This document shows, one piece after another, positions 1 through 64,000 of a DNA stretch of 64,000 nt (within the stretch, counting starts at the first letter, position 1; every line of letters begins with the position of its first letter). The notes beneath the pieces were generated by a model that was not told the DNA's origin, ran no database searches, and was given only the letters and a program-made list of their open reading frames with translations. The DNA comes from Candidatus Woesearchaeota archaeon (GTDB lineage: Archaea > Nanobdellota > Nanobdellia > Woesearchaeales > JACPIF01), in assembly GCA_016188215.1 (NCBI GenBank), contig JACPIF010000004.1, positions 1 through 64,000 of the forward strand, written 5' to 3'. Position numbers and translations under genes: made by a program.

Positions 1-48
1 CCCGTTTTAGTTTATATCACATTTCGTGATGAATTTAGAAGGATGAAA

Positions 49-942
49 TTACCTAAACAATTCCCGAATAGAACTCTTCAGATTGAGCACAGAATCAATG
101 AACATCTTCTGCTCATCCTGAGGAAGCTTCCATTCCTCTACTTTGAGGATACCTTTCTTTCCGATGATGCAGGGCACTCCGATGCTTAATCCAGACTGGC
201 CATACTCACCGTCAAGGACAGCAGAGCACATCATCAGCTTCATCTTATCCCAAAGAATAGCTTCAACCATGCTAATTGTATGGTGTGCCGGGGCAAATAC
301 AGTTGCTCCTTTTCTGCTAATTACTTCTGTTGAAGAATTCCTGCATTTCTTAATTAGCTCTTCTTTCTCCTCCTTTGATAAAATCAAGAATTTCTCTTTC
401 TGCCTGAGCCTGCTGAATACAGGCACCTGCGAATCTCCATGCTCACCCATCACATAGGCTTCAATATCCTGAGGCTTGTTAGGGGCTACAATAGTCCTGA
501 AGCGTGCACTGTCCAGTTCTCCACTGAAACCGATAACACGGGAGCGCTCAAAGCCAGTATGGCGGTACATCATGTAGTTCATGGTATCAACTGGGTTAGT
601 GAGCGTGATGACAATGCTTTTGGGAGCATACTGCCTGATCTCTTCAGCAATATTCTTTATAATGCCTGCATTGAATGATGCCAGTTCAAGCCGGGATTTC
701 ATATCCGGGCTTCTTGGCCTGCCTGCCGTAACTATTACTATGTCAGAATCTGCCATGTCCTTATAGCTGCCGGCCTTTACCTGAACTGCCTGTGTGGCAT
801 GGCTGATGTCCATTGCATTCCCTTCTGCAAGATTAGTGACTATATCTATGAGCACCAACTCCCTGCAGAGCGCCCTGTGAGCCAGCTCAAAGGCTATGCA
901 CGCTCCTACACCTCCTGTGCCGATAACTGTGATTTTTGCCAT
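49..942 (-). CDS. mdh: malate/lactate dehydrogenase family protein
   Basis: N-terminal Rossmann MAKITVIGTGGVGACIAFELA; TAGRPRSPDMKSRLEL; TNPVDTMNYMMYRHTGF; GEHGDSQVPVFS active-site region. Confidence 0.9.
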   Translation of the reverse strand: MAKITVIGTGGVGACIAFELAHRALCRELVLIDIVTNLAEGNAMDISHATQAVQVKAGSYKDMADSDIVIVTAGRPRSPDMKSRLELASFNAGIIKNIAEEIRQYAPKSIVITLTNPVDTMNYMMYRHTGFERSRVIGFSGELDSARFRTIVAPNKPQDIEAYVMGEHGDSQVPVFSRLRQKEKFLILSKEEKEELIKKCRNSSTEVISRKGATVFAPAHHTISMVEAILWDKMKLMMCSAVLDGEYGQSGLSIGVPCIIGKKGILKVEEWKLPQDEQKMFIDSVLNLKSSIRELFR

Positions 943-948
943 TAGAAT

Positions 949-3900
949 TTATTCTGCCTTGTCAAAGAACAGCTCTATCTCCTTGCCTTTTATTGTATCC
1001 CTGCTATTAAATGCATGCTTCCTGCTTGGATTGTTGATGGAGACAACCAAAGCGGACGCGCCTACCTTCTCCTTGATTGCGGATTTCCACGTGTTGAGCA
1101 TCTCTGAAAGCTCTTCATCAGTCTTGATGAATAACGAGATGCGGTCAGCCTTGCTCATGCCCTGCATCTTGCGCATGACCTGGATGCGCCGCATGATTTC
1201 GCGTGCATATCCTTCTGCTTCCAGCTCATCTGTCAATTGCCTGTTCAGATAGAGCACGCCATTCCTGAATTCCGCTTCTGCAAGCTCTGGCGGGACATCC
1301 CTTACAATGGTAATGTGCTCCTTGGTTATCTCAATCACGTTATTATCAATAGTCATCTCATGCTTCCCTTCCTTTTCAATGTGCGCAAGTATTGTCTCGG
1401 GGGATTCAATAGTCAGTTTGCTCACTATGCTGGGAGCCAGTTGACCAAACGCAGGGCCAAGCTTCCCATATTCTGCCTTTATCCCGAGCTTTACCTTGGG
1501 ATGCGACCTCTGGATTGCTACCTGTTTCACATTCGTATGCTTCTTGATGATGCTCTCCAGCAATCTTACTGCATCTTCAGTTGCCTTATCCGCCGTTACT
1601 ATAGTTACTTCAGAGAGCGGCCATCGCACGCCCAGCTGCACTTTTTCACGGGCTGATAGTATTGCCTGGATGATGTCGCCTGCAATCCCCATGGACTTCT
1701 CAAGCGCTTCATCAATCAGCTCAGCCTCGTAATCAGGCCATGCATACTGATGGATGCTCTCCTTAGGCAGGTTCCACGCCTGCTTCATGTTCTGGTACAT
1801 AGCCTCTGTTATGAAGGGGCTGATCGTAGTGAATAATTTCATTGATTCAAAGAGCACATTATAGCTGGTGTAGAGGATTGCCTTCTTCTCTTCCGGAGTG
1901 CCAAAGGACGCCTTATCCCTGATTAATTGGATATAAGTCCTGCTGAGTTCCAGGAATACCTCTTCAATGGCCCAGGGCACTTCGTTCAGCCTATAGGACC
2001 CGTACATTTCAGTCACGTTCCTGATAGCTGAATTCAATTTTGAAAGCATGTACTTCTCTTCCAGCTCCAGGCTTCCTGCAATAGCCTCATGCGTCAGTTC
2101 ATTCGGAGCCTGCTGAATGGTCCTGGACATGTCAAGAATGTAATTATGGAGGTTCCAGAGTACCATCAGATTCTTGTGCTTCACTTTCATGTCTTCAAAA
2201 TTATAGTTGATGTCAACTCCCGGCGAGGTGCCGCCTATCATATAGTAGCGCAACGTGTCTGCCCCGTATTTGCTGATGACTTCTTCAGGCAGGATATAAT
2301 TGCCAAGGGATTTGGACATCTTCCTGCCCATGGCATCGTTGATGAAGCCATGCATGTAGACTGCCTTGAACGATGGCCTGCCCATGGATATCATGGACGC
2401 TACAAACAGCAGGTTGAACCAGCCGCGGATCTGGTCAATGCCCTCCAGAATAAAGTCTGCAGGGAACAGCTTTTCAAACAGGTCAGTCCTTCTTGGATAA
2501 TCCAGGCAGTTCCAGGATGCTGAGCCTGCATCGAGCCACACGTCAAGGATGTCAGGCTCCCGTATCATTGTTCCTTTGCAGACCCTCTTGGTGCATCTGA
2601 ATTTAACATCGTCTATCCAGGGCTTGTGCAGGTCTTCCGGAATCTGCTTTGCATGCTTCTTCAGCTCATCAACTGAGCCGAGCACAATGTAATGCCTGCA
2701 CTTGCCGCATTTCCATATAGGCAATGGAGTGCCCCAGTATCGCTGGCGGGTGATGCCGTTATCCCTCAGATTCTCAAGCCATGCGTCAAAATTCCTTGAG
2801 CCTGCAAAATCAGGCTGCCAGAATATCTTGCGGTTGAGCTCACGCATCCTGTCCTTGAGGTCCTCAACCTTGAAGAACCATTGGGTCGTGGTGCGGAATA
2901 TCACAGGGGTCTTGCAGCGCCAGCAGTGCGCGTAATCGTGCTCGTATTTTTCCTTGTGGATGACTGCATTATGCCTCTCCAGCTCGTCCACTATCTTTGC
3001 GTCATCCTTCTTGGCTTTCAATCCTGAAAAAGAGGAAGTGCCCTGCGGGAACACGCCTGCTTCAGTAAGGTTGTTGAAGGGCGGGATATGGTTGCGGTGC
3101 CCAACTTCATAATCCTCAGGCCCGCATCCGGGAGCCATGTGCACCAAGCCAGTGCCTGCGCTCAAGTCAACATATTCAGTGGATGGAACTACAGTGTGCA
3201 CCTGCTTATTTTTTGATTCCAATAACTTTAACGCGGGTATCTCAGAAGTGAGGAAATGGCTGTATTTTGTGCCTATCAGATCCCTGCCCTTGAGCTCGTC
3301 AACTATCGTATAGTTTTCATCAAGCTTTTGCATCAGGCTTCCGGCAAGCTCTTTTGCAACAGTCCAGAGCTCATCCCTTACCCGGAGCTTTACATAGTCA
3401 AACTCAGGATGCACCATAACGCCGAGGTTGAAGGGGATGGTCCATGGTGTTGTAGTCCATATTATGAGATATTCCTTTTCATCTCCTGACTTTTCCTTTG
3501 CCTTCCCCTGAGCTTTTGGCTTTCCAATAACCTCAAATTTTACATAGATGGAATCATCGGTTACCTGCTTGTATTCCAATTCATGCTTTGCAAGGGAAGT
3601 GAGACAGCGGGGGCACCAGTGCATGGTCTTCTCGCCTTCATACAATCTTTTGTTTTCATGAGCTTTCTTGATGAGCCACCATTCGCCTTCAATGTATTCC
3701 TGAGTGATGGGCATGTAGGCGTTATCAAAATCCATCCAGACACCAAGGCGCTTGAAATCTTTGTTCATTAATTGCATGTTCCTCAAAGAGAATTCCCTGC
3801 AGTACTTAACAAATTTCTCAACGCCATAGCTGAGAATCTCATCCTTGTTCTTTATGCCCAGCTCTTTCTCCGCGCCCTGCTCTGTAGGCATGCCATGCAT

Positions 3901-4143
3901 GTCATATCCTGCCCTATCCCAGACATCATAGCCCTGCATGCGCTTGAAGCGCAATACCATGTCTTTCAGGGCCTTGTTCCAGGCTGTCCCTAAATGCACT
4001 CTTCCTGATGTGTAGGGCGGGCCATCAAGGAAATAGAACAGGGCTTTGCCTGCATTGCGCTGCTTTGCCTTCTCGTAAATCTCCTTCTCCTTCCAAAACT
4101 TCAGGATTTCAGGCTCCAACTGCAACGGATTGTATTTTTCCAT
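949..4143 (-). CDS. ileS: isoleucyl-tRNA synthetase
   Basis: 1064 aa class I synthetase; LDGPPYTSGRVHLGTAWNKALKD (HIGH-like), KMSKSLGN (KMSKS), full-length collinear ORF. Confidence 0.97.
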   Translation of the reverse strand: MEKYNPLQLEPEILKFWKEKEIYEKAKQRNAGKALFYFLDGPPYTSGRVHLGTAWNKALKDMVLRFKRMQGYDVWDRAGYDMHGMPTEQGAEKELGIKNKDEILSYGVEKFVKYCREFSLRNMQLMNKDFKRLGVWMDFDNAYMPITQEYIEGEWWLIKKAHENKRLYEGEKTMHWCPRCLTSLAKHELEYKQVTDDSIYVKFEVIGKPKAQGKAKEKSGDEKEYLIIWTTTPWTIPFNLGVMVHPEFDYVKLRVRDELWTVAKELAGSLMQKLDENYTIVDELKGRDLIGTKYSHFLTSEIPALKLLESKNKQVHTVVPSTEYVDLSAGTGLVHMAPGCGPEDYEVGHRNHIPPFNNLTEAGVFPQGTSSFSGLKAKKDDAKIVDELERHNAVIHKEKYEHDYAHCWRCKTPVIFRTTTQWFFKVEDLKDRMRELNRKIFWQPDFAGSRNFDAWLENLRDNGITRQRYWGTPLPIWKCGKCRHYIVLGSVDELKKHAKQIPEDLHKPWIDDVKFRCTKRVCKGTMIREPDILDVWLDAGSASWNCLDYPRRTDLFEKLFPADFILEGIDQIRGWFNLLFVASMISMGRPSFKAVYMHGFINDAMGRKMSKSLGNYILPEEVISKYGADTLRYYMIGGTSPGVDINYNFEDMKVKHKNLMVLWNLHNYILDMSRTIQQAPNELTHEAIAGSLELEEKYMLSKLNSAIRNVTEMYGSYRLNEVPWAIEEVFLELSRTYIQLIRDKASFGTPEEKKAILYTSYNVLFESMKLFTTISPFITEAMYQNMKQAWNLPKESIHQYAWPDYEAELIDEALEKSMGIAGDIIQAILSAREKVQLGVRWPLSEVTIVTADKATEDAVRLLESIIKKHTNVKQVAIQRSHPKVKLGIKAEYGKLGPAFGQLAPSIVSKLTIESPETILAHIEKEGKHEMTIDNNVIEITKEHITIVRDVPPELAEAEFRNGVLYLNRQLTDELEAEGYAREIMRRIQVMRKMQGMSKADRISLFIKTDEELSEMLNTWKSAIKEKVGASALVVSINNPSRKHAFNSRDTIKGKEIELFFDKAE

Positions 4144-4185
4144 GTATATTGTGATATGCGTAAACCTTAAACACTATACCTTGCA

Positions 4186-4324
4186 CCGCGCTGCTGCGCG
4201 GGTAGCGCTCAGCTAAAGCTTCGCGCACTGTGCCAAATGTCCCCCGATTTGATAACAAACACGCGATTCGGGGGACCAACGTCACCACGGAGGTGAGATT
4301 CATCTCACCGACTACTTTGCTCAT
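4186..4324 (-). repeat. Structured intergenic element family 1, copy A
   Basis: Hairpins GGTGAGAT/ATCTCACC (4292-4309), GTCCCCCGA/TCGGGGGAC (4239-4247 with 4268-4276) and CCGCGC/GCGCGG (4186-4201); shares ATGAGCAAAGTAGTCG 5' motif with copy D. Confidence 0.75.
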
Positions 4325-4390
4325 AATCGTTCTTTAAAAAACATTAAGAAGGGGTGGGTTATTTAAATATTTAGCAGATTTGAAGAAATT

Positions 4391-5410
4391 TCATTTGCCA
4401 TAGCCATAGACTCGTTGTGCATAGTCGTATGCTCCTTCTTTAGCTATAGGTGTATCTTTAATCAGCAGATCTATCCCTTTGTCTTTTGCCCAGACCACTG
4501 CTTTTTCTGCAGGCGTTGAACCCTCCATACCTCTAGAATATTCGCCCCTATCATATAAAAAAGCCAGATTAGGACCTGCTCCCGATACTACAGTAGCTAT
4601 GCCATGGTTATCATATTGAATCCTTTTCAGGACATGCAAGTCAGATTCGCTGAAGTTGCCGTAACCCTGTTTTGCGGCTCTCCTTGGCTCATGATACCTA
4701 TCGCCCCACACTATTGCAAGGAATTTTTCTACATTGCCTGTTACCAATGCAGCAGTTGCAGCAGAAATTAGGCCAGTTTGTTGAATAAAATCGCCTTGTT
4801 CCACAGGCTGTTTCATCGCTTCCCTCAAGGCTTCGGTCCCCCCGCTCTTTTGATGAGAAGAATAACCAATTGCTATTCCCAAATTTTCAGGAACATCATA
4901 AAAGTCTACGCTGCCTGAATGGTTTTCATATGGCTCTTTATAGACAATATTAAATCTGCCATTTGTTGACGCCGCAACATTATCTTTGTGCTCATTTGGC
5001 TCGCCCTTCGCAGCGAATCTAATTATTTCATCACGGGAGAGTACACCTCTTATTGCTGATTTGCTGTTTCTATAAAATATTGCAGCAGCCATAACTACAC
5101 CCACTGCCTCTGCGCCTGACCTTCCCAAGCCGCCTGTTGGATATCCAGTATCTTCAAAGAGGATATGGGCACCTTCAGAGATGCCATCCGCCTTCCTAAA
5201 ATAGTTTAAAGCCTCGCGAGCTGCGTAACCAAGCTCTCTTCCCAGTGGTTTTGGCAATGGACTCCTATTCTCAATGGTAATAGATCCCCTGTCTCGCAGC
5301 CTTGTATATGTTACTTTAAGAGCAGGATTTCCTAGTCCAAGCGCCCAAATATCAAAGCCCAATCCTACATTAGCAGAAGATGAAGGGACTTCAATAGTAA
5401 CAGACTCCAT
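4391..5410 (-). CDS. thrB: GHMP kinase, homoserine kinase-like
   Basis: VPSSSANVGLGFDIWALGL, PTGGLGRSGAEAVG, VSGAGPNLAFLYD GHMP motifs. Confidence 0.8.
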   Translation of the reverse strand: MESVTIEVPSSSANVGLGFDIWALGLGNPALKVTYTRLRDRGSITIENRSPLPKPLGRELGYAAREALNYFRKADGISEGAHILFEDTGYPTGGLGRSGAEAVGVVMAAAIFYRNSKSAIRGVLSRDEIIRFAAKGEPNEHKDNVAASTNGRFNIVYKEPYENHSGSVDFYDVPENLGIAIGYSSHQKSGGTEALREAMKQPVEQGDFIQQTGLISAATAALVTGNVEKFLAIVWGDRYHEPRRAAKQGYGNFSESDLHVLKRIQYDNHGIATVVSGAGPNLAFLYDRGEYSRGMEGSTPAEKAVVWAKDKGIDLLIKDTPIAKEGAYDYAQRVYGYGK

Positions 5411-5470
5411 AGCCGAGTTAATTTCAGAACTGTATTTAAAGTTTATGGCAAAACTGGAAAAAACACCAAA

Positions 5471-6079
5471 CTAGGCAGTGACTGCGGCCAACTCAGGAAT
5501 CTGCTCCTGGCTCAGGAAGCTCTTGAAATCTGCATCTGCCAGCATGTGCTTTGTTATCTCCATGAACAGAGAGCCGATGCTCTTGACCATTGTGGTATGC
5601 TGCACATAGACATTATTTAGTCTAGCTACGTGGCGCTTGTGCTCTTTCTCAAGCAGCAGCTTGTAGTCCAGGCCAATGTTTGCATTGAGCAGCTTCAGAA
5701 GATCAGAGTCCAACTCATCAATGTGCCTCTTGAATGTTTCAATATCAGCGATGACAGCTCCCATGCTGGTCAGCTCATCGCGGAACAGCTTATGGATAGC
5801 TTTTTTGGCAGTCCTGTAATCCTTGGTGAGCAGGGTGGTGCGCAATAACGAAAGATGATAGCAAAGGATTTCCAGCTTTTCCTTAATCTCGTCTGCATCC
5901 TTAAGCCTGGAATTGGTGAGCCTTATCTTCAAGGGCATGGCTGCATACTGTGTGTTGGCAAGATGCTTGTGCAGCTGCTTGTCATTGAATGAAAGCTCTT
6001 CAAACTTCCTGCAGATATCTGAGGGCATTTCAAGCGCTTCAAGCTGGCTCTTGAGCTGCTGCAGATTGATTTCCGGCAC
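5471..6079 (-). CDS. hypothetical protein, helical/coiled-coil rich
   Basis: 202 aa uninterrupted ORF, Leu/Lys/Glu heptad-like composition. Confidence 0.65.
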   Translation of the reverse strand: MPEINLQQLKSQLEALEMPSDICRKFEELSFNDKQLHKHLANTQYAAMPLKIRLTNSRLKDADEIKEKLEILCYHLSLLRTTLLTKDYRTAKKAIHKLFRDELTSMGAVIADIETFKRHIDELDSDLLKLLNANIGLDYKLLLEKEHKRHVARLNNVYVQHTTMVKSIGSLFMEITKHMLADADFKSFLSQEQIPELAAVTA

Positions 6080-6198
6080 TTTTACCTCTTTTATCCTGGA
6101 TTTGGCTAAAACAGAACTAGTATACCAGTATAGGAATTAGTATATAAAGGTTTCTAGAGTTGGCACTTAGGATAAGACATAGGCAAAATGAGAAGAAA

Positions 6199-6348
6199 CT
6201 ACCGCAATACAGTCCTGCACTGGTTGCAGATGTGAGCCTGCGCCTTATCGCTGTAGCTGGTGTTTTTGCCATAGTCCAGCTTCACTTCACAGCCTGGGCA
6301 TTTTGGCTCAAGCACTTCTATTGACTCAAAAATGTTTATCTGGTTCAT
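6199..6348 (-). CDS. small zinc-ribbon protein (49 aa; below ORF-track cutoff)
   Basis: MNQINIFESIEVLEPKCPGCEVKLDYGKNTSYSDKAQAHICNQCRTVLR with CPGC...CNQC. Confidence 0.7.
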   Translation of the reverse strand: MNQINIFESIEVLEPKCPGCEVKLDYGKNTSYSDKAQAHICNQCRTVLR

Positions 6349-6520
6349 TGTTCTCTGCCTCGTAGCACTTGAATCTACTGTGCCATATTTTGTCTGAACA
6401 CCTTAAGACTCAAGCAACCCTTACTATAGTACTTAGAAATCGGATTTATAAACTTTTAGGAGAAAATTTTATATAAATTATAAGATGTATAATGCTAGAA
6501 AATCTTGGATTTTTCAAATT

Positions 6521-8998
6521 CTAGAAGAAACTAGCCAATTTGCTCTGCTCGCGGTTCTCAAGCAGCACATCTTTAGTATAGCCGAACACGTTGAGGATGC
6601 GCTCAATGGAAGGGATAACCTGGTGCCTTATGTAATAGTCTGCATCATAATCCTTCTCATTCACCTCATCAGGCAGCCTGGCCTTGTCGCGCAGCTTCTC
6701 CTTGCTGTTATGTGTATCTTCTGCAATAACGAACTGGATGTTTGAACCTGGACGGATACTGATGCCTGCAGCGAGCATTTTCTGGGCAACTGCAACATGA
6801 GGAGATACAGATTCATAGGTGTCAATGCGCTTCTGCAATTGCGTGTTAAGGATAACCTTCTCAATCGGCACTTTCTTATCCTTCAAATCTTTTATCACTG
6901 CCTTGACATATCTTACAGCTTCTGCAGGATTCCTGTCTTTCAGGATTATGTTGAGCACAGTCTCCTGCACTTCCCTTGCAATCAGCGATGAGTTCTTGCG
7001 TATAGCCTCAAACCCCTTGATTTTGATGCTGCCTTTTTCAGAGAGCAATGCATAGCGCTTCTTCGCGCCAATGTCGCCTGCCTTTGCTGATACGAAAATG
7101 CCCGCAGGATAGTAGCCTTCAAACTCAAGCTCCATGACTCCAGGCAGCTCAATATTGACTGCAGCGCAGAATTGCAGCGCATCCTCCTTTGTCCTGCCAT
7201 CAAGGGCAAGGAATACTGAATCTGTATCAGAATAAATCACCTTGAAGCCTGCCTGTGCAGCCTTTCCGATGACCTGCTGGATGTAAAACCTGCCCCAGGC
7301 AGTTGTTGCTTCTGCTGATTCCATGGAATACCAGCGGGCATAGGGAAAGCCAAGGTAGCCGTAGAATGCGTTGGCCAGGAGCTTGAGGCTGTTTGACTGA
7401 GCTTCCAGGAAAGGGGATTTTCCTGAGGCTGCCAGGGCTGCCTTGAGCCTTAATCTTCTGGTTATGAGCTCTTCAATGATTGCCGGGATGAAGCCTTTGC
7501 GCCTGGTGCAGAACCATGTTGCCTTGCGCTTGCCATCCAGCGGCGTAAGTTTAGCCAAGCCCTCGCAGCAGTCGCAGCGAACTGTTGCAGGAGAAATGTT
7601 ATGAGAGGAAATGAGGCTTGGGTACAGGCTCCTGAAGTCAAACACGATAATGTCATTGTATAATCCTGGCTCTGGCTCGTAGACAAAACCGCCTGTGTAA
7701 CTCATCTGCCTCCTGAAATCAATGGTGCTGTCATCAGGCTTGTTGGGGTTCAGTTCATTGAATTCAGACGATCTGGCCAGCAAGTACCATTCAACCAGCT
7801 GGGAATAGCCCATGCGGTTGATGTCATGCAGCGGGAGGCCGACTATCTTCACCATCTCGCTGAGGTTTGGCAGCATTTTCTGGGTTAGCTTGAATGTAAG
7901 CAGGGCATCCTGCAAGTTGTACTGGCAAAATGCTTCCAGCTTGTCTGTCCCATCATCCCATGCAGATGCAAGCTGCTCAATATTGGCAGCGTGCTTGCCT
8001 TCACCCAATAATTCAAGGGCAACTTTCTGCAGAGTGAATGACTCTGCTTCCATAGTCCTGCCCAATATCTTGGCGATATACCTGAAGATATCAATGTGAG
8101 TTAATCCTGTTATGCGGGCGCTGCGGTTCATGCCTTTATCCAGGTCAATCTCTGAGCTGTCCATGCCCAAATCCAGCCTTATGCCCAAAGCCTTTGCGCG
8201 CGCCATGAGATAAGGAAGGTCAAAGCCGTCTGAATAATAGCCTGCAAGGATATCAGGGGCGTATGATTTTACATGGTGCACAAACCGGTCAATAAGCTGC
8301 GCTTCAGAATCAACGAATTCTATGCTCTCATCATCTGTCCTGAACTTTTTCCAGGTTATGACTTTCTTGAGAGTGTCCCCGTACAGGGCAAGCATGACGA
8401 TGGGATGCTTTTCAGCCACCACATGCTTTCCCAGTGGATTATAGGTCTCAATGTCAAAGGCAAGTATCTTAAGGTCTTGTGCTGAATGCTCTGATGATGG
8501 CTTGACTTCAGCTGCCTTGAAACACGGGATTCCTGAAGAGTCCTGGCTCTCGATAAACTCTCCTTTAGCTTCTGTCAAGCTCAATGGAATTATTTTCTTG
8601 TCAATCAAATAACGGCGGGCAAAAAGGATGTCATACTCGTTGATTGACGTAACCATGTCCCATTGCCTTACAATGTCGCGCAGGAGCGGGACGTCGCTCG
8701 GCAGGTTAAGGAATACTTTTAATGCGACTATCGCCTCTCCCAGGAAATTCTTCTCGTGCTGCTCAACTTTAGCAACCTTTACAACCTGCTCTCCTTTTGG
8801 TATCTCCAGGCGCTGCAGCTTTCCCTTAACTTCCATGATATTTTCATATTTAGGAATTACCCAAAAGTATGGCCTGAACGTATCGTCAATTATGCAGACG
8901 TGCCTGCCATCTATTGTTTTTGCAAACAAGTGAATGACCGGCAGGCTGTTCTCTATGCGGTATGTTACATCCAGTGGATAAAATTTGAGGGTTTGCAT
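6521..8998 (-). CDS. polB: family B DNA polymerase
   Basis: Exonuclease and polymerase motifs: FDIETYNP, DFRSLYPSLI, NAFYGYLGFPYARWYS, YSDTDSVF. Start likely MQTLKFYPLDV at 8998 rather than the ORF-track start at 9139. Confidence 0.95.
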   Translation of the reverse strand: MQTLKFYPLDVTYRIENSLPVIHLFAKTIDGRHVCIIDDTFRPYFWVIPKYENIMEVKGKLQRLEIPKGEQVVKVAKVEQHEKNFLGEAIVALKVFLNLPSDVPLLRDIVRQWDMVTSINEYDILFARRYLIDKKIIPLSLTEAKGEFIESQDSSGIPCFKAAEVKPSSEHSAQDLKILAFDIETYNPLGKHVVAEKHPIVMLALYGDTLKKVITWKKFRTDDESIEFVDSEAQLIDRFVHHVKSYAPDILAGYYSDGFDLPYLMARAKALGIRLDLGMDSSEIDLDKGMNRSARITGLTHIDIFRYIAKILGRTMEAESFTLQKVALELLGEGKHAANIEQLASAWDDGTDKLEAFCQYNLQDALLTFKLTQKMLPNLSEMVKIVGLPLHDINRMGYSQLVEWYLLARSSEFNELNPNKPDDSTIDFRRQMSYTGGFVYEPEPGLYNDIIVFDFRSLYPSLISSHNISPATVRCDCCEGLAKLTPLDGKRKATWFCTRRKGFIPAIIEELITRRLRLKAALAASGKSPFLEAQSNSLKLLANAFYGYLGFPYARWYSMESAEATTAWGRFYIQQVIGKAAQAGFKVIYSDTDSVFLALDGRTKEDALQFCAAVNIELPGVMELEFEGYYPAGIFVSAKAGDIGAKKRYALLSEKGSIKIKGFEAIRKNSSLIAREVQETVLNIILKDRNPAEAVRYVKAVIKDLKDKKVPIEKVILNTQLQKRIDTYESVSPHVAVAQKMLAAGISIRPGSNIQFVIAEDTHNSKEKLRDKARLPDEVNEKDYDADYYIRHQVIPSIERILNVFGYTKDVLLENREQSKLASFF

Positions 8999-9129
8999 GG
9001 CGCTGATAATTTGCCATAAAGCTGCGGGAGTTATATAAAGATTTGGTGTACGGGCACAGGTGTACTGTGTATTGCAGTTGCATAATTTTATAAATAGGCT
9101 TGCCCAGAATATCTTCAAGAGGTGATACT

Positions 9130-9432
9130 TTGGATGCATTGCAGCGGGAAATTGTCAATAAGTGCAAGCTTGATTTCCTGAAGATGAGCGTGAGGCAGCC
9201 TGGCATCCGGGAGAAGGCACTGCTTGTTTCACATATCACGCAGCTGCTGGGAATATATGGGCTTGGCTACAATAAAGAGCTGCATTACCTGCTGCGGGAC
9301 ATGATTGCCTACGGTGAGCGGAGCAATCTTGTGCTTGCCGGGCAGCGGTTTGAGTTTGATGCCCTTAACAGGAAATATAAAGTTGCGGTGGATGAGAAGC
9401 CTATTGCATGGAAGGTTGAGTTTTCTGAGTGA
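9130..9432 (+). CDS. hypothetical protein
   Basis: ORF from TTG preceded by GAGGTGAT ribosome-binding-like sequence; LDALQREIVNKCKLDFLKMSV... Confidence 0.6.
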   Translation: MDALQREIVNKCKLDFLKMSVRQPGIREKALLVSHITQLLGIYGLGYNKELHYLLRDMIAYGERSNLVLAGQRFEFDALNRKYKVAVDEKPIAWKVEFSE

Positions 9433-9462
9433 TCTTATTTAAGGACACTTTAACTTGCAGAC

Positions 9463-9572
9463 TGGCGCGAAATACGCGCCTCAACATGTCCGCGAATCAT
9501 GAGTCTCCAACCATAATCGCGGACCTCCCGCACCCCGGAGGTGAGGTTTACCTCACCGACTACTGTGCTCAT
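9463..9572 (-). repeat. Structured intergenic element family 1, copy B
   Basis: Hairpins GGCGCG/CGCGCC (9464-9480), GTCCGCGA/TCGCGGAC (9488-9495 with 9517-9524), GGTGAGGT/ACCTCACC (9540-9557); ATGAGCACAGTAGTCG motif. Confidence 0.8.
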
Positions 9573-9646
9573 TAGTATTTTTCCTTAAAACTATATCACA
9601 CAGATATATTTATATATAATGCTTTTCTTAAAAATGGCTGGGATAC

Positions 9647-10156
9647 ATGGTACAGGCACAGCATAAAGAGCAGCGAGTGGGCGTATTTGTTGATGTGCAG
9701 AACCTCTACTATTCTGCAAAGCATATGTACGGCACAAAGGTGAACTTCAAGGAGATCCTGAAGGAAGCGGTGCAGGGCAGGAAACTGATACGGGCAGTGG
9801 CATATGCCATCAGGGCAGATGTCAAGGACGAGTCAAACTTCTTTGAGGCTCTGGAGAAGATAGGGTTTGAGGTCAAGGCAAAGGACCTGCAGATATTCTA
9901 CGGCGGCGCCAAGAAAGGGGACTGGGATGTGGGCATTGCCATGGATGCGATTGAGCTGGCGCCAAAGCTTGATACTGTTGTATTGATCAGCGGGGATGGT
10001 GACTTCAAGCCGCTAGTGCAGCACCTGAAGAGCGCTTTGGGGTGCAGGGTGGAGGTCATTGCGTTCGGCAAGAGCGCGTCATCCATGCTGAAGGAAGAGG
10101 CTGACCAATTTTTAGACCTGGACAGTAATCCGCGAAGATTTCTGATGGCACGATGA
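9647..10156 (+). CDS. NYN domain (LabA/DUF88-like) putative RNase
   Basis: VGVFVDVQNLYYSAK ... KGDWDVGIAMDAIELAPKLDTVVLISGDGDFKPLVQHLKSALGCRVEV. Confidence 0.85.
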   Translation: MVQAQHKEQRVGVFVDVQNLYYSAKHMYGTKVNFKEILKEAVQGRKLIRAVAYAIRADVKDESNFFEALEKIGFEVKAKDLQIFYGGAKKGDWDVGIAMDAIELAPKLDTVVLISGDGDFKPLVQHLKSALGCRVEVIAFGKSASSMLKEEADQFLDLDSNPRRFLMAR

Positions 10157-10920
10157 AAGGATTAGCTGCTGCAAACCTGAAGATGAACCTTACCGGGCAG
10201 CAGACGCTTTCTTTAGTTAAGAATTATATCAAGCTGATAAAGAAAACCAAGCAAGATGTAGTGGTGTGCCCTTCGTATACAGCGCTGCCTTTGGTCGCGC
10301 CTGTGATCAAGAAATCAAGATTGCAGCTCGGGGCGCAGGATGTGTTCTATGAGCAGAAAGGGGCATTCACAGGCGAAATCTCTACAGATATGCTGAAGGA
10401 ATTAGGCTGCAGATTTAGCATTGTTGGGCATTCTGAAAGAAGAAATTACCTGAAGGAAACAGATGAGCTTGTCAACCTCAAAGTGAAGTGGGCGCTGAAA
10501 GCAGGCATCACGCCAATACTGTGCATCGGGGAAGATGCTTATTCCAGGGATGGCGGCGAGAGCTTTTCATTCGTTGAGAAGCAGCTTAAGGCATGCATCG
10601 CAGGCGTGGAGAAAAAGAATATCCATAAAGTGGCGCTCGCTTACGAGCCGATATGGGCATTAAGCACTACTGCAAACCGCAGGGATATAACTTCTAGGGA
10701 GATTACGCAGATGCACAACTATATCAGGAAGATCCTAAAGGATGTGTATGATGTAATGGCTGCAGCACAAGTCAGGATTCTCTACGGCGGCTCGGTCAAT
10801 GAGCAGAATATCAGTGAGATCTTGAAGGCAGAGAATGTTGATGGAGTACTGGTGGGGGCTGCCTCTCTTGACGCAAGGAAGTTTGCAAGGATTGTTGCTG
10901 CGTTTGATGCCCGGAAGTAG
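10153..10920 (+). CDS. tpiA: triosephosphate isomerase
   Basis: NLKMNLT, LGAQDVFYEQKGAFTGEIS, VGHSERR, AYEPIWALS, ILYGGSV motifs; ATGA overlap with upstream NYN gene. Confidence 0.95.
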   Translation: MKGLAAANLKMNLTGQQTLSLVKNYIKLIKKTKQDVVVCPSYTALPLVAPVIKKSRLQLGAQDVFYEQKGAFTGEISTDMLKELGCRFSIVGHSERRNYLKETDELVNLKVKWALKAGITPILCIGEDAYSRDGGESFSFVEKQLKACIAGVEKKNIHKVALAYEPIWALSTTANRRDITSREITQMHNYIRKILKDVYDVMAAAQVRILYGGSVNEQNISEILKAENVDGVLVGAASLDARKFARIVAAFDARK

Positions 10921-11064
10921 GCGCGCCGCGAGCCTCTTATATTAGAAAAACTTACTATAACAAGCATTGTATCTGTTGAAACATCTGTCTACTTACATAC
11001 AGGATACATACACCTGCGGAGCGCAAAGAACTGGGCAGCTGGACGCGAGCCTGCGGCGCCGCAG
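10921..11064 (-). repeat. Intergenic repeat family 2, copy 1
   Basis: Shares GCGCCGCGAGCC, AGCATTGTATCTGTT, GAA/GATACAT..ACACCTG.GGA.CGC, GGACGC..G.CTGCG with 13087-13345. Confidence 0.65.
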
Positions 11065-11631
11065 CTAGATAACAGTCAGGTACAGCTTGTGCAGGTTCTG
11101 GTACATGTTGCCGGGGTAGGGAGGGCCGTTGCAGACACACCTGCCTGTGCACACGCAAACGTTAAGGATGTAAGTCCCTTCTTTATCTGCTTTCTTGGTG
11201 GATACGGCTATGGGGAGCTTCTGCTGCTGGTTGTTCTTAAGCTTGTAGTCAGTCACATAAATAATGTTCTGGTCAAAGCTGCCGCAGGATTCAGGGAGTT
11301 GTGAGCCTTTCGGGATGAATTCGTCGCACTTTACATCAACCACGAACAGCTCCTCCTTGCCGATAATATTCAGTATGCCCACGCCGAACACTGCGGTCTC
11401 GCCTGCAATCACATTCCGCTTGGTGAACGGGATTGCCACTTTCTCGCCTGATGAAAGCAGTGATTCCAGCTGCGCCTCGGTCTCCGCATTATACTTATCT
11501 TTGATGGCCTCAGCTCCCCTGAAGAATTTGCTGAACATTGCAATGCCCATGGTGAGCAGGGCGAGGCCAAGTATGACTACCACCAGGAAATTGATGGAAA
11601 GCTCAATGCCGCTTTTATTTAATCTTTTCAT
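11065..11631 (-). CDS. secreted/pilin-like membrane-anchored protein
   Basis: N-terminal KSGIELSINFLVVVILGLALLTMGIAMFSKF hydrophobic segment resembling class III signal-type pilins; start ATG at 11631 follows the upstream stop. Confidence 0.6.
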   Translation of the reverse strand: MKRLNKSGIELSINFLVVVILGLALLTMGIAMFSKFFRGAEAIKDKYNAETEAQLESLLSSGEKVAIPFTKRNVIAGETAVFGVGILNIIGKEELFVVDVKCDEFIPKGSQLPESCGSFDQNIIYVTDYKLKNNQQQKLPIAVSTKKADKEGTYILNVCVCTGRCVCNGPPYPGNMYQNLHKLYLTVI

Positions 11632-11632
11632 T

Positions 11633-13024
11633 TTAACCAGGACTGATGAATACAAGGCTGCCCAATTGCTGGGAGATCGCCTGGGTGTTGTGCTGGATAG
11701 CGCCGCTTACAGCCTTGTCATACTCGCAGAAAAGCTTGAGCTGGGGATTCTTGGTTGTTTCAGGATTCCTTGATGTGAATGCTGCAGGCAGTATGGTGGT
11801 TGCCTTGTCAAGGTTCTTGGAAAATACCAGTGAAACTGCCTTCTCAGCCAGCAGCTCAGTATTGTCAAGCAGCTGCAGCTTGGTGCATTTTATTCCAGAG
11901 ATGCCCTGCCTGATATTGTTTACTTCCGAAACTATGGTGAACTTTGACTGCCTGATGCTGAACGGCTCTTCAAACGAGATCTTGTTCTCAATAGTGAATT
12001 CAGTGAATGAAGCCTGTATGACTAATGTTTTTGGCTTGACAGAAGCAGCATCTATCAAATCTGCAGCGCAGGCATTGCCAGAGCAGCTGTATGCCATGTA
12101 TTTTCCGAAAGGGCGATCGCATGAGCCGCAGTCTCTTGCGCAGGTGCACTCATTCTCGTTTGGCTCGCACTTGGTGTTGCCGCAGCAGGATCCCTGGCCC
12201 AGTTCATGGGTGCAGAAGTAATTACTGGAGGCAGAGCATGCATCTATAGTGCAGGGATTATTGTCCTCGCAACTGGAAGGGCATTCCCCAATGCCTGATT
12301 TAACGAACAGAATGCGGCCGGGAAGCTCTTTCTTTACTGTGCTGCTCACTACACTGCCTGATTTCAGGATGTACTCATAGTTTATCTCCAGCTCAACTGG
12401 CTTCTGCTCGCCTGTTATATTGGATAATTGGGGAGCCAGGGGAAATTCAGCTTCCAGCTTTGCAGATGGGATCCAGAAGAATTGGTTGAGCTCTGCCTCG
12501 CCGAAAAGCTTGGTGGAGCGCTGGCTGCGGTCAACCTCCAGCACCCTTATCTTCTTTATCGTTATCTTGGTAACATCATCCTGCTTGTTAGCCAGGCTAA
12601 ACGTAACCTTGAAGAGGTGCTGTGCTGTATCAAATGGCTGATAATAGGAATAGCGCATGTCAAGGGATGCGACGCGGATGTCAAGCGTTTCAGTAAAGCT
12701 TGCCTCCCGTACATTGTCCTGGTTTAAAGAGAGCACACATTCCTTTTTACTGCTGCATGAGCGCTCAAGCTGGCCTTCTTTCCCTGCGCAGCTGCCGCAA
12801 TCTGATGGGCATGTGCAGGAATTCTCGGACTGCTCGCATACGCTGTTGCCGCAGCTGTTCGCATTTATTACCTCAACGCATTTTCCCTGGGAGCAGCGTG
12901 CAGAATACCCTGGCTTGGCTGTGCAGTCTGTATTTCTTGAGCATTCAGGGGTGCAGCCTGATATGATAATCAATGCTGCAAGAATTAAAACTATGTAGAG
13001 ATGCCTTGCCTTAATCAGTATCAC
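11633..13024 (-). CDS. secreted lipoprotein-like Cys-rich protein
   Basis: Signal peptide with lipobox-like LIIISGC; repeated CGNSVCEQSENSCTCPSDCGSC / CGNTKCEPNENECTCARDCGSC motifs. Confidence 0.65.
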   Translation of the reverse strand: MILIKARHLYIVLILAALIIISGCTPECSRNTDCTAKPGYSARCSQGKCVEVINANSCGNSVCEQSENSCTCPSDCGSCAGKEGQLERSCSSKKECVLSLNQDNVREASFTETLDIRVASLDMRYSYYQPFDTAQHLFKVTFSLANKQDDVTKITIKKIRVLEVDRSQRSTKLFGEAELNQFFWIPSAKLEAEFPLAPQLSNITGEQKPVELEINYEYILKSGSVVSSTVKKELPGRILFVKSGIGECPSSCEDNNPCTIDACSASSNYFCTHELGQGSCCGNTKCEPNENECTCARDCGSCDRPFGKYMAYSCSGNACAADLIDAASVKPKTLVIQASFTEFTIENKISFEEPFSIRQSKFTIVSEVNNIRQGISGIKCTKLQLLDNTELLAEKAVSLVFSKNLDKATTILPAAFTSRNPETTKNPQLKLFCEYDKAVSGAIQHNTQAISQQLGSLVFISPG

Positions 13025-13086
13025 CTTTTTTAAATAGAATTCCCTTAATTTACTATTATATATATGTTACTGGCAGACCATGGCAG

Positions 13087-13345
13087 GACAGTCGCGCCGC
13101 GAGCCAACGTAACTCTATCATTTATTTTTGATACCGCAGGTTTCATGGGAACTTGCTGCGGAATGCTGAGGATTACCTTGTATTGCACTTCCCGTCTCTT
13201 TCCTTTCCCTTTTTCATAACACTGATAACGAGCATTGTATCTGTTTGAATGTCTGCCTAATCTCATCCAAGAATACATGTACACCTGTGGAACGCGTAGA
13301 ACTCAAAACAATGGACGCTGGTCTGCGACGCCGACGCACTTCCAG
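13087..13345 (-). repeat. Intergenic repeat family 2, copy 2
   Basis: Core 13225-13340 aligns to 10957-11060; terminal CGCGCCGCGAGCC also shared. Confidence 0.6.
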
Positions 13346-13347
13346 AG

Positions 13348-13581
13348 CTAGCTGATGATCTCGTATTCCTTGACTATGATTATCATGAAAAGGAGCAGGA
13401 CTATAATGCCTGCGATGAGCCACCCTATGCCGTTGAGCAGGGTGTCAGTCACCATCTTGTACAGGCCGAACACCATGATGCCGAAGCCGAGCCAGAGGAA
13501 CTTGTCCAGGACAAGCTTCATTATCTCAAACTCTTCTGACTGCGTCAGCCGCTTCTTCATGGGTGGTGTCTTGAGCGCCAT
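13348..13581 (-). CDS. small membrane protein
   Basis: 77 aa with two hydrophobic helices (FLWLGFGIMVFGLYKMV; IGWLIAGIIVLLLFMIIIV). Confidence 0.6.
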   Translation of the reverse strand: MALKTPPMKKRLTQSEEFEIMKLVLDKFLWLGFGIMVFGLYKMVTDTLLNGIGWLIAGIIVLLLFMIIIVKEYEIIS

Positions 13582-13590
13582 TTTTTCAGT

Positions 13591-14187
13591 CTATGGTTTT
13601 ATGATTATTACTACATCTTTTGAAAATGCCGAGTCCTGGGGATCGCTGGGGTCATAGCCGGGAACCCGTGAGCCAGTGCCGTCGCATTCCATTCTTGACG
13701 TATAGATGAATGTCTTGCCTGTCTGCCCGACTTGCGGCTGGTTTGTCCGCGGCGACAAGCCGACAGTCCATGTGTTGATCTGGTCTTTCTTCATGTTGAG
13801 CTTTGCGCGGTTGTAGACAATAGGGATGTCGCAGCTGGTCTGCCCGTCTCCCAGGCATTCACGGTTGCTGCCTGCCTCAAACAGCCTTAGGTTGCATTCT
13901 GCATCGCCTGTAAGCACGTTCAGGAACGCTTCCACTAATTTGCCGTCTTCTCCCTGCCGCAGGGTCATCTCGCTCGGCGCGACAGTAATAGGATTGTCAA
14001 CAGTAGGAGGATTCACCAGCTCGTTTGCCGATACAGCTTCAGCTACCTTGCCGCCTATCTGCTTGAACAGGCCCCGCATGAAGCTTAATCCCAAGCCCAA
14101 TAAAGTTATGGCGAGAATCAGGATAACAATAGCTTCCATAGACAAACTCAGAGAACCTTTTTTAGAAGCCTTCCGCCTATAACGCAT
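13591..14187 (-). CDS. pilin-like secreted protein
   Basis: KKGSLSLSMEAIVILILAITLLGLGLSFM N-terminal hydrophobic segment; same cluster as 11065-11631. Confidence 0.6.
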   Translation of the reverse strand: MRYRRKASKKGSLSLSMEAIVILILAITLLGLGLSFMRGLFKQIGGKVAEAVSANELVNPPTVDNPITVAPSEMTLRQGEDGKLVEAFLNVLTGDAECNLRLFEAGSNRECLGDGQTSCDIPIVYNRAKLNMKKDQINTWTVGLSPRTNQPQVGQTGKTFIYTSRMECDGTGSRVPGYDPSDPQDSAFSKDVVIIIKP

Positions 14188-14256
14188 TAATGCACACCTC
14201 TTTTACTGTAATGTAGTCTTAAATAGCTACTATAAATACCTTTCTATAGCTTGCAA

Positions 14257-14345
14257 GCCCTAAAGATACTAGGCAAAAGTGCTGCAGAGTGCAGTTCATA
14301 GCCCGGAAAATCCGACATATCTGGACAGTTCCGCCTAGTTCCCAG
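14257..14345 (+). ncRNA. candidate structured non-coding RNA
   Basis: Closing stem ACTAGGC/GCCTAGT (14268-14274 with 14333-14339) around CTGC/GCAG and CGGA/TCCG hairpins; TATA-like CTATAAATA about 25 nt upstream. Confidence 0.3.
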
Positions 14346-14433
14346 TTCCGAAACATTTAAAAAGTAGCCATTATTTTTAACATAGCGTTATCTTAACTCT
14401 TTTATAGATAAAAACAAAATAAGGCATTAGACA

Positions 14434-14961
14434 ATGGCACGGCTCAGGAAATTCACTTGCTATCGTAGGATGGAACGGCCCTACACAAGGATATCAAAGT
14501 TCAAGAAGAAGTCCTATATAAGAGCAGACCCGGCAAAGGTCATTGTACGATTTGATATGGGCGACCAGAGGAAGCAGTATTCACATGAAATAAGCCTAGT
14601 ATCTAAAGTTGCGCTGCAGATACGGAGCAATGCGTTGGAATCTGCCAGGCAGACCAGCAACAGGCTGCTTGAGAAGCATCTAGGGCCGATGGGCTATTTC
14701 TTCAAGCTAAGGGTGCATCCGCATCATATCCTTCGGGAAAACAAGATTGCAGCAGGCGCAGGCGCAGACAGGTTCAGCACTGGCATGAGCCATTCATTCG
14801 GCATTCCTATAGGAACTGCTGCACAGGTCAGCAAAGGCCAGGTCATTGCCGCACTTCAGATTGAGAAGCAGAACCTTGAGCTCGGCATGAAGGCCATGAA
14901 CCGCATGAGGCACAAGCTGCCTGCAGAGTGCACAGTTGCCGTGAGAGAGCTGAGGAAATAG
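14434..14961 (+). CDS. rpl10e: 50S ribosomal protein uL16 (L10e)
   Basis: ARLRKFTCYRRMERPYTRISKFKKKSYIRADP; LRVHPHHILRENKIAAGAGADR. Confidence 0.97.
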   Translation: MARLRKFTCYRRMERPYTRISKFKKKSYIRADPAKVIVRFDMGDQRKQYSHEISLVSKVALQIRSNALESARQTSNRLLEKHLGPMGYFFKLRVHPHHILRENKIAAGAGADRFSTGMSHSFGIPIGTAAQVSKGQVIAALQIEKQNLELGMKAMNRMRHKLPAECTVAVRELRK

Positions 14962-15027
14962 TTCTTTTTTGGTGTACAACAGCAATGCATAGCTTTAGAA
15001 ATGGACACATTTATATAATAAATTGAG

Positions 15028-16137
15028 GTGATTATAATTATCGTGGGCAGTTTAGGTCTGATTGGCTGGTTGACGAACTGGTTGGCGCAGATACATCCTT
15101 CTTTGACGCATCCTTTTGGGATAGCGTTTGCGGTCCTGATGATATTCTTTACGGGAGCCCGGCTTTTTGTCTACATTGTAGAGCGCTGGATCCTCATGCT
15201 TACCAAAAAGACAACTACTGACATAGATGACATTATTGTTGCGCGGATGAGCTGGCCCCTATCAATACTGGTTGCACTTATCGGGCTGAAGATAGCAACC
15301 ATACCGCTGCAATTGACAGGCAGGACTGATTATTTCGTACATAATGCCCTGAACACTTTTGTCATCATCAATGTCACATACATGGTTGTTATCATAGCTG
15401 ATGTCTTCCTGGACAAGTGGGGGAGACAGTTTGCTGCACGCACCAAATCTACTGTTGATGACAGCCTGTTGCCAATTGCCCATAAATTCTCAAAGATAGT
15501 GATTGCGCTTATCGGGCTGAGCTTCATACTGCATGAGTGGGACATTGACGTAGGCCCTTACCTTGCAAGCCTGGGAATTGCAGGTGTAGTACTTGGTTTT
15601 GCGCTGCAGGACAGCCTGAAAAATATCTTTGGCGGCATTTCCCTGATTTTGGACAAGAATTTCAAGGTTGGCGACGTAATCAGGTTAAGCACACAGAGCA
15701 CAGGCACTGACGTCGGCACAGTTGAGGATATTGGGCTGAGGAGCACCAAGATCAAGACAGTCAAGAATGAGATGATTGTGGTGCCGAACGGGACGCTGGC
15801 AAACGCGACCCTGGTTAATTTAGCGCTGCCTGATCCAAGCACAAGGCTGGTCATGAACTTTAATGTAGAATATGGATCTGACCAGGAAAAGGTTAAGAAA
15901 ATTATATTGGAAGCAGTGCATAAAATACAGTATGTCTCCAAGGAGAAGCCTCCTGAGATTTATTTCACCAAAATGCTTGAGTATTCCATGGAGTTCAGGC
16001 TGCTCCTATGGATAAACACGTATAAGGATGCGCTCAAGGCAGAAGACCAGATCAATTCAGCAGTTTATGAGACCCTGAACAGGCATAAGATAAGCATACC
16101 CTTCCCTACCAGGACGGTTTATATGCGGAAAGAGTAG
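15028..16137 (+). CDS. mscS: MscS-family mechanosensitive ion channel
   Basis: GIAGVVLGFALQDSLKNIFGGISLILDKNFKVGDVIRL; GTVEDIGLRSTKIKT; VPNGTLANATLVN; GTG start. Confidence 0.93.
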   Translation: MIIIIVGSLGLIGWLTNWLAQIHPSLTHPFGIAFAVLMIFFTGARLFVYIVERWILMLTKKTTTDIDDIIVARMSWPLSILVALIGLKIATIPLQLTGRTDYFVHNALNTFVIINVTYMVVIIADVFLDKWGRQFAARTKSTVDDSLLPIAHKFSKIVIALIGLSFILHEWDIDVGPYLASLGIAGVVLGFALQDSLKNIFGGISLILDKNFKVGDVIRLSTQSTGTDVGTVEDIGLRSTKIKTVKNEMIVVPNGTLANATLVNLALPDPSTRLVMNFNVEYGSDQEKVKKIILEAVHKIQYVSKEKPPEIYFTKMLEYSMEFRLLLWINTYKDALKAEDQINSAVYETLNRHKISIPFPTRTVYMRKE

Positions 16138-16151
16138 AAATCAGTTTTACC

Positions 16152-17108
16152 CTATAGTTTAATTATTTCAGCTTTTAACTCATCAACTGTCTTCAGTGCG
16201 CTATACTCCTTCTCGAATCTCTCTACCAGCTCTTTATCCTTGGTCAAGTCTACCTTGCTCAAGTAAACTATTATCGGCTTGCCGGATTTCTTGATAGCCT
16301 TGTATAATTCCACCTGCTTGTCCAGCGGATACGCTTCAGTCAGGTCAAATACATAGACGATTGCAGATGCAAGGTATCTCAAGGCTAGGAACGCCTGCTT
16401 TTCTATGTTGTTCATCTTGTCAAATCGGTTCAAGGAGCCGGGGGTGTCCAGCAGCTGGAGCTTTTCCTCGCCTGTTTTAATGTAGCCTACATTGATGCCG
16501 ACTGTGGTAAATGGATAGTTCTGGATGTCTGGCTTTGAGCCAGTCAATTTGTAGAGCAGGGTGGTCTTGCCTACATTAGGGAAGCCTGTGATTACGATTG
16601 TCTTTAGCGAGGTCTTTATAACCGGGAAATCTTTCATGATCTTCCTGGATTCTTCCAGATACGCAAGGTGCTTTGCGATCTGCTTCATTACTGATGAGAT
16701 GCGGCCATAGAATGCCTGGCGATGCCTGTTTAAAGTAGGGATGTCAGTTGAGCTGCGGATCCTGCCTGCATAAGACCTGTGGAACTCCTGTATCTTGTCC
16801 CTGGCCCAGCCCAGCGAGCCCAGGGATTGCCTGAGATAGTCCACGTCAAGGGTTACCTTCATTAACTCATTGTAGAAAGGATCCAAATCCTTGATGCTGG
16901 GAAACGCCTTTGTTAGCTTGCCAAGGTCTGAGAGCAGATTGCCTTTTACAACTTCCAGCTTGTAGAGCTCAAGCTCCTTAGATTTTTGCAGCTTGGTGAT
17001 TATCTTTACCTTGAGGCGGTGCGCGGCAGACAGTTCCTTAGCCCTTCTGAATGCCACATCAAGGTAGAAGTCTGCCTTTTCAACCGGCTTGATGTCCTGG
17101 AATGCCAT
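16152..17108 (-). CDS. NOG1-family GTPase
   Basis: TIVITGFPNVGKTTLLYKLTGSKPDIQNYPFTTVGINVGYI; LLDTPGSLNRFDKMNNIEKQAF. Confidence 0.9.
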   Translation of the reverse strand: MAFQDIKPVEKADFYLDVAFRRAKELSAAHRLKVKIITKLQKSKELELYKLEVVKGNLLSDLGKLTKAFPSIKDLDPFYNELMKVTLDVDYLRQSLGSLGWARDKIQEFHRSYAGRIRSSTDIPTLNRHRQAFYGRISSVMKQIAKHLAYLEESRKIMKDFPVIKTSLKTIVITGFPNVGKTTLLYKLTGSKPDIQNYPFTTVGINVGYIKTGEEKLQLLDTPGSLNRFDKMNNIEKQAFLALRYLASAIVYVFDLTEAYPLDKQVELYKAIKKSGKPIIVYLSKVDLTKDKELVERFEKEYSALKTVDELKAEIIKL

Positions 17109-17139
17109 GCGGGAAAGAATATTATGAGCCTATATTAAC

Positions 17140-17511
17140 CTAACCCCTTAAATTTTTTGATGCATCAGTTTCCCGCTGCCTGACTGCTGTGCTGCTCACC
17201 TCTTCATATGGGATATTAGGCATGGTATTATGCCGCTGATGGATTTCTATGAGTATTTCCTCTTGACTGCCCCCTCTTAAGCACACTTCAAGAATACCAA
17301 GCTTGTCAGGGGATAGTCTCCAATAGTATATACAGTATTTTCTAGGCCTGACATCCTTTACCTCTGCTACACCTATACATGCCCCCGTATATTTTGGGCC
17401 GACAACATAGGTGCTATCAATTCTCCCTGCAAGCAGCATCATAGGGCGCGGGCATAAAAAAGAAATTGCAGAATGTGCCAATGATTCAAGAGGCTCAATA
17501 AGTTCCTGCAT
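17140..17511 (-). CDS. hypothetical protein
   Basis: 123 aa ORF, no recognised family. Confidence 0.5.
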   Translation of the reverse strand: MQELIEPLESLAHSAISFLCPRPMMLLAGRIDSTYVVGPKYTGACIGVAEVKDVRPRKYCIYYWRLSPDKLGILEVCLRGGSQEEILIEIHQRHNTMPNIPYEEVSSTAVRQRETDASKNLRG

Positions 17512-17562
17512 GGATGTATATAATTTGATTTTTCTTATAAAACCTTCCCCATTCCAGCCCCG

Positions 17563-17853
17563 TTATCGCTTTTCTCTTGCGTTCTGCTCCCTTAGAATCC
17601 TTAGGTGTGTGGGCAAATCCCTTAATTCCTGCTCTTCTATCTCAAACTTCCTGCCGTTGGAAGTTCTTAGTGTAAATCTCTTATGGACGGGATCATGAGT
17701 TACGGTAATTGTGCCGCCGAATTCAAGGCCGTAGCGCTGCGTCAGGTTATTGGAAAGGCGCTCTGCAAACTTCTTGGGATCAGATTCTTCCTTTCGGATG
17801 AACTTGATCAATTCTATATCCTTCAGTTCGTCTTCTTTGAAGTTCATAAGCAT
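17563..17853 (-). CDS. hypothetical protein
   Basis: 96 aa charged ORF. Confidence 0.55.
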   Translation of the reverse strand: MLMNFKEDELKDIELIKFIRKEESDPKKFAERLSNNLTQRYGLEFGGTITVTHDPVHKRFTLRTSNGRKFEIEEQELRDLPTHLRILREQNAREKR

Positions 17854-17961
17854 AGTTTCTCCCTGACAATTAATAAACTTTACTTAAAAAAATAGATTCA
17901 TGCGCTTTATTTTGTACAAAATAGAAACATTTATATATTAATATATAATATAAATCTATAT

Positions 17962-18252
17962 ATGACAAAGCAAGCAATTAAACAAAATAAAGAAAGAAAA
18001 GGAAACCATCAGCCAAGACTGGATACAGTTCTCATGGTAGAAGATGCCATAAAGGAGCGTAGCGGGGAATATGGCAAATTTCAGTTATGGAGGAGCCTGC
18101 CGAAATCAGTTATGTACCAGACTTTCTTAAAAATTTTGGACTATCTGGAATATTCCAATAAAATAGCCTTTGATAAAGAAGGGAAAGTTGGCTGGATTTT
18201 TAACCCCGAGCTATATAGGAAATACAGTGTACGAAAGGACTTGAGAAGGTAA
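17962..18252 (+). CDS. hypothetical protein, possible winged-HTH
   Basis: ERSGEYGKFQLWRSLPKSVMYQTFLKILDYLEYSNKIAFDKEGKVGWIFNPEL; strong TATA-like sequence just upstream. Confidence 0.6.
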   Translation: MTKQAIKQNKERKGNHQPRLDTVLMVEDAIKERSGEYGKFQLWRSLPKSVMYQTFLKILDYLEYSNKIAFDKEGKVGWIFNPELYRKYSVRKDLRR

Positions 18253-18287
18253 TTTATGGGGAAAATACAGCCGTTATAAATCATTCA

Positions 18288-18839
18288 TCATAATTCACCT
18301 CTTTTGAATTCAGGCAATAGCTTTTTCATCTCAAGCATGAACTCTCTTGCTCTTTTGAGAGAAGTATTTGCCTTCTGCTCCTGTATTGTTTCAGTCATAT
18401 TATACTGGAATCTGGAGCGCTTGCCCATTTCCATTGAATAAAATTCTATAATCTCCTCTGATTTAATGGAAGCGATCTCCAAAGCATCTTCTTTTGTGTC
18501 TTCGTATTCTTCCAGCAGGCCTTTCCTGATTTTATCCATAACCAAAACGATTAAGGCATCGCTGGTTACTTTATGGACTACCTTTGAGCCAGTCTTATAG
18601 CCCAGCTGCAATAAAACAGCGTTTGCAATGTAAAACATTGAATAATAGGAAATGACTACAACCCACAAATAAGGCCTAAGGGCGCTGTTCATGCACTCTT
18701 CAGCAAGATTCAATGACTGCTCTGCATTTTTTATATACATTTGCCTTGCAGTTTCGTTCTTCTCTTTTTTGATTAAGCCATCCTGCAGGTATTGGTCAAA
18801 GTTCTGCTTTGCCTCCTTTTTCTTATTTGTATCTATCAA
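18288..18839 (-). CDS. HEPN domain protein
   Basis: Helical protein with VVISYYSMFYIANAVLLQLGYK...GKRSRFQYNMTE; adjacent to MNT nucleotidyltransferase. Confidence 0.75.
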   Translation of the reverse strand: MIDTNKKKEAKQNFDQYLQDGLIKKEKNETARQMYIKNAEQSLNLAEECMNSALRPYLWVVVISYYSMFYIANAVLLQLGYKTGSKVVHKVTSDALIVLVMDKIRKGLLEEYEDTKEDALEIASIKSEEIIEFYSMEMGKRSRFQYNMTETIQEQKANTSLKRAREFMLEMKKLLPEFKRGEL

Positions 18840-18898
18840 AAAATCACCTCCTGATCTCTTGGAGATGCTAAAAATCCTTGATTTTTATCATCAATCAT

Positions 18899-19480
18899 TC
18901 ACATCAGCCCGTAATACTGCTCTATTCCATATAAAATTACATTATTTTTTAAAGCTTCCTGTCCGACATTTGGCTCTTTTGCATTAACCATTTCAATAAA
19001 CTGGCTTTCCGAAAAAACCAATGGGTGCAAAGGCAGAGGCATGGAGCGGGCTGTCCTATTAATATCCTTTTCAAAGGCATCTTCAAGCCCGTCAGGGCAT
19101 ATAACCATTAAGTCGATATCAGAACTCTTTGTTTGTGTTCGCTTTGCATATGAGCCGAACAGCAGCAAAACATACAGCTTTGATTTTATGGCCCTCTTGA
19201 AGCTGCTGAGCATGACTGCAAGGTTCTTATCCTTTAAAATATCTTTTCTGCGCTCAAATTCCGCTTCAAAAACAAGAGGATGAACTATCTTGTTAAGCTT
19301 TACCCTGCTTGACTGCCCAAAAGTCTCAATCTTCACCAATAATGCTTTTTCCAGCCTTTTAATAATAGAATAAACATTTTTGTAGTCCATTTTCAGGGAT
19401 AGGGATATGCTGCGGATATTCAATTCTTCATTTTTGCTCTCTATGAGGAATTTTATAATAGTTGATTCTTTGCCTCTCAT
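18899..19480 (-). CDS. HTH + minimal nucleotidyltransferase (MNT)
   Basis: VLLLFGSYAKRTQTKSSDIDLMVIC; N-terminal HTH-like ISLSLKMDYKNVYSIIKRLEKALLVKIE. Confidence 0.85.
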   Translation of the reverse strand: MRGKESTIIKFLIESKNEELNIRSISLSLKMDYKNVYSIIKRLEKALLVKIETFGQSSRVKLNKIVHPLVFEAEFERRKDILKDKNLAVMLSSFKRAIKSKLYVLLLFGSYAKRTQTKSSDIDLMVICPDGLEDAFEKDINRTARSMPLPLHPLVFSESQFIEMVNAKEPNVGQEALKNNVILYGIEQYYGLM

Positions 19481-19705
19481 GTTAATAACACCATAGAATT
19501 ATGGTAATATGACCATATATTTAAATCTTTTCATTTTTCCTTGAAAAATACTCAAGCATGTGGCATAAAGACTATGAAAGGCTGTTCAAATATTAGCAAA
19601 AAAGTAGATTTTTTATACTAGTTCTTTCAGAAATGACCCTATTATGAAGTGATAGCCTGAGGGAGCAGAACTGAGTTCTGGAACCCCTGACTCAGAGGTG
19701 AAAAT

Positions 19706-20047
19706 ATGGAAGAATACAGCAATGTCACGATAGCCTGCATGAAGTGCAAGAAGAAGGTTGCAGTAAAAGATATGAAGTATTCCAGGAATGGAGAAGACCT
19801 TATCTGCATGGAATGCTCTAATGCTGAGAAAGGGGTCAAAGTTCCCGGCGCAAGCTCCGGATTGGTAAGGCCGATGGCAAGCTCAGCAAAGCAAGCGCAG
19901 AAAGAGACAAGCCAGAAAGTCAGCTATGAATGCGAGAAGTGCGGCTATAAGTTCTCAAGGAATAAGGGGATACCGATTAACTCATGCCCATACTGCAATG
20001 GAGGGCCGTTAAGCAAATCAGAGCAATTTGGGTTTTATAATGTTTGA
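19706..20047 (+). CDS. zinc-ribbon protein
   Basis: CMKCKKK...CMECS and CEKCGYKFSRNKGIPINSCPYCNG. Confidence 0.75.
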   Translation: MEEYSNVTIACMKCKKKVAVKDMKYSRNGEDLICMECSNAEKGVKVPGASSGLVRPMASSAKQAQKETSQKVSYECEKCGYKFSRNKGIPINSCPYCNGGPLSKSEQFGFYNV

Positions 20048-20048
20048 G

Positions 20049-21247
20049 CTAAAATAATGGAGCATATCCAAAGCGTTTTATGATATCAGTAGCTACTCTA
20101 TTTGCTTCTGCGATTTGCTCATCACTAAAAAACGCTTTTGTTTCTTTGAATTTCTGTTTGAAACCTTCACTATCTCCATTTTGTACTAATGTATTCCATT
20201 CAAGCACTGCCCGGACAAACTGCAGATCATGCTCTCTGATTGTTAGATCGTTAAATGCAGCCTGAAAAGCCTCTTCTTTTAGTTCAGGAGTTCTGCATAT
20301 GTATTCCATTTTTCCCAATTCTATGCGCGATATTGGTGTGCCACACAGCTGGGTCTCGAAGGGATTTTTCTTTAGTCTAAAATACATCACAGGCTCTGCT
20401 AAATTGCTAAGTTCAGAATTTGGTGTTCTTTCATTTGCAGGAATATTTCCCAGACTGTATTCTCCCATGACCTTATCGTCTAGTAAGAGGGGATTTTTTT
20501 GCCTTTGCCTAAAAACATACTCTATAGCTTCATCGACTGTTTCTCTAAATTTTGCTTCTTGCCCTGTTATCATGAGCGTAAAAAGATCGAACACCGCTGT
20601 AGTATACGCGTCAATTTGATCCTTGGCCCGTGGATTTAGCATCATTATGCCACCAGACACATGAGGCTTGCCAGACAAGACTCGTATTGTAGAAGAGGCT
20701 TTCATATTGCCAATACCGCCAATATACGCTGTATTTTGCCACGGAAAAAAACCGCAGTATTTCCATGCAGTTCCCCTGCTGATTGCTTTAAAATGCGCAG
20801 TTGCCTGCGTATCTGCAGTTTTATTATCATGCTCTTCATAGCTTCCTAATGGTATGATTTTACAGCCGAAGATATCAACCAGCACCTTCATTTGTTGGTA
20901 AACATCAGGAGAGATTCTGAAAGGAACTGTTGCCATAGCCTGCCCTTGAGTGGGGACTCCAGGTCTATATAATGTATGAACACCCATAGTTTGTACATCT
21001 TCAGGCAAAGAATCAAATGCCTGCACTGCAGGGGTCATAACAGATAATGCACTTACTACAACCGCACCTTGCTTGGTGGATGTCCTATTGTATTTGACCG
21101 CAGATCCAACATTTTCAACTTCCATGCAATAGAATTGTACGTCACTTACTCTAGCTACTGATGGGCCATCTTCAACCCCTGCCTTGCAAACTCAGGTGCA
21201 TAATAAGAGCCTATTTCACCTGCGCCATGGATACCTATTATAGCCAT
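20049..21247 (-). pseudogene. tyrA: TyrA (prephenate dehydrogenase)-like gene split by a frameshift
   Basis: 21247-21155 encodes MAIIGIHGAGEIGSYYAPEFARQGLKMAHQ* (Rossmann start); another frame continues AGVEDGPSVARVSDVQFYCMEVENVG into the 20049-21125 ORF with EEHDNKTADTQATAHF. Confidence 0.65.
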
Positions 21248-21291
21248 CGACGAGACTATTCTAAGACGCTTTTTAAGCTTTGCGTCAACTC

Positions 21292-22215
21292 TTATCTTAA
21301 TTCTTCAAGAACTTTTGCGAAATATGCCATCATATTATCACATAACCCATGGCCGCAATTCTCTACGTAAATGAACTGCTTGGGCTGGTTGGCGAGAGAA
21401 TACGTGTACTGCGCGTTCTGCACTGGTATAGTTGTGTCGTTCTGGCCGTGAAGGAAGTAAACAGGGCGCGGCGCGATTAATGCAATGTAGTGGTCTGGAT
21501 TGATGGAATCAAGGAACGCCTGCTGTTGCGCATCCCCAGTCTTGATAGGGCCGTAGCCTGCGCTTGATACGATGATGGCTGCCTTAATGCCCGGGTCTAG
21601 CGCGGCTGCAACTGCTGTAAACCTGCCGCCCATGCTCTCTCCCATGAGGAGCACATTGCCTTTGTCAACATATGGCATCTGCTTTACAAGGTCAACTGCA
21701 CTGAGCGCATCATAAATCACTAGATGCTGCACCGGCTCTTTTCCCATAAGAAATGTTTGGTAATCGCGGTCTAGGGAAGGGAATATGCTGCCAGTTTCAC
21801 CTACTCCTCTTTGGTCAAAGGTAAATGCGACAAAGCCATGGCTTGCTGCAAACCTTGCAACGCGGGCCTCATCTTCTTTTCTCACACCGCCGCCTGGAAG
21901 GATGACGATAGCTGGCAGTTTGGCATGTTCTGCTGATTTTGGGGTGTAAAGTAACCCATATATGCTGATGTCTTTGCTTGTAAAGGTGAGCTTTTGCTCG
22001 GTAAAGTTTGCAGTTTCATTGGTTGAGAGAATAGAGAAGGAGACTGCCACTCTCTGCAATGGATAGTGGAGGTAATGATTGCTGTCAATATAATATGGCT
22101 TTTGTTTAATGTAGAAGTAAGCCATGGCAGACAGAATAATGAGGGTAAGTAATATCACTAGTAGCTTGAGTTTCTTCTTGGAGATATTCATGTTCTCCAG
22201 TTCCTGGAAAGCCAT
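21292..22215 (-). CDS. alpha/beta hydrolase (dipeptidyl-peptidase/acyl-peptidase-like)
   Basis: VILPGGGVRKEDEARVARFAASHGFVAFTFDQRGVGETG; GESMGGRF; membrane anchor at N-terminus. Confidence 0.85.
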   Translation of the reverse strand: MAFQELENMNISKKKLKLLVILLTLIILSAMAYFYIKQKPYYIDSNHYLHYPLQRVAVSFSILSTNETANFTEQKLTFTSKDISIYGLLYTPKSAEHAKLPAIVILPGGGVRKEDEARVARFAASHGFVAFTFDQRGVGETGSIFPSLDRDYQTFLMGKEPVQHLVIYDALSAVDLVKQMPYVDKGNVLLMGESMGGRFTAVAAALDPGIKAAIIVSSAGYGPIKTGDAQQQAFLDSINPDHYIALIAPRPVYFLHGQNDTTIPVQNAQYTYSLANQPKQFIYVENCGHGLCDNMMAYFAKVLEELR

Positions 22216-22643
22216 GTATTGGCAAAGCCCCAGAAATCGTCTTCATCCTGTACGCCTGCGAGGCTGCCAATCTGCCGCAAAGGATAGCCGCCATTATAAT
22301 GGCTAAGCCTTTCCTCCTCTATGCCGTACATAAATGGCCAACCTTTTCTTGCGTTATGCAGCCAATAGCCTGCATCCAGAAGCTGCTGCCTATATTGCGG
22401 CTTCCTTGTTGTTGCGAGTTTCACAAAACCGACATACGAACATTGCTGTTGAGGATCAATTGCGGTTGCCAATGTCTCAGGAAAGTGGGCATCAAACATA
22501 TCTGCGTCAAGAGCTTTCATAAGCTTTTGGGCTTCTGTCTTTATCATTGCGCGAATCTCTTCTCCTGTGAGAGCATGCTCTCTCCGGAACACCTTCTTGT
22601 CAAGGAGATAAATGTATACCAGGTAATCAACTAACATGCCCAT
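22188..22643 (-). CDS. hypothetical protein
   Basis: ORF likely starting at MGMLVDYLVYIYLLDKKVF; overlaps downstream hydrolase start. Confidence 0.5.
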   Translation of the reverse strand: MGMLVDYLVYIYLLDKKVFRREHALTGEEIRAMIKTEAQKLMKALDADMFDAHFPETLATAIDPQQQCSYVGFVKLATTRKPQYRQQLLDAGYWLHNARKGWPFMYGIEEERLSHYNGGYPLRQIGSLAGVQDEDDFWGFANTWLSRNWRT

Positions 22644-22717
22644 GGAGGGGATGAATAATGCCCCATTTAAAAGATTTAGGGAAATTCTTTTATAGCAAGG
22701 AGCTAAAAGTATTTGAT

Positions 22718-23074
22718 ATGGCACACATCACCCGTAAGACTTTTAAGTGCACCAAGTGCGGGGAGTGCTGCAAGCCTATAACCAAGGTTTCTGAGAAAGA
22801 TATACAAAGGATAGAGAAGGCCGGCTTTAAGCGCGGGGAATTCCTGGATGTTGATCCTTTCAGGAAAGAGTCAGGTGTGAAGGATGTGCTGAAACGGAAG
22901 AATGGCTACTGCATGTTCCTCAGGGATAATAAAGACAAGACATTTGACTGCACTATATATGAGCACAGGCCGGATGTATGCAGAGAATATCCTTTCTTCG
23001 AAGGTGTAGAGAAGCTGCCGAGCTGCCTGCCGAATGAGCTGGTGTGGTATAAGAAGATTGAGGAGATGGGCTAG
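22718..23074 (+). CDS. YkgJ-family Cys-cluster protein
   Basis: FKCTKCGECCKPI ... FDCTIYEHRPDVCREYPF. Confidence 0.85.
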   Translation: MAHITRKTFKCTKCGECCKPITKVSEKDIQRIEKAGFKRGEFLDVDPFRKESGVKDVLKRKNGYCMFLRDNKDKTFDCTIYEHRPDVCREYPFFEGVEKLPSCLPNELVWYKKIEEMG

Positions 23075-23131
23075 GAGACTTTTACCATTCTATTGTAGAT
23101 ATATTTATAAAGGAAATGAACATACCAAAAA

Positions 23132-24442
23132 ATGGTTCCCATGCGAAGTATTGTGCCTATTTCCGAGCTTAAGCATTATGTAGATCAGGAAATAGAGGTA
23201 GCTGGATGGGTTGACACGCTGCGCGACCAGAAGAGGATGCAATTTCTAATAGCAAGGGATCATACTGGAAGGGTGCAGGCAATTAATGAAAAGAGGGGAG
23301 ACGAACTTGAAAGAACAATATCAGCTTTAACTCCAGAATCCGTTCTGTATGCCACTGGAAGAGTCGTGAGCAATCAAAAAGTTAAGTTAAATCAACTAGA
23401 GATTGTGCTTAGTGGGATAGATATTCTCAGCATCGCACAAACTCCTATACCTATTAATGAAACTGCAGCCCTTGAGGCGAGACTCGACTGGAGGTACATT
23501 GACTTGCGCAAACCTTCAAACAGATTAATATTCTTAGTACAGACTGAAATAGAAGCTGCAATGCGTGCATACTGGCTTGAACATGGTTTTATAGAGATAC
23601 ATTCACCAAAGCTAGTAGAAGGAGCCACTGAATCTGGTGCAGAGCTATTTCAGCTTGAATATTTTGGTAAAACAGCCTCACTTGCTCAATCCCCACAGTT
23701 CTATAAGCAGATGGCAATGGCCGCAGGCTTCAACAGGGTTTTTGAAATAGGACCCGTGTTTAGAGCAAATCCCTCATTTACATCCCGGCATGATACTGAA
23801 TTTACAAGTATTGACATGGAAATATCCTGGATAGAATCACACGAGGATGTCATGGCATTTGAAGAGCGTTGGCTTCAATATGCATTAGGAATAGTAGCAG
23901 CTAAGTATGGCAAAGAAATAAAGGAACATTTCGGTGTTGAATTAGGTGTTCCCAGCGTTCCATTTCCCAGGGTTTCCATGAAGGAGGCATACGATATTTT
24001 GCAAAGTAAAGGATACGAGCCTCCAGAAAAGGGAGACCTTGATCCAGGGGGAGAGCGGACCCTTGCACAACATATTAAAGAGAAGCATGGGCATGAGTTC
24101 GTCTTTGTGAAAGATTATCCTATTTCAGTGCGTCCCTTTTACCATATGCGGCACGCTGGCAGGCCAGACACTACGCGAAGTTTTGATCTTATCTGGAATG
24201 GCCTTGAAATTACTACTGGAGCACAGCGCGAGCACAGGTATGAACCACTCTACCAGCAGGCAATTGAGAAGGGAGTAAATCCTGACTCCATTAAACACTA
24301 CTTAGAGTTCTTCAAGCATGGATGCCCCCCTCATGGAGGCTTTGGAATGGGTCTAACAAGAATACTTATGAACGTACTAGGCCTTAGAAATGTTAGGGAG
24401 GTCACCTTCCTGTACCGAGGTCCAAATAGATTAGTACCATAA
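23132..24442 (+). CDS. aspS: aspartyl-tRNA synthetase
   Basis: OB-fold N-terminus; FEIGPVFRANPSFTSRHDTEFTSIDMEI; GGFGMGLTRILMNVLGLRNVREVTF. Confidence 0.92.
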   Translation: MVPMRSIVPISELKHYVDQEIEVAGWVDTLRDQKRMQFLIARDHTGRVQAINEKRGDELERTISALTPESVLYATGRVVSNQKVKLNQLEIVLSGIDILSIAQTPIPINETAALEARLDWRYIDLRKPSNRLIFLVQTEIEAAMRAYWLEHGFIEIHSPKLVEGATESGAELFQLEYFGKTASLAQSPQFYKQMAMAAGFNRVFEIGPVFRANPSFTSRHDTEFTSIDMEISWIESHEDVMAFEERWLQYALGIVAAKYGKEIKEHFGVELGVPSVPFPRVSMKEAYDILQSKGYEPPEKGDLDPGGERTLAQHIKEKHGHEFVFVKDYPISVRPFYHMRHAGRPDTTRSFDLIWNGLEITTGAQREHRYEPLYQQAIEKGVNPDSIKHYLEFFKHGCPPHGGFGMGLTRILMNVLGLRNVREVTFLYRGPNRLVP

Positions 24443-25840
24443 GTGGTCCAGATGATACAATGCGTGGAAGAGGTTGTCGCGACAGCAGTCGCAGGTTACA
24501 ACTGTGACATAACTGGCAGAGTCACTGCTGTAAGGAAACATAGTAATGTACTCTTTCTTGATGTGGAGGATCATACCGGCAAAGTACAAATTGTAGTTGA
24601 AAAAACCCGCAATGATATATTTGCTCAAGCCTCACATATTACACCAGGTTCTTACATTACTGTTAGTGGCACCTATGGCAGTGAGGGGCTCTTGCAGCCG
24701 GAAATACTGGCAGCTTCACTCACCGTGGAATCCTTAGCTACATTAGCGATGTCACCCCTGCCTTGGGAAATTAACGGCCTTCATCACCGACATGGTAAGC
24801 AGATATTTGATTTCCCGGGATATTATCTTGCAAACCCACAGCGTGCCTCTGTACTTAGAATCAAGACAAACTTTGTCTTGGCTCTACACCGATACTTTCA
24901 GGATAACAAATTTACACTGGTAGAACCTCCAATTCTTACAGATAAGGTTCTTTATACGCCCGAATCCGCAGTGAGAGCACAGTTACATGGCGAAGAGGTT
25001 TTTCTTTCACAATGCGCAACCTTTGAGCTTGAGCCGCTGGCAATGGTCTTTAAAAAAGTATATACTATCTCCCCTGCTTTTCGCAACGAGCCTGCTGGCT
25101 CCAAGCGCCACTTGGCTGAATATACCCATGTCAAGGCTGAAGTGCTATTTGCTGATTTGGACAGCCTAATACATCTTGCTAGTGAGGCCCTATATCAAGC
25201 ACTTGAGAATTGCCTTTCAAAAAGCGAACTGGAACTTTCAATGATAAAGACTGATATCAATCTTGACAAAATGCACCCAAAAAATCATGTTAGGATAACT
25301 TATGATGAAGCTTTTAAAATTGCCCAGGCAGCCGGCTCTTCTACAGAATATAGTCACGGGCTTACAGATTTTGATAAGCAATCAGTGACACGTCACCTTG
25401 ATGAAGTCTATGTTTGGGTTATGTTTCCGCCCTTTGATAGCGAGGGGTTTCCTTACCGCAGGAAAAGTGATGCACCTCACCTTTCAATGGTGGCTGATTT
25501 GATAGCTCCCAATGGCGCTGGTGAATTGGTTGGTGTTGCAGAGAAGATAGCCAATGCTGAAGAATTGATAGAAAACTTAATCTTAAAAGGTAAAGGCCGT
25601 GAAATTAGGCAATACTGGGATTATATTCTGCTCCGAAAACAGGGTATGCCCCCCCATGGAGGATTGGGCGCAGCACCTGAACGAATTCTCTATGGCCTCC
25701 TTGGGCTGAATCATATAAGACTAACTAAGCCCTGGCCACGGTACCCTGACAGACACATAAACTCCCAACCTGAGAAAGAGCTTAATCCATGGAGGGACGA
25801 AGATCTCGATAGATTAATCAAGAAATATAATATAACCTAA
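24443..25840 (+). CDS. asparaginyl/aspartyl-tRNA synthetase-like class IIb paralog
   Basis: OB domain DITGRVTAVRKHSNVLFLDVEDHTGKVQIVVE; motif 2-like ISPAFRNEPAGSKRHLAEYTHV; motif 3-like GGLGAAPERILYGLLGLNHIR; GTG start immediately after the aspS stop. Confidence 0.75.
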   Translation: MVQMIQCVEEVVATAVAGYNCDITGRVTAVRKHSNVLFLDVEDHTGKVQIVVEKTRNDIFAQASHITPGSYITVSGTYGSEGLLQPEILAASLTVESLATLAMSPLPWEINGLHHRHGKQIFDFPGYYLANPQRASVLRIKTNFVLALHRYFQDNKFTLVEPPILTDKVLYTPESAVRAQLHGEEVFLSQCATFELEPLAMVFKKVYTISPAFRNEPAGSKRHLAEYTHVKAEVLFADLDSLIHLASEALYQALENCLSKSELELSMIKTDINLDKMHPKNHVRITYDEAFKIAQAAGSSTEYSHGLTDFDKQSVTRHLDEVYVWVMFPPFDSEGFPYRRKSDAPHLSMVADLIAPNGAGELVGVAEKIANAEELIENLILKGKGREIRQYWDYILLRKQGMPPHGGLGAAPERILYGLLGLNHIRLTKPWPRYPDRHINSQPEKELNPWRDEDLDRLIKKYNIT

Positions 25841-25849
25841 CTTACAAAT

Positions 25850-26344
25850 TTAAGCTAATGAATCACTATGTTTTCTAATCTTCTTTGCCAGAGCCTCAAG
25901 TGCTTTGTCATCTGCCTTCTTGTAGTCATGTGATGAAATATACCCCTCATATTTCGCAAAATACTTATCAACATCTGATTTTATTGGTTTCCATTCTCCA
26001 CTCTTGAGAGTGTCATGCATAGGAAACAGTTTGGCATGAAAATGATCTACTCCAAATCCTTCAAATATCATTCCGGTACGGCCTACATCCTTAAAATGGC
26101 TATCCAATAATTTGCCTACTTTCTTGGCTGCTACAACTAATTCCTTTAAAACAGTATCTGGAGCTTCAAATGCATAGCTATTAAAATGTTTTTTTGTAAT
26201 TATCACCGAAACACCCTCAGTATTTGGAAATATAGATAGGAAAGCAAGATGGTTCTTGTCCTCCCAGATTTTATGGCATGGTAACTCACATTTAACTATT
26301 TTACAGAATATACAATCTCTATTTTTAACTTTCATACAATGCAT
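25850..26344 (-). CDS. HIT family hydrolase
   Basis: CIFCKIVKCELPCHKIWEDKNHLAFLSIFPNTEGVSVIITKKH; degenerate triad HFHAKLF. Confidence 0.85.
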   Translation of the reverse strand: MHCMKVKNRDCIFCKIVKCELPCHKIWEDKNHLAFLSIFPNTEGVSVIITKKHFNSYAFEAPDTVLKELVVAAKKVGKLLDSHFKDVGRTGMIFEGFGVDHFHAKLFPMHDTLKSGEWKPIKSDVDKYFAKYEGYISSHDYKKADDKALEALAKKIRKHSDSLA

Positions 26345-26454
26345 GATTTCTTTTTTTATTTAAATATCTATCCTTAGTTTTCTTGCCTGCCTTAAGCCGA
26401 TACCTTTAAATATCCTCCATCTTTCCTAAGGCTAGATTCTAGAGGATAAAACTA

Positions 26455-26841
26455 ATGGCAGATTTCAAGCTGGTGATATCGGACCCGAAATCAGGGAAGA
26501 GCTATCAGAGGGAAGTGAAAGACCCGGATAGCAGCGCTTTGATAGGCCGGAAAATAGGCGACACGGTCAAGGGAGACGAGTTCGGACTGGCTGAATACGA
26601 GTTCATGATTACAGGAGGCTCAGACTATTGCGGATTCCCCATGAGAAAAGATGTGTCAGGCATAGCAAGGAAGAGGATACTTGCAGTAAAAGGGATTGGT
26701 GTAGGAAAGGTAGGCAAGGGCGTAAGGCACAAGAAGACCATAGCAGGGAACACTATCCATCCGAGGATTTCTCAGATAAACTTGAAGATTCTTAAAGAAG
26801 GCAAGGCTGCGCTGGCTCCTAAGCAGGAAGCTGCAGCCTAG
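26455..26841 (+). CDS. rps6e: 30S ribosomal protein eS6
   Basis: KLVISDPKSGKSYQREVKD; ITGGSDYCGFPMRKDV; syntenic with aIF2-gamma. Confidence 0.95.
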   Translation: MADFKLVISDPKSGKSYQREVKDPDSSALIGRKIGDTVKGDEFGLAEYEFMITGGSDYCGFPMRKDVSGIARKRILAVKGIGVGKVGKGVRHKKTIAGNTIHPRISQINLKILKEGKAALAPKQEAAA

Positions 26842-26859
26842 GCCGGAGCATGCCAATAT

Positions 26860-28125
26860 ATGAAGCAAAGCACTACTACTATCTCAAATTCCATAGCACA
26901 GCAGCAGCCAGTCATCAGCATAGGCCTGTGCGGCCACGTTGATCATGGCAAGACAACACTTCTGGAAAAATTATCAGGCAAATGGGCAGATACTCATTCT
27001 GAGGAATTGAAGCGGGGGATCACAATACGGTTGGGGTACGCAGACGTTGTCTTCAGGAAATGCGAGAACTGCGGAGAATATGCCTACACGGTGCAGGAAA
27101 CCTGCCCGAACTGCAAGGGAGAGGCTATACCTGTAAGGAAAGTCAGCTTTGTAGACGCTCCCGGGCATGAATCACTGATGGCAACCATGCTGTCAGGCGC
27201 TGCAATTATTGATGGCGCTCTAATTTTAGTGTCAGCTGCAGAGAAATGCCCGCAGCCCCAGACAAGGGAGCATGTAACTGCCCTGGAAATCATCGGCATC
27301 AAGAATGTCATTGTGGTGCAGAACAAGATTGACATGGTTGACAAGGAAAGGGCGCTGGAGAATTACAAGGAGATTAAAGAATTCCTGAAAGGCACGGCAT
27401 ACGAGAATGTGCCTATCATCCCGATATCTGCGCAGTACGGCGCCAATCTTGACAAATTGATATGGGCTATTGAGACTTATATCAAGACGCCAAGCCGTGA
27501 CGTGAATAAGGATCCTGTCATGCTGGTCGCGCGCTCATTTGACATCAACAGGCCGGGAACCATGCCGAAAGATATGAAGGGAGGCGTATTGGGCGGCGCG
27601 CTCAAATCAGGGAAATTAAGCGCAGGCCAGGACATTGAAATCAGGCCGGGAAGATTAGTTGAGGAGAAGAACCAGAAGATGTGGAAGCCTATACTTACCA
27701 GGATAGCTGCACTGAACACCGGCGGGATGCAGGTAGAGGAAATATATCCTGGCGGCTCATTCGGATTGCTGACAATGCTGGATCCTGCCATAGTGAAATC
27801 AGACTCATTGACCGGGGCAGTCATCGGGCTGCCTGGGAAATTGCCGAAGGTGTGGGATGAAATGGCGCTTGAGGTGAAGCTGCTTGAGCGGGTTGTCGGG
27901 GCAAGCGACGAGCTTAAAGTAGAGCCAATCAAGATGAACGAGATACTGATGCTTAACGTGAACAGCGCAGCTACAGTCGGAATCGTTTACGAGATTACGA
28001 AAAACAAAGTGAAGGCGCGGCTTAAACTGCCGGTGTGCGCAGAAGAAGGGAGCAGGGTAACTATATCAAGACGAGTAGGTAATAGGTATCGGTTGATTGG
28101 GTATGGGATTATTGTTAAGAAATGA
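26860..28125 (+). CDS. eif2g: translation initiation factor aIF2 subunit gamma
   Basis: GHVDHGKTTL, DAPGHESLMATMLSGAAIIDGALI, QNKIDMV, Cys4 CENCGEY...CPNCKG. Confidence 0.97.
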   Translation: MKQSTTTISNSIAQQQPVISIGLCGHVDHGKTTLLEKLSGKWADTHSEELKRGITIRLGYADVVFRKCENCGEYAYTVQETCPNCKGEAIPVRKVSFVDAPGHESLMATMLSGAAIIDGALILVSAAEKCPQPQTREHVTALEIIGIKNVIVVQNKIDMVDKERALENYKEIKEFLKGTAYENVPIIPISAQYGANLDKLIWAIETYIKTPSRDVNKDPVMLVARSFDINRPGTMPKDMKGGVLGGALKSGKLSAGQDIEIRPGRLVEEKNQKMWKPILTRIAALNTGGMQVEEIYPGGSFGLLTMLDPAIVKSDSLTGAVIGLPGKLPKVWDEMALEVKLLERVVGASDELKVEPIKMNEILMLNVNSAATVGIVYEITKNKVKARLKLPVCAEEGSRVTISRRVGNRYRLIGYGIIVKK

Positions 28126-28127
28126 TC

Positions 28128-28616
28128 TTATTTTGTAAAATAATATTTTTTCTTATAAATGTATGCAATAATTAATCCACGGATAAAAGCTTCGGTAACA
28201 AATAAAAATATAGCTATGTGTTTTACTAGGCTAAGATATTGTATATAAAATAAACTGTCAACTTCACTCAATTTAAGGAACTGTGACACTAATAAATCAG
28301 GATTAATATAAATAAAAACGGAATTAATCAATTCTAATAAAATTAAGGAAGCATTATACCATAATATGAATCTCCAGCCCCAGTTCTTGCGTTTAATGAG
28401 AGCGTAGATTATGAATATCTGAGCGATACCTATTGCAACTATAAAAGGAACTGCTGCCCAAGTTTTGGTTAGGTAAGGTCCTATTTGAAAATAGGGATAT
28501 ATTAGATTTTTAAGTGTTAAAAATAATCCAATACTAAAAAATACAATAAGAAGAATTATACCAGTCGGCATTCCCTCGTATTTCTTAGAAATATTGTTCT
28601 TAGCAATCTTAGCCAT
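28128..28616 (-). CDS. hypothetical membrane protein
   Basis: 162 aa, four hydrophobic helices. Confidence 0.6.
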   Translation of the reverse strand: MAKIAKNNISKKYEGMPTGIILLIVFFSIGLFLTLKNLIYPYFQIGPYLTKTWAAVPFIVAIGIAQIFIIYALIKRKNWGWRFILWYNASLILLELINSVFIYINPDLLVSQFLKLSEVDSLFYIQYLSLVKHIAIFLFVTEAFIRGLIIAYIYKKKYYFTK

Positions 28617-28669
28617 TATAGAGAGAATTATAAATAGAATACTTAAATTTTCTCCTTTTTTTGAAGAAA

Positions 28670-28888
28670 TTAATCCCTAGTGCTTCTCTTATACCTGTAG
28701 CGCATCAAATTGCCCCTGACATTCTCAAACTCAACAAAGTTGCTCTTCCTGAGGCGCTTTAGGCATGCAGTCACGCTTCCAACGGACATCTTCAGGACTT
28801 TCGCTATCTCCTTTGTGATGTGCCACTTCCTCTGGTTCTTTTTGAGATACTCTAAGATTTCGTATTGTCCGATACTGCATCCCCCAAT
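28670..28888 (-). CDS. winged-HTH protein lacking a canonical start codon in frame
   Basis: Frame reads IGGCSIGQYEILEYLKKNQRKWHITKEIAKVLKMSVGSVTACLKRLRKSNFVEFENVRGNLMRYRYKRSTRD*; TAG upstream before any ATG/GTG/TTG. Confidence 0.6.
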   Translation of the reverse strand: MGGCSIGQYEILEYLKKNQRKWHITKEIAKVLKMSVGSVTACLKRLRKSNFVEFENVRGNLMRYRYKRSTRD

Positions 28889-28966
28889 TGCTACATAGCT
28901 GACAATCAGGAAGTACTATTTAAGACTTATGCTTGCCGACTTGCAAGATAAGAAACCCAGAAAAGC

Positions 28967-29125
28967 CTAATCGTATTGCCCTTTGACTTTGTACTTGTCC
29001 GAACTCACTATCTCCTCAAATTCCCGCTCAATATCATCTTCAAAGCCTTTCTTTGGGGCAAGAAGCCTGTAGAGCAGGTATGCGAGAATTACAATACCCA
29101 AGCCGATAAGAATCTTATTAATCAT
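28967..29125 (-). CDS. small single-TM protein (52 aa)
   Basis: MINKILIGLGIVILAYLLYRLLAPKKGFEDDIEREFEEIVSSDKYKVKGQYD. Confidence 0.55.
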   Translation of the reverse strand: MINKILIGLGIVILAYLLYRLLAPKKGFEDDIEREFEEIVSSDKYKVKGQYD

Positions 29126-29244
29126 GCCTCTTTTTAGCATTGGCAACTATATAAAATTATGCTTTTTTTGCAGTCAAATCTGCTTTTTTATGTATAATTT
29201 TGGATACTGGTTTAGTATACTGAATTTACTTTAGGCATTTACCC

Positions 29245-29320
29245 AAGCTGTCCGCGTACTTTCAATATTAGAGCAATGATAAGCGGACCTTCGGCACAGT
29301 GCGAGCACAGCTCGCTTTAC
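29245..29320 (-). repeat. Structured intergenic element family 1, copy H (short)
   Basis: Hairpins GTCCGC/GCGGAC (29250-29255 with 29283-29288) and GCGAGC/GCTCGC (29301-29315); linker ACTGTGC as in copies F and G. Confidence 0.65.
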
Positions 29321-29406
29321 TCCTTTTTAACGTTATTTTTCCCAGACTCACCAGCAAAAATAAAAAATAAGAAATTTTATAAAGGGAGCTACAATTACGT
29401 TTTTGC

Positions 29407-29724
29407 ATGGATGTGAAGCTGCTCAGGGACATAAAAGAGACTGAAGAGAAAGCCAGGCAGATCATTGCAGCTGCCGAGAAAAAGCGCGCAGAGGCCATTG
29501 AAAAGGCGAAGCTGGACGCCATGAAGGGATATGAGAATTTCTTGCGGGATCTGGAGCAGCACAAGGAGCAGCAGCTTGCCGAGAAGCGGGCAGAGCTGAA
29601 GCGGAAGAAGAAAGCTATAATTGCAGCCAGCGAAAAGGGGATTGAGCAGCTCAGGCAGGCAGGCGCTGCGAATCTTGACAAGGCAGTTCAGCTGGTGATT
29701 GAAAAATTCAAGAGTGCTGTGTGA
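29407..29724 (+). CDS. atpH: A/V-type ATP synthase subunit H
   Basis: Small coiled-coil AhaH-like protein at head of ATPase operon. Confidence 0.75.
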   Translation: MDVKLLRDIKETEEKARQIIAAAEKKRAEAIEKAKLDAMKGYENFLRDLEQHKEQQLAEKRAELKRKKKAIIAASEKGIEQLRQAGAANLDKAVQLVIEKFKSAV

Positions 29725-29728
29725 GAGT

Positions 29729-31600
29729 ATGCTGAAAAGCGACCGGATGCTAAAGGTTTTAATTACAGGGCCGAAGACCCAGCTAGCAGCAACCATAGAA
29801 TCGCTGCATGCCAGGAGGATATTACATCTCATTGAGCATAAGCGATCAGCTGAGCTTGACATTGGAAGACCGCTGGAGGATGCGGGCAAGATTGCTGATA
29901 TTCTTGTAAGGCTCCGCGCCCTGATAACAGCATTGGGCATAAAACCAAGACCAATTAATCTGGAAGCAGCTGCGCAGGTGTATGGCGCAGGAGGAGCTAA
30001 TCTGGACTATCACACGCTTGATTCACTTACAAAAGACATGCAGGAGCGCATCGCCCAGTACCACGAGCAGGCAAAGAATCTGGCAGAGCGCGTAGCAAAG
30101 CAGGAATCAGAGCTGAAATTCTTTGAAGTGTGCGAAAAGCTGGGCATAGAGCCTGCGGTGTTTGCTGATTATGAATCAGTTGCTTATTTCCTGGGATATG
30201 TTGATGCTGCATTCACTGAAAAGGCTGTCAAGGGCATCACAAAACAGTATGAGCTAACTTCTGCCAAAGAGAATGCCAGGCAGATCATTGCCCTGTTTGT
30301 ACCAACAAAGGTAAAGGAAAAGGTACAGCAACTCATTCAGCAGCATCACTTTGCGCCGATAGAAATCACTTCTGAAGGGCATGCATCTGCACAGGAATGC
30401 AGGCATGAGCTAAAATCCCTGAAAGTTGATCAGCAGCAGCTGCAGGAAGAGTTTGAGCAGCTCAAGCAAGAGCATGCGGATTTCCTGCTGCACTACGAGC
30501 ATGTCCTGCGGCAGGAGGCTGAGAAGCAGGAAGTGCCTTTACGGTTCGGCGCAACTGACAATTTTTTCATCGTGCAGGGGTGGGTGCCTGAAGAGCAGAT
30601 CATGAGCCTGCATGCAGAGCTCAGGAAAAAGACAGATGACAGGATTCACGTGATGGTTGACAAGCCAGGCAGGCATGATGATGTTCCGGTAAAACTGAAC
30701 AATCCCAAGCCAGTCAAGCCGTTTGAGTTCCTGGTGAGCCTGTACACACTGCCTAAATACCAGGAGATCGACCCGAGCTTTTTCCTTTTCCTTACATTCC
30801 CTATTTTCTTTGGCTTTATGCTGGGGGATATAGGCTATGGGCTTGCGAGCCTGCTCATATTCGCATTCATCCGGTGGAAGATGCCTGCGACAAAGCAGAT
30901 ATCCAACATATTGATGCTTGCCTCATTCAGCAGCATAATCTTTGGCATCATCTTCGGCGAGATATTCGGATATGAGGCGTTCCGCGGCCTGCTCAGCAGA
31001 GAGCATGACATGGTTACTATTGCGGGAAATGAAGTGCACCTTTTGCTGGCATACGCCATACTCTTCGGCTTGTTGCATGTCAACCTGGGGTTCCTGATAG
31101 GATTCTACAATGAGCTGCGGATGCATGGGCTTAAGGCTGCTGTCCTTGAAAAGCTCAGCTGGATACTTTTGGAATTCTCTCTTGCGATCACCGGAGTTGC
31201 TTATGTCCAGGGCCTTGCTGCCCCATTATACGGGGGCATTGCCTTGTTTGCACTTTCACTTGTAATGATCTATATGGGTGAAGGCGTGAAGGGATTGATA
31301 GAGCTTCCGTCCATCTTCACCAATGTCCTTTCATATGCGCGGCTGATGGCGCTCGGCCTGGCATCAATTGCGCTTGCAGTTGTCATAAATGATTTTGCAA
31401 TTGAGTTTTTCCACAGCGGAAATATCCTGCTTATGATGGCGGGCGTGCTCATACTGGTCGTGGGCCATCTCATCAACCTTGGCCTTGGCATCCTGGGACC
31501 GTTCCTGCACTCATTACGATTGCATTATGTTGAATTTTTTTCAAAATTTTATAAGGGAGGCGGCAAGCGGTTCAAGCCGTTTGGCGACTATGAAGAGTAG
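29729..31600 (+). CDS. atpI: A/V-type ATP synthase subunit I
   Basis: FFLFLTFPIFFGFMLGDIGYG; LPSIFTNVLSYARLMALGLA; C-terminal YVEFFSKFYKGGGKRFKPF. Confidence 0.95.
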   Translation: MLKSDRMLKVLITGPKTQLAATIESLHARRILHLIEHKRSAELDIGRPLEDAGKIADILVRLRALITALGIKPRPINLEAAAQVYGAGGANLDYHTLDSLTKDMQERIAQYHEQAKNLAERVAKQESELKFFEVCEKLGIEPAVFADYESVAYFLGYVDAAFTEKAVKGITKQYELTSAKENARQIIALFVPTKVKEKVQQLIQQHHFAPIEITSEGHASAQECRHELKSLKVDQQQLQEEFEQLKQEHADFLLHYEHVLRQEAEKQEVPLRFGATDNFFIVQGWVPEEQIMSLHAELRKKTDDRIHVMVDKPGRHDDVPVKLNNPKPVKPFEFLVSLYTLPKYQEIDPSFFLFLTFPIFFGFMLGDIGYGLASLLIFAFIRWKMPATKQISNILMLASFSSIIFGIIFGEIFGYEAFRGLLSREHDMVTIAGNEVHLLLAYAILFGLLHVNLGFLIGFYNELRMHGLKAAVLEKLSWILLEFSLAITGVAYVQGLAAPLYGGIALFALSLVMIYMGEGVKGLIELPSIFTNVLSYARLMALGLASIALAVVINDFAIEFFHSGNILLMMAGVLILVVGHLINLGLGILGPFLHSLRLHYVEFFSKFYKGGGKRFKPFGDYEE

Positions 31601-31687
31601 AAGAAGCTCAAAAAGGTTTAAATAGGTGGTGGAAAGCCAACATATGGAAAAGATACTTAAAATAGGCAAAATGGAGGTTTAAGGAAA

Positions 31688-31921
31688 ATGGCAGTTGAAT
31701 TGGGAACTGGATTGGTTGCGGTTGGAGCTGGCCTGGCAATCGGGATAACAGCTATTGCAGCAGCCATTGCAGAAAAGGAGATTGGAGCCGCTGCGGTAGG
31801 GGCAATGGCAGAGAAGGAAGAGCTGTTTGGAAAAGGTTTGATCCTGACGGTCATTCCGGAAACCTTGGTCATCTTTGGATTAGTCGTGGCCATCCTTATC
31901 ATAGGTATGGCTGGCGGGTAA
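31688..31921 (+). CDS. atpK: A/V-type ATP synthase proteolipid subunit K
   Basis: 77 aa two-helix hairpin with IPETLVIFGLVVAILI. Confidence 0.93.
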   Translation: MAVELGTGLVAVGAGLAIGITAIAAAIAEKEIGAAAVGAMAEKEELFGKGLILTVIPETLVIFGLVVAILIIGMAGG

Positions 31922-31962
31922 GCGGATAGCAGACAGAGTTTTAGGTTTAGCTTCATTGCACC

Positions 31963-32610
31963 ATGGGTCTTGAAAAAGTAAGGGAGGAAGTCTTAGAGCA
32001 GGCGCGAAAGCAGGCAGATGCAATACTGCGAGCTGCGCGCTCAGAGGCTGAATCCATAGAAGGCCAGAGCAGGGCGCGCATGGAGCAGGAAAAAAGGCAG
32101 GCTAATGAAGAGCTTGGGATATTGCTTGACGAGATTGAGCGGCAGGAGCTGTCTCAGGCAAAACTGGATGCGCGGAATGCGCTCCTGCAGGTGAAGAAAG
32201 AGCTCATTGAGCTGGCTCTTGCAAAGGCGCAGCAGAAACTGGCAAAGCTTAAGGATGAGGAAAAAAGGCAATTGTATGCTGCTATGCTCAAGCATGGCCA
32301 GGCAAGCATGAAGGTTGTGCATGTGTACTGCAATAAAGATGATATTCTTCTTGTGAAGAAACTAGGGAATCTTAATGTACATCCCGCACCTATTCCCGGC
32401 GGCCTCATTGTTGAAAACGAGCAGCAGACCGTGCGGCTAGACATGAGCTTCAGCAGCATCTTGGAGGGCGTCAAGGAAGAGCGCCTTACACAAATCCATA
32501 AAATTCTTTTTGCTTCAGCTGGGGAAAGGATAGGGCAAAAAGAGGATTCAAAGAGAGAGGCCGCAAAACAGGCCAAAGGCAAGAAAGCAAAGAGGAAAAT
32601 TAAGCGGTAA
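31963..32610 (+). CDS. atpE: A/V-type ATP synthase subunit E
   Basis: Coiled-coil N-terminus plus GGLIVENEQQTVRLDMSFSSIL. Confidence 0.88.
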   Translation: MGLEKVREEVLEQARKQADAILRAARSEAESIEGQSRARMEQEKRQANEELGILLDEIERQELSQAKLDARNALLQVKKELIELALAKAQQKLAKLKDEEKRQLYAAMLKHGQASMKVVHVYCNKDDILLVKKLGNLNVHPAPIPGGLIVENEQQTVRLDMSFSSILEGVKEERLTQIHKILFASAGERIGQKEDSKREAAKQAKGKKAKRKIKR

Positions 32611-32612
32611 AA

Positions 32613-33665
32613 ATGGCACTGGAAATGCTGCAAAGGCGAAAAACAGGCGAACGCAAAAGATTGCGGCTGGGGACTTATCCCTATACTTATGCAAGGGTCA
32701 GCGCCATGCGCGGCAAGCTTATCAAGAAGGACGATTACATCAGGCTGCTCAGGATGGATACCTCATCAATCATCAAGTTCCTGGAAGAGACTGAATATAA
32801 GGCATCAATTGACAGGCTTTCGCCAAAATACAAAGGTGTTGAACTTGCAGAGCGGGCGCTTTCCGATAATATGGTGAGGACAGCAGCAAAGCTCAAGGAA
32901 ATATCAAAGGTAGAGGTTGTTGCGCTTATTGATGCATACTTAAAACGATGGGATGTATATAATATCAAGACAATCCTTAGGGGCAAGAATAAACAGCTGA
33001 ATGCGGAAGGGCTGCTCATCCCCTTGGGAAGCCTGCAGGAGACTCAGCTGAAAGAGCTTATGAGCCTTCCGACAGTCTCTGAAATCCTAAAAAGGCTGAA
33101 GGCGAAGGGGTATGCAGTTGACGCAGCACATTTTGAAAAGACAAAAGAGCTGGGGCTTGTTGAGAACCAGCTGGACAGGGATTTCTACTATACTACGATG
33201 CGGTTTGCCGAGCAGATACCTGAAGAGGGCGAGCAATTCAGGCGATTCCTTAAAATGGAGATTGATATTGTCAATATGCGCAACCTGCTTAAACTAAAGC
33301 GCGCGAATGCAGGACAGGAGAACACGATGCAGCACTTAATACCTGCCGGTCTGCACATCCATGAGCAGCAACTTAGGAGAATGGCAGCAGCGCGGAACAC
33401 AGAAGAGCTTATCTCGCATCTGAAAGCAACAAAGTACGGAGCATTGTTTGAGAAGCAAGCCAGCCTCGTTGATATTGAGCTTGCCCTTGACAAGTATTGG
33501 CTGCAGCAGGCGCAACTGTATTCCCACCAGAAGCCACTGTCAGTGCAGACCATCCTGGCGTATCTCCTTGCAAAGGATATTGAAATGAGGAACCTGCGCG
33601 CGATTGTGCGGGGAAAGCAGCTTGGGTTGCAGGAATCGTTCATTGAGCAGAAGTTGTTGATATAA
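32613..33665 (+). CDS. atpC: A/V-type ATP synthase subunit C
   Basis: YTYARVSAMRGKLIKKDDYIRLLRMD; WDVYNIKTILRGK; EMRNLRAIVRGKQ. Confidence 0.9.
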   Translation: MALEMLQRRKTGERKRLRLGTYPYTYARVSAMRGKLIKKDDYIRLLRMDTSSIIKFLEETEYKASIDRLSPKYKGVELAERALSDNMVRTAAKLKEISKVEVVALIDAYLKRWDVYNIKTILRGKNKQLNAEGLLIPLGSLQETQLKELMSLPTVSEILKRLKAKGYAVDAAHFEKTKELGLVENQLDRDFYYTTMRFAEQIPEEGEQFRRFLKMEIDIVNMRNLLKLKRANAGQENTMQHLIPAGLHIHEQQLRRMAAARNTEELISHLKATKYGALFEKQASLVDIELALDKYWLQQAQLYSHQKPLSVQTILAYLLAKDIEMRNLRAIVRGKQLGLQESFIEQKLLI

Positions 33666-33750
33666 ATATGACTAAATAAAAAATATGAATGAAGATATAC
33701 ACCTGAGATATGAGAGATGAAGATATAAACATGGAAATATGGCATGAAGT

Positions 33751-34071
33751 TTGATGAGGAACCTGACTATGACTGAAATCATTGTTATCGGAGGGCCTGA
33801 ATTCAACCTGGGATTCCAGCTGGCTGGCATACGGCATATCATTGATACTGAGCAGCAGGCTGAGCAGAAGTTCAGGGAAGCTTTTGAGAGCCCGCAGACA
33901 GGCATTATCATCACTGATGACAAGACTATCGGCAAATTATCGCCGCATTTCAGGGAAACTGTTGAGCTTTCGGCGAAGCCGAGCGTTGTGGTACTTTCGC
34001 TTGAGGGAAAAGACGAGGGACTGCGGCAGATGATCATTAAAGCTATAGGGGTAGATGTATGGGAGAAGTAG
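33751..34071 (+). CDS. atpF: A/V-type ATP synthase subunit F
   Basis: [34 protein letters not shown]. Confidence 0.88.
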
Positions 34072-35843
34072 ACAAAAAAGAAGACGCCAGGGGAAAGGCA
34101 GGATCCATTTACCGTATAGCAGGGCCCGTCGTAGTTGCCAAAGGCATAGCCGCAAGGATGTATGATGTTGTCAGGGTCGGCAAGGAAAAGCTGATGGGAG
34201 AAGTCATCCAGATAACTGATGACAAGACCGTCATCCAGGTCTATGAGGACACTTCAGGCATTACGCCCGGCGAGCCGGTTATTAATACCGGGCAGCCGCT
34301 GGTGGTTGAACTTGGCCCAGGCCTGCTTACTTCTATTTATGACGGCATCCAGAGGCCGCTGCCTATCCTAAAGGCTGCCATGGGAGATTTCATCACAAGG
34401 GGCGTGGATGCGCCAGGCTTATCAAGGGAGAAAAAATGGGAATTTACGCCAGTGGTTTCACGGGGAGATATGGTGAAGCAGGGCGATGCGCTGGGAGAAG
34501 TTGAGGAGACTCCGGGCATTATGCATAAAGTGCTTGTGCCGCCCGGCATGTCAGGCAAGGTTGCCGAGATATCCAAAGGGAAATTCACTGTTGATAATAT
34601 TATATGCAAGCTGGATGATGGCAGCAAGATTTCATTGATGCAGAAGTGGCCGGTAAGAATGCCAAGGCCTGTCAATAAGAAACTGAGCCCAGTGATGCCG
34701 CTGCTTACAGGACAGAGAATATTTGATGCATTGTTTCCGCTTGCCAAAGGCGGGGTTGCTGCAATCCCAGGGCCGTTTGGAGCCGGAAAAACGGTGACCC
34801 AGCAGACTCTTGCAAAATGGTCTGATGCAGACATCATAGTTTATATCGGATGCGGCGAGCGGGGCAATGAGATGACTGAGGTGCTTACCGAGTTTCCTCA
34901 CCTCACTGACCCAAAATCAGGCAACCCGCTCATGAACAGGACTGTATTGATTGCAAATACCTCAAATATGCCGGTGGCTGCGCGGGAAGCTTCTGTCTAT
35001 ACGGGAATCACAATTGCAGAATTCTACAGGGATATGGGATATTCAGTTGCATTGATGGCTGATTCAACAAGCAGGTGGGCAGAGGCAATGCGGGAGATCA
35101 GCAGCAGGCTTGAAGAGATGCCGGGAGAGGAAGGGTATCCTGCATACTTATCAACACGGCTCGCTGAATTTTATGAGAGGGCAGGAAGAGCAGTGCCGCT
35201 CGGAACAGTTGCCTCAAACAAAAAAAGTGAGGGCTCTATCTCGGTTATAGGAGCAGTTTCCCCGCCTGGCGGCGACGTGTCTGAGCCGGTTTCCCAGGCA
35301 ACGCTCAGGGTAGCGAAGGTTTACTGGAAGCTGGATGCGCGTCTTGCCCAGAGAAGGCATTTCCCCTCAATAAACTGGCTTGACTCATACTCACTGTATC
35401 TGCGGGCGCTTGAGCCGTGGTATGCACAGAACGTGGCAGCTGACTGGAAGGAGTATGTTGAGCGGATGATGAGAGTCCTGCAGGAAGAGGAAAAGCTGCT
35501 TGAGATCGTGCAGCTTGTCGGCTCTGACGCGCTGCCTGACAGGGAGCAACTTACGCTGGAGATTGCAAAGATGATCCGGGAATTCTTCCTGCAGCAGAAT
35601 GCATACCATGAGGTTGACACGTACAGTGAGCTGAAGAAAACTTACATGATGATGAAGATTATCCTGCTGTACGGGACGCTGGCGCAGGAAAGCCTGGCCA
35701 GGAAAGTTCCGGTGAGGGATATCATCAATATCAAGGCAAAGCAGAAGATTGCCAATGCGCGGTTTGAAAAAGGCTATGAAGAGCTGCTGGATTCAGTAGA
35801 GCAGGAGATGCGCAAAGAGTTTGAGCAGCTGAAGGGAGCATAG
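34059..35843 (+). CDS. atpA: A/V-type ATP synthase catalytic subunit A
   Basis: [17 protein letters not shown] Walker [13 protein letters not shown]; no intein. Confidence 0.98.
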
Positions 35844-35863
35844 CAAATTTAGGTGATTATCGC

Positions 35864-37237
35864 ATGAAAGAGTACAAAACTATCACACGGATTGCAGGGC
35901 CGCTGGTGTTCGTGAAGAACACAGATCCAGTTGCGTATGCAGACTTAGTAAGGATCATGCTGCCTGACGGCAGGGTCAAGAACGGGCAGGTGCTGGATAC
36001 GAGCGATGATGTTGTCGTGGTGCAAGTCTTTGAAGGCACTTCCGGTATTGATAAGGAGACAAGGGTGAAGTTCCTGGGAGAAACCATCAAGCTGCCGGTT
36101 GCAGATGATATGCTTGGAAGGATATTGAACGGGGCAGGCAAGCCGATAGACGGCGGGCCGGAGATAATACCTGAGAAGAGGCTGGACATCATAGGAGCTG
36201 CTATCAACCCATATGCGCGGGAAAGCCCTTCTGATTTCATACAGACTGGCATCTCAACGATTGATGCCACCAACACGCTTGTCAGGGGGCAGAAACTTCC
36301 CATATTCTCCGGAAGCGGGCTGCCTCATAACGATATTGCGCTGCAGATTGCGCGGCAGGCTAAGGTGGTCGGGCAGCAGAGCAAATTCGTTGTCATCTTT
36401 GCGGCGATGGGGATTACCAATGAGGAGGCGCAGTATTTCATCAGGGATTTTGAGCAGACCGGAGCGCTGGAAAGGAGCGTTGTGTTCCTGAACCTGGCGG
36501 ATGATCCTGCGGTTGAGCGCCTCATCACGCCTCGGATGGCACTGACTGCCGCTGAATACTTTGCCTATGAGAAGAATGCACATGTCCTCGTGATTTTGAC
36601 TGATATGACCAGCTACTGCGAAAGCCTGCGGGAGATAGGAGCTGCGCGGGAAGAAGTGCCTGGAAGGAGAGGATATCCCGGGTATATGTACACAGACCTT
36701 GCGACTATCTACGAGCGTGCCGGCATCATCAAGGGAAGGGAGGGAAGCATAACGCAGATTCCCATCCTTACCATGATTGGGGATGATATAACGCACCCTA
36801 TTCCTGACCTGACCGGATATATCACAGAAGGCCAGATCGTGCTGTCACGGGAACTGCACCGCAAGAACCTTTACCCGCCCATTGATATCCTGCCAAGCCT
36901 TTCACGGCTGATGAACCTTGGCATTGGCAAGGAGAAGACGAGGGAAGACCATAAGCAGGTGTCTGACCAATTGTATGCGTTCTATGCAGAAGGCAGGGAC
37001 CTGCGCGGACTGGTGGCAATCGTAGGCGAAGAGGCATTGTCCGAGCGTGACCGCAGGCTGCTCAAGTTTGCAGAAGAGTTTGAGAAGCGGTTTGTCCGGC
37101 AGGCAAGGAACGAGGACAGGAGCATCCAGCAGACGCTTGACCTGGCGTGGGATCTGCTTGGAACAATCCCTGAGCATGAGCTCACCAGGGTCAGCAATGA
37201 GCTGAAGCAGAGATACTATAAGCCTGGTAGGAAATAA
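35864..37237 (+). CDS. atpB: A/V-type ATP synthase subunit B
   Basis: [40 protein letters not shown]. Confidence 0.98.
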
Positions 37238-37251
37238 ACTGCTAAAAAGCA

Positions 37252-37360
37252 GGAACCAGCTGAGATGAATCTCAGCTGGGCTGTGCGAGAAGTCCCCCGA
37301 TTTTTTGCTGTGAATATGCAGTTCGGGGGACATGTTGTGGCGCGCATTACGCGCAGTATC
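37252..37360 (+). repeat. Structured intergenic element family 1, copy F (inside atp operon)
   Basis: CCAGCTGAGAT-GA-ATCTCAGCTGG (37256-37279), GTCCCCCGA/TCGGGGGAC (37292-37300 with 37323-37331), GCGCG/CGCGC (37340-37344 with 37350-37354). Confidence 0.8.
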
Positions 37361-37453
37361 CTAATCAAGTTTTGGTCGCTTCAAAAGGATAAAGAATTAG
37401 ATTTAAACAAGAATTACACTCATCTATGATGAGTGGTTTTTGACAATTTGAAA

Positions 37454-38080
37454 ATGGCGATTGATGTAAAACCGACACGGAGCGAGCTTATCAAGCTAAA
37501 GCAGCGGATCAAATTAGCCAAATCAGGATATAACCTGCTGAAGAGGAAGCGTGATGGGCTGATCCTTGAATTCTTTGAGATACTGAAGCGGGCGAAGAGC
37601 GTGCGGCAGGAATTGATGGCTGCGTATAAAGAGGCGCTGCATAAGGTAAACGTGGCGCGGGCGGTTGAAGGGGATATCACGCTGCAGTCGCTTGGGCTGA
37701 GCATTGCAGATCATGGGGAGGTCAGCATAGAGACAAAGAATATCATGGGAGTAGTGGTGCCAAAGATACAGTCGCACAAGCTGAGGAGGGGCAGCCTGGA
37801 GCGGGGCTACGGCCTTATCGGTGTATCTGCCAGGGTGGATGAGGCGGCTGAGGCGTTTGAAGCGGTGGTGGAGCATGTTATCAAGGCTGCTGAAGTTGAG
37901 ACGTCAATGAAGAAGCTGCTGAGCGAGATTGAAAAAACAAAGAGAAGGGTGAATGCGCTGGAGTTTGAGATAATCCCGCGGCTGGAGCGCACCAGGGTTT
38001 TTATTTCCCTGAGGCTTGAGGAGCTTGAGCGGGAAAATATCTTTAGGCTGAAGCGCATCAAGAAGAAAACTCCATCGTAG
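37454..38080 (+). CDS. atpD: A/V-type ATP synthase subunit D
   Basis: IDVKPTRSELIKLKQRIKLAKSGYNLLKRKRDGLI; ORF-track GTG start at 37433, more likely ATG at 37454. Confidence 0.93.
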   Translation: MAIDVKPTRSELIKLKQRIKLAKSGYNLLKRKRDGLILEFFEILKRAKSVRQELMAAYKEALHKVNVARAVEGDITLQSLGLSIADHGEVSIETKNIMGVVVPKIQSHKLRRGSLERGYGLIGVSARVDEAAEAFEAVVEHVIKAAEVETSMKKLLSEIEKTKRRVNALEFEIIPRLERTRVFISLRLEELERENIFRLKRIKKKTPS

Positions 38081-38101
38081 GGGCTATCGCAACATTTTTA
38101 T

Positions 38102-39655
38102 ATGCCCAAGTGCATCTTCTTTCCAGTCAGCAACGCGCCACAACATATGAATTCTACTAACATGCAGCAGCAGCAGTATGCACAGCCACGGCACAGGCAG
38201 GAAACAATAATCAAGGAGATAGGCAGCTTCCTAAGGGAGCTTGAAGAGACCAAGAAAAGCAGGGAGATCACATACTTCAGCCAGCTGCTCGGCACTAAAA
38301 TATACGATGCTGACAACCATCACATCGGCAGGCTGCAGGACCTGGTGGTCACTTCAGGAGAGAAGTTTCCCGTGGTTGAGGCGCTCATCTGCCAGCACGG
38401 GAAGTTTACAATCAAGATCATGTGGCAGTTCATTGCCGCATTCAACACACATATCAACTTAACGCTTCCCTTCTACAAAATCCCAAAAGAAAAAATACAG
38501 GACAACGATATTCTCATCGGCGCGACCATCATTGACAAGCAGCTTGTTGACATAAATGGGCTGAAGGTCATCAGGGTAAATGATATCGCGCTTGCCAAGA
38601 TCAAGGGGAGGCTCAACCTGGTGAGCATTGACATAGGCATGCGGGGAATCCTGCGCAGGATTGGGCTGCAAAAGGTCAGCGGCTGGCTTGGCATCAAGGA
38701 CCAGCTGGTGCCGTGGAGTAATATTGAGCCGCTGCACGACAGCCTCAAGCGCATCCGCATCAATGTTTCCATGCCGCATATTGACGAGCTGCATCCTGCG
38801 GATGTTGCAGACCTGCTTGAAGAGCTCAGCATGAAGGAGCGGCAATCTGTGTTCAAGTCCATTAACAGCAGAACCGCGGCCCGCATCCTTGAAGAAGCAG
38901 AGGATTTCGTGAAGAAATCAGTGGCGAACAGCCTGGAGGAAAGGCGCGCAGCTTTAATCATTGAAAAGATGTCCAGGCACAAGGCAGCTGATATCCTGAG
39001 CCTGATTGATGATGAGAAGAAAGAGCGCCTGCTTGGCCTGATGAAGCTAGAGGTTGCAGCTGCCATCAGGGAGCTGCTCACTTACCCTGCGGAATCAGCA
39101 GGGAGGTTCATGTCGCTGCGCTATGTTGCCATACCAAAGCATTTCACCATCCGCAGGACCATTGAATACCTGAGGAGAATGGATCTGAAGCCAAGGATCC
39201 TCCATTATGTGTATGTTGTTGATGAGCTGAATGCGCTCGCAGGAGTGCTCTCATTGAGGGATATAGTGCTTGCGCATCCTGAGGCTTTGGCGCAGGATAT
39301 CATGAAGAGGCGTGTGATCAGCATCAAGACAAAGGCTGGGGTCAAGGATGCGACTGCCATCATGGCAAAGTATGACCTGCTCGGGCTGCCTGTCATTGAT
39401 TCCGAGAGGAAAATCAAGGGCATACTGAACATTGAAGAGGTGTTTACTGAGAGCGGAACCAGAGTTGCAGAAGAGCCAATTGCGCAGCCGCTTCCGAAAT
39501 ATAAAAACATCTTCCGGGAGATAGGCGCTGTGCTGCGGGACATTGACGAGTTCATACGCATAAAGCAGATTGAGCGGCTTAAGGGGCTCAAGGACCGCGG
39601 CATCAAATTAAGTTTTGACAAGCAAAAGATCATTGATGATGAAACTAAACATTAG
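38102..39655 (+). CDS. PRC-barrel + MgtE_N + CBS-domain protein (no membrane domain)
   Basis: GTKIYDADNHHIGRLQDLVV; LHPADVADLLEELSMKERQSVFKSI; CBS pair; overlaps NRAMP gene. Confidence 0.85.
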   Translation: MPKCIFFPVSNAPQHMNSTNMQQQQYAQPRHRQETIIKEIGSFLRELEETKKSREITYFSQLLGTKIYDADNHHIGRLQDLVVTSGEKFPVVEALICQHGKFTIKIMWQFIAAFNTHINLTLPFYKIPKEKIQDNDILIGATIIDKQLVDINGLKVIRVNDIALAKIKGRLNLVSIDIGMRGILRRIGLQKVSGWLGIKDQLVPWSNIEPLHDSLKRIRINVSMPHIDELHPADVADLLEELSMKERQSVFKSINSRTAARILEEAEDFVKKSVANSLEERRAALIIEKMSRHKAADILSLIDDEKKERLLGLMKLEVAAAIRELLTYPAESAGRFMSLRYVAIPKHFTIRRTIEYLRRMDLKPRILHYVYVVDELNALAGVLSLRDIVLAHPEALAQDIMKRRVISIKTKAGVKDATAIMAKYDLLGLPVIDSERKIKGILNIEEVFTESGTRVAEEPIAQPLPKYKNIFREIGAVLRDIDEFIRIKQIERLKGLKDRGIKLSFDKQKIIDDETKH

Positions 39656-40883
39656 ATCGGTGATGCTGTTTCTTGCCGTGATCGGCCCGGGCCTCATTAC
39701 GGCAAATGTTGACAATGATGCAGGAGGCATCGCAACCTTCTCGGTTGCAGGAGCGCGCTTCGGCTATGCCCTGCTCTGGACCCTGATTCCTATCACTATC
39801 CTCCTAGCTATGACGCAGGAGATGTGCGCACGGATGGGGGCAGTAACCGGAAAGGGATTATCTGACCTGATACGTGAGAATTTCGGGATAAGGATGACGG
39901 TCTTTATCATGATAGGGCTTGTGCTGGCTAACTTTTCAGTTACTGTCGCCGAGTTTGCAGGAATCGCGGCAGCAGCCCATATATTCGGCGTGAGCAAATA
40001 CCTTGTCATCCCTCTCGTGGTCTTCATCACCAGCTTCTTTATCATAAGGTCAAATTACAAGACACTTGAGAAAATATTCCTGATAATGATACTGTTCTAT
40101 GGCACCTATGTGGTATCTGCTTTTATGGCAAAGCCGGACTGGGGTGAGGTATTGCAGGCAACAGTTGTCCCGAGCTTTACGCTGAGCGCCCCCTACCTCT
40201 TCCTTCTCGTCGGGCTTATCGGCACCAATATCACGCCGTGGATGCAATTCTTCCTGCAGTCCACCATCGTTGAAAAAGGCATCAAGGAAGAGGATTACAA
40301 GTACTCGCGGATTGAGGTATGGCTGGGATCAATAATGACTAACGCAGTCTCTTTCTTCATTATCGTAACCTGTGCAGTCACTTTGTTTGCGGCGGGCGTG
40401 TATATTACAGATGCAGGGGATGCTGCTGCTGCGCTTGAGCCGGTGGCAGGGCGCTATGCCTCGCTGCTGTTCGCAATCGGCCTGTTCGGAGCGGCACTAT
40501 TCGGGGCGATGATACTTCCACTATCAACAGCTTTCTCAGTGACCGAGGGCATGGGCTGGGAAAACGGGCTCAACAAGAACTTCAAGGGTGCGCCTGAATA
40601 CTATACCATCTTTCTTGTCCTGCTGATAGGCTCTGCGCTCCTTGTTCTTGCGCCGGGCATCCCGCTTATAAAGGTCATGCTGGTATCCCAGGTGATCAAT
40701 GGCCTGCTGCTTCCCTTCATCCTAATACCTATGCTCCTGTTGACTTCAAATAAAGCCCTCATGGGGAAGCATGCTAATTCAAAATTGTTTAATGCGGTTG
40801 CCTGGACAGGATGCATTTTAGTGGTAATCCTTGCATTGCTGCTTACAGTGCTAACATTATTTCCCAACATAGGGTTTGCTTAA
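39639..40883 (+). CDS. NRAMP-family divalent metal transporter
   Basis: VIGPGLITANVDNDAGGIATFSVAGARFGYALLW; GTNITPWMQFFLQS; about 11 TM segments. Confidence 0.9.
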   Translation: MKLNIRSVMLFLAVIGPGLITANVDNDAGGIATFSVAGARFGYALLWTLIPITILLAMTQEMCARMGAVTGKGLSDLIRENFGIRMTVFIMIGLVLANFSVTVAEFAGIAAAAHIFGVSKYLVIPLVVFITSFFIIRSNYKTLEKIFLIMILFYGTYVVSAFMAKPDWGEVLQATVVPSFTLSAPYLFLLVGLIGTNITPWMQFFLQSTIVEKGIKEEDYKYSRIEVWLGSIMTNAVSFFIIVTCAVTLFAAGVYITDAGDAAAALEPVAGRYASLLFAIGLFGAALFGAMILPLSTAFSVTEGMGWENGLNKNFKGAPEYYTIFLVLLIGSALLVLAPGIPLIKVMLVSQVINGLLLPFILIPMLLLTSNKALMGKHANSKLFNAVAWTGCILVVILALLLTVLTLFPNIGFA

Positions 40884-40959
40884 ACTAAAGCATATCTTAC
40901 ATATCCTGTAAGGTTAAATCTTAAATAACATTATATCTTATTCTGGAAAATATCTTAGG

Positions 40960-40983
40960 TATTGAATATTGAATATTGAATAT
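40960..40983. repeat. 3x tandem TATTGAA
   Basis: TATTGAATATTGAATATTGAATAT upstream of lipoprotein gene. Confidence 0.7.
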
Positions 40984-41032
40984 ACTGACTATCCTGATAC
41001 AGGGTAGTGTGTTTTACATGGGGAGTGCAATC

Positions 41033-41857
41033 ATGAAGCGAAATACGACTTTTGGGATAGTGCTGCTTGGATTGCTGCTTGTCCTTGCAGGATGCGATCA
41101 GGCAGCAGATGGCGATAATCTGACGGCTGATACAGGCGGTGCAACTACTGACACTGGCGCTATTGATACAGGGGTAACAGATACAGGTATAACTGACACA
41201 GGTGTTACGGATATTGGCGTGACAGATACAGCAACAACTGATACAGGCACGACTGACACTGGAATGAATGATACAGGAACTACAAGCACTGTTGAAAGCC
41301 CTGAAACGCCGCTTGAAATACTGATTGTTGAGCATGTAAGGCTTGAGGCAGAGGCCGGGGCTGCAGTTTTGAACGGAAATGACACTGAAACTGTCACTGA
41401 TGAGCTTGAGCGGAATATTAACCAAATAGCTGACCTCATCGCAAACTACAGTGATATCTCTGAGTCAGAATTCGTTTCTGCCTGGCAGATGCACGAAAAT
41501 GTGGTAGATGATTATGCTATAGAAGTTGACGCAGGCAGGGACCTGAGCACACTTGATGATGAGATTGAAGAGGCGGCTGATGCCATGGAGGATGTCTTTG
41601 GGGATATGAACCTATCCAATTCAACAGGGATGGGCATGTATAGGGAGCACATGTTCCTAATGCTGAATGTGATAAATGCTACAGCTGAAGGAGACTCAAC
41701 TGCAAGCCTGGCTGAAGCTGAGGAGCATGCGCGCGACATGGCAAGAGCATGGGCTGAGACATTGGGTATAAGTGCTATGACAACTTCAGAAGTATCCAGC
41801 ACATCCAGCACTGGAAGCACTGACACCGGCACAACAGATACAGGAAGCACCTATTAG
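41033..41857 (+). CDS. lipoprotein with TDTG tandem repeats
   Basis: MKRNTTFGIVLLGLLLVLAGCDQ lipobox; (TDTGxxDTG)n linker then helical domain. Confidence 0.7.
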   Translation: MKRNTTFGIVLLGLLLVLAGCDQAADGDNLTADTGGATTDTGAIDTGVTDTGITDTGVTDIGVTDTATTDTGTTDTGMNDTGTTSTVESPETPLEILIVEHVRLEAEAGAAVLNGNDTETVTDELERNINQIADLIANYSDISESEFVSAWQMHENVVDDYAIEVDAGRDLSTLDDEIEEAADAMEDVFGDMNLSNSTGMGMYREHMFLMLNVINATAEGDSTASLAEAEEHARDMARAWAETLGISAMTTSEVSSTSSTGSTDTGTTDTGSTY

Positions 41858-41940
41858 GCGCTTTTCTTTCTTTTTCTTTTTTACCTTCTCTTACTTTCTC
41901 TTACAGCAAGCTTTTAAATCTATTCTGATTGCTGTTTTCT

Positions 41941-42681
41941 ATGGCTGCTTACATTCAAATAAAACAGGGCTTTTTCCTAGATGATGTCGCGCTTTACATT
42001 GAGCCGTACAAGATTTTGGCATTCGGCGATGTGCATATAGGCTATGAAGAGGCGCTGAACAAGCAAGGGGTTTTGGTGCCCAGGTTCCAGTTTGAAGAGA
42101 CTATGAAGCGGATCAAAAGGATTATGGAAAATATTCCGGGAGAGATTGAGACAGTTGTTATTAACGGCGATCTGAAGCATGAATTTGGGACTATTTCAAA
42201 CCAGGAATGGAAGGAGGCGCTTGAATTCCTGGATTATATTGGTGGATTCTGCAAAGAAATAGTCCTGGTAAAGGGCAACCATGACACTATCCTTGGCCCT
42301 ATTGCCAGGAAGCGGAACGTCAAGCTGATGGAGCATTACCTTACTGAAGACAAGAAGCTCCTTTTTATACATGGCGACAAGATCCCTTCGGATTTCCCCT
42401 GGTGCGAGACTATTGTCATGAGCAATGAGCATCCGGCTGTTTCTCTGCGGGAAGGGGTACGGGTTGAGACCTATAAGTGCTTTCTTAAAGGAACATGGAA
42501 AGGTAAGGAGCTGATTGTATTGCCATCCTTCAACGTTGTGACTGAAGGGACTGATGTCATAAAGGAAAAGCTGTTGAGCCCATACCTGCACCAGAACCTT
42601 GATAATTTTGAGGTTTTTGTTGTGGATGATACTGTTTACAGGTTTGGGACACTGAAACAAATAAAGGAACTTGGAAAATAG
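41941..42681 (+). CDS. metallophosphoesterase
   Basis: ILAFGDVHIGYEEALN; VVINGDLKHEFG; LVKGNHDTI; FIHGDKI. Confidence 0.9.
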   Translation: MAAYIQIKQGFFLDDVALYIEPYKILAFGDVHIGYEEALNKQGVLVPRFQFEETMKRIKRIMENIPGEIETVVINGDLKHEFGTISNQEWKEALEFLDYIGGFCKEIVLVKGNHDTILGPIARKRNVKLMEHYLTEDKKLLFIHGDKIPSDFPWCETIVMSNEHPAVSLREGVRVETYKCFLKGTWKGKELIVLPSFNVVTEGTDVIKEKLLSPYLHQNLDNFEVFVVDDTVYRFGTLKQIKELGK

Positions 42682-42683
42682 AC

Positions 42684-43232
42684 CTAAACTGTCTTATACA
42701 ACTTACTCAGCACATCTGATTTTGTGATGACGCCTTCTAGCCTTCCGCCATCTGCTACTAATACCATTGGATAGAATGTCAGGAGATTTGATACTATCCT
42801 GATAGATGCCTTCTTTGAGACGACTGGAGGGGATTCTGTCATGACGTCCCTTACCAGTCTTCCCTTGCCCTGCAATAGCGCGTCAAGGAGGATTGTCTCT
42901 GAGATTGTGCCTACCACCTTGTGATCATTCAGCACAGGAAGCTGGGAGATGCCATAGTTCTTTATCTTCTTGATAGCTTCCTTTATGGTATCTTCCGGAT
43001 GCAGCGCAATGACCTTGGGGTTCATCACTTCCTCAGCCTTAACCTCTTTATCATGCGTTATGTCATGGAGCACGTCAACAATCTTCTTGACCTTGCTGTA
43101 CGTCGGGTCAATCCGGCCTGCCTCTATCTTCGCTATGAGGCTCTGTGAGACGCCTGCCTGCTTTGCCAGCTGCGTCTGCGTCATGCCAAACTTCTTGCGC
43201 ACATGCTTTATCTCGTTCAGCTCAATTGCCAT
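42684..43232 (-). CDS. XRE-HTH + tandem CBS domain regulator
   Basis: FGMTQTQLAKQAGVSQSLIAKIEAGRIDPTYSKVKKI; CBS pair; leaderless-type TATA upstream. Confidence 0.9.
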   Translation of the reverse strand: MAIELNEIKHVRKKFGMTQTQLAKQAGVSQSLIAKIEAGRIDPTYSKVKKIVDVLHDITHDKEVKAEEVMNPKVIALHPEDTIKEAIKKIKNYGISQLPVLNDHKVVGTISETILLDALLQGKGRLVRDVMTESPPVVSKKASIRIVSNLLTFYPMVLVADGGRLEGVITKSDVLSKLYKTV

Positions 43233-43272
43233 ATTCTTATATGAATAAATAGCTTATTTAAATATTTTTCTA

Positions 43273-43318
43273 AGAATATACTGGAGCGATAGGAAGCTTA
43301 TTCCTATCGGAATATTCT
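43273..43318. promoter_or_regulatory. palindromic operator-like site between divergent XRE-CBS and metK promoters
   Basis: AGAATAT-N7-CGATAGGAA-gctta-TTCCTATCG-ga-ATATTCT, just upstream of TTTATAAAA. Confidence 0.55.
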
Positions 43319-43381
43319 AAGTACAAAACTTTATAAAAGCAGGGAGCGCCATACTCGAAAGCATTATGGGGTGAATCAAAA

Positions 43382-44596
43382 ATGACAAAGGTTGAATTTT
43401 ACACATCAGAAAGCGTTACTCGACGAAGATCACCCCGCCGTGATCGCGGCGGCGAAGTTAGTGACGCAATTCTTGATGAGTTATATAGGCAAGATCCCTA
43501 TTCCCGCGTTGCGATTGAGACATTAACAACGACAGGCCTAGTTATATGCGCTGGAGAAGTCACTACAAAAGGCTTTGTTGACGTTCAAAAAATTGTTCGC
43601 CAGACTTTGAAAGACATAGGCTATACTGATCCCCAGTACGGCATTGACTGCGAGGATGCAGGCGTCTTAGTAAGCATACATGGGCAATCACCTGATATTG
43701 CACAGGGCGTAGACGAAGGGGAGAGCAAGGAGCAGGGTGCAGGAGACCAGGGCATGATGTACGGGTTTGCCACGAATGAGACTCCTGAGCTGATGCCTTT
43801 GCCAATCATGCTTGCGCATGCATTAACGCGAAAGCTTGCAGAAGTCCGGAAGAAAGGTGTAATTGACTATATCGGCCCTGACGGCAAGAGCCAGGTCTCT
43901 GTGGAGTACCATGACAATAAGCCTGTAAGGGTAGATGCTGTAGTGATTGCACAGCAGCATAGGGAATATGTGAGCCAGCACCAGATACGGAAGGATATCA
44001 TTGAGAAAGTAATCAAGCCGGCATTTGAGGAATGGAAGCATAAGACAGGCCAGATGCTGCTTGATGATGACACCAGGATCCATATCAATGCAACTGGAAA
44101 GTTTGTCATTGGCGGGCCTGAGGGCGACACCGGCGTCACCGGAAGGAAGATAATCGTTGACACTTACGGCGGGATAGGCAGGCACGGCGGCGGAGCATTC
44201 TCAGGAAAAGATCCGACTAAAGTGGACAGGTCAGGGGCTTATGCCGCGAGATTCGTTGCAAAGAATATCGTTGCTGCAGGATTGGCAGACAAGTGCGAAG
44301 TGCAGCTTTCCTATGCCATTGGCATTGCCGAGCCAACTTCTGTCAATGTAGACACCTTTGGCACCAACAAGATCCCGGAAGAGAGGATTGTGGAACTGGT
44401 GAGAAAACACTTCAGGCTCACACCGCGGTGGATTATTGACACGCTGAAGCTGCGAAGGCCAATCTACAAGAAAACAGCTTCCTACGGCCATTTCGGAAGA
44501 ACTGATCCGGACTTCACATGGGAGCAGACTCCTTTTGCAGAAGTACTGCGGAAAGAGGCTGGAGTTGTAGAGACACATAAGCTGCGGGTCAAGTAA
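43382..44596 (+). CDS. metK: archaeal S-adenosylmethionine synthetase
   Basis: [76 protein letters not shown]. Confidence 0.97.
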
Positions 44597-44682
44597 TCTT
44601 TTAATTTCTTATCTTTTCCATATTTTTTACCTTTATTCTAATTTAGACCTATTTTATATACCCTGCAGTATTCCCGCATTTT

Positions 44683-45399
44683 ATGGCTGGCTATTGGAAT
44701 ATCGTGAACAAGGTCATTGCGCAGAGTGATGTAATCCTGCTGATACTGGATGCGAGGATGCCTGAGGATACAAGGCATGCCGAGGTTGAGGATAAGGTGC
44801 GGAAAGCGGGCAAGAAGCTGATGTATGTCTATAACAAGGCAGATCTGGCCCCTGAGAATCCTTTCATGAGATACAAGCCAGCGGTGCTTGTCTCGTCCAC
44901 AAAACGGTGGGGCGGCACAAAACTCTACCGCAAAATCCTTGAGTTGAGCAAGGGGAAGGCTTGCAAAGTTGGAGTTGTTGGCTATCCTAATGTCGGGAAA
45001 AGCTCTGTGATTAACCTGATCAAGGGGAAGGCAAGCGCAAAAGTCAGCAGCGTAGCTGGCATGACGCGCGGGGTGCAATGGTTCAAGACAGGCAAGGTAT
45101 GGCTGCTTGATACGCCGGGAGTAATACCATATGACGAGAAGAATGTAGCAAAGCACGTTATGATAGGCACCAAGAACCCGCACGAGCTGCGGGACCCTGA
45201 TGTCTTTGCCATGGAATTCATTGAGCATAATCCTGATCTTATTGAGCAGCATTACGGGATAACAGCTGACGGCGATTCTTATGAGATATTGGAGAGGCTG
45301 GCTGCGAAGCAGAAGCTCTTTATCAGGGGCGGGAAGCCGGACATTGAGCGGATGTCACGCAAACTGCTGCAGGATTGGCAACGAGGGAAGCTGGCTTAA
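44683..45399 (+). CDS. YlqF/RbgA-like circularly permuted GTPase
   Basis: NKADLAP; GVVGYPNVGKSSVINLIKGKASAKVSSVAGMTRGVQW; LLDTPGVIP. Confidence 0.9.
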   Translation: MAGYWNIVNKVIAQSDVILLILDARMPEDTRHAEVEDKVRKAGKKLMYVYNKADLAPENPFMRYKPAVLVSSTKRWGGTKLYRKILELSKGKACKVGVVGYPNVGKSSVINLIKGKASAKVSSVAGMTRGVQWFKTGKVWLLDTPGVIPYDEKNVAKHVMIGTKNPHELRDPDVFAMEFIEHNPDLIEQHYGITADGDSYEILERLAAKQKLFIRGGKPDIERMSRKLLQDWQRGKLA

Positions 45400-45924
45400 T
45401 CATTCTTCTTTATCATATTTAATCAGCGATAATATATCATAACCCTTCAACTTGTCTCTTCCATGCAAAAAGCTTAGCTCAATCAGGAAGCACAGGCCGA
45501 TGACTTTACCGCCTAATTTTTCCGCAAGATAGACGGCAGCCTTGCTTGTACCCCCGGTTGCAAGGAGGTCGTCAACAATAAGCACATTGTCTCCAGGCTG
45601 TATCGCATCCTCATGAATCTCAAAGGCGTCTGTGCTGTATTCTGTGTCAAATTCCATCTTTATTGTCTTTGCGGGCAATTTTCCAGGTTTCCTTAATGGG
45701 ACAAAGCCTGCATGCAGCTCATAAGCCAGAATGCTGCCAAAAATGAAGCCGCGGGATTCAGCGCTCGCCACCTTGGTGATTTTCTTTCCGTCAAAATGAT
45801 GGAGCATCTCCCTGACGACATGCCTGAATGCGTGAGCATCCTGCAATAAAGTTGTAATATCCTTGAACATAATCCCTTTCTTGGGAAAATCCGGGATTGT
45901 GCGGATCTTGCTCTTTATGTCCAT
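45400..45924 (-). CDS. apt: adenine phosphoribosyltransferase
   Basis: IPDFPKKGIMFKDITTLLQD; ESRGFIFGS; VLIVDDLLATGGTSKA; start likely MDIKSKIR at 45924. Confidence 0.93.
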   Translation of the reverse strand: MDIKSKIRTIPDFPKKGIMFKDITTLLQDAHAFRHVVREMLHHFDGKKITKVASAESRGFIFGSILAYELHAGFVPLRKPGKLPAKTIKMEFDTEYSTDAFEIHEDAIQPGDNVLIVDDLLATGGTSKAAVYLAEKLGGKVIGLCFLIELSFLHGRDKLKGYDILSLIKYDKEE

Positions 45925-46003
45925 GTTAGAATAGCGATTTAACAGTGTTATATATAGTTTTCTGGCACAATGCTTATAAATAGGCTTACTTAAAACCTTA
46001 AAA

Positions 46004-46633
46004 ATGGAATCATACGACGATCCTTTTGAAACAATCCGCAATACTGTAGTTGCTATTTCAGATTCGACCCTTCCTTTTAGCCAAACAGTGGCCCAGAAAT
46101 TAGCGGAGAGAAGGATTCAACTTGTTTTAGGTACTTCTGATAGCTATAACGGATTTGTTGCAGAAATGGAGAAAAATTTTAAACCATTTATTCTTCCAGT
46201 CTCATATCAGAGAGATTCAAGAGAGGAGGCTGGAAGATTCTTCGAAGAAAGCAAAAGGTATTTCACGAGATTTCCTGGAATTCTAATACATGAGTTTCAT
46301 GTCCCCCCTGTTCCATTGACGGTGGATAAAGATTTGTATGCCTTTGAACAAGCAGTTCAACCATACAAAAAATTAGCCGAAGTTGCTGCTAATCACTCGA
46401 GTAAGGTTATTTTGGTTACTCCTGTTGCAGATCCTAGAGTTTTGAGGCTTGAGGAGGAGCTTGCCCTAACTACTACACAAAAAGTAAGAGAACTATTTCA
46501 GCGGCAATATGAACATTTAGGAATTCAATTTAGAAATTTTTTAAAAGGCTATGAGCCTCTAGAAATTCAAGTTCAAAATCTGTTGACAAACCATGTATTG
46601 AGTCCTAACGCCCGCCAATCACCGCAGCCTTGA
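46004..46633 (+). CDS. hypothetical protein
   Basis: 209 aa ORF with upstream TATA-like sequence. Confidence 0.55.
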
Positions 46634-47399
46634 TGTCTTCCCTGCACTGGCATTCTGTGAAATTTATTCTTGGAATTGCCTTGAGGATTAACCTTTTTAC
46701 ATTGTCTGCATTCTTCTTCATGACACTAAGCACTTCCTCAATGTTTACAGGTGGCCTATCCTCCATAAAGCAATCATAGTCTGTTGACATCGCAATAGAC
46801 GCATAACAAATGCCAGCTTCACGCGCCAATACGACTTCAGGAACTGTGCTCATGTTAATAACATCTGCACCCCACTGCCTGAACATGTGGGATTCTGCCT
46901 TTGTTGAGAATCTTGGGCCTTCCACAGTAATTATGGTGCCCTTGTCATGGTGCTTGAGGTCAAGCTCCCTGGCTGTATCTGATAAAATAAGCCTCAGCTT
47001 GTGGCAGAATGGCTCTGCCATGGGGATGTGGCAGACTTTATCTTTTTCATAGAAGGTTGAGGCTCTCTTTGTCGTCCTGTCAATGAATTGGTCAATGAAT
47101 ACAAGATCTCCGGGGTTGAGGTGCTCCCGCAATGAGCCGCAGGCAGTTGTTGCTAGGATGTGCGTGCAGCCTTGCTCTTTCAAAGCCCAGATGTTTGCCC
47201 TGAAATTCACATTGGTAGGCATTATTGTATGCTTCTTTCCATGCCTGGCAAGAATCACGACATCATGGTTGCCCAATTTTCCAGTTGTCAAAGGAGAAGA
47301 AGGCTTGCCGAAGGGCGTGTCAACCTCAATCTCTTTATAATCCTTCAAAAGCTTAGGATCATCCAATCCAGAGCCGCCAATTATTCCGATTTTGACCAA
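46605..47399 (-). CDS. mtnP: S-methyl-5'-thioadenosine phosphorylase
   Basis: [67 protein letters not shown]. Confidence 0.95.
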
Positions 47400-47513
47400 T
47401 AAACCACCCCTGATAAGGATTTCGCTTTTGATTTAAATATTTTTTGCGCTTTATTTTCACCACCATTTGTGGACAAGGGAAAGTATAAATATCGGTTCTT
47501 GGCGTAGTATACT

Positions 47514-48386
47514 ATGCAAAGAAGTCATCTGCCCATTAATGTTCGTGATATTCTATCCCAAGCTTTAGCAAAGAAGAGTCTTTCAATATACGATTTGCAC
47601 ACGCATGTGGAATCTGCAGACTTACGTGAACCCATAAAACGCTCAAAATATCGTGCAATTATTCATGAGCGAGGCCTTACCGCTGTTGTGCAAACTGACC
47701 ATAATTCACCCCCATTCAACTTTAAGTCCCGCCTTTTTATTCCAGGCATAGAAATAGGAAGCATTCAAGGCCACATAAACCTTATGGGCATAAATGAACG
47801 CTATAAGAAGCTCATTGAGGAGCATTATCCTCTTGAAGAACCATCCAGGCCGACATTGAAGAGAAAAGCTATTTCTGCTGACCAGATATTATTTGACCTT
47901 CATGAGTGGTATGGCAACAGCCCTGATTTGCCTATTGATGTTTTACCACATCCATTTCAGAAAGGTGGAATCTTTTACAATAAAGACCCCATTGAAGTTA
48001 TACAAGCATTCAAGCGCAAACGGGTGCCGCACGCAGAGGATAGGACTTATTTTATTGAATGGACTAATGGATATCATAAAAGCCCTTATTGTGCAAATGC
48101 TGAGCGGGTGCTTGAGATTGCACAGAAAAAACAGTTTGATTTTGTCCTCGTAGCTGGTTCAGACAGCCATAGGAGTGAAAGCCTAGGTTTAGCCGGCATT
48201 GTAGTGACGCCTGGAGGCAATTCATATTCATTTGAAAGAGCGAAACAGGCTCTCCGCAACAGGCAGCATCTAGTGTACCATCTCAGCATAGATCCAGATA
48301 ATCCAGACTATATCACACTAACATTAACTACAGCTCGTGGTACTGATAGAAGAGATTTTCAATTTGTTGCAGAAAGGACAGCCTAA
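47514..48386 (+). CDS. PHP-domain protein
   Basis: YDLHTHVES; VQTDHNSP; VAGSDSHRSESLG. Confidence 0.75.
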   Translation: MQRSHLPINVRDILSQALAKKSLSIYDLHTHVESADLREPIKRSKYRAIIHERGLTAVVQTDHNSPPFNFKSRLFIPGIEIGSIQGHINLMGINERYKKLIEEHYPLEEPSRPTLKRKAISADQILFDLHEWYGNSPDLPIDVLPHPFQKGGIFYNKDPIEVIQAFKRKRVPHAEDRTYFIEWTNGYHKSPYCANAERVLEIAQKKQFDFVLVAGSDSHRSESLGLAGIVVTPGGNSYSFERAKQALRNRQHLVYHLSIDPDNPDYITLTLTTARGTDRRDFQFVAERTA

Positions 48387-48388
48387 TA

Positions 48389-48964
48389 TCACAGCTTTGA
48401 CTTCTGCGCCTTATCAGAAATAATTGCAGAATTCCCAGTGGGATCCTCAATGATGAGCTTCTGCTTCTCCTGGCCCCACTTTATCCTTATAAGCTTCTTG
48501 AGCAGGTTCTTTGCCTTTGTCTTGTCCTCATCGTCTTCTGCTGTGTCGCGCAGCGTCTCAATCTGCGCCTTTACCCTGTTGAGGATGCCTTCAATATTGG
48601 TGACGTAGCCCTGGGCTGCTGGACCGGGCGTTATAGTTGTGATGTGGGGTATCTTCACGGTTGCCTCGCTTGACTTCACTACACGCACTTTCATGTCATC
48701 CTCTGAAGAAATCTCAAAAGTGTATCTTGCGGGCTCGTGCTGCTCTGCTGCCTCGACATCTGCCTTGTGGTACTTGCATGCAGTGCATGTCATTGAGTAG
48801 AGGAAGACTTTGCCGAAAAAAGGGATTTCAGACTCAGATTCAGACAGCACTAATGTCTTTTGATGGCATAACGGGCATGGCTCGTGGTCTAATTCTTCAG
48901 GCGCTTCAGCAGCTATTTTACTTTTTTCTGCACTTGATTTCTCTTTACCAGAACTCCTTTTCAT
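48389..48964 (-). CDS. ZPR1-type zinc finger protein
   Basis: CPLCHQKTLVLSESESEIPFFGKVFLYSMTCTACKYHKADVE; GILNRVKAQIETLRD. Confidence 0.9.
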   Translation of the reverse strand: MKRSSGKEKSSAEKSKIAAEAPEELDHEPCPLCHQKTLVLSESESEIPFFGKVFLYSMTCTACKYHKADVEAAEQHEPARYTFEISSEDDMKVRVVKSSEATVKIPHITTITPGPAAQGYVTNIEGILNRVKAQIETLRDTAEDDEDKTKAKNLLKKLIRIKWGQEKQKLIIEDPTGNSAIISDKAQKSKL

Positions 48965-49029
48965 GCAGCTTTAGGAATCTGCAATGTTTATATAGTTTTT
49001 GATTGAAAAAGAAATTAGAAATAAAAAAC

Positions 49030-49443
49030 CTATTCCAATTCCATCTCATCCCTTGGCATTTTCTTGACCTCAGGGGCTGACTCCTTTGCCCTGTAAATCT
49101 GGGCAAAGCTTGGAGTGACAACGATGTAATCCTCGCCAAAGCCGGCAATCTCGCCTTCAATCGCATCAGTTGTCTTCTTTAGCTTGTTGATGGATCTCTT
49201 TAGCTCTACCAGGTCCTTGTCCTTCAATGGCTTGATATTGACTAAAGCAATGGTGTAGCCTTCGCGCAGCGAGTCAAGTATCTCCTTGACGTCATCAAAA
49301 TCCTTCAGCACAAATGGCCTGACTATGATTTTTGACTTGAATTCCTGGCTTTCAGAATCGAGCTCAACGTACCCTTCCTCATGGTCGCCCGAGTGCTCAG
49401 GCGCCTTCACCTTCTTCATTATCTTTGAAAAAAACTCCTTCAT
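49030..49443 (-). CDS. sepF: archaeal SepF-like cell division protein
   Basis: KIIVRPFVLKDFDDVKEILDSLREGYTIALVNIKPLKDKDLVELKRSINKLKKTTDAIEGEIAGFGEDYIVVTP. Confidence 0.88.
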   Translation of the reverse strand: MKEFFSKIMKKVKAPEHSGDHEEGYVELDSESQEFKSKIIVRPFVLKDFDDVKEILDSLREGYTIALVNIKPLKDKDLVELKRSINKLKKTTDAIEGEIAGFGEDYIVVTPSFAQIYRAKESAPEVKKMPRDEMELE

Positions 49444-49607
49444 TTTCAATACCCTCCTTCCAAGACCCTTCAAAAAAACACTGCTATGCCTATTTTCTTG
49501 GGCTACGTATATTTAAATTTATCTAATTCGCACACTGAAACCCTTAACTTTAGCCTTTATATCATTATTGACTTTCTTGTATTTTTATATCATGCATCAT
49601 CTAAAAT

Positions 49608-49775
49608 AATGAGCAAAGTAGTCGTTCGGCTGAAGCCTCACTCCGTGGGTGCGAGTAGTCCGCCAACATTAATGCTACAGCTATAATGGCGGACAGGTAT
49701 GCTGCGCCTTGCGAAAATCGTAGATTCCACAAAATTCGCAAGAATTTTGAGAGCCGAAAATCAGAGATTTTCATG
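49608..49775 (+). repeat. Structured intergenic element family 1, copy D (long)
   Basis: ATGAGCAAAGTAGTCG motif; GTCCGCCA/TGGCGGAC (49658-49665 with 49687-49694); extended 3' hairpins TTGCGAA/TTCGCAA and GAAAATC/GATTTTC. Confidence 0.7.
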
Positions 49776-49936
49776 CAGCCGTATCCTATTACTGTTACTG
49801 TGGAAAGAATATTTAGAGGAAAAAGTTCCTTAACTTTAGGGTCTCATCTAATTTAAGAGAAACCTTTAAATAATAGAATATAGCTTCTAGAGGCAGTATT
49901 AAGCAATTTAAGTAGTTTACAGACTAGGGGGTTGGC

Positions 49937-50227
49937 ATGGTCAAAAGATTAGGGGGATACAGGAGAAAATCTCGGTACAAGATGAGTAAGCCGGTGCATG
50001 AGCGCGGCAAATTAAGCTTGCGGAGATATTTCCAGAGCTTCAAGCCCAATGATAAGGTGGGCCTAGATATGGAGCCCAGGGTGCACGCAGGGGTCTATAA
50101 CCTTCGCTTTCATGGCAGGATAGGTGTCGTAACCGGGCATAAGGGCTCATGCTACGCAGTCAAGATACGGGATGGCAATAAGGAAAAGAGCCTGATTGTG
50201 CATCCTGTGCATCTGAGGAGGGTATAG
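49937..50227 (+). CDS. rpl21e: 50S ribosomal protein eL21
   Basis: VKRLGGYRRKSRYKMSKPVHERGKLSLRRYFQSFKPNDKV. Confidence 0.96.
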   Translation: MVKRLGGYRRKSRYKMSKPVHERGKLSLRRYFQSFKPNDKVGLDMEPRVHAGVYNLRFHGRIGVVTGHKGSCYAVKIRDGNKEKSLIVHPVHLRRV

Positions 50228-50559
50228 TGGCACACACAGCAGTCCTTGAAGAAAAGCCATTAACCATGGCTGACATGAAAGAAGAGCTTGCCAGAATCAG
50301 GAAACGGGATGGCGAGCTGAATTTCCGGGCCAATAAGACAGATGAGTACCTGACCCACTTTGTCAAGCAGGGCAATGCGCAGAAATTAGTTGCGGAAATC
50401 GCCAAGCTGGGCATACCCAGGCTGAAAGAGAGCCATATCGTGAAGATAGTGGACCTGCATCCTGCGACTGTAGAGCAGCTGAAGGCGGTGCTGCAGGGTT
50501 ATACACTGAGCGTAAGCGATGACAACCTCAAGAAGATTATCAATGTACTCAAAACCTAA
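50227..50559 (+). CDS. rpoF: RNA polymerase subunit Rpb4 (F)
   Basis: Position after rpl21e, VKIVDLHPATVEQLKAVLQGYTLSVSDDNLKKIINVLKT; GTG start. Confidence 0.85.
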   Translation: MAHTAVLEEKPLTMADMKEELARIRKRDGELNFRANKTDEYLTHFVKQGNAQKLVAEIAKLGIPRLKESHIVKIVDLHPATVEQLKAVLQGYTLSVSDDNLKKIINVLKT

Positions 50560-50570
50560 AATGGTGCAAC

Positions 50571-51137
50571 ATGATGGAGCGAAGAGCAAAGGAAGAAACT
50601 GCAATAGTTCTGGATTTCCTGCCGAACGGCTACCCGTTAGACCCACGGCCGAGCCATCGCAAGACGCCCATCGTGCAGGCCATGGGCAAAGAGCATTTTG
50701 TACTGCTTGAGCTAGTCCCAAAGAAAGAGGCTGCAGCCATGCAGCCGGGAGAAGAGGTTTACATCGGCGAGGGCAAGCGGGACAAGATACACCATATTCT
50801 CGGAAAGCTTCCCATGAACAAGCTGACTGCCACTGCAAAGGCAGAGCTGGAGTTCCTGATAAAGGATATTGTAGAGAAGAACCAAGCGAGGTTCATTGAT
50901 TTCTTCAACAGGGCGCAGCCGCTGAGCACAAGGATGCACCAGCTTGAATTATTGCCTGGGCTGGGCAAGAAGCATATGTGGGAGATCCTTGAGGCGCGCA
51001 ACCAGAAGCCTTTTGAAAGCTTTAAGGACCTCAAGGAAAGGGTGAAGCTGATGCCTGACCCTGAAAAGGCAGTTCTCAGAAGGATAATGCAGGAGCTGCA
51101 GGGCGAGGAAAAGCACAGGATTTTTGTAGATATGTAA
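50571..51137 (+). CDS. DUF655 family RNA-binding protein
   Basis: IVLDFLPNGYPLDPRPSHRKTPIVQAMGKEHFVLLELVPK; LELLPGLGKKHMWEILEAR. Confidence 0.92.
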   Translation: MMERRAKEETAIVLDFLPNGYPLDPRPSHRKTPIVQAMGKEHFVLLELVPKKEAAAMQPGEEVYIGEGKRDKIHHILGKLPMNKLTATAKAELEFLIKDIVEKNQARFIDFFNRAQPLSTRMHQLELLPGLGKKHMWEILEARNQKPFESFKDLKERVKLMPDPEKAVLRRIMQELQGEEKHRIFVDM

Positions 51138-51142
51138 CTTAC

Positions 51143-51790
51143 ATGGCTTCTATGCACAAGCAATACAGGATAGGGCACCTTACGACTTCCAAGAAGGAAA
51201 TTGTTGATTTGGCAAAGGCATGGATAGTCATCTCACTTGCATTTGCAGTATATATCACCAAATTTATACTCCACCAGCCTCTCTTAGGCTCCCTATTCTA
51301 TTTCTCTATCATTGTATCAGCCCTCACGGTTGGAACAGGTTTTTTGGTGCATGAATTTGCGCATAAGGTACTGGCGCAGCACTATGGGTGCGACGCGGAA
51401 TTCAGGAGCTTTGATGTTATGCTCATTGTCGCACTGCTCGGCTCGTTCATCGGCTTTATCTTTGCTGCCCCAGGGGCTGTCTTCATAAATGGGCCTGTGG
51501 GAGTGAGGAGAAACGGGAAGATATCCATGGCAGGGCCCCTCACTAACCTTATTTTCGCCGCTATCTTTCTGGCAGGACTGCTTCTTTTCAGCTCAGGTTC
51601 GCTGCACTTCATATCTGTATATGGCTTCAGCATAAATACCATGTTGGGCCTATTCAATATGATACCTTTCGGCATATTCGACGGCAGCAAAATATTTGCC
51701 TGGAACAAAACGGTGTATGGTGTGATGGTCGGGGCTGGTGTCCTCTTTTTAGTGCTGCAGATTGTTGCGCAGAATAAGGGCTGGTTTTAG
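51143..51790 (+). CDS. M50-family site-2 protease-like membrane protein
   Basis: FLVHEFAHKVLAQHYG; GPLTNLIFAAIF; FNMIPFGIFDGSKIF. Confidence 0.88.
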   Translation: MASMHKQYRIGHLTTSKKEIVDLAKAWIVISLAFAVYITKFILHQPLLGSLFYFSIIVSALTVGTGFLVHEFAHKVLAQHYGCDAEFRSFDVMLIVALLGSFIGFIFAAPGAVFINGPVGVRRNGKISMAGPLTNLIFAAIFLAGLLLFSSGSLHFISVYGFSINTMLGLFNMIPFGIFDGSKIFAWNKTVYGVMVGAGVLFLVLQIVAQNKGWF

Positions 51791-51811
51791 TAAATTTGTA
51801 CTAAAATAAAC

Positions 51812-51935
51812 AATTAGCACAGTAGTCGCTCACAAATGTTCGCTCCGTAAGTCCATGGTCCGCGAATCGCGAGCCACAGCAAATAATCGCGGACCGCCCC
51901 ATGGTGGGCGCGCAGTTCGCGCAGTGTGCTCATTT
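51812..51935 (+). repeat. Structured intergenic element family 1, copy E
   Basis: GTCCGCGA/TCGCGGAC (51858-51865 with 51887-51894), GCGCG/CGCGC (51908-51912 with 51918-51922), enclosing AGCACA/TGTGCT stem, AGTAGTCG motif. Confidence 0.75.
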
Positions 51936-52019
51936 AGTGCTATTTCTTGTTCTTTGTTTGCAGCTCATATATATCATCTGGTAACCTTTAAATAGGCGTT
52001 ATAGTTTGTTCTCTCTGCT

Positions 52020-52619
52020 ATGTTTGAAAAAATAAAGGGGATGGTGCAGAATAAGGAGGCTGTGGATGAGCTTTCTTCAAGGATAGGCGAGCAGGGCTTC
52101 CGCATGGATGTCATGGCCAAGGAGAATTCTGAGCTGAAGCGCGAGTTTTCTGAGATACGGGAAGAGTTGCGGTCTATTGCAAAGGCACAGCGTGACATCA
52201 CTGAAGAAATGCAGGGCAATATTTCCCTGGTCACGGAGAGCAGGCAGCGGTTTGAGCGCGAGGTGGATGATTTCAAGATAATGAAGGGCAGGCTGCAGCA
52301 AAGCTTGTTTGAGCAGTTATCAGAAGAATACAGGAAAGAACTATTAGTTGCGATAGAGCGGCTCAAGGCTGATGTCGCCTCGTTCAACAGCCTCAAGCAG
52401 GAGATATTCAGCATAGCTGCGCGCACCACAAGGCTTGCGGGAGAGATTGACAAGCTTGCATCCATCTCAAGCAAGATACGGAAAGAGGATTTTGAGCTGC
52501 ACCAGTACGCTACTGTACTCCAGCGGCAGGAGAACGAGAAGATACGTCTGTTGCGGCAGATAGACGCGCTTGAGCGCCTGGTTTCACGGGAACGGAGAAA
52601 GAAATCAACTACGTTTTGA
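52020..52619 (+). CDS. hypothetical coiled-coil protein
   Basis: 199 aa with extended heptad pattern. Confidence 0.65.
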   Translation: MFEKIKGMVQNKEAVDELSSRIGEQGFRMDVMAKENSELKREFSEIREELRSIAKAQRDITEEMQGNISLVTESRQRFEREVDDFKIMKGRLQQSLFEQLSEEYRKELLVAIERLKADVASFNSLKQEIFSIAARTTRLAGEIDKLASISSKIRKEDFELHQYATVLQRQENEKIRLLRQIDALERLVSRERRKKSTTF

Positions 52620-52620
52620 T

Positions 52621-52653
52621 AAGAATTCCTGCATACTATCGCAGGAGAATCTT
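52621..52653 (+). terminator. possible hairpin terminator/3' end
   Basis: TTCCTGC-atactatc-GCAGGA directly after the 52619 stop. Confidence 0.3.
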
Positions 52654-52698
52654 ATTATTATCTGTATAGAAAATGACGACTGTTTTGCTTTTCATGCC

Positions 52699-52821
52699 CT
52701 AGCCGGAATACCACTTTCTTGCAATCTCTTTCGCTAGTTTCCTGTCTGTAGTGATGCCTGACTCGAGAATCCTATCTGCTATGTTATGGATGATCTCAAT
52801 CTTCTTCATGGCGTTTTCCAT
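52699..52821 (-). CDS. small protein (40 aa)
   Basis: MENAMKKIEIIHNIADRILESGITTDRKLAKEIARKWYSG, bounded ATG and stop. Confidence 0.45.
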   Translation of the reverse strand: MENAMKKIEIIHNIADRILESGITTDRKLAKEIARKWYSG

Positions 52822-53023
52822 AGTTCCACCCCGTATGCAGCGAAGCAGGCTGGTTATTTAAACCTTTTTGGCTTTGGCCTAGCAATCGTTGAACTTGTAA
52901 GGGCGTGTGGCGGGGGAGAGCGAAGGCTGGGTTGCAATTTTTACTTAACTGAAAAACTTGATTTGCAACTGATATTCTTGGGAATATTAGTCCTCACACG
53001 GCGGACGGCCTCTACTTCTTAAA

Positions 53024-55609
53024 CTATTTCTGTATCTTAGCCAGAACTTTCTTGTGCAGCCGTTTGATGAACTCGTGCCTGTCTTCAATCTTAAGAATGT
53101 CGGTATAGCCCTGCGCAACAAGGTTGAAGGCGAATGGGGAGGGTGTTGAGGTATGGATCTCCTTAACTTTTGCAATTCCCTTCTCAACCTGGCTTATCAC
53201 TAATTCTGAATTCTTGATGTCCATCAAATCTTCAAGCACTTCCCTTCGTGCTTCCCGCAATATAGGGAAATCTTCAGAGATACGCTTGACTGCGCTCAAT
53301 AATATCTGTGAGCTTACCTGCTGCCTGCCGACACGCTTCTGGTGCCCTTTATAGTTCCTTAAAATCATTAGGGAGCGGGCGGCACAATGCCTGAACCTGC
53401 GCTTCAGCACTTCTGTCCGCTCAATGGCCAGCTCTGCAACCTTCCTCAACTCATTTGACTTTAACATGTTGAAAGCTCGCAGCGCCTGCACTTCCCTTGA
53501 AGAAGCGACATAAAATCCGTTATCGCTGATGCCAATTTCCACATCGCGGTGCTGGATCCGCGAGATTGCAAAGGCAACTGCCCTCGCCAACACATCATTT
53601 ACCCTTCTTCCAAACAATGTATGGAAAATATGATAGGTCTGCTTTCCGTCATTAAAGACCTCAATTGTGATAGTCTTGTCAGACGGGACTTCTGAGAAAT
53701 AGAACTGCTCATAGAAATATTCGTAGATTGAGTTTGCAGCGTTATCGTCCACGTACAGGTATTCATGGATAAATTTCAGGATATCGGTCCTGGATCGCTT
53801 CTTGGTGAACATGTCATTCAGGTTTTTCCTCAATCTGTTGATCTCAAGCGCCAGGTCAAATGACAGGGGAAGCATCTCTGAAAACCAGCTTGGGACTGTA
53901 GGCGGCCTGTTTACTGAAACAGCGACCTGCGCCACCATGCCGCGCGCAAACTTAAACTCATAAGTTGCCCCGCCAAGCACGAAGACATCACCAGGTCTCA
54001 GCCGCTCCAGGAAGGCTTCATCAATCTTGCCGATGGACTGCTCGCCGACCTTTACAGTTACAAATGTCTCGTCAGGGATTGTGCCTACATTTGTCATGAA
54101 AATAACACGGCTCATCTTTCCCTTGCGGCCGATCATGCCAGTTTCCTCATCATGCCATATCTTTGCGTAGATATGCCGCTCCTCCAGCGAGATGTGCTTC
54201 CCGGTGAGGTAGTCAATGACTTCCATGAATTCTGCGCGCTCAATGCCTTTGTAGCAGTGGCTCTGCCTTATCATGGTGAAGAGGTCATTTATGTGCATTT
54301 TCTCGGCGATCGACATTGAATATATCTGCTGCGCGAGCACGTCAAGGCAGTTTGTCGGGATATGGATGCGGTCAATCTTCTTTTCAATGGCTGATTTCAG
54401 CAGGACAGCGCATTCAACCAGATCATCGCGGTCAAGGACAAGAATCCTGCCCTTTGCCGTCTCATGCAGCTTGTGCCCCGAGCGACCGATGCGCTGCAGG
54501 CAGCGGGCAACACTTTTCGGGCTGCCCAGCAAAATGACTAGGTCAACATACCCTATGTCTATGCCCAACTCCAGCGAGGTTGATGAAACCACTACTTTCA
54601 GCTTGCCCTGGCGCAGGCGCTCCTCAATGTCATGGCGGTGCTCTTTTGAAAGCGAGCCGTGGTGCGCGCCAATGTTCTCATCGTATTGCTTTGGGAACTT
54701 GTCCTTCAGGTAGTGCACAACACGCTCTGTTGCAGATCGGGTGTTGGTGAAAATCAAGGTAGTGCGATGCTGCCTGATCAGGTCGTCCATTAACTCGTAC
54801 ATCTTTTGGTGCATATCCCCATGCGGCACGTCAACAAGATTATCCACAGGAGACAATACCTTGAGGTCAAGCTTCTTCAGAAACTGCACATCTACTATCC
54901 TGCATTTCCTGTATTTTCCGTTTTCCAGGCCAACCAGGAACTGCGCAATCTCTTCAAGAGGGGAGATGGTTGCAGACAACCCGACGCGGGTCATGCCGGG
55001 AGCAAGGCGCTGCAATCGCTCAAGAGACAGGGAAAGATGGACACCGCGCTTGTTCTCTGCCAATGCATGGATCTCGTCTACAATGCACCAGTCAACTGCC
55101 TTCAAATGCTCTGAGAATTTCCTGGTTGTAAGAAGGATTGCCAAAGATTCTGGGGTTGTAATAAGGATGTGGGGCGGCTTTTTCAGCATCTTTGACTTTT
55201 CAGAAGCTGTAGTGTCTCCTGTTCTGACACCTACCCTGATACCGAGCTTGCTGCCATGCAGCTCTTCCATTTCCTTTAATGGATTGATGAGGTTTACAGA
55301 AATATCCTGGTTCAATGCCTTTAAAGGAGAAACATATACGCAGTATACTTTGTCCTGCAGGATGCCTTTCTGCGCTGAATCCACCAATTCATTGAGGATG
55401 GAGAGGAATGCGGTCAGAGTTTTTGTCGCTCCGGTCGGTGCACTTACTAGGATATTGCTCCTGCTGTGTATCTCCATGACTCCATAGAGCTGCGGCAGGG
55501 AGAAGCTCTTGAACCTTGAGAAGAACCATTTCTTCACCAAGGGGTTCAGCATCCCCAACAATTCCTTTTCTGTGTTCTGCTGCTCCTTGTATTCCATGGT
55601 TTGTGACAA
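53024..55609 (-). CDS. Lhr-like DEAD/DEAH-box ATP-dependent helicase
   Basis: SAPTGATKTLTAFLSILNEL; VDEIHALAENKRGVHLSLSLERL; TSLELGIDIGYVDLVILLGSPKSVARCLQRIGRSGH. Confidence 0.95.
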   Translation of the reverse strand: MSQTMEYKEQQNTEKELLGMLNPLVKKWFFSRFKSFSLPQLYGVMEIHSRSNILVSAPTGATKTLTAFLSILNELVDSAQKGILQDKVYCVYVSPLKALNQDISVNLINPLKEMEELHGSKLGIRVGVRTGDTTASEKSKMLKKPPHILITTPESLAILLTTRKFSEHLKAVDWCIVDEIHALAENKRGVHLSLSLERLQRLAPGMTRVGLSATISPLEEIAQFLVGLENGKYRKCRIVDVQFLKKLDLKVLSPVDNLVDVPHGDMHQKMYELMDDLIRQHRTTLIFTNTRSATERVVHYLKDKFPKQYDENIGAHHGSLSKEHRHDIEERLRQGKLKVVVSSTSLELGIDIGYVDLVILLGSPKSVARCLQRIGRSGHKLHETAKGRILVLDRDDLVECAVLLKSAIEKKIDRIHIPTNCLDVLAQQIYSMSIAEKMHINDLFTMIRQSHCYKGIERAEFMEVIDYLTGKHISLEERHIYAKIWHDEETGMIGRKGKMSRVIFMTNVGTIPDETFVTVKVGEQSIGKIDEAFLERLRPGDVFVLGGATYEFKFARGMVAQVAVSVNRPPTVPSWFSEMLPLSFDLALEINRLRKNLNDMFTKKRSRTDILKFIHEYLYVDDNAANSIYEYFYEQFYFSEVPSDKTITIEVFNDGKQTYHIFHTLFGRRVNDVLARAVAFAISRIQHRDVEIGISDNGFYVASSREVQALRAFNMLKSNELRKVAELAIERTEVLKRRFRHCAARSLMILRNYKGHQKRVGRQQVSSQILLSAVKRISEDFPILREARREVLEDLMDIKNSELVISQVEKGIAKVKEIHTSTPSPFAFNLVAQGYTDILKIEDRHEFIKRLHKKVLAKIQK

Positions 55610-55730
55610 AGCCTGCCCCTTTAAAAGGATTGCGAACAGCTGGAAATATGCTTAGACTGGTATTTGAAGAAAGCTTTAAATAACATCGTCGATATAGGTT
55701 CTGGGGCTTTGATTAGTGCAGGTGTTTTTA

Positions 55731-55877
55731 ATGGTTGAGACCGATCCCCACAGAGACCATATCGGCATTATTGTAGACACGCCGCTGTACTGCTACCGGT
55801 GCCAGGTCAGGATGAAGCAGCTGTCTGCTGCACGGTGGAGATGCACAAGCTGCGGATCTGAGTACGAGGAGAAGTAG
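55731..55877 (+). CDS. small zinc-ribbon protein (48 aa)
   Basis: MVETDPHRDHIGIIVDTPLYCYRCQVRMKQLSAARWRCTSCGSEYEEK. Confidence 0.7.
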   Translation: MVETDPHRDHIGIIVDTPLYCYRCQVRMKQLSAARWRCTSCGSEYEEK

Positions 55878-55961
55878 CGAAATTTACTTCTTTTCAGTTT
55901 TATTTATGTGTTTATCTACATCTTATGTAAGTTTAAAAGATTAATAATACGGCAAAGAGGC

Positions 55962-55987
55962 ACAATCTATTGTGGACAATAGATTGT
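55962..55987. repeat. near-perfect palindrome
   Basis: ACAATCTATTGT-gg-ACAATAGATTGT. Confidence 0.8.
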
Positions 55988-56058
55988 AGGATATTCTTTG
56001 TAAATTATAGAAAATTATAGAAAATTTTGAAAAACCATCAAATTGTCAAAATTCTCTA

Positions 56059-56108
56059 AGAGAACTTTGAATGAAAATGATAAATTAGGGGATTATTCAA
56101 AGTTCTCT
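56059..56108. repeat. 14-bp perfect inverted repeat
   Basis: AGAGAACTTTGAAT (56059-56072) and ATTCAAAGTTCTCT (56095-56108). Confidence 0.8.
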
Positions 56109-56227
56109 ATATGTTATTAACAGCCATATGTATTCTAGAAACATACATTATATCTAAACTTAGAATTTTTACGCAATCTTTATAAACATCATACTATCCC
56201 CAGTCGATGGCTAGCAACAGCCGTTCT

Positions 56228-56252
56228 AGCGCCGCAAGGCGCGAACATGTCA
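56228..56252 (-). repeat. partial/degenerate family 1 element
   Basis: GCGCCGCAAGGCGCGAACATGTC resembles copy B GGCGCGAAATACGCGCCTCAACATGTCC. Confidence 0.4.
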
Positions 56253-56302
56253 AATTTCAAACTTTAGGGTAGATAAACTTAAAGATAAACTAACAATTTG
56301 CA

Positions 56303-56400
56303 AGGGAGCAACGAGATAAATCTCGTTGCACTGTGCGAGGTCCCCGAACCGCAATTTACAGCAAGCATCGGGGACATATTTGGGCGCGCATTTCGCGCTA
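56303..56400 (+). repeat. Structured intergenic element family 1, copy G
   Basis: GCAACGAGAT-AA-ATCTCGTTGC (56307-56328), GTCCCCGA/TCGGGGAC (56339-56346 with 56367-56374), GCGCG/CGCGC (56383-56387 with 56393-56397). Confidence 0.8.
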
Positions 56401-56446
56401 GTTTCCAACTAGTAAAAGTGAATAACAAAAACAACTAAACTAAAAA

Positions 56447-57115
56447 ATGGCAACAATCTATGATGTACCGGCGCAGGAGCTCGTTGAGAAGGCAGCTGAA
56501 AAGCTGAAATCTGTGAATGAGATACAGCCGCCTGCGTGGGCGCCGTTCGTCAAGACAGGACATTCCAAAGAAAGGCCGCCTGCGCGGGATGACTGGTGGC
56601 ATGTGCGGGCTGCGGCAGTGCTGCGGGTAGTCTATCGGCTGGGCCCTGTCGGCGTGTCAAAGCTGCGCGTCAAGTACGGCGGCAGGAAAAACAGGGGAGC
56701 AGCTGGCGAGCACACTTACAGCGGCTCCGGCAATATCCTCAGGAAAATCCTGCAGCAGCTTGAGAAAGCCGGGCTGGTGAAGCAGGTCACCAAGGATGTC
56801 CACAAGGGAAGAATCATAACTCCAAAAGGAAAATCATTGCTTGACAAGACAGCTACTGAAATAATTGCAGGATCAGCCAAACCAGTGCAGAAGACTGAGG
56901 CAAGCGCAGCTGCAGAGCAAAAGCCGAAGCATGAAAAGAAGGCTGAGAAACTGGAAGAGAAAGCTGAGAACCTGGAAAAACAAAGTTTTTCTGGCGCCAG
57001 AAATGCGCGCATTTCTGAGCGAGCCGAAAAGACTGAAAAGGCAGAGAAAACCGCTGAAAAGACGGAGAAAAACGTTGGGAAGGCTGAGGTTGCGGCAGAA
57101 CATGTCGGAGCTTGA
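56447..57115 (+). CDS. rps19e: 30S ribosomal protein eS19 with long K/E/A-rich C-terminal tail
   Basis: [73 protein letters not shown]. Confidence 0.95.
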
Positions 57116-57422
57116 TGAGATCAGGAAGCGAAAGCTGGAAGAATTGATGCGCGCACAGCAGCAACAGCACAATAATGATGAGCAGGAATTTGCGCAGCAG
57201 GTGCAGCAGCTTGAGGCTATTGTCAAGCAGCGGCTGACAAAGGAAGCGGTGCAGCGCTACGGCAATATAAAAGCGGCAAACCCGCAGAAAGCCGTGCAGC
57301 TGCTTGCGGTGCTCGGACAGCTGATACAGGGCGGCAGGATTGATACAATTGACGATGAATTGCTCAAGAAAATACTGATCCGCATGCAGGAGCCCAAGAA
57401 AGATTTCAATATCAGGAAATAA
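57102..57422 (+). CDS. PDCD5-family DNA-binding protein
   Basis: [16 protein letters not shown]...[54 protein letters not shown]. Confidence 0.93.
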
Positions 57423-57426
57423 AAAA

Positions 57427-57600
57427 ATGGCACGATACAAGCATCCAAGCAGGAAACAAAGGCTGGTAAAGCTTAACAAGAGAACGAGATGGGCGCCGTT
57501 CTGGACTGTAATGAAGATATACGGCAAAGGAAGAAGGATACATCCCGGAAGGCATACAAAAGTTAAGCGAAGCTGGCGAAGGACCAAGACAAAGGCGTGA
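57427..57600 (+). CDS. rpl39e: 50S ribosomal protein eL39 (57 aa, not in ORF track)
   Basis: MARYKHPSRKQRLVKLNKRTRWAPFWTVMKIYGKGRRIHPGRHTKVKRSWRRTKTKA. Confidence 0.93.
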   Translation: MARYKHPSRKQRLVKLNKRTRWAPFWTVMKIYGKGRRIHPGRHTKVKRSWRRTKTKA

Positions 57601-57602
57601 AC

Positions 57603-58202
57603 ATGGCACTTGAACGAATCTATAATGTCCCTTTGAGGAAGGAATTCATGAAGGCCCCAAGGTACAGGAGGGCGAAGAAAGCAGTCATAGCATTGCGTGA
57701 GTTCCTTGCAAAGCACATGAAGGCTGATATTGATAAGGTTAAGATACAGCAGTATGCAAACTTATTGATATGGAAGCGAGGCATGCAGAGCCCTCCGCAC
57801 CACATCAAGATCAAGGCAGTCAAGCAGGACGATGGAACTGTTATAGCGGAGCTTGTTGGCGCACCCGAGAAAAAGGTTGAGAAACTGGAAGAAAAGACAG
57901 AGAAGGCCGGAAAGGCTGAGGTAGGCGCGCAGCCAGCTGAAAAACAGGAACAGGAGAAACCAAAGCGATTAGGCAAGAAAGCCCTGCAGAAAGAGATGCA
58001 GCAGGTCCAAGGAAAGATTGAAGAGGCTGCAGCTGAGTTGAAAGAGAAGATTGAGGAGCACCAGAAAGAAGCTAAAAAAGTTGAGGGAGAAGAGATTAAA
58101 GAGCTCAAGCACGAGCAGGAAACCGTGAAGAAACACAAGCCCAAAACTCCCAAGCAGCCCAAGACCCAGGAGACTCATCCGACCGGGCCGCAGCACCAGT
58201 GA
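57603..58202 (+). CDS. rpl31e: 50S ribosomal protein eL31 with long charged C-terminal tail
   Basis: ALERIYNVPLRKEFMKAPRYRRAKKAVIALREFLAKHMKADIDKVKIQQYANLLIWKRGMQSPPHHIKIKA. Confidence 0.93.
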   Translation: MALERIYNVPLRKEFMKAPRYRRAKKAVIALREFLAKHMKADIDKVKIQQYANLLIWKRGMQSPPHHIKIKAVKQDDGTVIAELVGAPEKKVEKLEEKTEKAGKAEVGAQPAEKQEQEKPKRLGKKALQKEMQQVQGKIEEAAAELKEKIEEHQKEAKKVEGEEIKELKHEQETVKKHKPKTPKQPKTQETHPTGPQHQ

Positions 58203-58228
58203 ATCCCATTACTATATTCTTATTTAGG

Positions 58229-58942
58229 TTATTTGCTGGACCTTTTCATTGTCTTATAACCATAGTACGAAAGAAGGGCCAATATAATTAAAACAAGCAC
58301 ATATACTACCAACTTCTTTACATTAATTCCACCAGAGCAGTCATAATCATTTCCGCCGCTGCAATCAGGATCACATAACCCGTCTGCTGCTTTATCACAC
58401 ACTCCATCTGCCTGCCCGGACCTGCAATCTGAAGAGCATGCTATATAATTCTCGCCTTTGTCGCATACCCTGTTGCCACAGGTGCAATCGCTTGGACAGG
58501 TGTCTATAGATTCAATGCCTTCGCATACCTTGTTCTCGTTGCACACTGAGAATGAGCTTACGTCCACTTCAAACATTATCTCCCTACCCTTCAGGATTAA
58601 TACGCTTTTTGCGTTTGGGTAGTAAGGGAGAACCAGGTCTACCACAGTTGAGCTTGGCTGACTAGCCGCTGCTCCGCCTGGAGCGCGAAAAATCGCGACT
58701 TCTACGTTAAAAGTTGTCTCGTAAAGAACCTCGCCATTAAATGAAGTGATTCTGGCAGTATACAGCTTGCCATCTGTTTTACTCATTGGCTCTGCTGGAA
58801 CAAGCTCTATATTCTTGAGCGTGAATTTTCCTGAGTCAAAGTCAAGGGCAATCGAATACGACACTGTTTCGGCTTTGACCAATGATATCAATGCGAAAAT
58901 TGCTAGCATCACTAAGAAAATTTTCATTTGAGTTTTCCCCAT
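58229..58942 (-). CDS. secreted membrane-anchored Cys-rich protein
   Basis: Signal peptide; CGNRVCDKGENYIACSSDC; C-terminal TM LVVYVLVLIILALLSYYGYKTMKR. Confidence 0.65.
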   Translation of the reverse strand: MGKTQMKIFLVMLAIFALISLVKAETVSYSIALDFDSGKFTLKNIELVPAEPMSKTDGKLYTARITSFNGEVLYETTFNVEVAIFRAPGGAAASQPSSTVVDLVLPYYPNAKSVLILKGREIMFEVDVSSFSVCNENKVCEGIESIDTCPSDCTCGNRVCDKGENYIACSSDCRSGQADGVCDKAADGLCDPDCSGGNDYDCSGGINVKKLVVYVLVLIILALLSYYGYKTMKRSSK

Positions 58943-58960
58943 TTTATTTTCATCTCCTTT

Positions 58961-61870
58961 TTATCCCGCGTCTCCACAAAATCTGCGGCCCCTGGTTCCC
59001 TGTGGTTCAATCCCGCTGGGAGATTCGTTAGTGCAACTCGTTGAAGAGAGTCTGGCTGTAATATTTATATCCTCTGATTTCATAATAAAAGAGCAGGTTT
59101 GATTCATTGGATTCTCACACGGGCTTGCCATCCAGCGGAAAAACCTTGAGCCGTCAAAAGCTTCGGCCTTTATCGAGAACCTTGATGATTCTGGCCAATT
59201 TGTTTTTCCCATCTTGCAGTTATAGCCGCAGATTTCCTTCTCCAGAGTAGAGTTGTATAATATGAACTTGCCGTCGCCAGTACCCTCTTTTGTTACGGTT
59301 ACTGTAAATGTCCTGGGCTTATTTAGCTCAACTTTCAGCCCTGGGCCTGGCGCGTGGGTTGCAGTGAAAGCATCAATCTTCTTCTGGATCTCGCGCTCGT
59401 TCACCGGCCCGAAATCAATCCCAAGGTCTACGCTGACCATCAAAGATAGTTTTGCAGGCCGTATGTTCTTATGCACAAATGCGCAGCCGCCATCACTCCA
59501 GTCGCTTCCGTCAGGGAACAGGCCGAGCGCAGGATAGCTTGCCACGGGATGCTTGTAATATGTTGTTCCAGGCATATCTTTAATGCCGGTGAAGTAATGC
59601 ACTCCGCGGACACCTTCAAGGTCGCCCCATTTCCTTTTGGCTTCTTCCACGTTAGTGGCGCAGTTCGGCAAGTCATAGTATTGCATATAATCATTCCCAC
59701 CATATTCCACGTATTCGTCCCCAAGGCTGCCTATTGCATGGCCGAGCTCATGAACCAGTGTCCTTCCTACAAATTCCTGCCCTCTTATAGGATCCTGCAA
59801 TGAAAGAAATACTTTTCCCCCAGAAGCGTCTGAAGTTGGGAAGTTGGCAAAAGACCTGAATAGCTCCACTGATGAGACTATGACAGTGTCCCTGCTGCAT
59901 GTCCTGACAAACCTCTCGTAATCGTCATAATCGGGGACAGTAAGATTGCCCACGCCTTCAAACCCTGAAGGCTCCTCGTGATGCTTATAGTCCGGAGCCA
60001 AGACCATCCAAACATTAAATTTCTGCTTGTTTTCCTTGAACGGAGAAAGGCTGAACACGCCAAGCTTATTTTGCGATATGCTTTCAAAATCCATGAGCAG
60101 GTTTATTCCCTCCTTCAGCACATTGTAATCCTTAAAACCATCGCCTACAAAGACTATGTCCAGCTTGTCTTTCGGATCGCCATTGACCCAGACTGGCTTG
60201 CAGGCTGGCTCGCCTATGCATTTGCGCACCTGTGAATTGCATGTCCTTCCTTCTCCGCAGTCACTGTCGGAACAGCAGTCAAATTTCTGGCATTTGTGAT
60301 TGTTGACAGTGCCGCATGCGCATTGCACTGGAACGCAGCCCTGTTCAGAGCATGCCTTGTCATTCGGGCATTCTGAATCGCCACTGCAGCCTGCAGTGAA
60401 TTTTGCAATCACTGAATGAGCATTCTGAATCTTAATAGTGCATTCATTCTGAGTGCCGGCGCACGAGCCGCTCCAGCTTTCAAATAACCATCCCTTTGCA
60501 GGCTCAGCTATTAGCCTGACTGTATCTCCAGGAGCATACATCGCAGAGCAATTGTTTCCGCAATCAATCCTGCCGTCTGCAGTCTCCACCCTGCCATTCC
60601 CGACTGTCCCTGCTGAAAGCCTTGGCTCATGGCCCCCCAGCTTGCCGAAAGATATGCGCATCATCCCCCTTTCAGTATTGTATACCACCCAGAGAACAAT
60701 GTCGCCATAAGCTTCGTCAATCGGGCCGGATGCGCCAACTTTATTCCAGTTTTCCAGCACCAACTTCCTCGTCCTTCCATCGGGAAACATGCCCCAGATG
60801 TTCCAGTCAATCGGTACAATCGGAAGGACTTTCCATGTGCCGGAAGAGCTGCTGTACTGCCATGTGGCATTTGGATACAGGATAAGTTTTGTAGGAGGAA
60901 CTTTCAATCTTACAGCTTCATCCCATGCATTCACTGAAGAGCCGCCCTTGGCAGAAGACAGCTCCATCGTGTATATGCGCCAGATGCCGAAAAGGTTGGC
61001 ATCAAGGAGATTCTCTTTCTGGGGCTCGTCAGAAGTGTCATTGAGCACTTTCAGGATTTCATCCTTTACCTTGTCTATGGTTTCATTCTCGGTAAGGTTG
61101 CTGGCGGCTGTTTGATTTATTGGAGCGATTGGAGTGAGGTTTATGCTGGTGGCATTATCCGCCCCTATCTTTGGCTCGCCGGTTATGTTGCTCACATTAA
61201 GGATTGTTATTGGGATATCCTCAGGAGCGCTCTCATTCGGGGGGCTTATGATGATTAACTTTGTTATGTTTTCAATGTCAGTCTCATTGCTGCCATTCAG
61301 GATCATCTTGATAAACCCGGGACCAATCATTGTCCCGTTGAAGCCAGGGCCAATCTCAACTTTTATGTATCCCGGGCCAATAGTTACATTCAAGCCAGGG
61401 CCGAGCTCAGGCGCCACAAATCCCGGGCCAATGGTTGCCTTCTTGTACCCTTCGCCAATCTCAGGCCTTGTGTAATTATCTGTAGTTGGTGCCACAAATC
61501 CCGGGCCAACCGTAGCTTTCTCATAGCCGGGGCCAATGGTTGCATTAACGTACCCCGCGCCGATAGTAGGCGATGTGTAATTGCCATCAGATTTTGGGGC
61601 TATGTAGCCTTCGCCTGCAGTAGGAGACTTATAGCTGTTGTCTGAAGTGGGTGATGTGTAACTATTGTCTGAAGTTGGGGATTTATAGCTGCTGTCTGAG
61701 GTCGGTGAAATATAACTGCCGTCTGAAGCAGGCGAGCTGTAGGATGAGGTCTCGTTGGCAGTTGCGTAGCCAGTCAATGACGGCGGGGCAAGCAGAACGA
61801 TGAGGACCAGCAGGAAAGCAGGTATACAAATATTCCACGCGTCTGAAGTTATGATTTTATGGATATTCAT
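58961..61870 (-). CDS. large secreted protein with M64-like peptidase domain and N-terminal 9-aa repeats
   Basis: TLVHELGHAIGSLGDEYVEYGG; KLDIVFVGDGFKDYNVL; two basket-like Cys repeat domains; N-terminal TM/signal. Confidence 0.8.
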   Translation of the reverse strand: MNIHKIITSDAWNICIPAFLLVLIVLLAPPSLTGYATANETSSYSSPASDGSYISPTSDSSYKSPTSDNSYTSPTSDNSYKSPTAGEGYIAPKSDGNYTSPTIGAGYVNATIGPGYEKATVGPGFVAPTTDNYTRPEIGEGYKKATIGPGFVAPELGPGLNVTIGPGYIKVEIGPGFNGTMIGPGFIKMILNGSNETDIENITKLIIISPPNESAPEDIPITILNVSNITGEPKIGADNATSINLTPIAPINQTAASNLTENETIDKVKDEILKVLNDTSDEPQKENLLDANLFGIWRIYTMELSSAKGGSSVNAWDEAVRLKVPPTKLILYPNATWQYSSSSGTWKVLPIVPIDWNIWGMFPDGRTRKLVLENWNKVGASGPIDEAYGDIVLWVVYNTERGMMRISFGKLGGHEPRLSAGTVGNGRVETADGRIDCGNNCSAMYAPGDTVRLIAEPAKGWLFESWSGSCAGTQNECTIKIQNAHSVIAKFTAGCSGDSECPNDKACSEQGCVPVQCACGTVNNHKCQKFDCCSDSDCGEGRTCNSQVRKCIGEPACKPVWVNGDPKDKLDIVFVGDGFKDYNVLKEGINLLMDFESISQNKLGVFSLSPFKENKQKFNVWMVLAPDYKHHEEPSGFEGVGNLTVPDYDDYERFVRTCSRDTVIVSSVELFRSFANFPTSDASGGKVFLSLQDPIRGQEFVGRTLVHELGHAIGSLGDEYVEYGGNDYMQYYDLPNCATNVEEAKRKWGDLEGVRGVHYFTGIKDMPGTTYYKHPVASYPALGLFPDGSDWSDGGCAFVHKNIRPAKLSLMVSVDLGIDFGPVNEREIQKKIDAFTATHAPGPGLKVELNKPRTFTVTVTKEGTGDGKFILYNSTLEKEICGYNCKMGKTNWPESSRFSIKAEAFDGSRFFRWMASPCENPMNQTCSFIMKSEDINITARLSSTSCTNESPSGIEPQGTRGRRFCGDAG

Positions 61871-62868
61871 TGCAGATCGTCATTTGTATGGCCAAACTTC
61901 ATTTGGATGATGCCGGGGTTTGCAACAGTAGGAGGCTCTACGCGGTAGATGACCCAGAAAAAGTCTATTCCGCCAAATGGCGAATACTCTATCGGGCCGT
62001 CAGCCTCTGCCTTGTTCCAGTTATGCAGTACTACTTTCTTGGCAGGGCCATATGATTCAGAGCCCCACTTTTTCCAATCATCTTCTTCAATGTCCTTAAC
62101 TTCCCACGTGCCTTTTGAGTCTCCAAATTTCCAGGTTGCGTCCTTGTTTAGCTCAAGAAGCCTGAAGGATATATCACTTGCGCCCCGACCGCCTATATCG
62201 TAAAAAATAGTCTGGGAATAGATGCGCCAGTCATTGACTAAATCAGGATCTATATTGCCTTTCCCGGAAACCTGCTCCAGTGGTTTTTCAGCTGGCTGCT
62301 CAACTATCTCAAATGAGTCAACCATGCGCTGCACTTCCTTCTGAAAGTTCTGGAACTCCTCCTCATCAGCTGCAAATGAAAGGATGTATGCATTGCCGTT
62401 CCTTACAGTCCATACCTGTAAGACCCGGAGCTTGTTTCCCTGAGGGCCTGTTGAGCTGTACACCACTTTGCGGCCAGGGCTGCTGCTCAGCTGCACTTCT
62501 GCAGGATTAGATACTTCAATATCTGGCAATGCTTCTTTCAATAGGGCGAGCGCACTTGCAGTATATGCATCAAGGGATATTAACGGATCTGAAAGCTCAT
62601 CCACCACTATGTTGAAACTTTCAGCAAAAGTGTCATTAGACTTTAAAGGAGGTACAAAAACTGCAGCAATGCCTGCCTCATCTGCCTTTACAAGCCAATC
62701 TTTCGGATATTGCATCTGTATCTTATAGTACGAATTCTGGTATACGGTGAATTCTGTTTCTGCAGGTTTCGCTTCATTTGAGTTCTGGCTAGAAGATGGA
62801 GCCTGAGGCGTGCAGCCTAATAGTATGATAAGAAGCAATAGGATTACTGGTGGTCTATTACCTTTCAA
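61867..62868 (-). CDS. lipoprotein with PsbP-like domain and a C-terminal domain shared with 58961-61870
   Basis: LLLLIILLGCTPQ lipobox; YKIQMQYPKDWLVKADEAGIAAVFV; WRIYSQ...GTWEV...NWNKAEADGPI. Confidence 0.7.
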   Translation of the reverse strand: MKGNRPPVILLLLIILLGCTPQAPSSSQNSNEAKPAETEFTVYQNSYYKIQMQYPKDWLVKADEAGIAAVFVPPLKSNDTFAESFNIVVDELSDPLISLDAYTASALALLKEALPDIEVSNPAEVQLSSSPGRKVVYSSTGPQGNKLRVLQVWTVRNGNAYILSFAADEEEFQNFQKEVQRMVDSFEIVEQPAEKPLEQVSGKGNIDPDLVNDWRIYSQTIFYDIGGRGASDISFRLLELNKDATWKFGDSKGTWEVKDIEEDDWKKWGSESYGPAKKVVLHNWNKAEADGPIEYSPFGGIDFFWVIYRVEPPTVANPGIIQMKFGHTNDDLQ

Positions 62869-62992
62869 TAAAATCCCTCTTTTTAGTACTATTTTCCTTG
62901 ATTACTCCTATATATAGATTTCGTCCACTAGTCCTCCACTTAGTCCACTAGTAGAAACTTTTATTATTGCCTGCCTGTTTGGGCACTGGAAA

Positions 62993-63979
62993 ATGGGAAA
63001 TCTGCCCTTTGAAAAGGTAAAACGTGATGTTTTGGTAAAGCGGGAAGCAAACACTTCTCCAGAGTATGGCAAAAAGCCGGAAGAAAGGGCTGCTGAGGAG
63101 CGCATACAGTACTCTGTTGTCAACATTGACAAGCCGCGCGGGCCGACATCACACCAGGTGAGCGAGTACGTGCAGAAGATATTCGGCATTGACAAGGCTG
63201 GGCATTCCGGCACGCTTGATCCACATGTAACTGGTGTGCTGCCCATAGCGCTCGGCAGAGGAACAAGGATTACACAATTTCTGCTGACAGCAGGTAAAGA
63301 ATATGTTGGCATCATGCATCTGCATAAAGAGGTGCCTGAGAAGGAAATAAGGGAAGCAGTTGCTAAATTCACAGGAAAACTTATGCAAAAAGTCCCCCTG
63401 AGGAGCGCGGTGAAGCGGCAGGTGCGGGAGCGTGAAGTGTACTATTTTGACATTCTTGAGATTGACGGGAAGGATGTGCTGTTTAAAGTCGGGACGCAGG
63501 CTGGGACTTACATCAGGATGATCTGCCATGATGTTGGAAAATACTTGAAAGTCGGGGCGCACATGTCTGAACTGCGGAGGACAAAGGCAGGGATGTTTGA
63601 TGAGAGCACTCTAATTACATTGCAGGATCTGCAGGATTATTTTGTATATTCAAAAGAAGGGAATGATGCGAAGCTTAGACAGGCACTGCAGCCGGTTGAG
63701 CTTGGAGTAACGCATCTTCCTAAAGTGTGGGTAATTGACAACACGGTTGACGCGCTCTGCCACGGTACGCAACTAGCGGTGCCGGGAATTTGTAAATATA
63801 ATACGGGAATCAAAGAAAAGGACACGGTTGCCCTAATGACGCTGAAAGATGAATTAGTTGCAGTAGGGAATGCTGCCATGAGCTCTGAGCAGATTGGAAA
63901 GGAGAGCAAGGGGATTGCAGTGAGGCCAAGTGCTGTGTTTATGCAGCCGGGTGTTTATCCGAGGTATAAGAAAATATAA
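62993..63979 (+). CDS. cbf5: archaeal Cbf5/TruB tRNA/rRNA pseudouridine synthase
   Basis: NIDKPRGPTSHQVSEYVQKIFGIDKAGHSGTLDPHVTGVLPIALGRGTRI; C-terminal PUA. Confidence 0.96.
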   Translation: MGNLPFEKVKRDVLVKREANTSPEYGKKPEERAAEERIQYSVVNIDKPRGPTSHQVSEYVQKIFGIDKAGHSGTLDPHVTGVLPIALGRGTRITQFLLTAGKEYVGIMHLHKEVPEKEIREAVAKFTGKLMQKVPLRSAVKRQVREREVYYFDILEIDGKDVLFKVGTQAGTYIRMICHDVGKYLKVGAHMSELRRTKAGMFDESTLITLQDLQDYFVYSKEGNDAKLRQALQPVELGVTHLPKVWVIDNTVDALCHGTQLAVPGICKYNTGIKEKDTVALMTLKDELVAVGNAAMSSEQIGKESKGIAVRPSAVFMQPGVYPRYKKI

Positions 63980-64000
63980 TCTGAAGTACATTATGTCATA

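Follow-up and report, generated by a model that had tools for sequence, protein, structure and literature searches.

A predicted lipocalin-like domain and a recurrent C-terminal tag in an M64 metallopeptidase operon of a DPANN archaeon

Among the M64 metallopeptidases, or igalysins, a close described counterpart of the locus considered here is IgAse/ThomasA of Thomasclavelia ramosa, for which the accessible portions of two reports describe many all-β accessory domains and a C-terminal sortase surface attachment site, and report no lipocalin-like domain (PMC12402451, PMC12237041). Our archaeal peptidase shares with it the M64 catalytic domain, with HExxH motif and Asp ligand, but ends in a soluble RGRRF..D.G tag where the bacterial protein has a sortase motif. 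This likeness does not imply a role in host immunity for the archaeal enzyme. Short conserved C-terminal signals on otherwise unrelated exported proteins are a common theme of the sortase and archaeosortase systems (LPXTG, PGF-CTERM), and the tag resembles them in this respect; it differs in that the motif itself makes up the final ~10 residues, and the sequence of motif, transmembrane segment and basic end by which substrates of those systems are recognised is not found in it. The shared domain, in turn, compares best with lipocalin-like proteins of Bacteroides and, more faintly, with the GH43_C accessory domain.

A three-gene locus with two copies of one domain

The locus lies in the window, by which we mean the whole stretch of 64,000 nucleotides analysed. 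The source genome (1.11 Mb in 13 contigs) is that of a tiny, groundwater-type DPANN archaeon. Most of its named relatives are MAGs from groundwater that carry the name 'Candidatus Woesearchaeota', and some go under Micrarchaeota or Aenigmatarchaeota. A preliminary description had reported two overlapping genes for secreted proteins. Both reading frames are present as claimed on the minus strand (61867-62868 and 58961-61870), the peptides quoted from them match the translations exactly, and the genes do overlap by four nucleotides, ATGA, with the ATG of gene 2 at 61870-61868 and the TGA of gene 1 at 61869-61867. The secreted character of both proteins agrees with the signal peptide- or lipobox-like start seen in each by inspection. 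The features are as follows.

61867-62868, minus strand: gene 1 (P0001, 333 aa), lipoprotein-like, with a PsbP-like and then a lipocalin-like domain; lipobox LLGC by inspection
62284-62778, minus strand: PsbP-like domain, gene 1 residues 31-195 (Pfam PF18933 / PF01789), kept in relatives
61888-62250, minus strand: lipocalin-like domain, copy 1, in gene 1 (own-genome profile E 3.8e-50; AF2; Foldseek)
58961-61870, minus strand: gene 2 (P0002, 969 aa), exported M64 metallopeptidase with a membrane-type start
61301-61741, minus strand: low-complexity repeats SPTSDxSYx / TIGPGFVxP, gene 2 residues ~44-190, from the translation; similar repeats in relatives
60635-61003 (approximate), minus strand: lipocalin-like domain, copy 2, in gene 2 (own-genome profile E 2.8e-33; AF2 strand order)
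60386-60634, minus strand: InlB-B type repeat with two Cys pairs (Pfam PF18998, Flg_new_2, E 8.8e-14)
59231-60205, minus strand: M64 metallopeptidase domain, HELGHAIGSLGDEY (Pfam PF09471, E 5.3e-10, above cut-off)
59024-59338, minus strand: extra InlB-like domain with two Cys pairs, between peptidase and tag (alignment; Flg_new_2 in two stretches of the gene 2 protein)
58961-59005, minus strand: C-terminal tag PQGTRGRRFCGDAG and stop codon, the conserved ending of gene 2
58229-58942, minus strand: gene 3 (P0003, 237 aa), exported, with a Cys-rich part and a C-terminal transmembrane segment

The gene 1 protein begins, by inspection, with the lipobox-bearing stretch MKGNRPPVILLLLIILLGC, and belongs to both PsbP families at scores above their gathering cut-offs: PsbP_2 (PF18933) with E 3e-13 and 50.6 against 27 bits, and PsbP (PF01789) with E 1.7e-7 and 31.9 against 23.5 bits. 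The gene 2 protein runs from its repeats through the lipocalin-like domain, the InlB-type repeat, a Cys-rich part, the M64 domain and a second InlB-like domain, missing from the aligned relatives, to the C-terminal tag. Its M64 domain scores 39.4 bits against a gathering cut-off of 26, and the HExxH motif with Asp as third ligand is intact in HELGHAIGSLGDEY, supplying the zinc ligands H, H and D and the catalytic E. At position 9 of the zinc motif, S replaces the G of the published one; as this position varies among archaeal M64 proteins, we dropped the idea that the serine marks a dead enzyme. AF2 returned pLDDT below 50 for the M64 part, beyond the first ~270 residues of the peptidase region, from an alignment of five sequences.

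M64 proteins are common in the order, being encoded in 56 of 353 genomes, and a literature search on archaeal M64 returned nothing relevant. Gene 3 has no match in Pfam, NCBIfam or PHROG. The order lipoprotein-M64-gene 3 is kept in G184, G125, G075, G243, G259 and L034/G437 as well as in the window, and the pair of M64 gene and gene 3 is also retained by many relatives without the lipocalin-like domain; gene 3 therefore looks like a general partner of archaeal M64 peptidases.

The two neighbouring proteins had also been said to share a domain of about 115 residues, and so they do. Searched with the first segment, the source genome yields only that segment itself and the second (60668-60982; 44% identity, E 1.2e-15), whilst the Smith-Waterman score of the copies is 189 against 30.8 ± 5.6, maximum 60, in 2000 shuffles (z = 28); between them, these values rule out chance similarity. 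The range first given, 60625-62245, spans from the end of copy 2 to the start of copy 1, and is replaced by the boundaries of the copies proper, 61888-62250 and ~60635-61003. Copy 2 is diverged and has a six-residue insertion. In the domain tree, where the window's own two copies are without firm placement, copies tend to group separately across genera according to whether they sit on the lipoprotein of an M64 operon or come first or second in an M64 protein, from which it follows that those duplications predate the genera. The duplication thus looks old and common to related genera; a recent duplication in the source genome is unsupported, as copies group by operon position where the tree resolves them.

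Predicted fold, family and distribution of the domain

Was the domain undescribed, as had been thought? It lacks a curated family, in that neither copy matches a Pfam or NCBIfam model at cut-off, and a PDB profile search with the domain gave nothing significant; but it is not wholly new, since its predicted fold is lipocalin-like. The AF2 model of copy 1, built from a 24-sequence alignment (pLDDT 92.9, pTM 0.86), has eight main strands and a short helix, and so predicts the eight-stranded antiparallel barrel of the calycin superfamily. Copy 2 is predicted to have its strands and helix in the same order, with block-mean pLDDT values of 52-90. When copy 1 was compared with the PDB by Foldseek, almost all top ranks were lipocalin-like: 4gzv, 4iab (annotated 'putative monosaccharide binding protein') and 4i95, then classical lipocalins, with a retinoic acid-binding protein among the top matches. 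Their probabilities are 0.96-1.00, with E no better than 6.5e-3, TM ~0.45 and rmsd 6-7 Å, so that structural kinship to lipocalins is likely and not proven. In the viral library, an entry annotated 'Lipocalin-like domain-containing protein' comes first (TM 0.50, probability 1.00), and TM-scores overall were 0.40-0.50.

With the Bacteroides lipocalin-like proteins (4gzv, 4iab, 4i95) the domain shares the predicted eight-stranded barrel, a similar length and a Trp-containing start of strand A, at Foldseek probabilities of 0.98-1.00, yet at 8-11% identity, E of at least 6.5e-3 and TM ~0.45; the elements DW..W, YGP.RK, GPIEE and DFIWVIY, conserved within the domain family, set it apart from them. 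The calycin-style G-x-W that opens strand A is near-invariant, with conservation of 90% or more for Gly and Trp in one family alignment and for Trp in the 24-sequence alignment; of the window copies, copy 1 reads VNDW, where N replaces the calycin Gly, and copy 2 reads FGIW. The best Pfam hint was GH43_C (PF16369, 'C-terminal lipocalin-like domain'), likewise a lipocalin-like accessory domain of an enzyme, although of a different one. Three of the 24 members showed this weak similarity, at a best E of 0.0094 that is below significance and short of the gathering cut-off, and the window copies had no GH43_C match; weak as it is, the hint points the same way as the predicted fold. On the strength of the models, the domain is probably a divergent lipocalin-like family and not a new fold, and it forms an uncatalogued family of a probably known one. 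Literature searches on lipocalin-like domains in Woesearchaeota found nothing relevant.

The domain is present in 10 of the 371 sampled genomes of the phylum and 7 of the 193 near relatives, the window's genome being included in both counts. It also occurs in other DPANN archaea and is not confined to archaea: on three bacterial contigs (L037, L041, L042) it stands alone among typical bacterial neighbours, which by inspection are GroEL-, DnaE- and acetolactate synthase-like and make mis-binned archaeal DNA an unlikely source of these copies. No relatives were found in viral contigs or plasmids; as the tag, too, is not found in viral contigs, a viral or plasmid origin is rejected. The domain occurs in a variety of contexts: after a PsbP-like lipoprotein part, alone after an export signal, with InlB repeats, or in one to two copies before M64; in L019, L021 and L031-L033, a giant InlB-repeat protein adjoins the domain gene in place of M64.

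A recurrent C-terminal tag

The gene 2 peptidase ends in QGTRGRRFCGDAG, its last 15 residues being PQGTRGRRFIEDAG, and its orthologues end in QPQGGRGRRFIEDSG, EPQGTRGRRFIEDQG, EPQGTRGRRFREDAG and AAQGGRGRRFVEDAG. This tag, which lies outside the coordinates of the preliminary description, is the stronger find and deserves a specialist look. The RG[RK][RK]F..D.G ending (RGRRFIEDAG-like) recurs in four or more proteins that have little else in common: it also closes L018, which combines InlB repeats with the lipocalin-like domain, and L072, a 479-aa exported protein without that domain, whilst L069, a membrane peptide of 73 residues, has two copies. Searched as a DNA pattern, RGRRFI..D.G-stop has 6 occurrences across the order (353 genomes); with the I position left free, there are likewise 6 across the phylum sample (371 genomes). 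All of these places decode to the tag motif, the copies use differing synonymous codons, and the reversed-pattern control gave 0 matches for both patterns in the same 353 and 371 genomes.

Within the phylum sample, the tag occurs in five genomes, every one of which belongs to the ten that bear the domain (hypergeometric ~4e-9 by hand, a value overstated because these genomes are related and because in several of them the tag is part of a gene or operon that also has the domain); in G206, tag and domain lie on different contigs. The pattern census of the order and the phylum sample found no tag outside domain-bearing genomes, and this, with the empty reversed control, leads us to reject a chance origin. 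The domain can do without the tag, which is absent from two M64 relatives that bear the domain (G259, L034/G437). None of the 22 domain-less M64 proteins with readable ends carries the tag (0/22), and literature searches on the tag found no description.

The position of the tag is strict. The window protein has an insertion of ~105 residues, its second InlB-like domain, after the peptidase, and its chain nevertheless closes with the tag. In both G243 and G184, a break within the InlB repeat, falling between the Cys residues of the first loop, divides gene 2 in two, and the downstream half has gained its own export leader; both halves end in the tag in G243 (GGRGKKFVEDAG and GGRGRRFIEDAG) and in a variant of it in G184 (GARRGRFFMRHSW and GARRGHFFMRRAW), which we infer to be equivalent to the main form from where it stands and from its occurrence on each of the two halves. 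The gene of G525 (L030) is unsplit and carries in-frame internal tag-like copies, AAQARRGRFFMRYAW and AAQARRGQFFTRYAW, in both InlB Cys loops; here the peptidase, at a contig end beside gene 3, ends in GGRGRRFVEDAG. The terminal position after insertion, the tags on both split halves, the internal copies of G525 and the 0/22 among domain-less M64 proteins together make the tag look functional. No hydrophobic or transmembrane segment follows it, the tag being the last residues of the chain, and it is therefore not of the sortase or archaeosortase type. Judged from these sequences, it looks like an undescribed attachment or processing signal of exported chains.

A putative surface proteolysis system and its alternatives

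By analogy with IgAse (PMC12402451, PMC12237041), the three genes would most likely form a surface-attached proteolytic system. We favour, with moderate confidence, a model in which the divergent, secreted lipocalin-like barrel serves a DPANN archaeal operon for surface proteolysis as its binding module. Gene 1 would display the barrel on a lipid-anchored PsbP-like protein, and gene 2 would carry one or two further copies ahead of the M64 zinc peptidase; the barrel would probably hold a ligand, glycan, substrate or cell-surface component near the peptidase, which is predicted to cut the captured protein. Gene 3, the usual membrane partner of archaeal M64 genes, would keep the peptidase at the membrane, whilst the tag (RGRRFIEDAG type) would anchor the exported gene 2 protein to the envelope or mark it for processing. 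More tentatively, and with rather limited confidence, we posit that the RG[RK][RK]F..D.G C-terminus is an undescribed archaeal signal for sorting, attachment or processing, working without a transmembrane segment in domain-bearing organisms, for which the lipocalin-like lipoprotein may be receptor or co-machinery.

Perhaps the tag is instead a dibasic cleavage site, at RGRR/F, where an Arg-specific or kexin-like peptidase would trim the last six residues or split fused precursors. RGRR, RGKK and ARRGR do resemble R-x-K/R-R processing sites, and the internal copies of G525 lie in the very InlB Cys loops where the G243 and G184 genes are split. However, F..D.G is as conserved as the basic residues, more than a plain cleavage site should need, and no processing enzyme has been identified; we hold this to be possible, if somewhat doubtful.

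A folding or inhibitor module, acting as chaperone or inhibitor of M64 either in cis or from the neighbouring lipoprotein, is how the domain itself might otherwise be read. β-barrel inhibitors of metallopeptidases with a lipocalin-like shape exist, and in M64 operons the domain-bearing lipoprotein is encoded directly upstream of a peptidase with further copies of the domain. Against this, the domain also sits beside giant InlB-repeat proteins without M64 and alone in bacteria, and most M64 genes of the order are without it, which leaves such a role unlikely.

Less likely again is that the tag is the ancestral C-terminus of one M64 lineage with no function of its own: whilst most carriers are indeed orthologous M64 proteins, the tag also closes the non-M64 proteins L018, L072 and L069, has stayed terminal behind the inserted domain of the window protein, ends both halves of the split G243 gene, is written in differing codons and is missing from the 22 domain-less M64 proteins.

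DPANN archaea are small, often host-dependent cells, and to our knowledge their surface machinery is hardly known. A barrel found both on a lipoprotein and on a peptidase suggests a way, open to experiment, in which they could seize external proteins and cleave them. Should the tag prove to be a genuine signal, it would provide a handle on how exported proteins are attached or processed in DPANN archaea, and one that could be tested with a single short peptide fused to a reporter.

The C-terminal tag and its carriers

58961-59005, minus strand: conserved C-terminal tag RG[RK][RK]F..D.G of gene 2, the exported M64 peptidase

Besides the window, this tag was found at eight loci (L016, L017, L018, L040, L067, L069, L072 and L085), and its carriers comprise several exported proteins that are unlike one another. 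At L069 (693-914, minus strand) the carrier is a membrane peptide of 73 residues in which the tag occurs twice; it adjoins, in divergent orientation, a gene resembling a signal peptidase.

Split genes, insertions and repeats

L067:3623-6406, plus strand: split M64 gene
L015:6386-9219, minus strand: split M64 gene
L030:8718-8786 and 8919-8987: tag-like peptides AAQARRGRFFMRYAW and AAQARRGQFFTRYAW
61301-61741, minus strand: SPTSDxSYx / GPGF repeats of gene 2

In both split genes the break falls at a point of the InlB repeat that lies between two cysteines. The downstream half has acquired a leader for export, and each half has a tag at its end. In L030, where the M64 gene is unsplit, the tag-like peptides are insertions in both Cys loops of one InlB repeat, and are coded by DNA repeats that are 77% identical. 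The bacterial relative L037 ends C-terminally in VVGPGYVPPSSG, similar to the gene 2 repeats.

Other M64 genes and the gene 3 partnership

58229-58942, minus strand: gene 3

The M64 relative at L040 (283-2448, minus strand) may be inactive, since its zinc motif, HEMGQ, has lost the second His. A second M64 gene of the window's genome, outside the window (G000:C2:207942-208364, minus strand), is shorter, with an open frame of 390 aa. A family match was sought for gene 3 and none was found; it is a conserved partner downstream of archaeal M64 peptidase genes, and this partnership is kept even where the lipocalin-like domain is absent.
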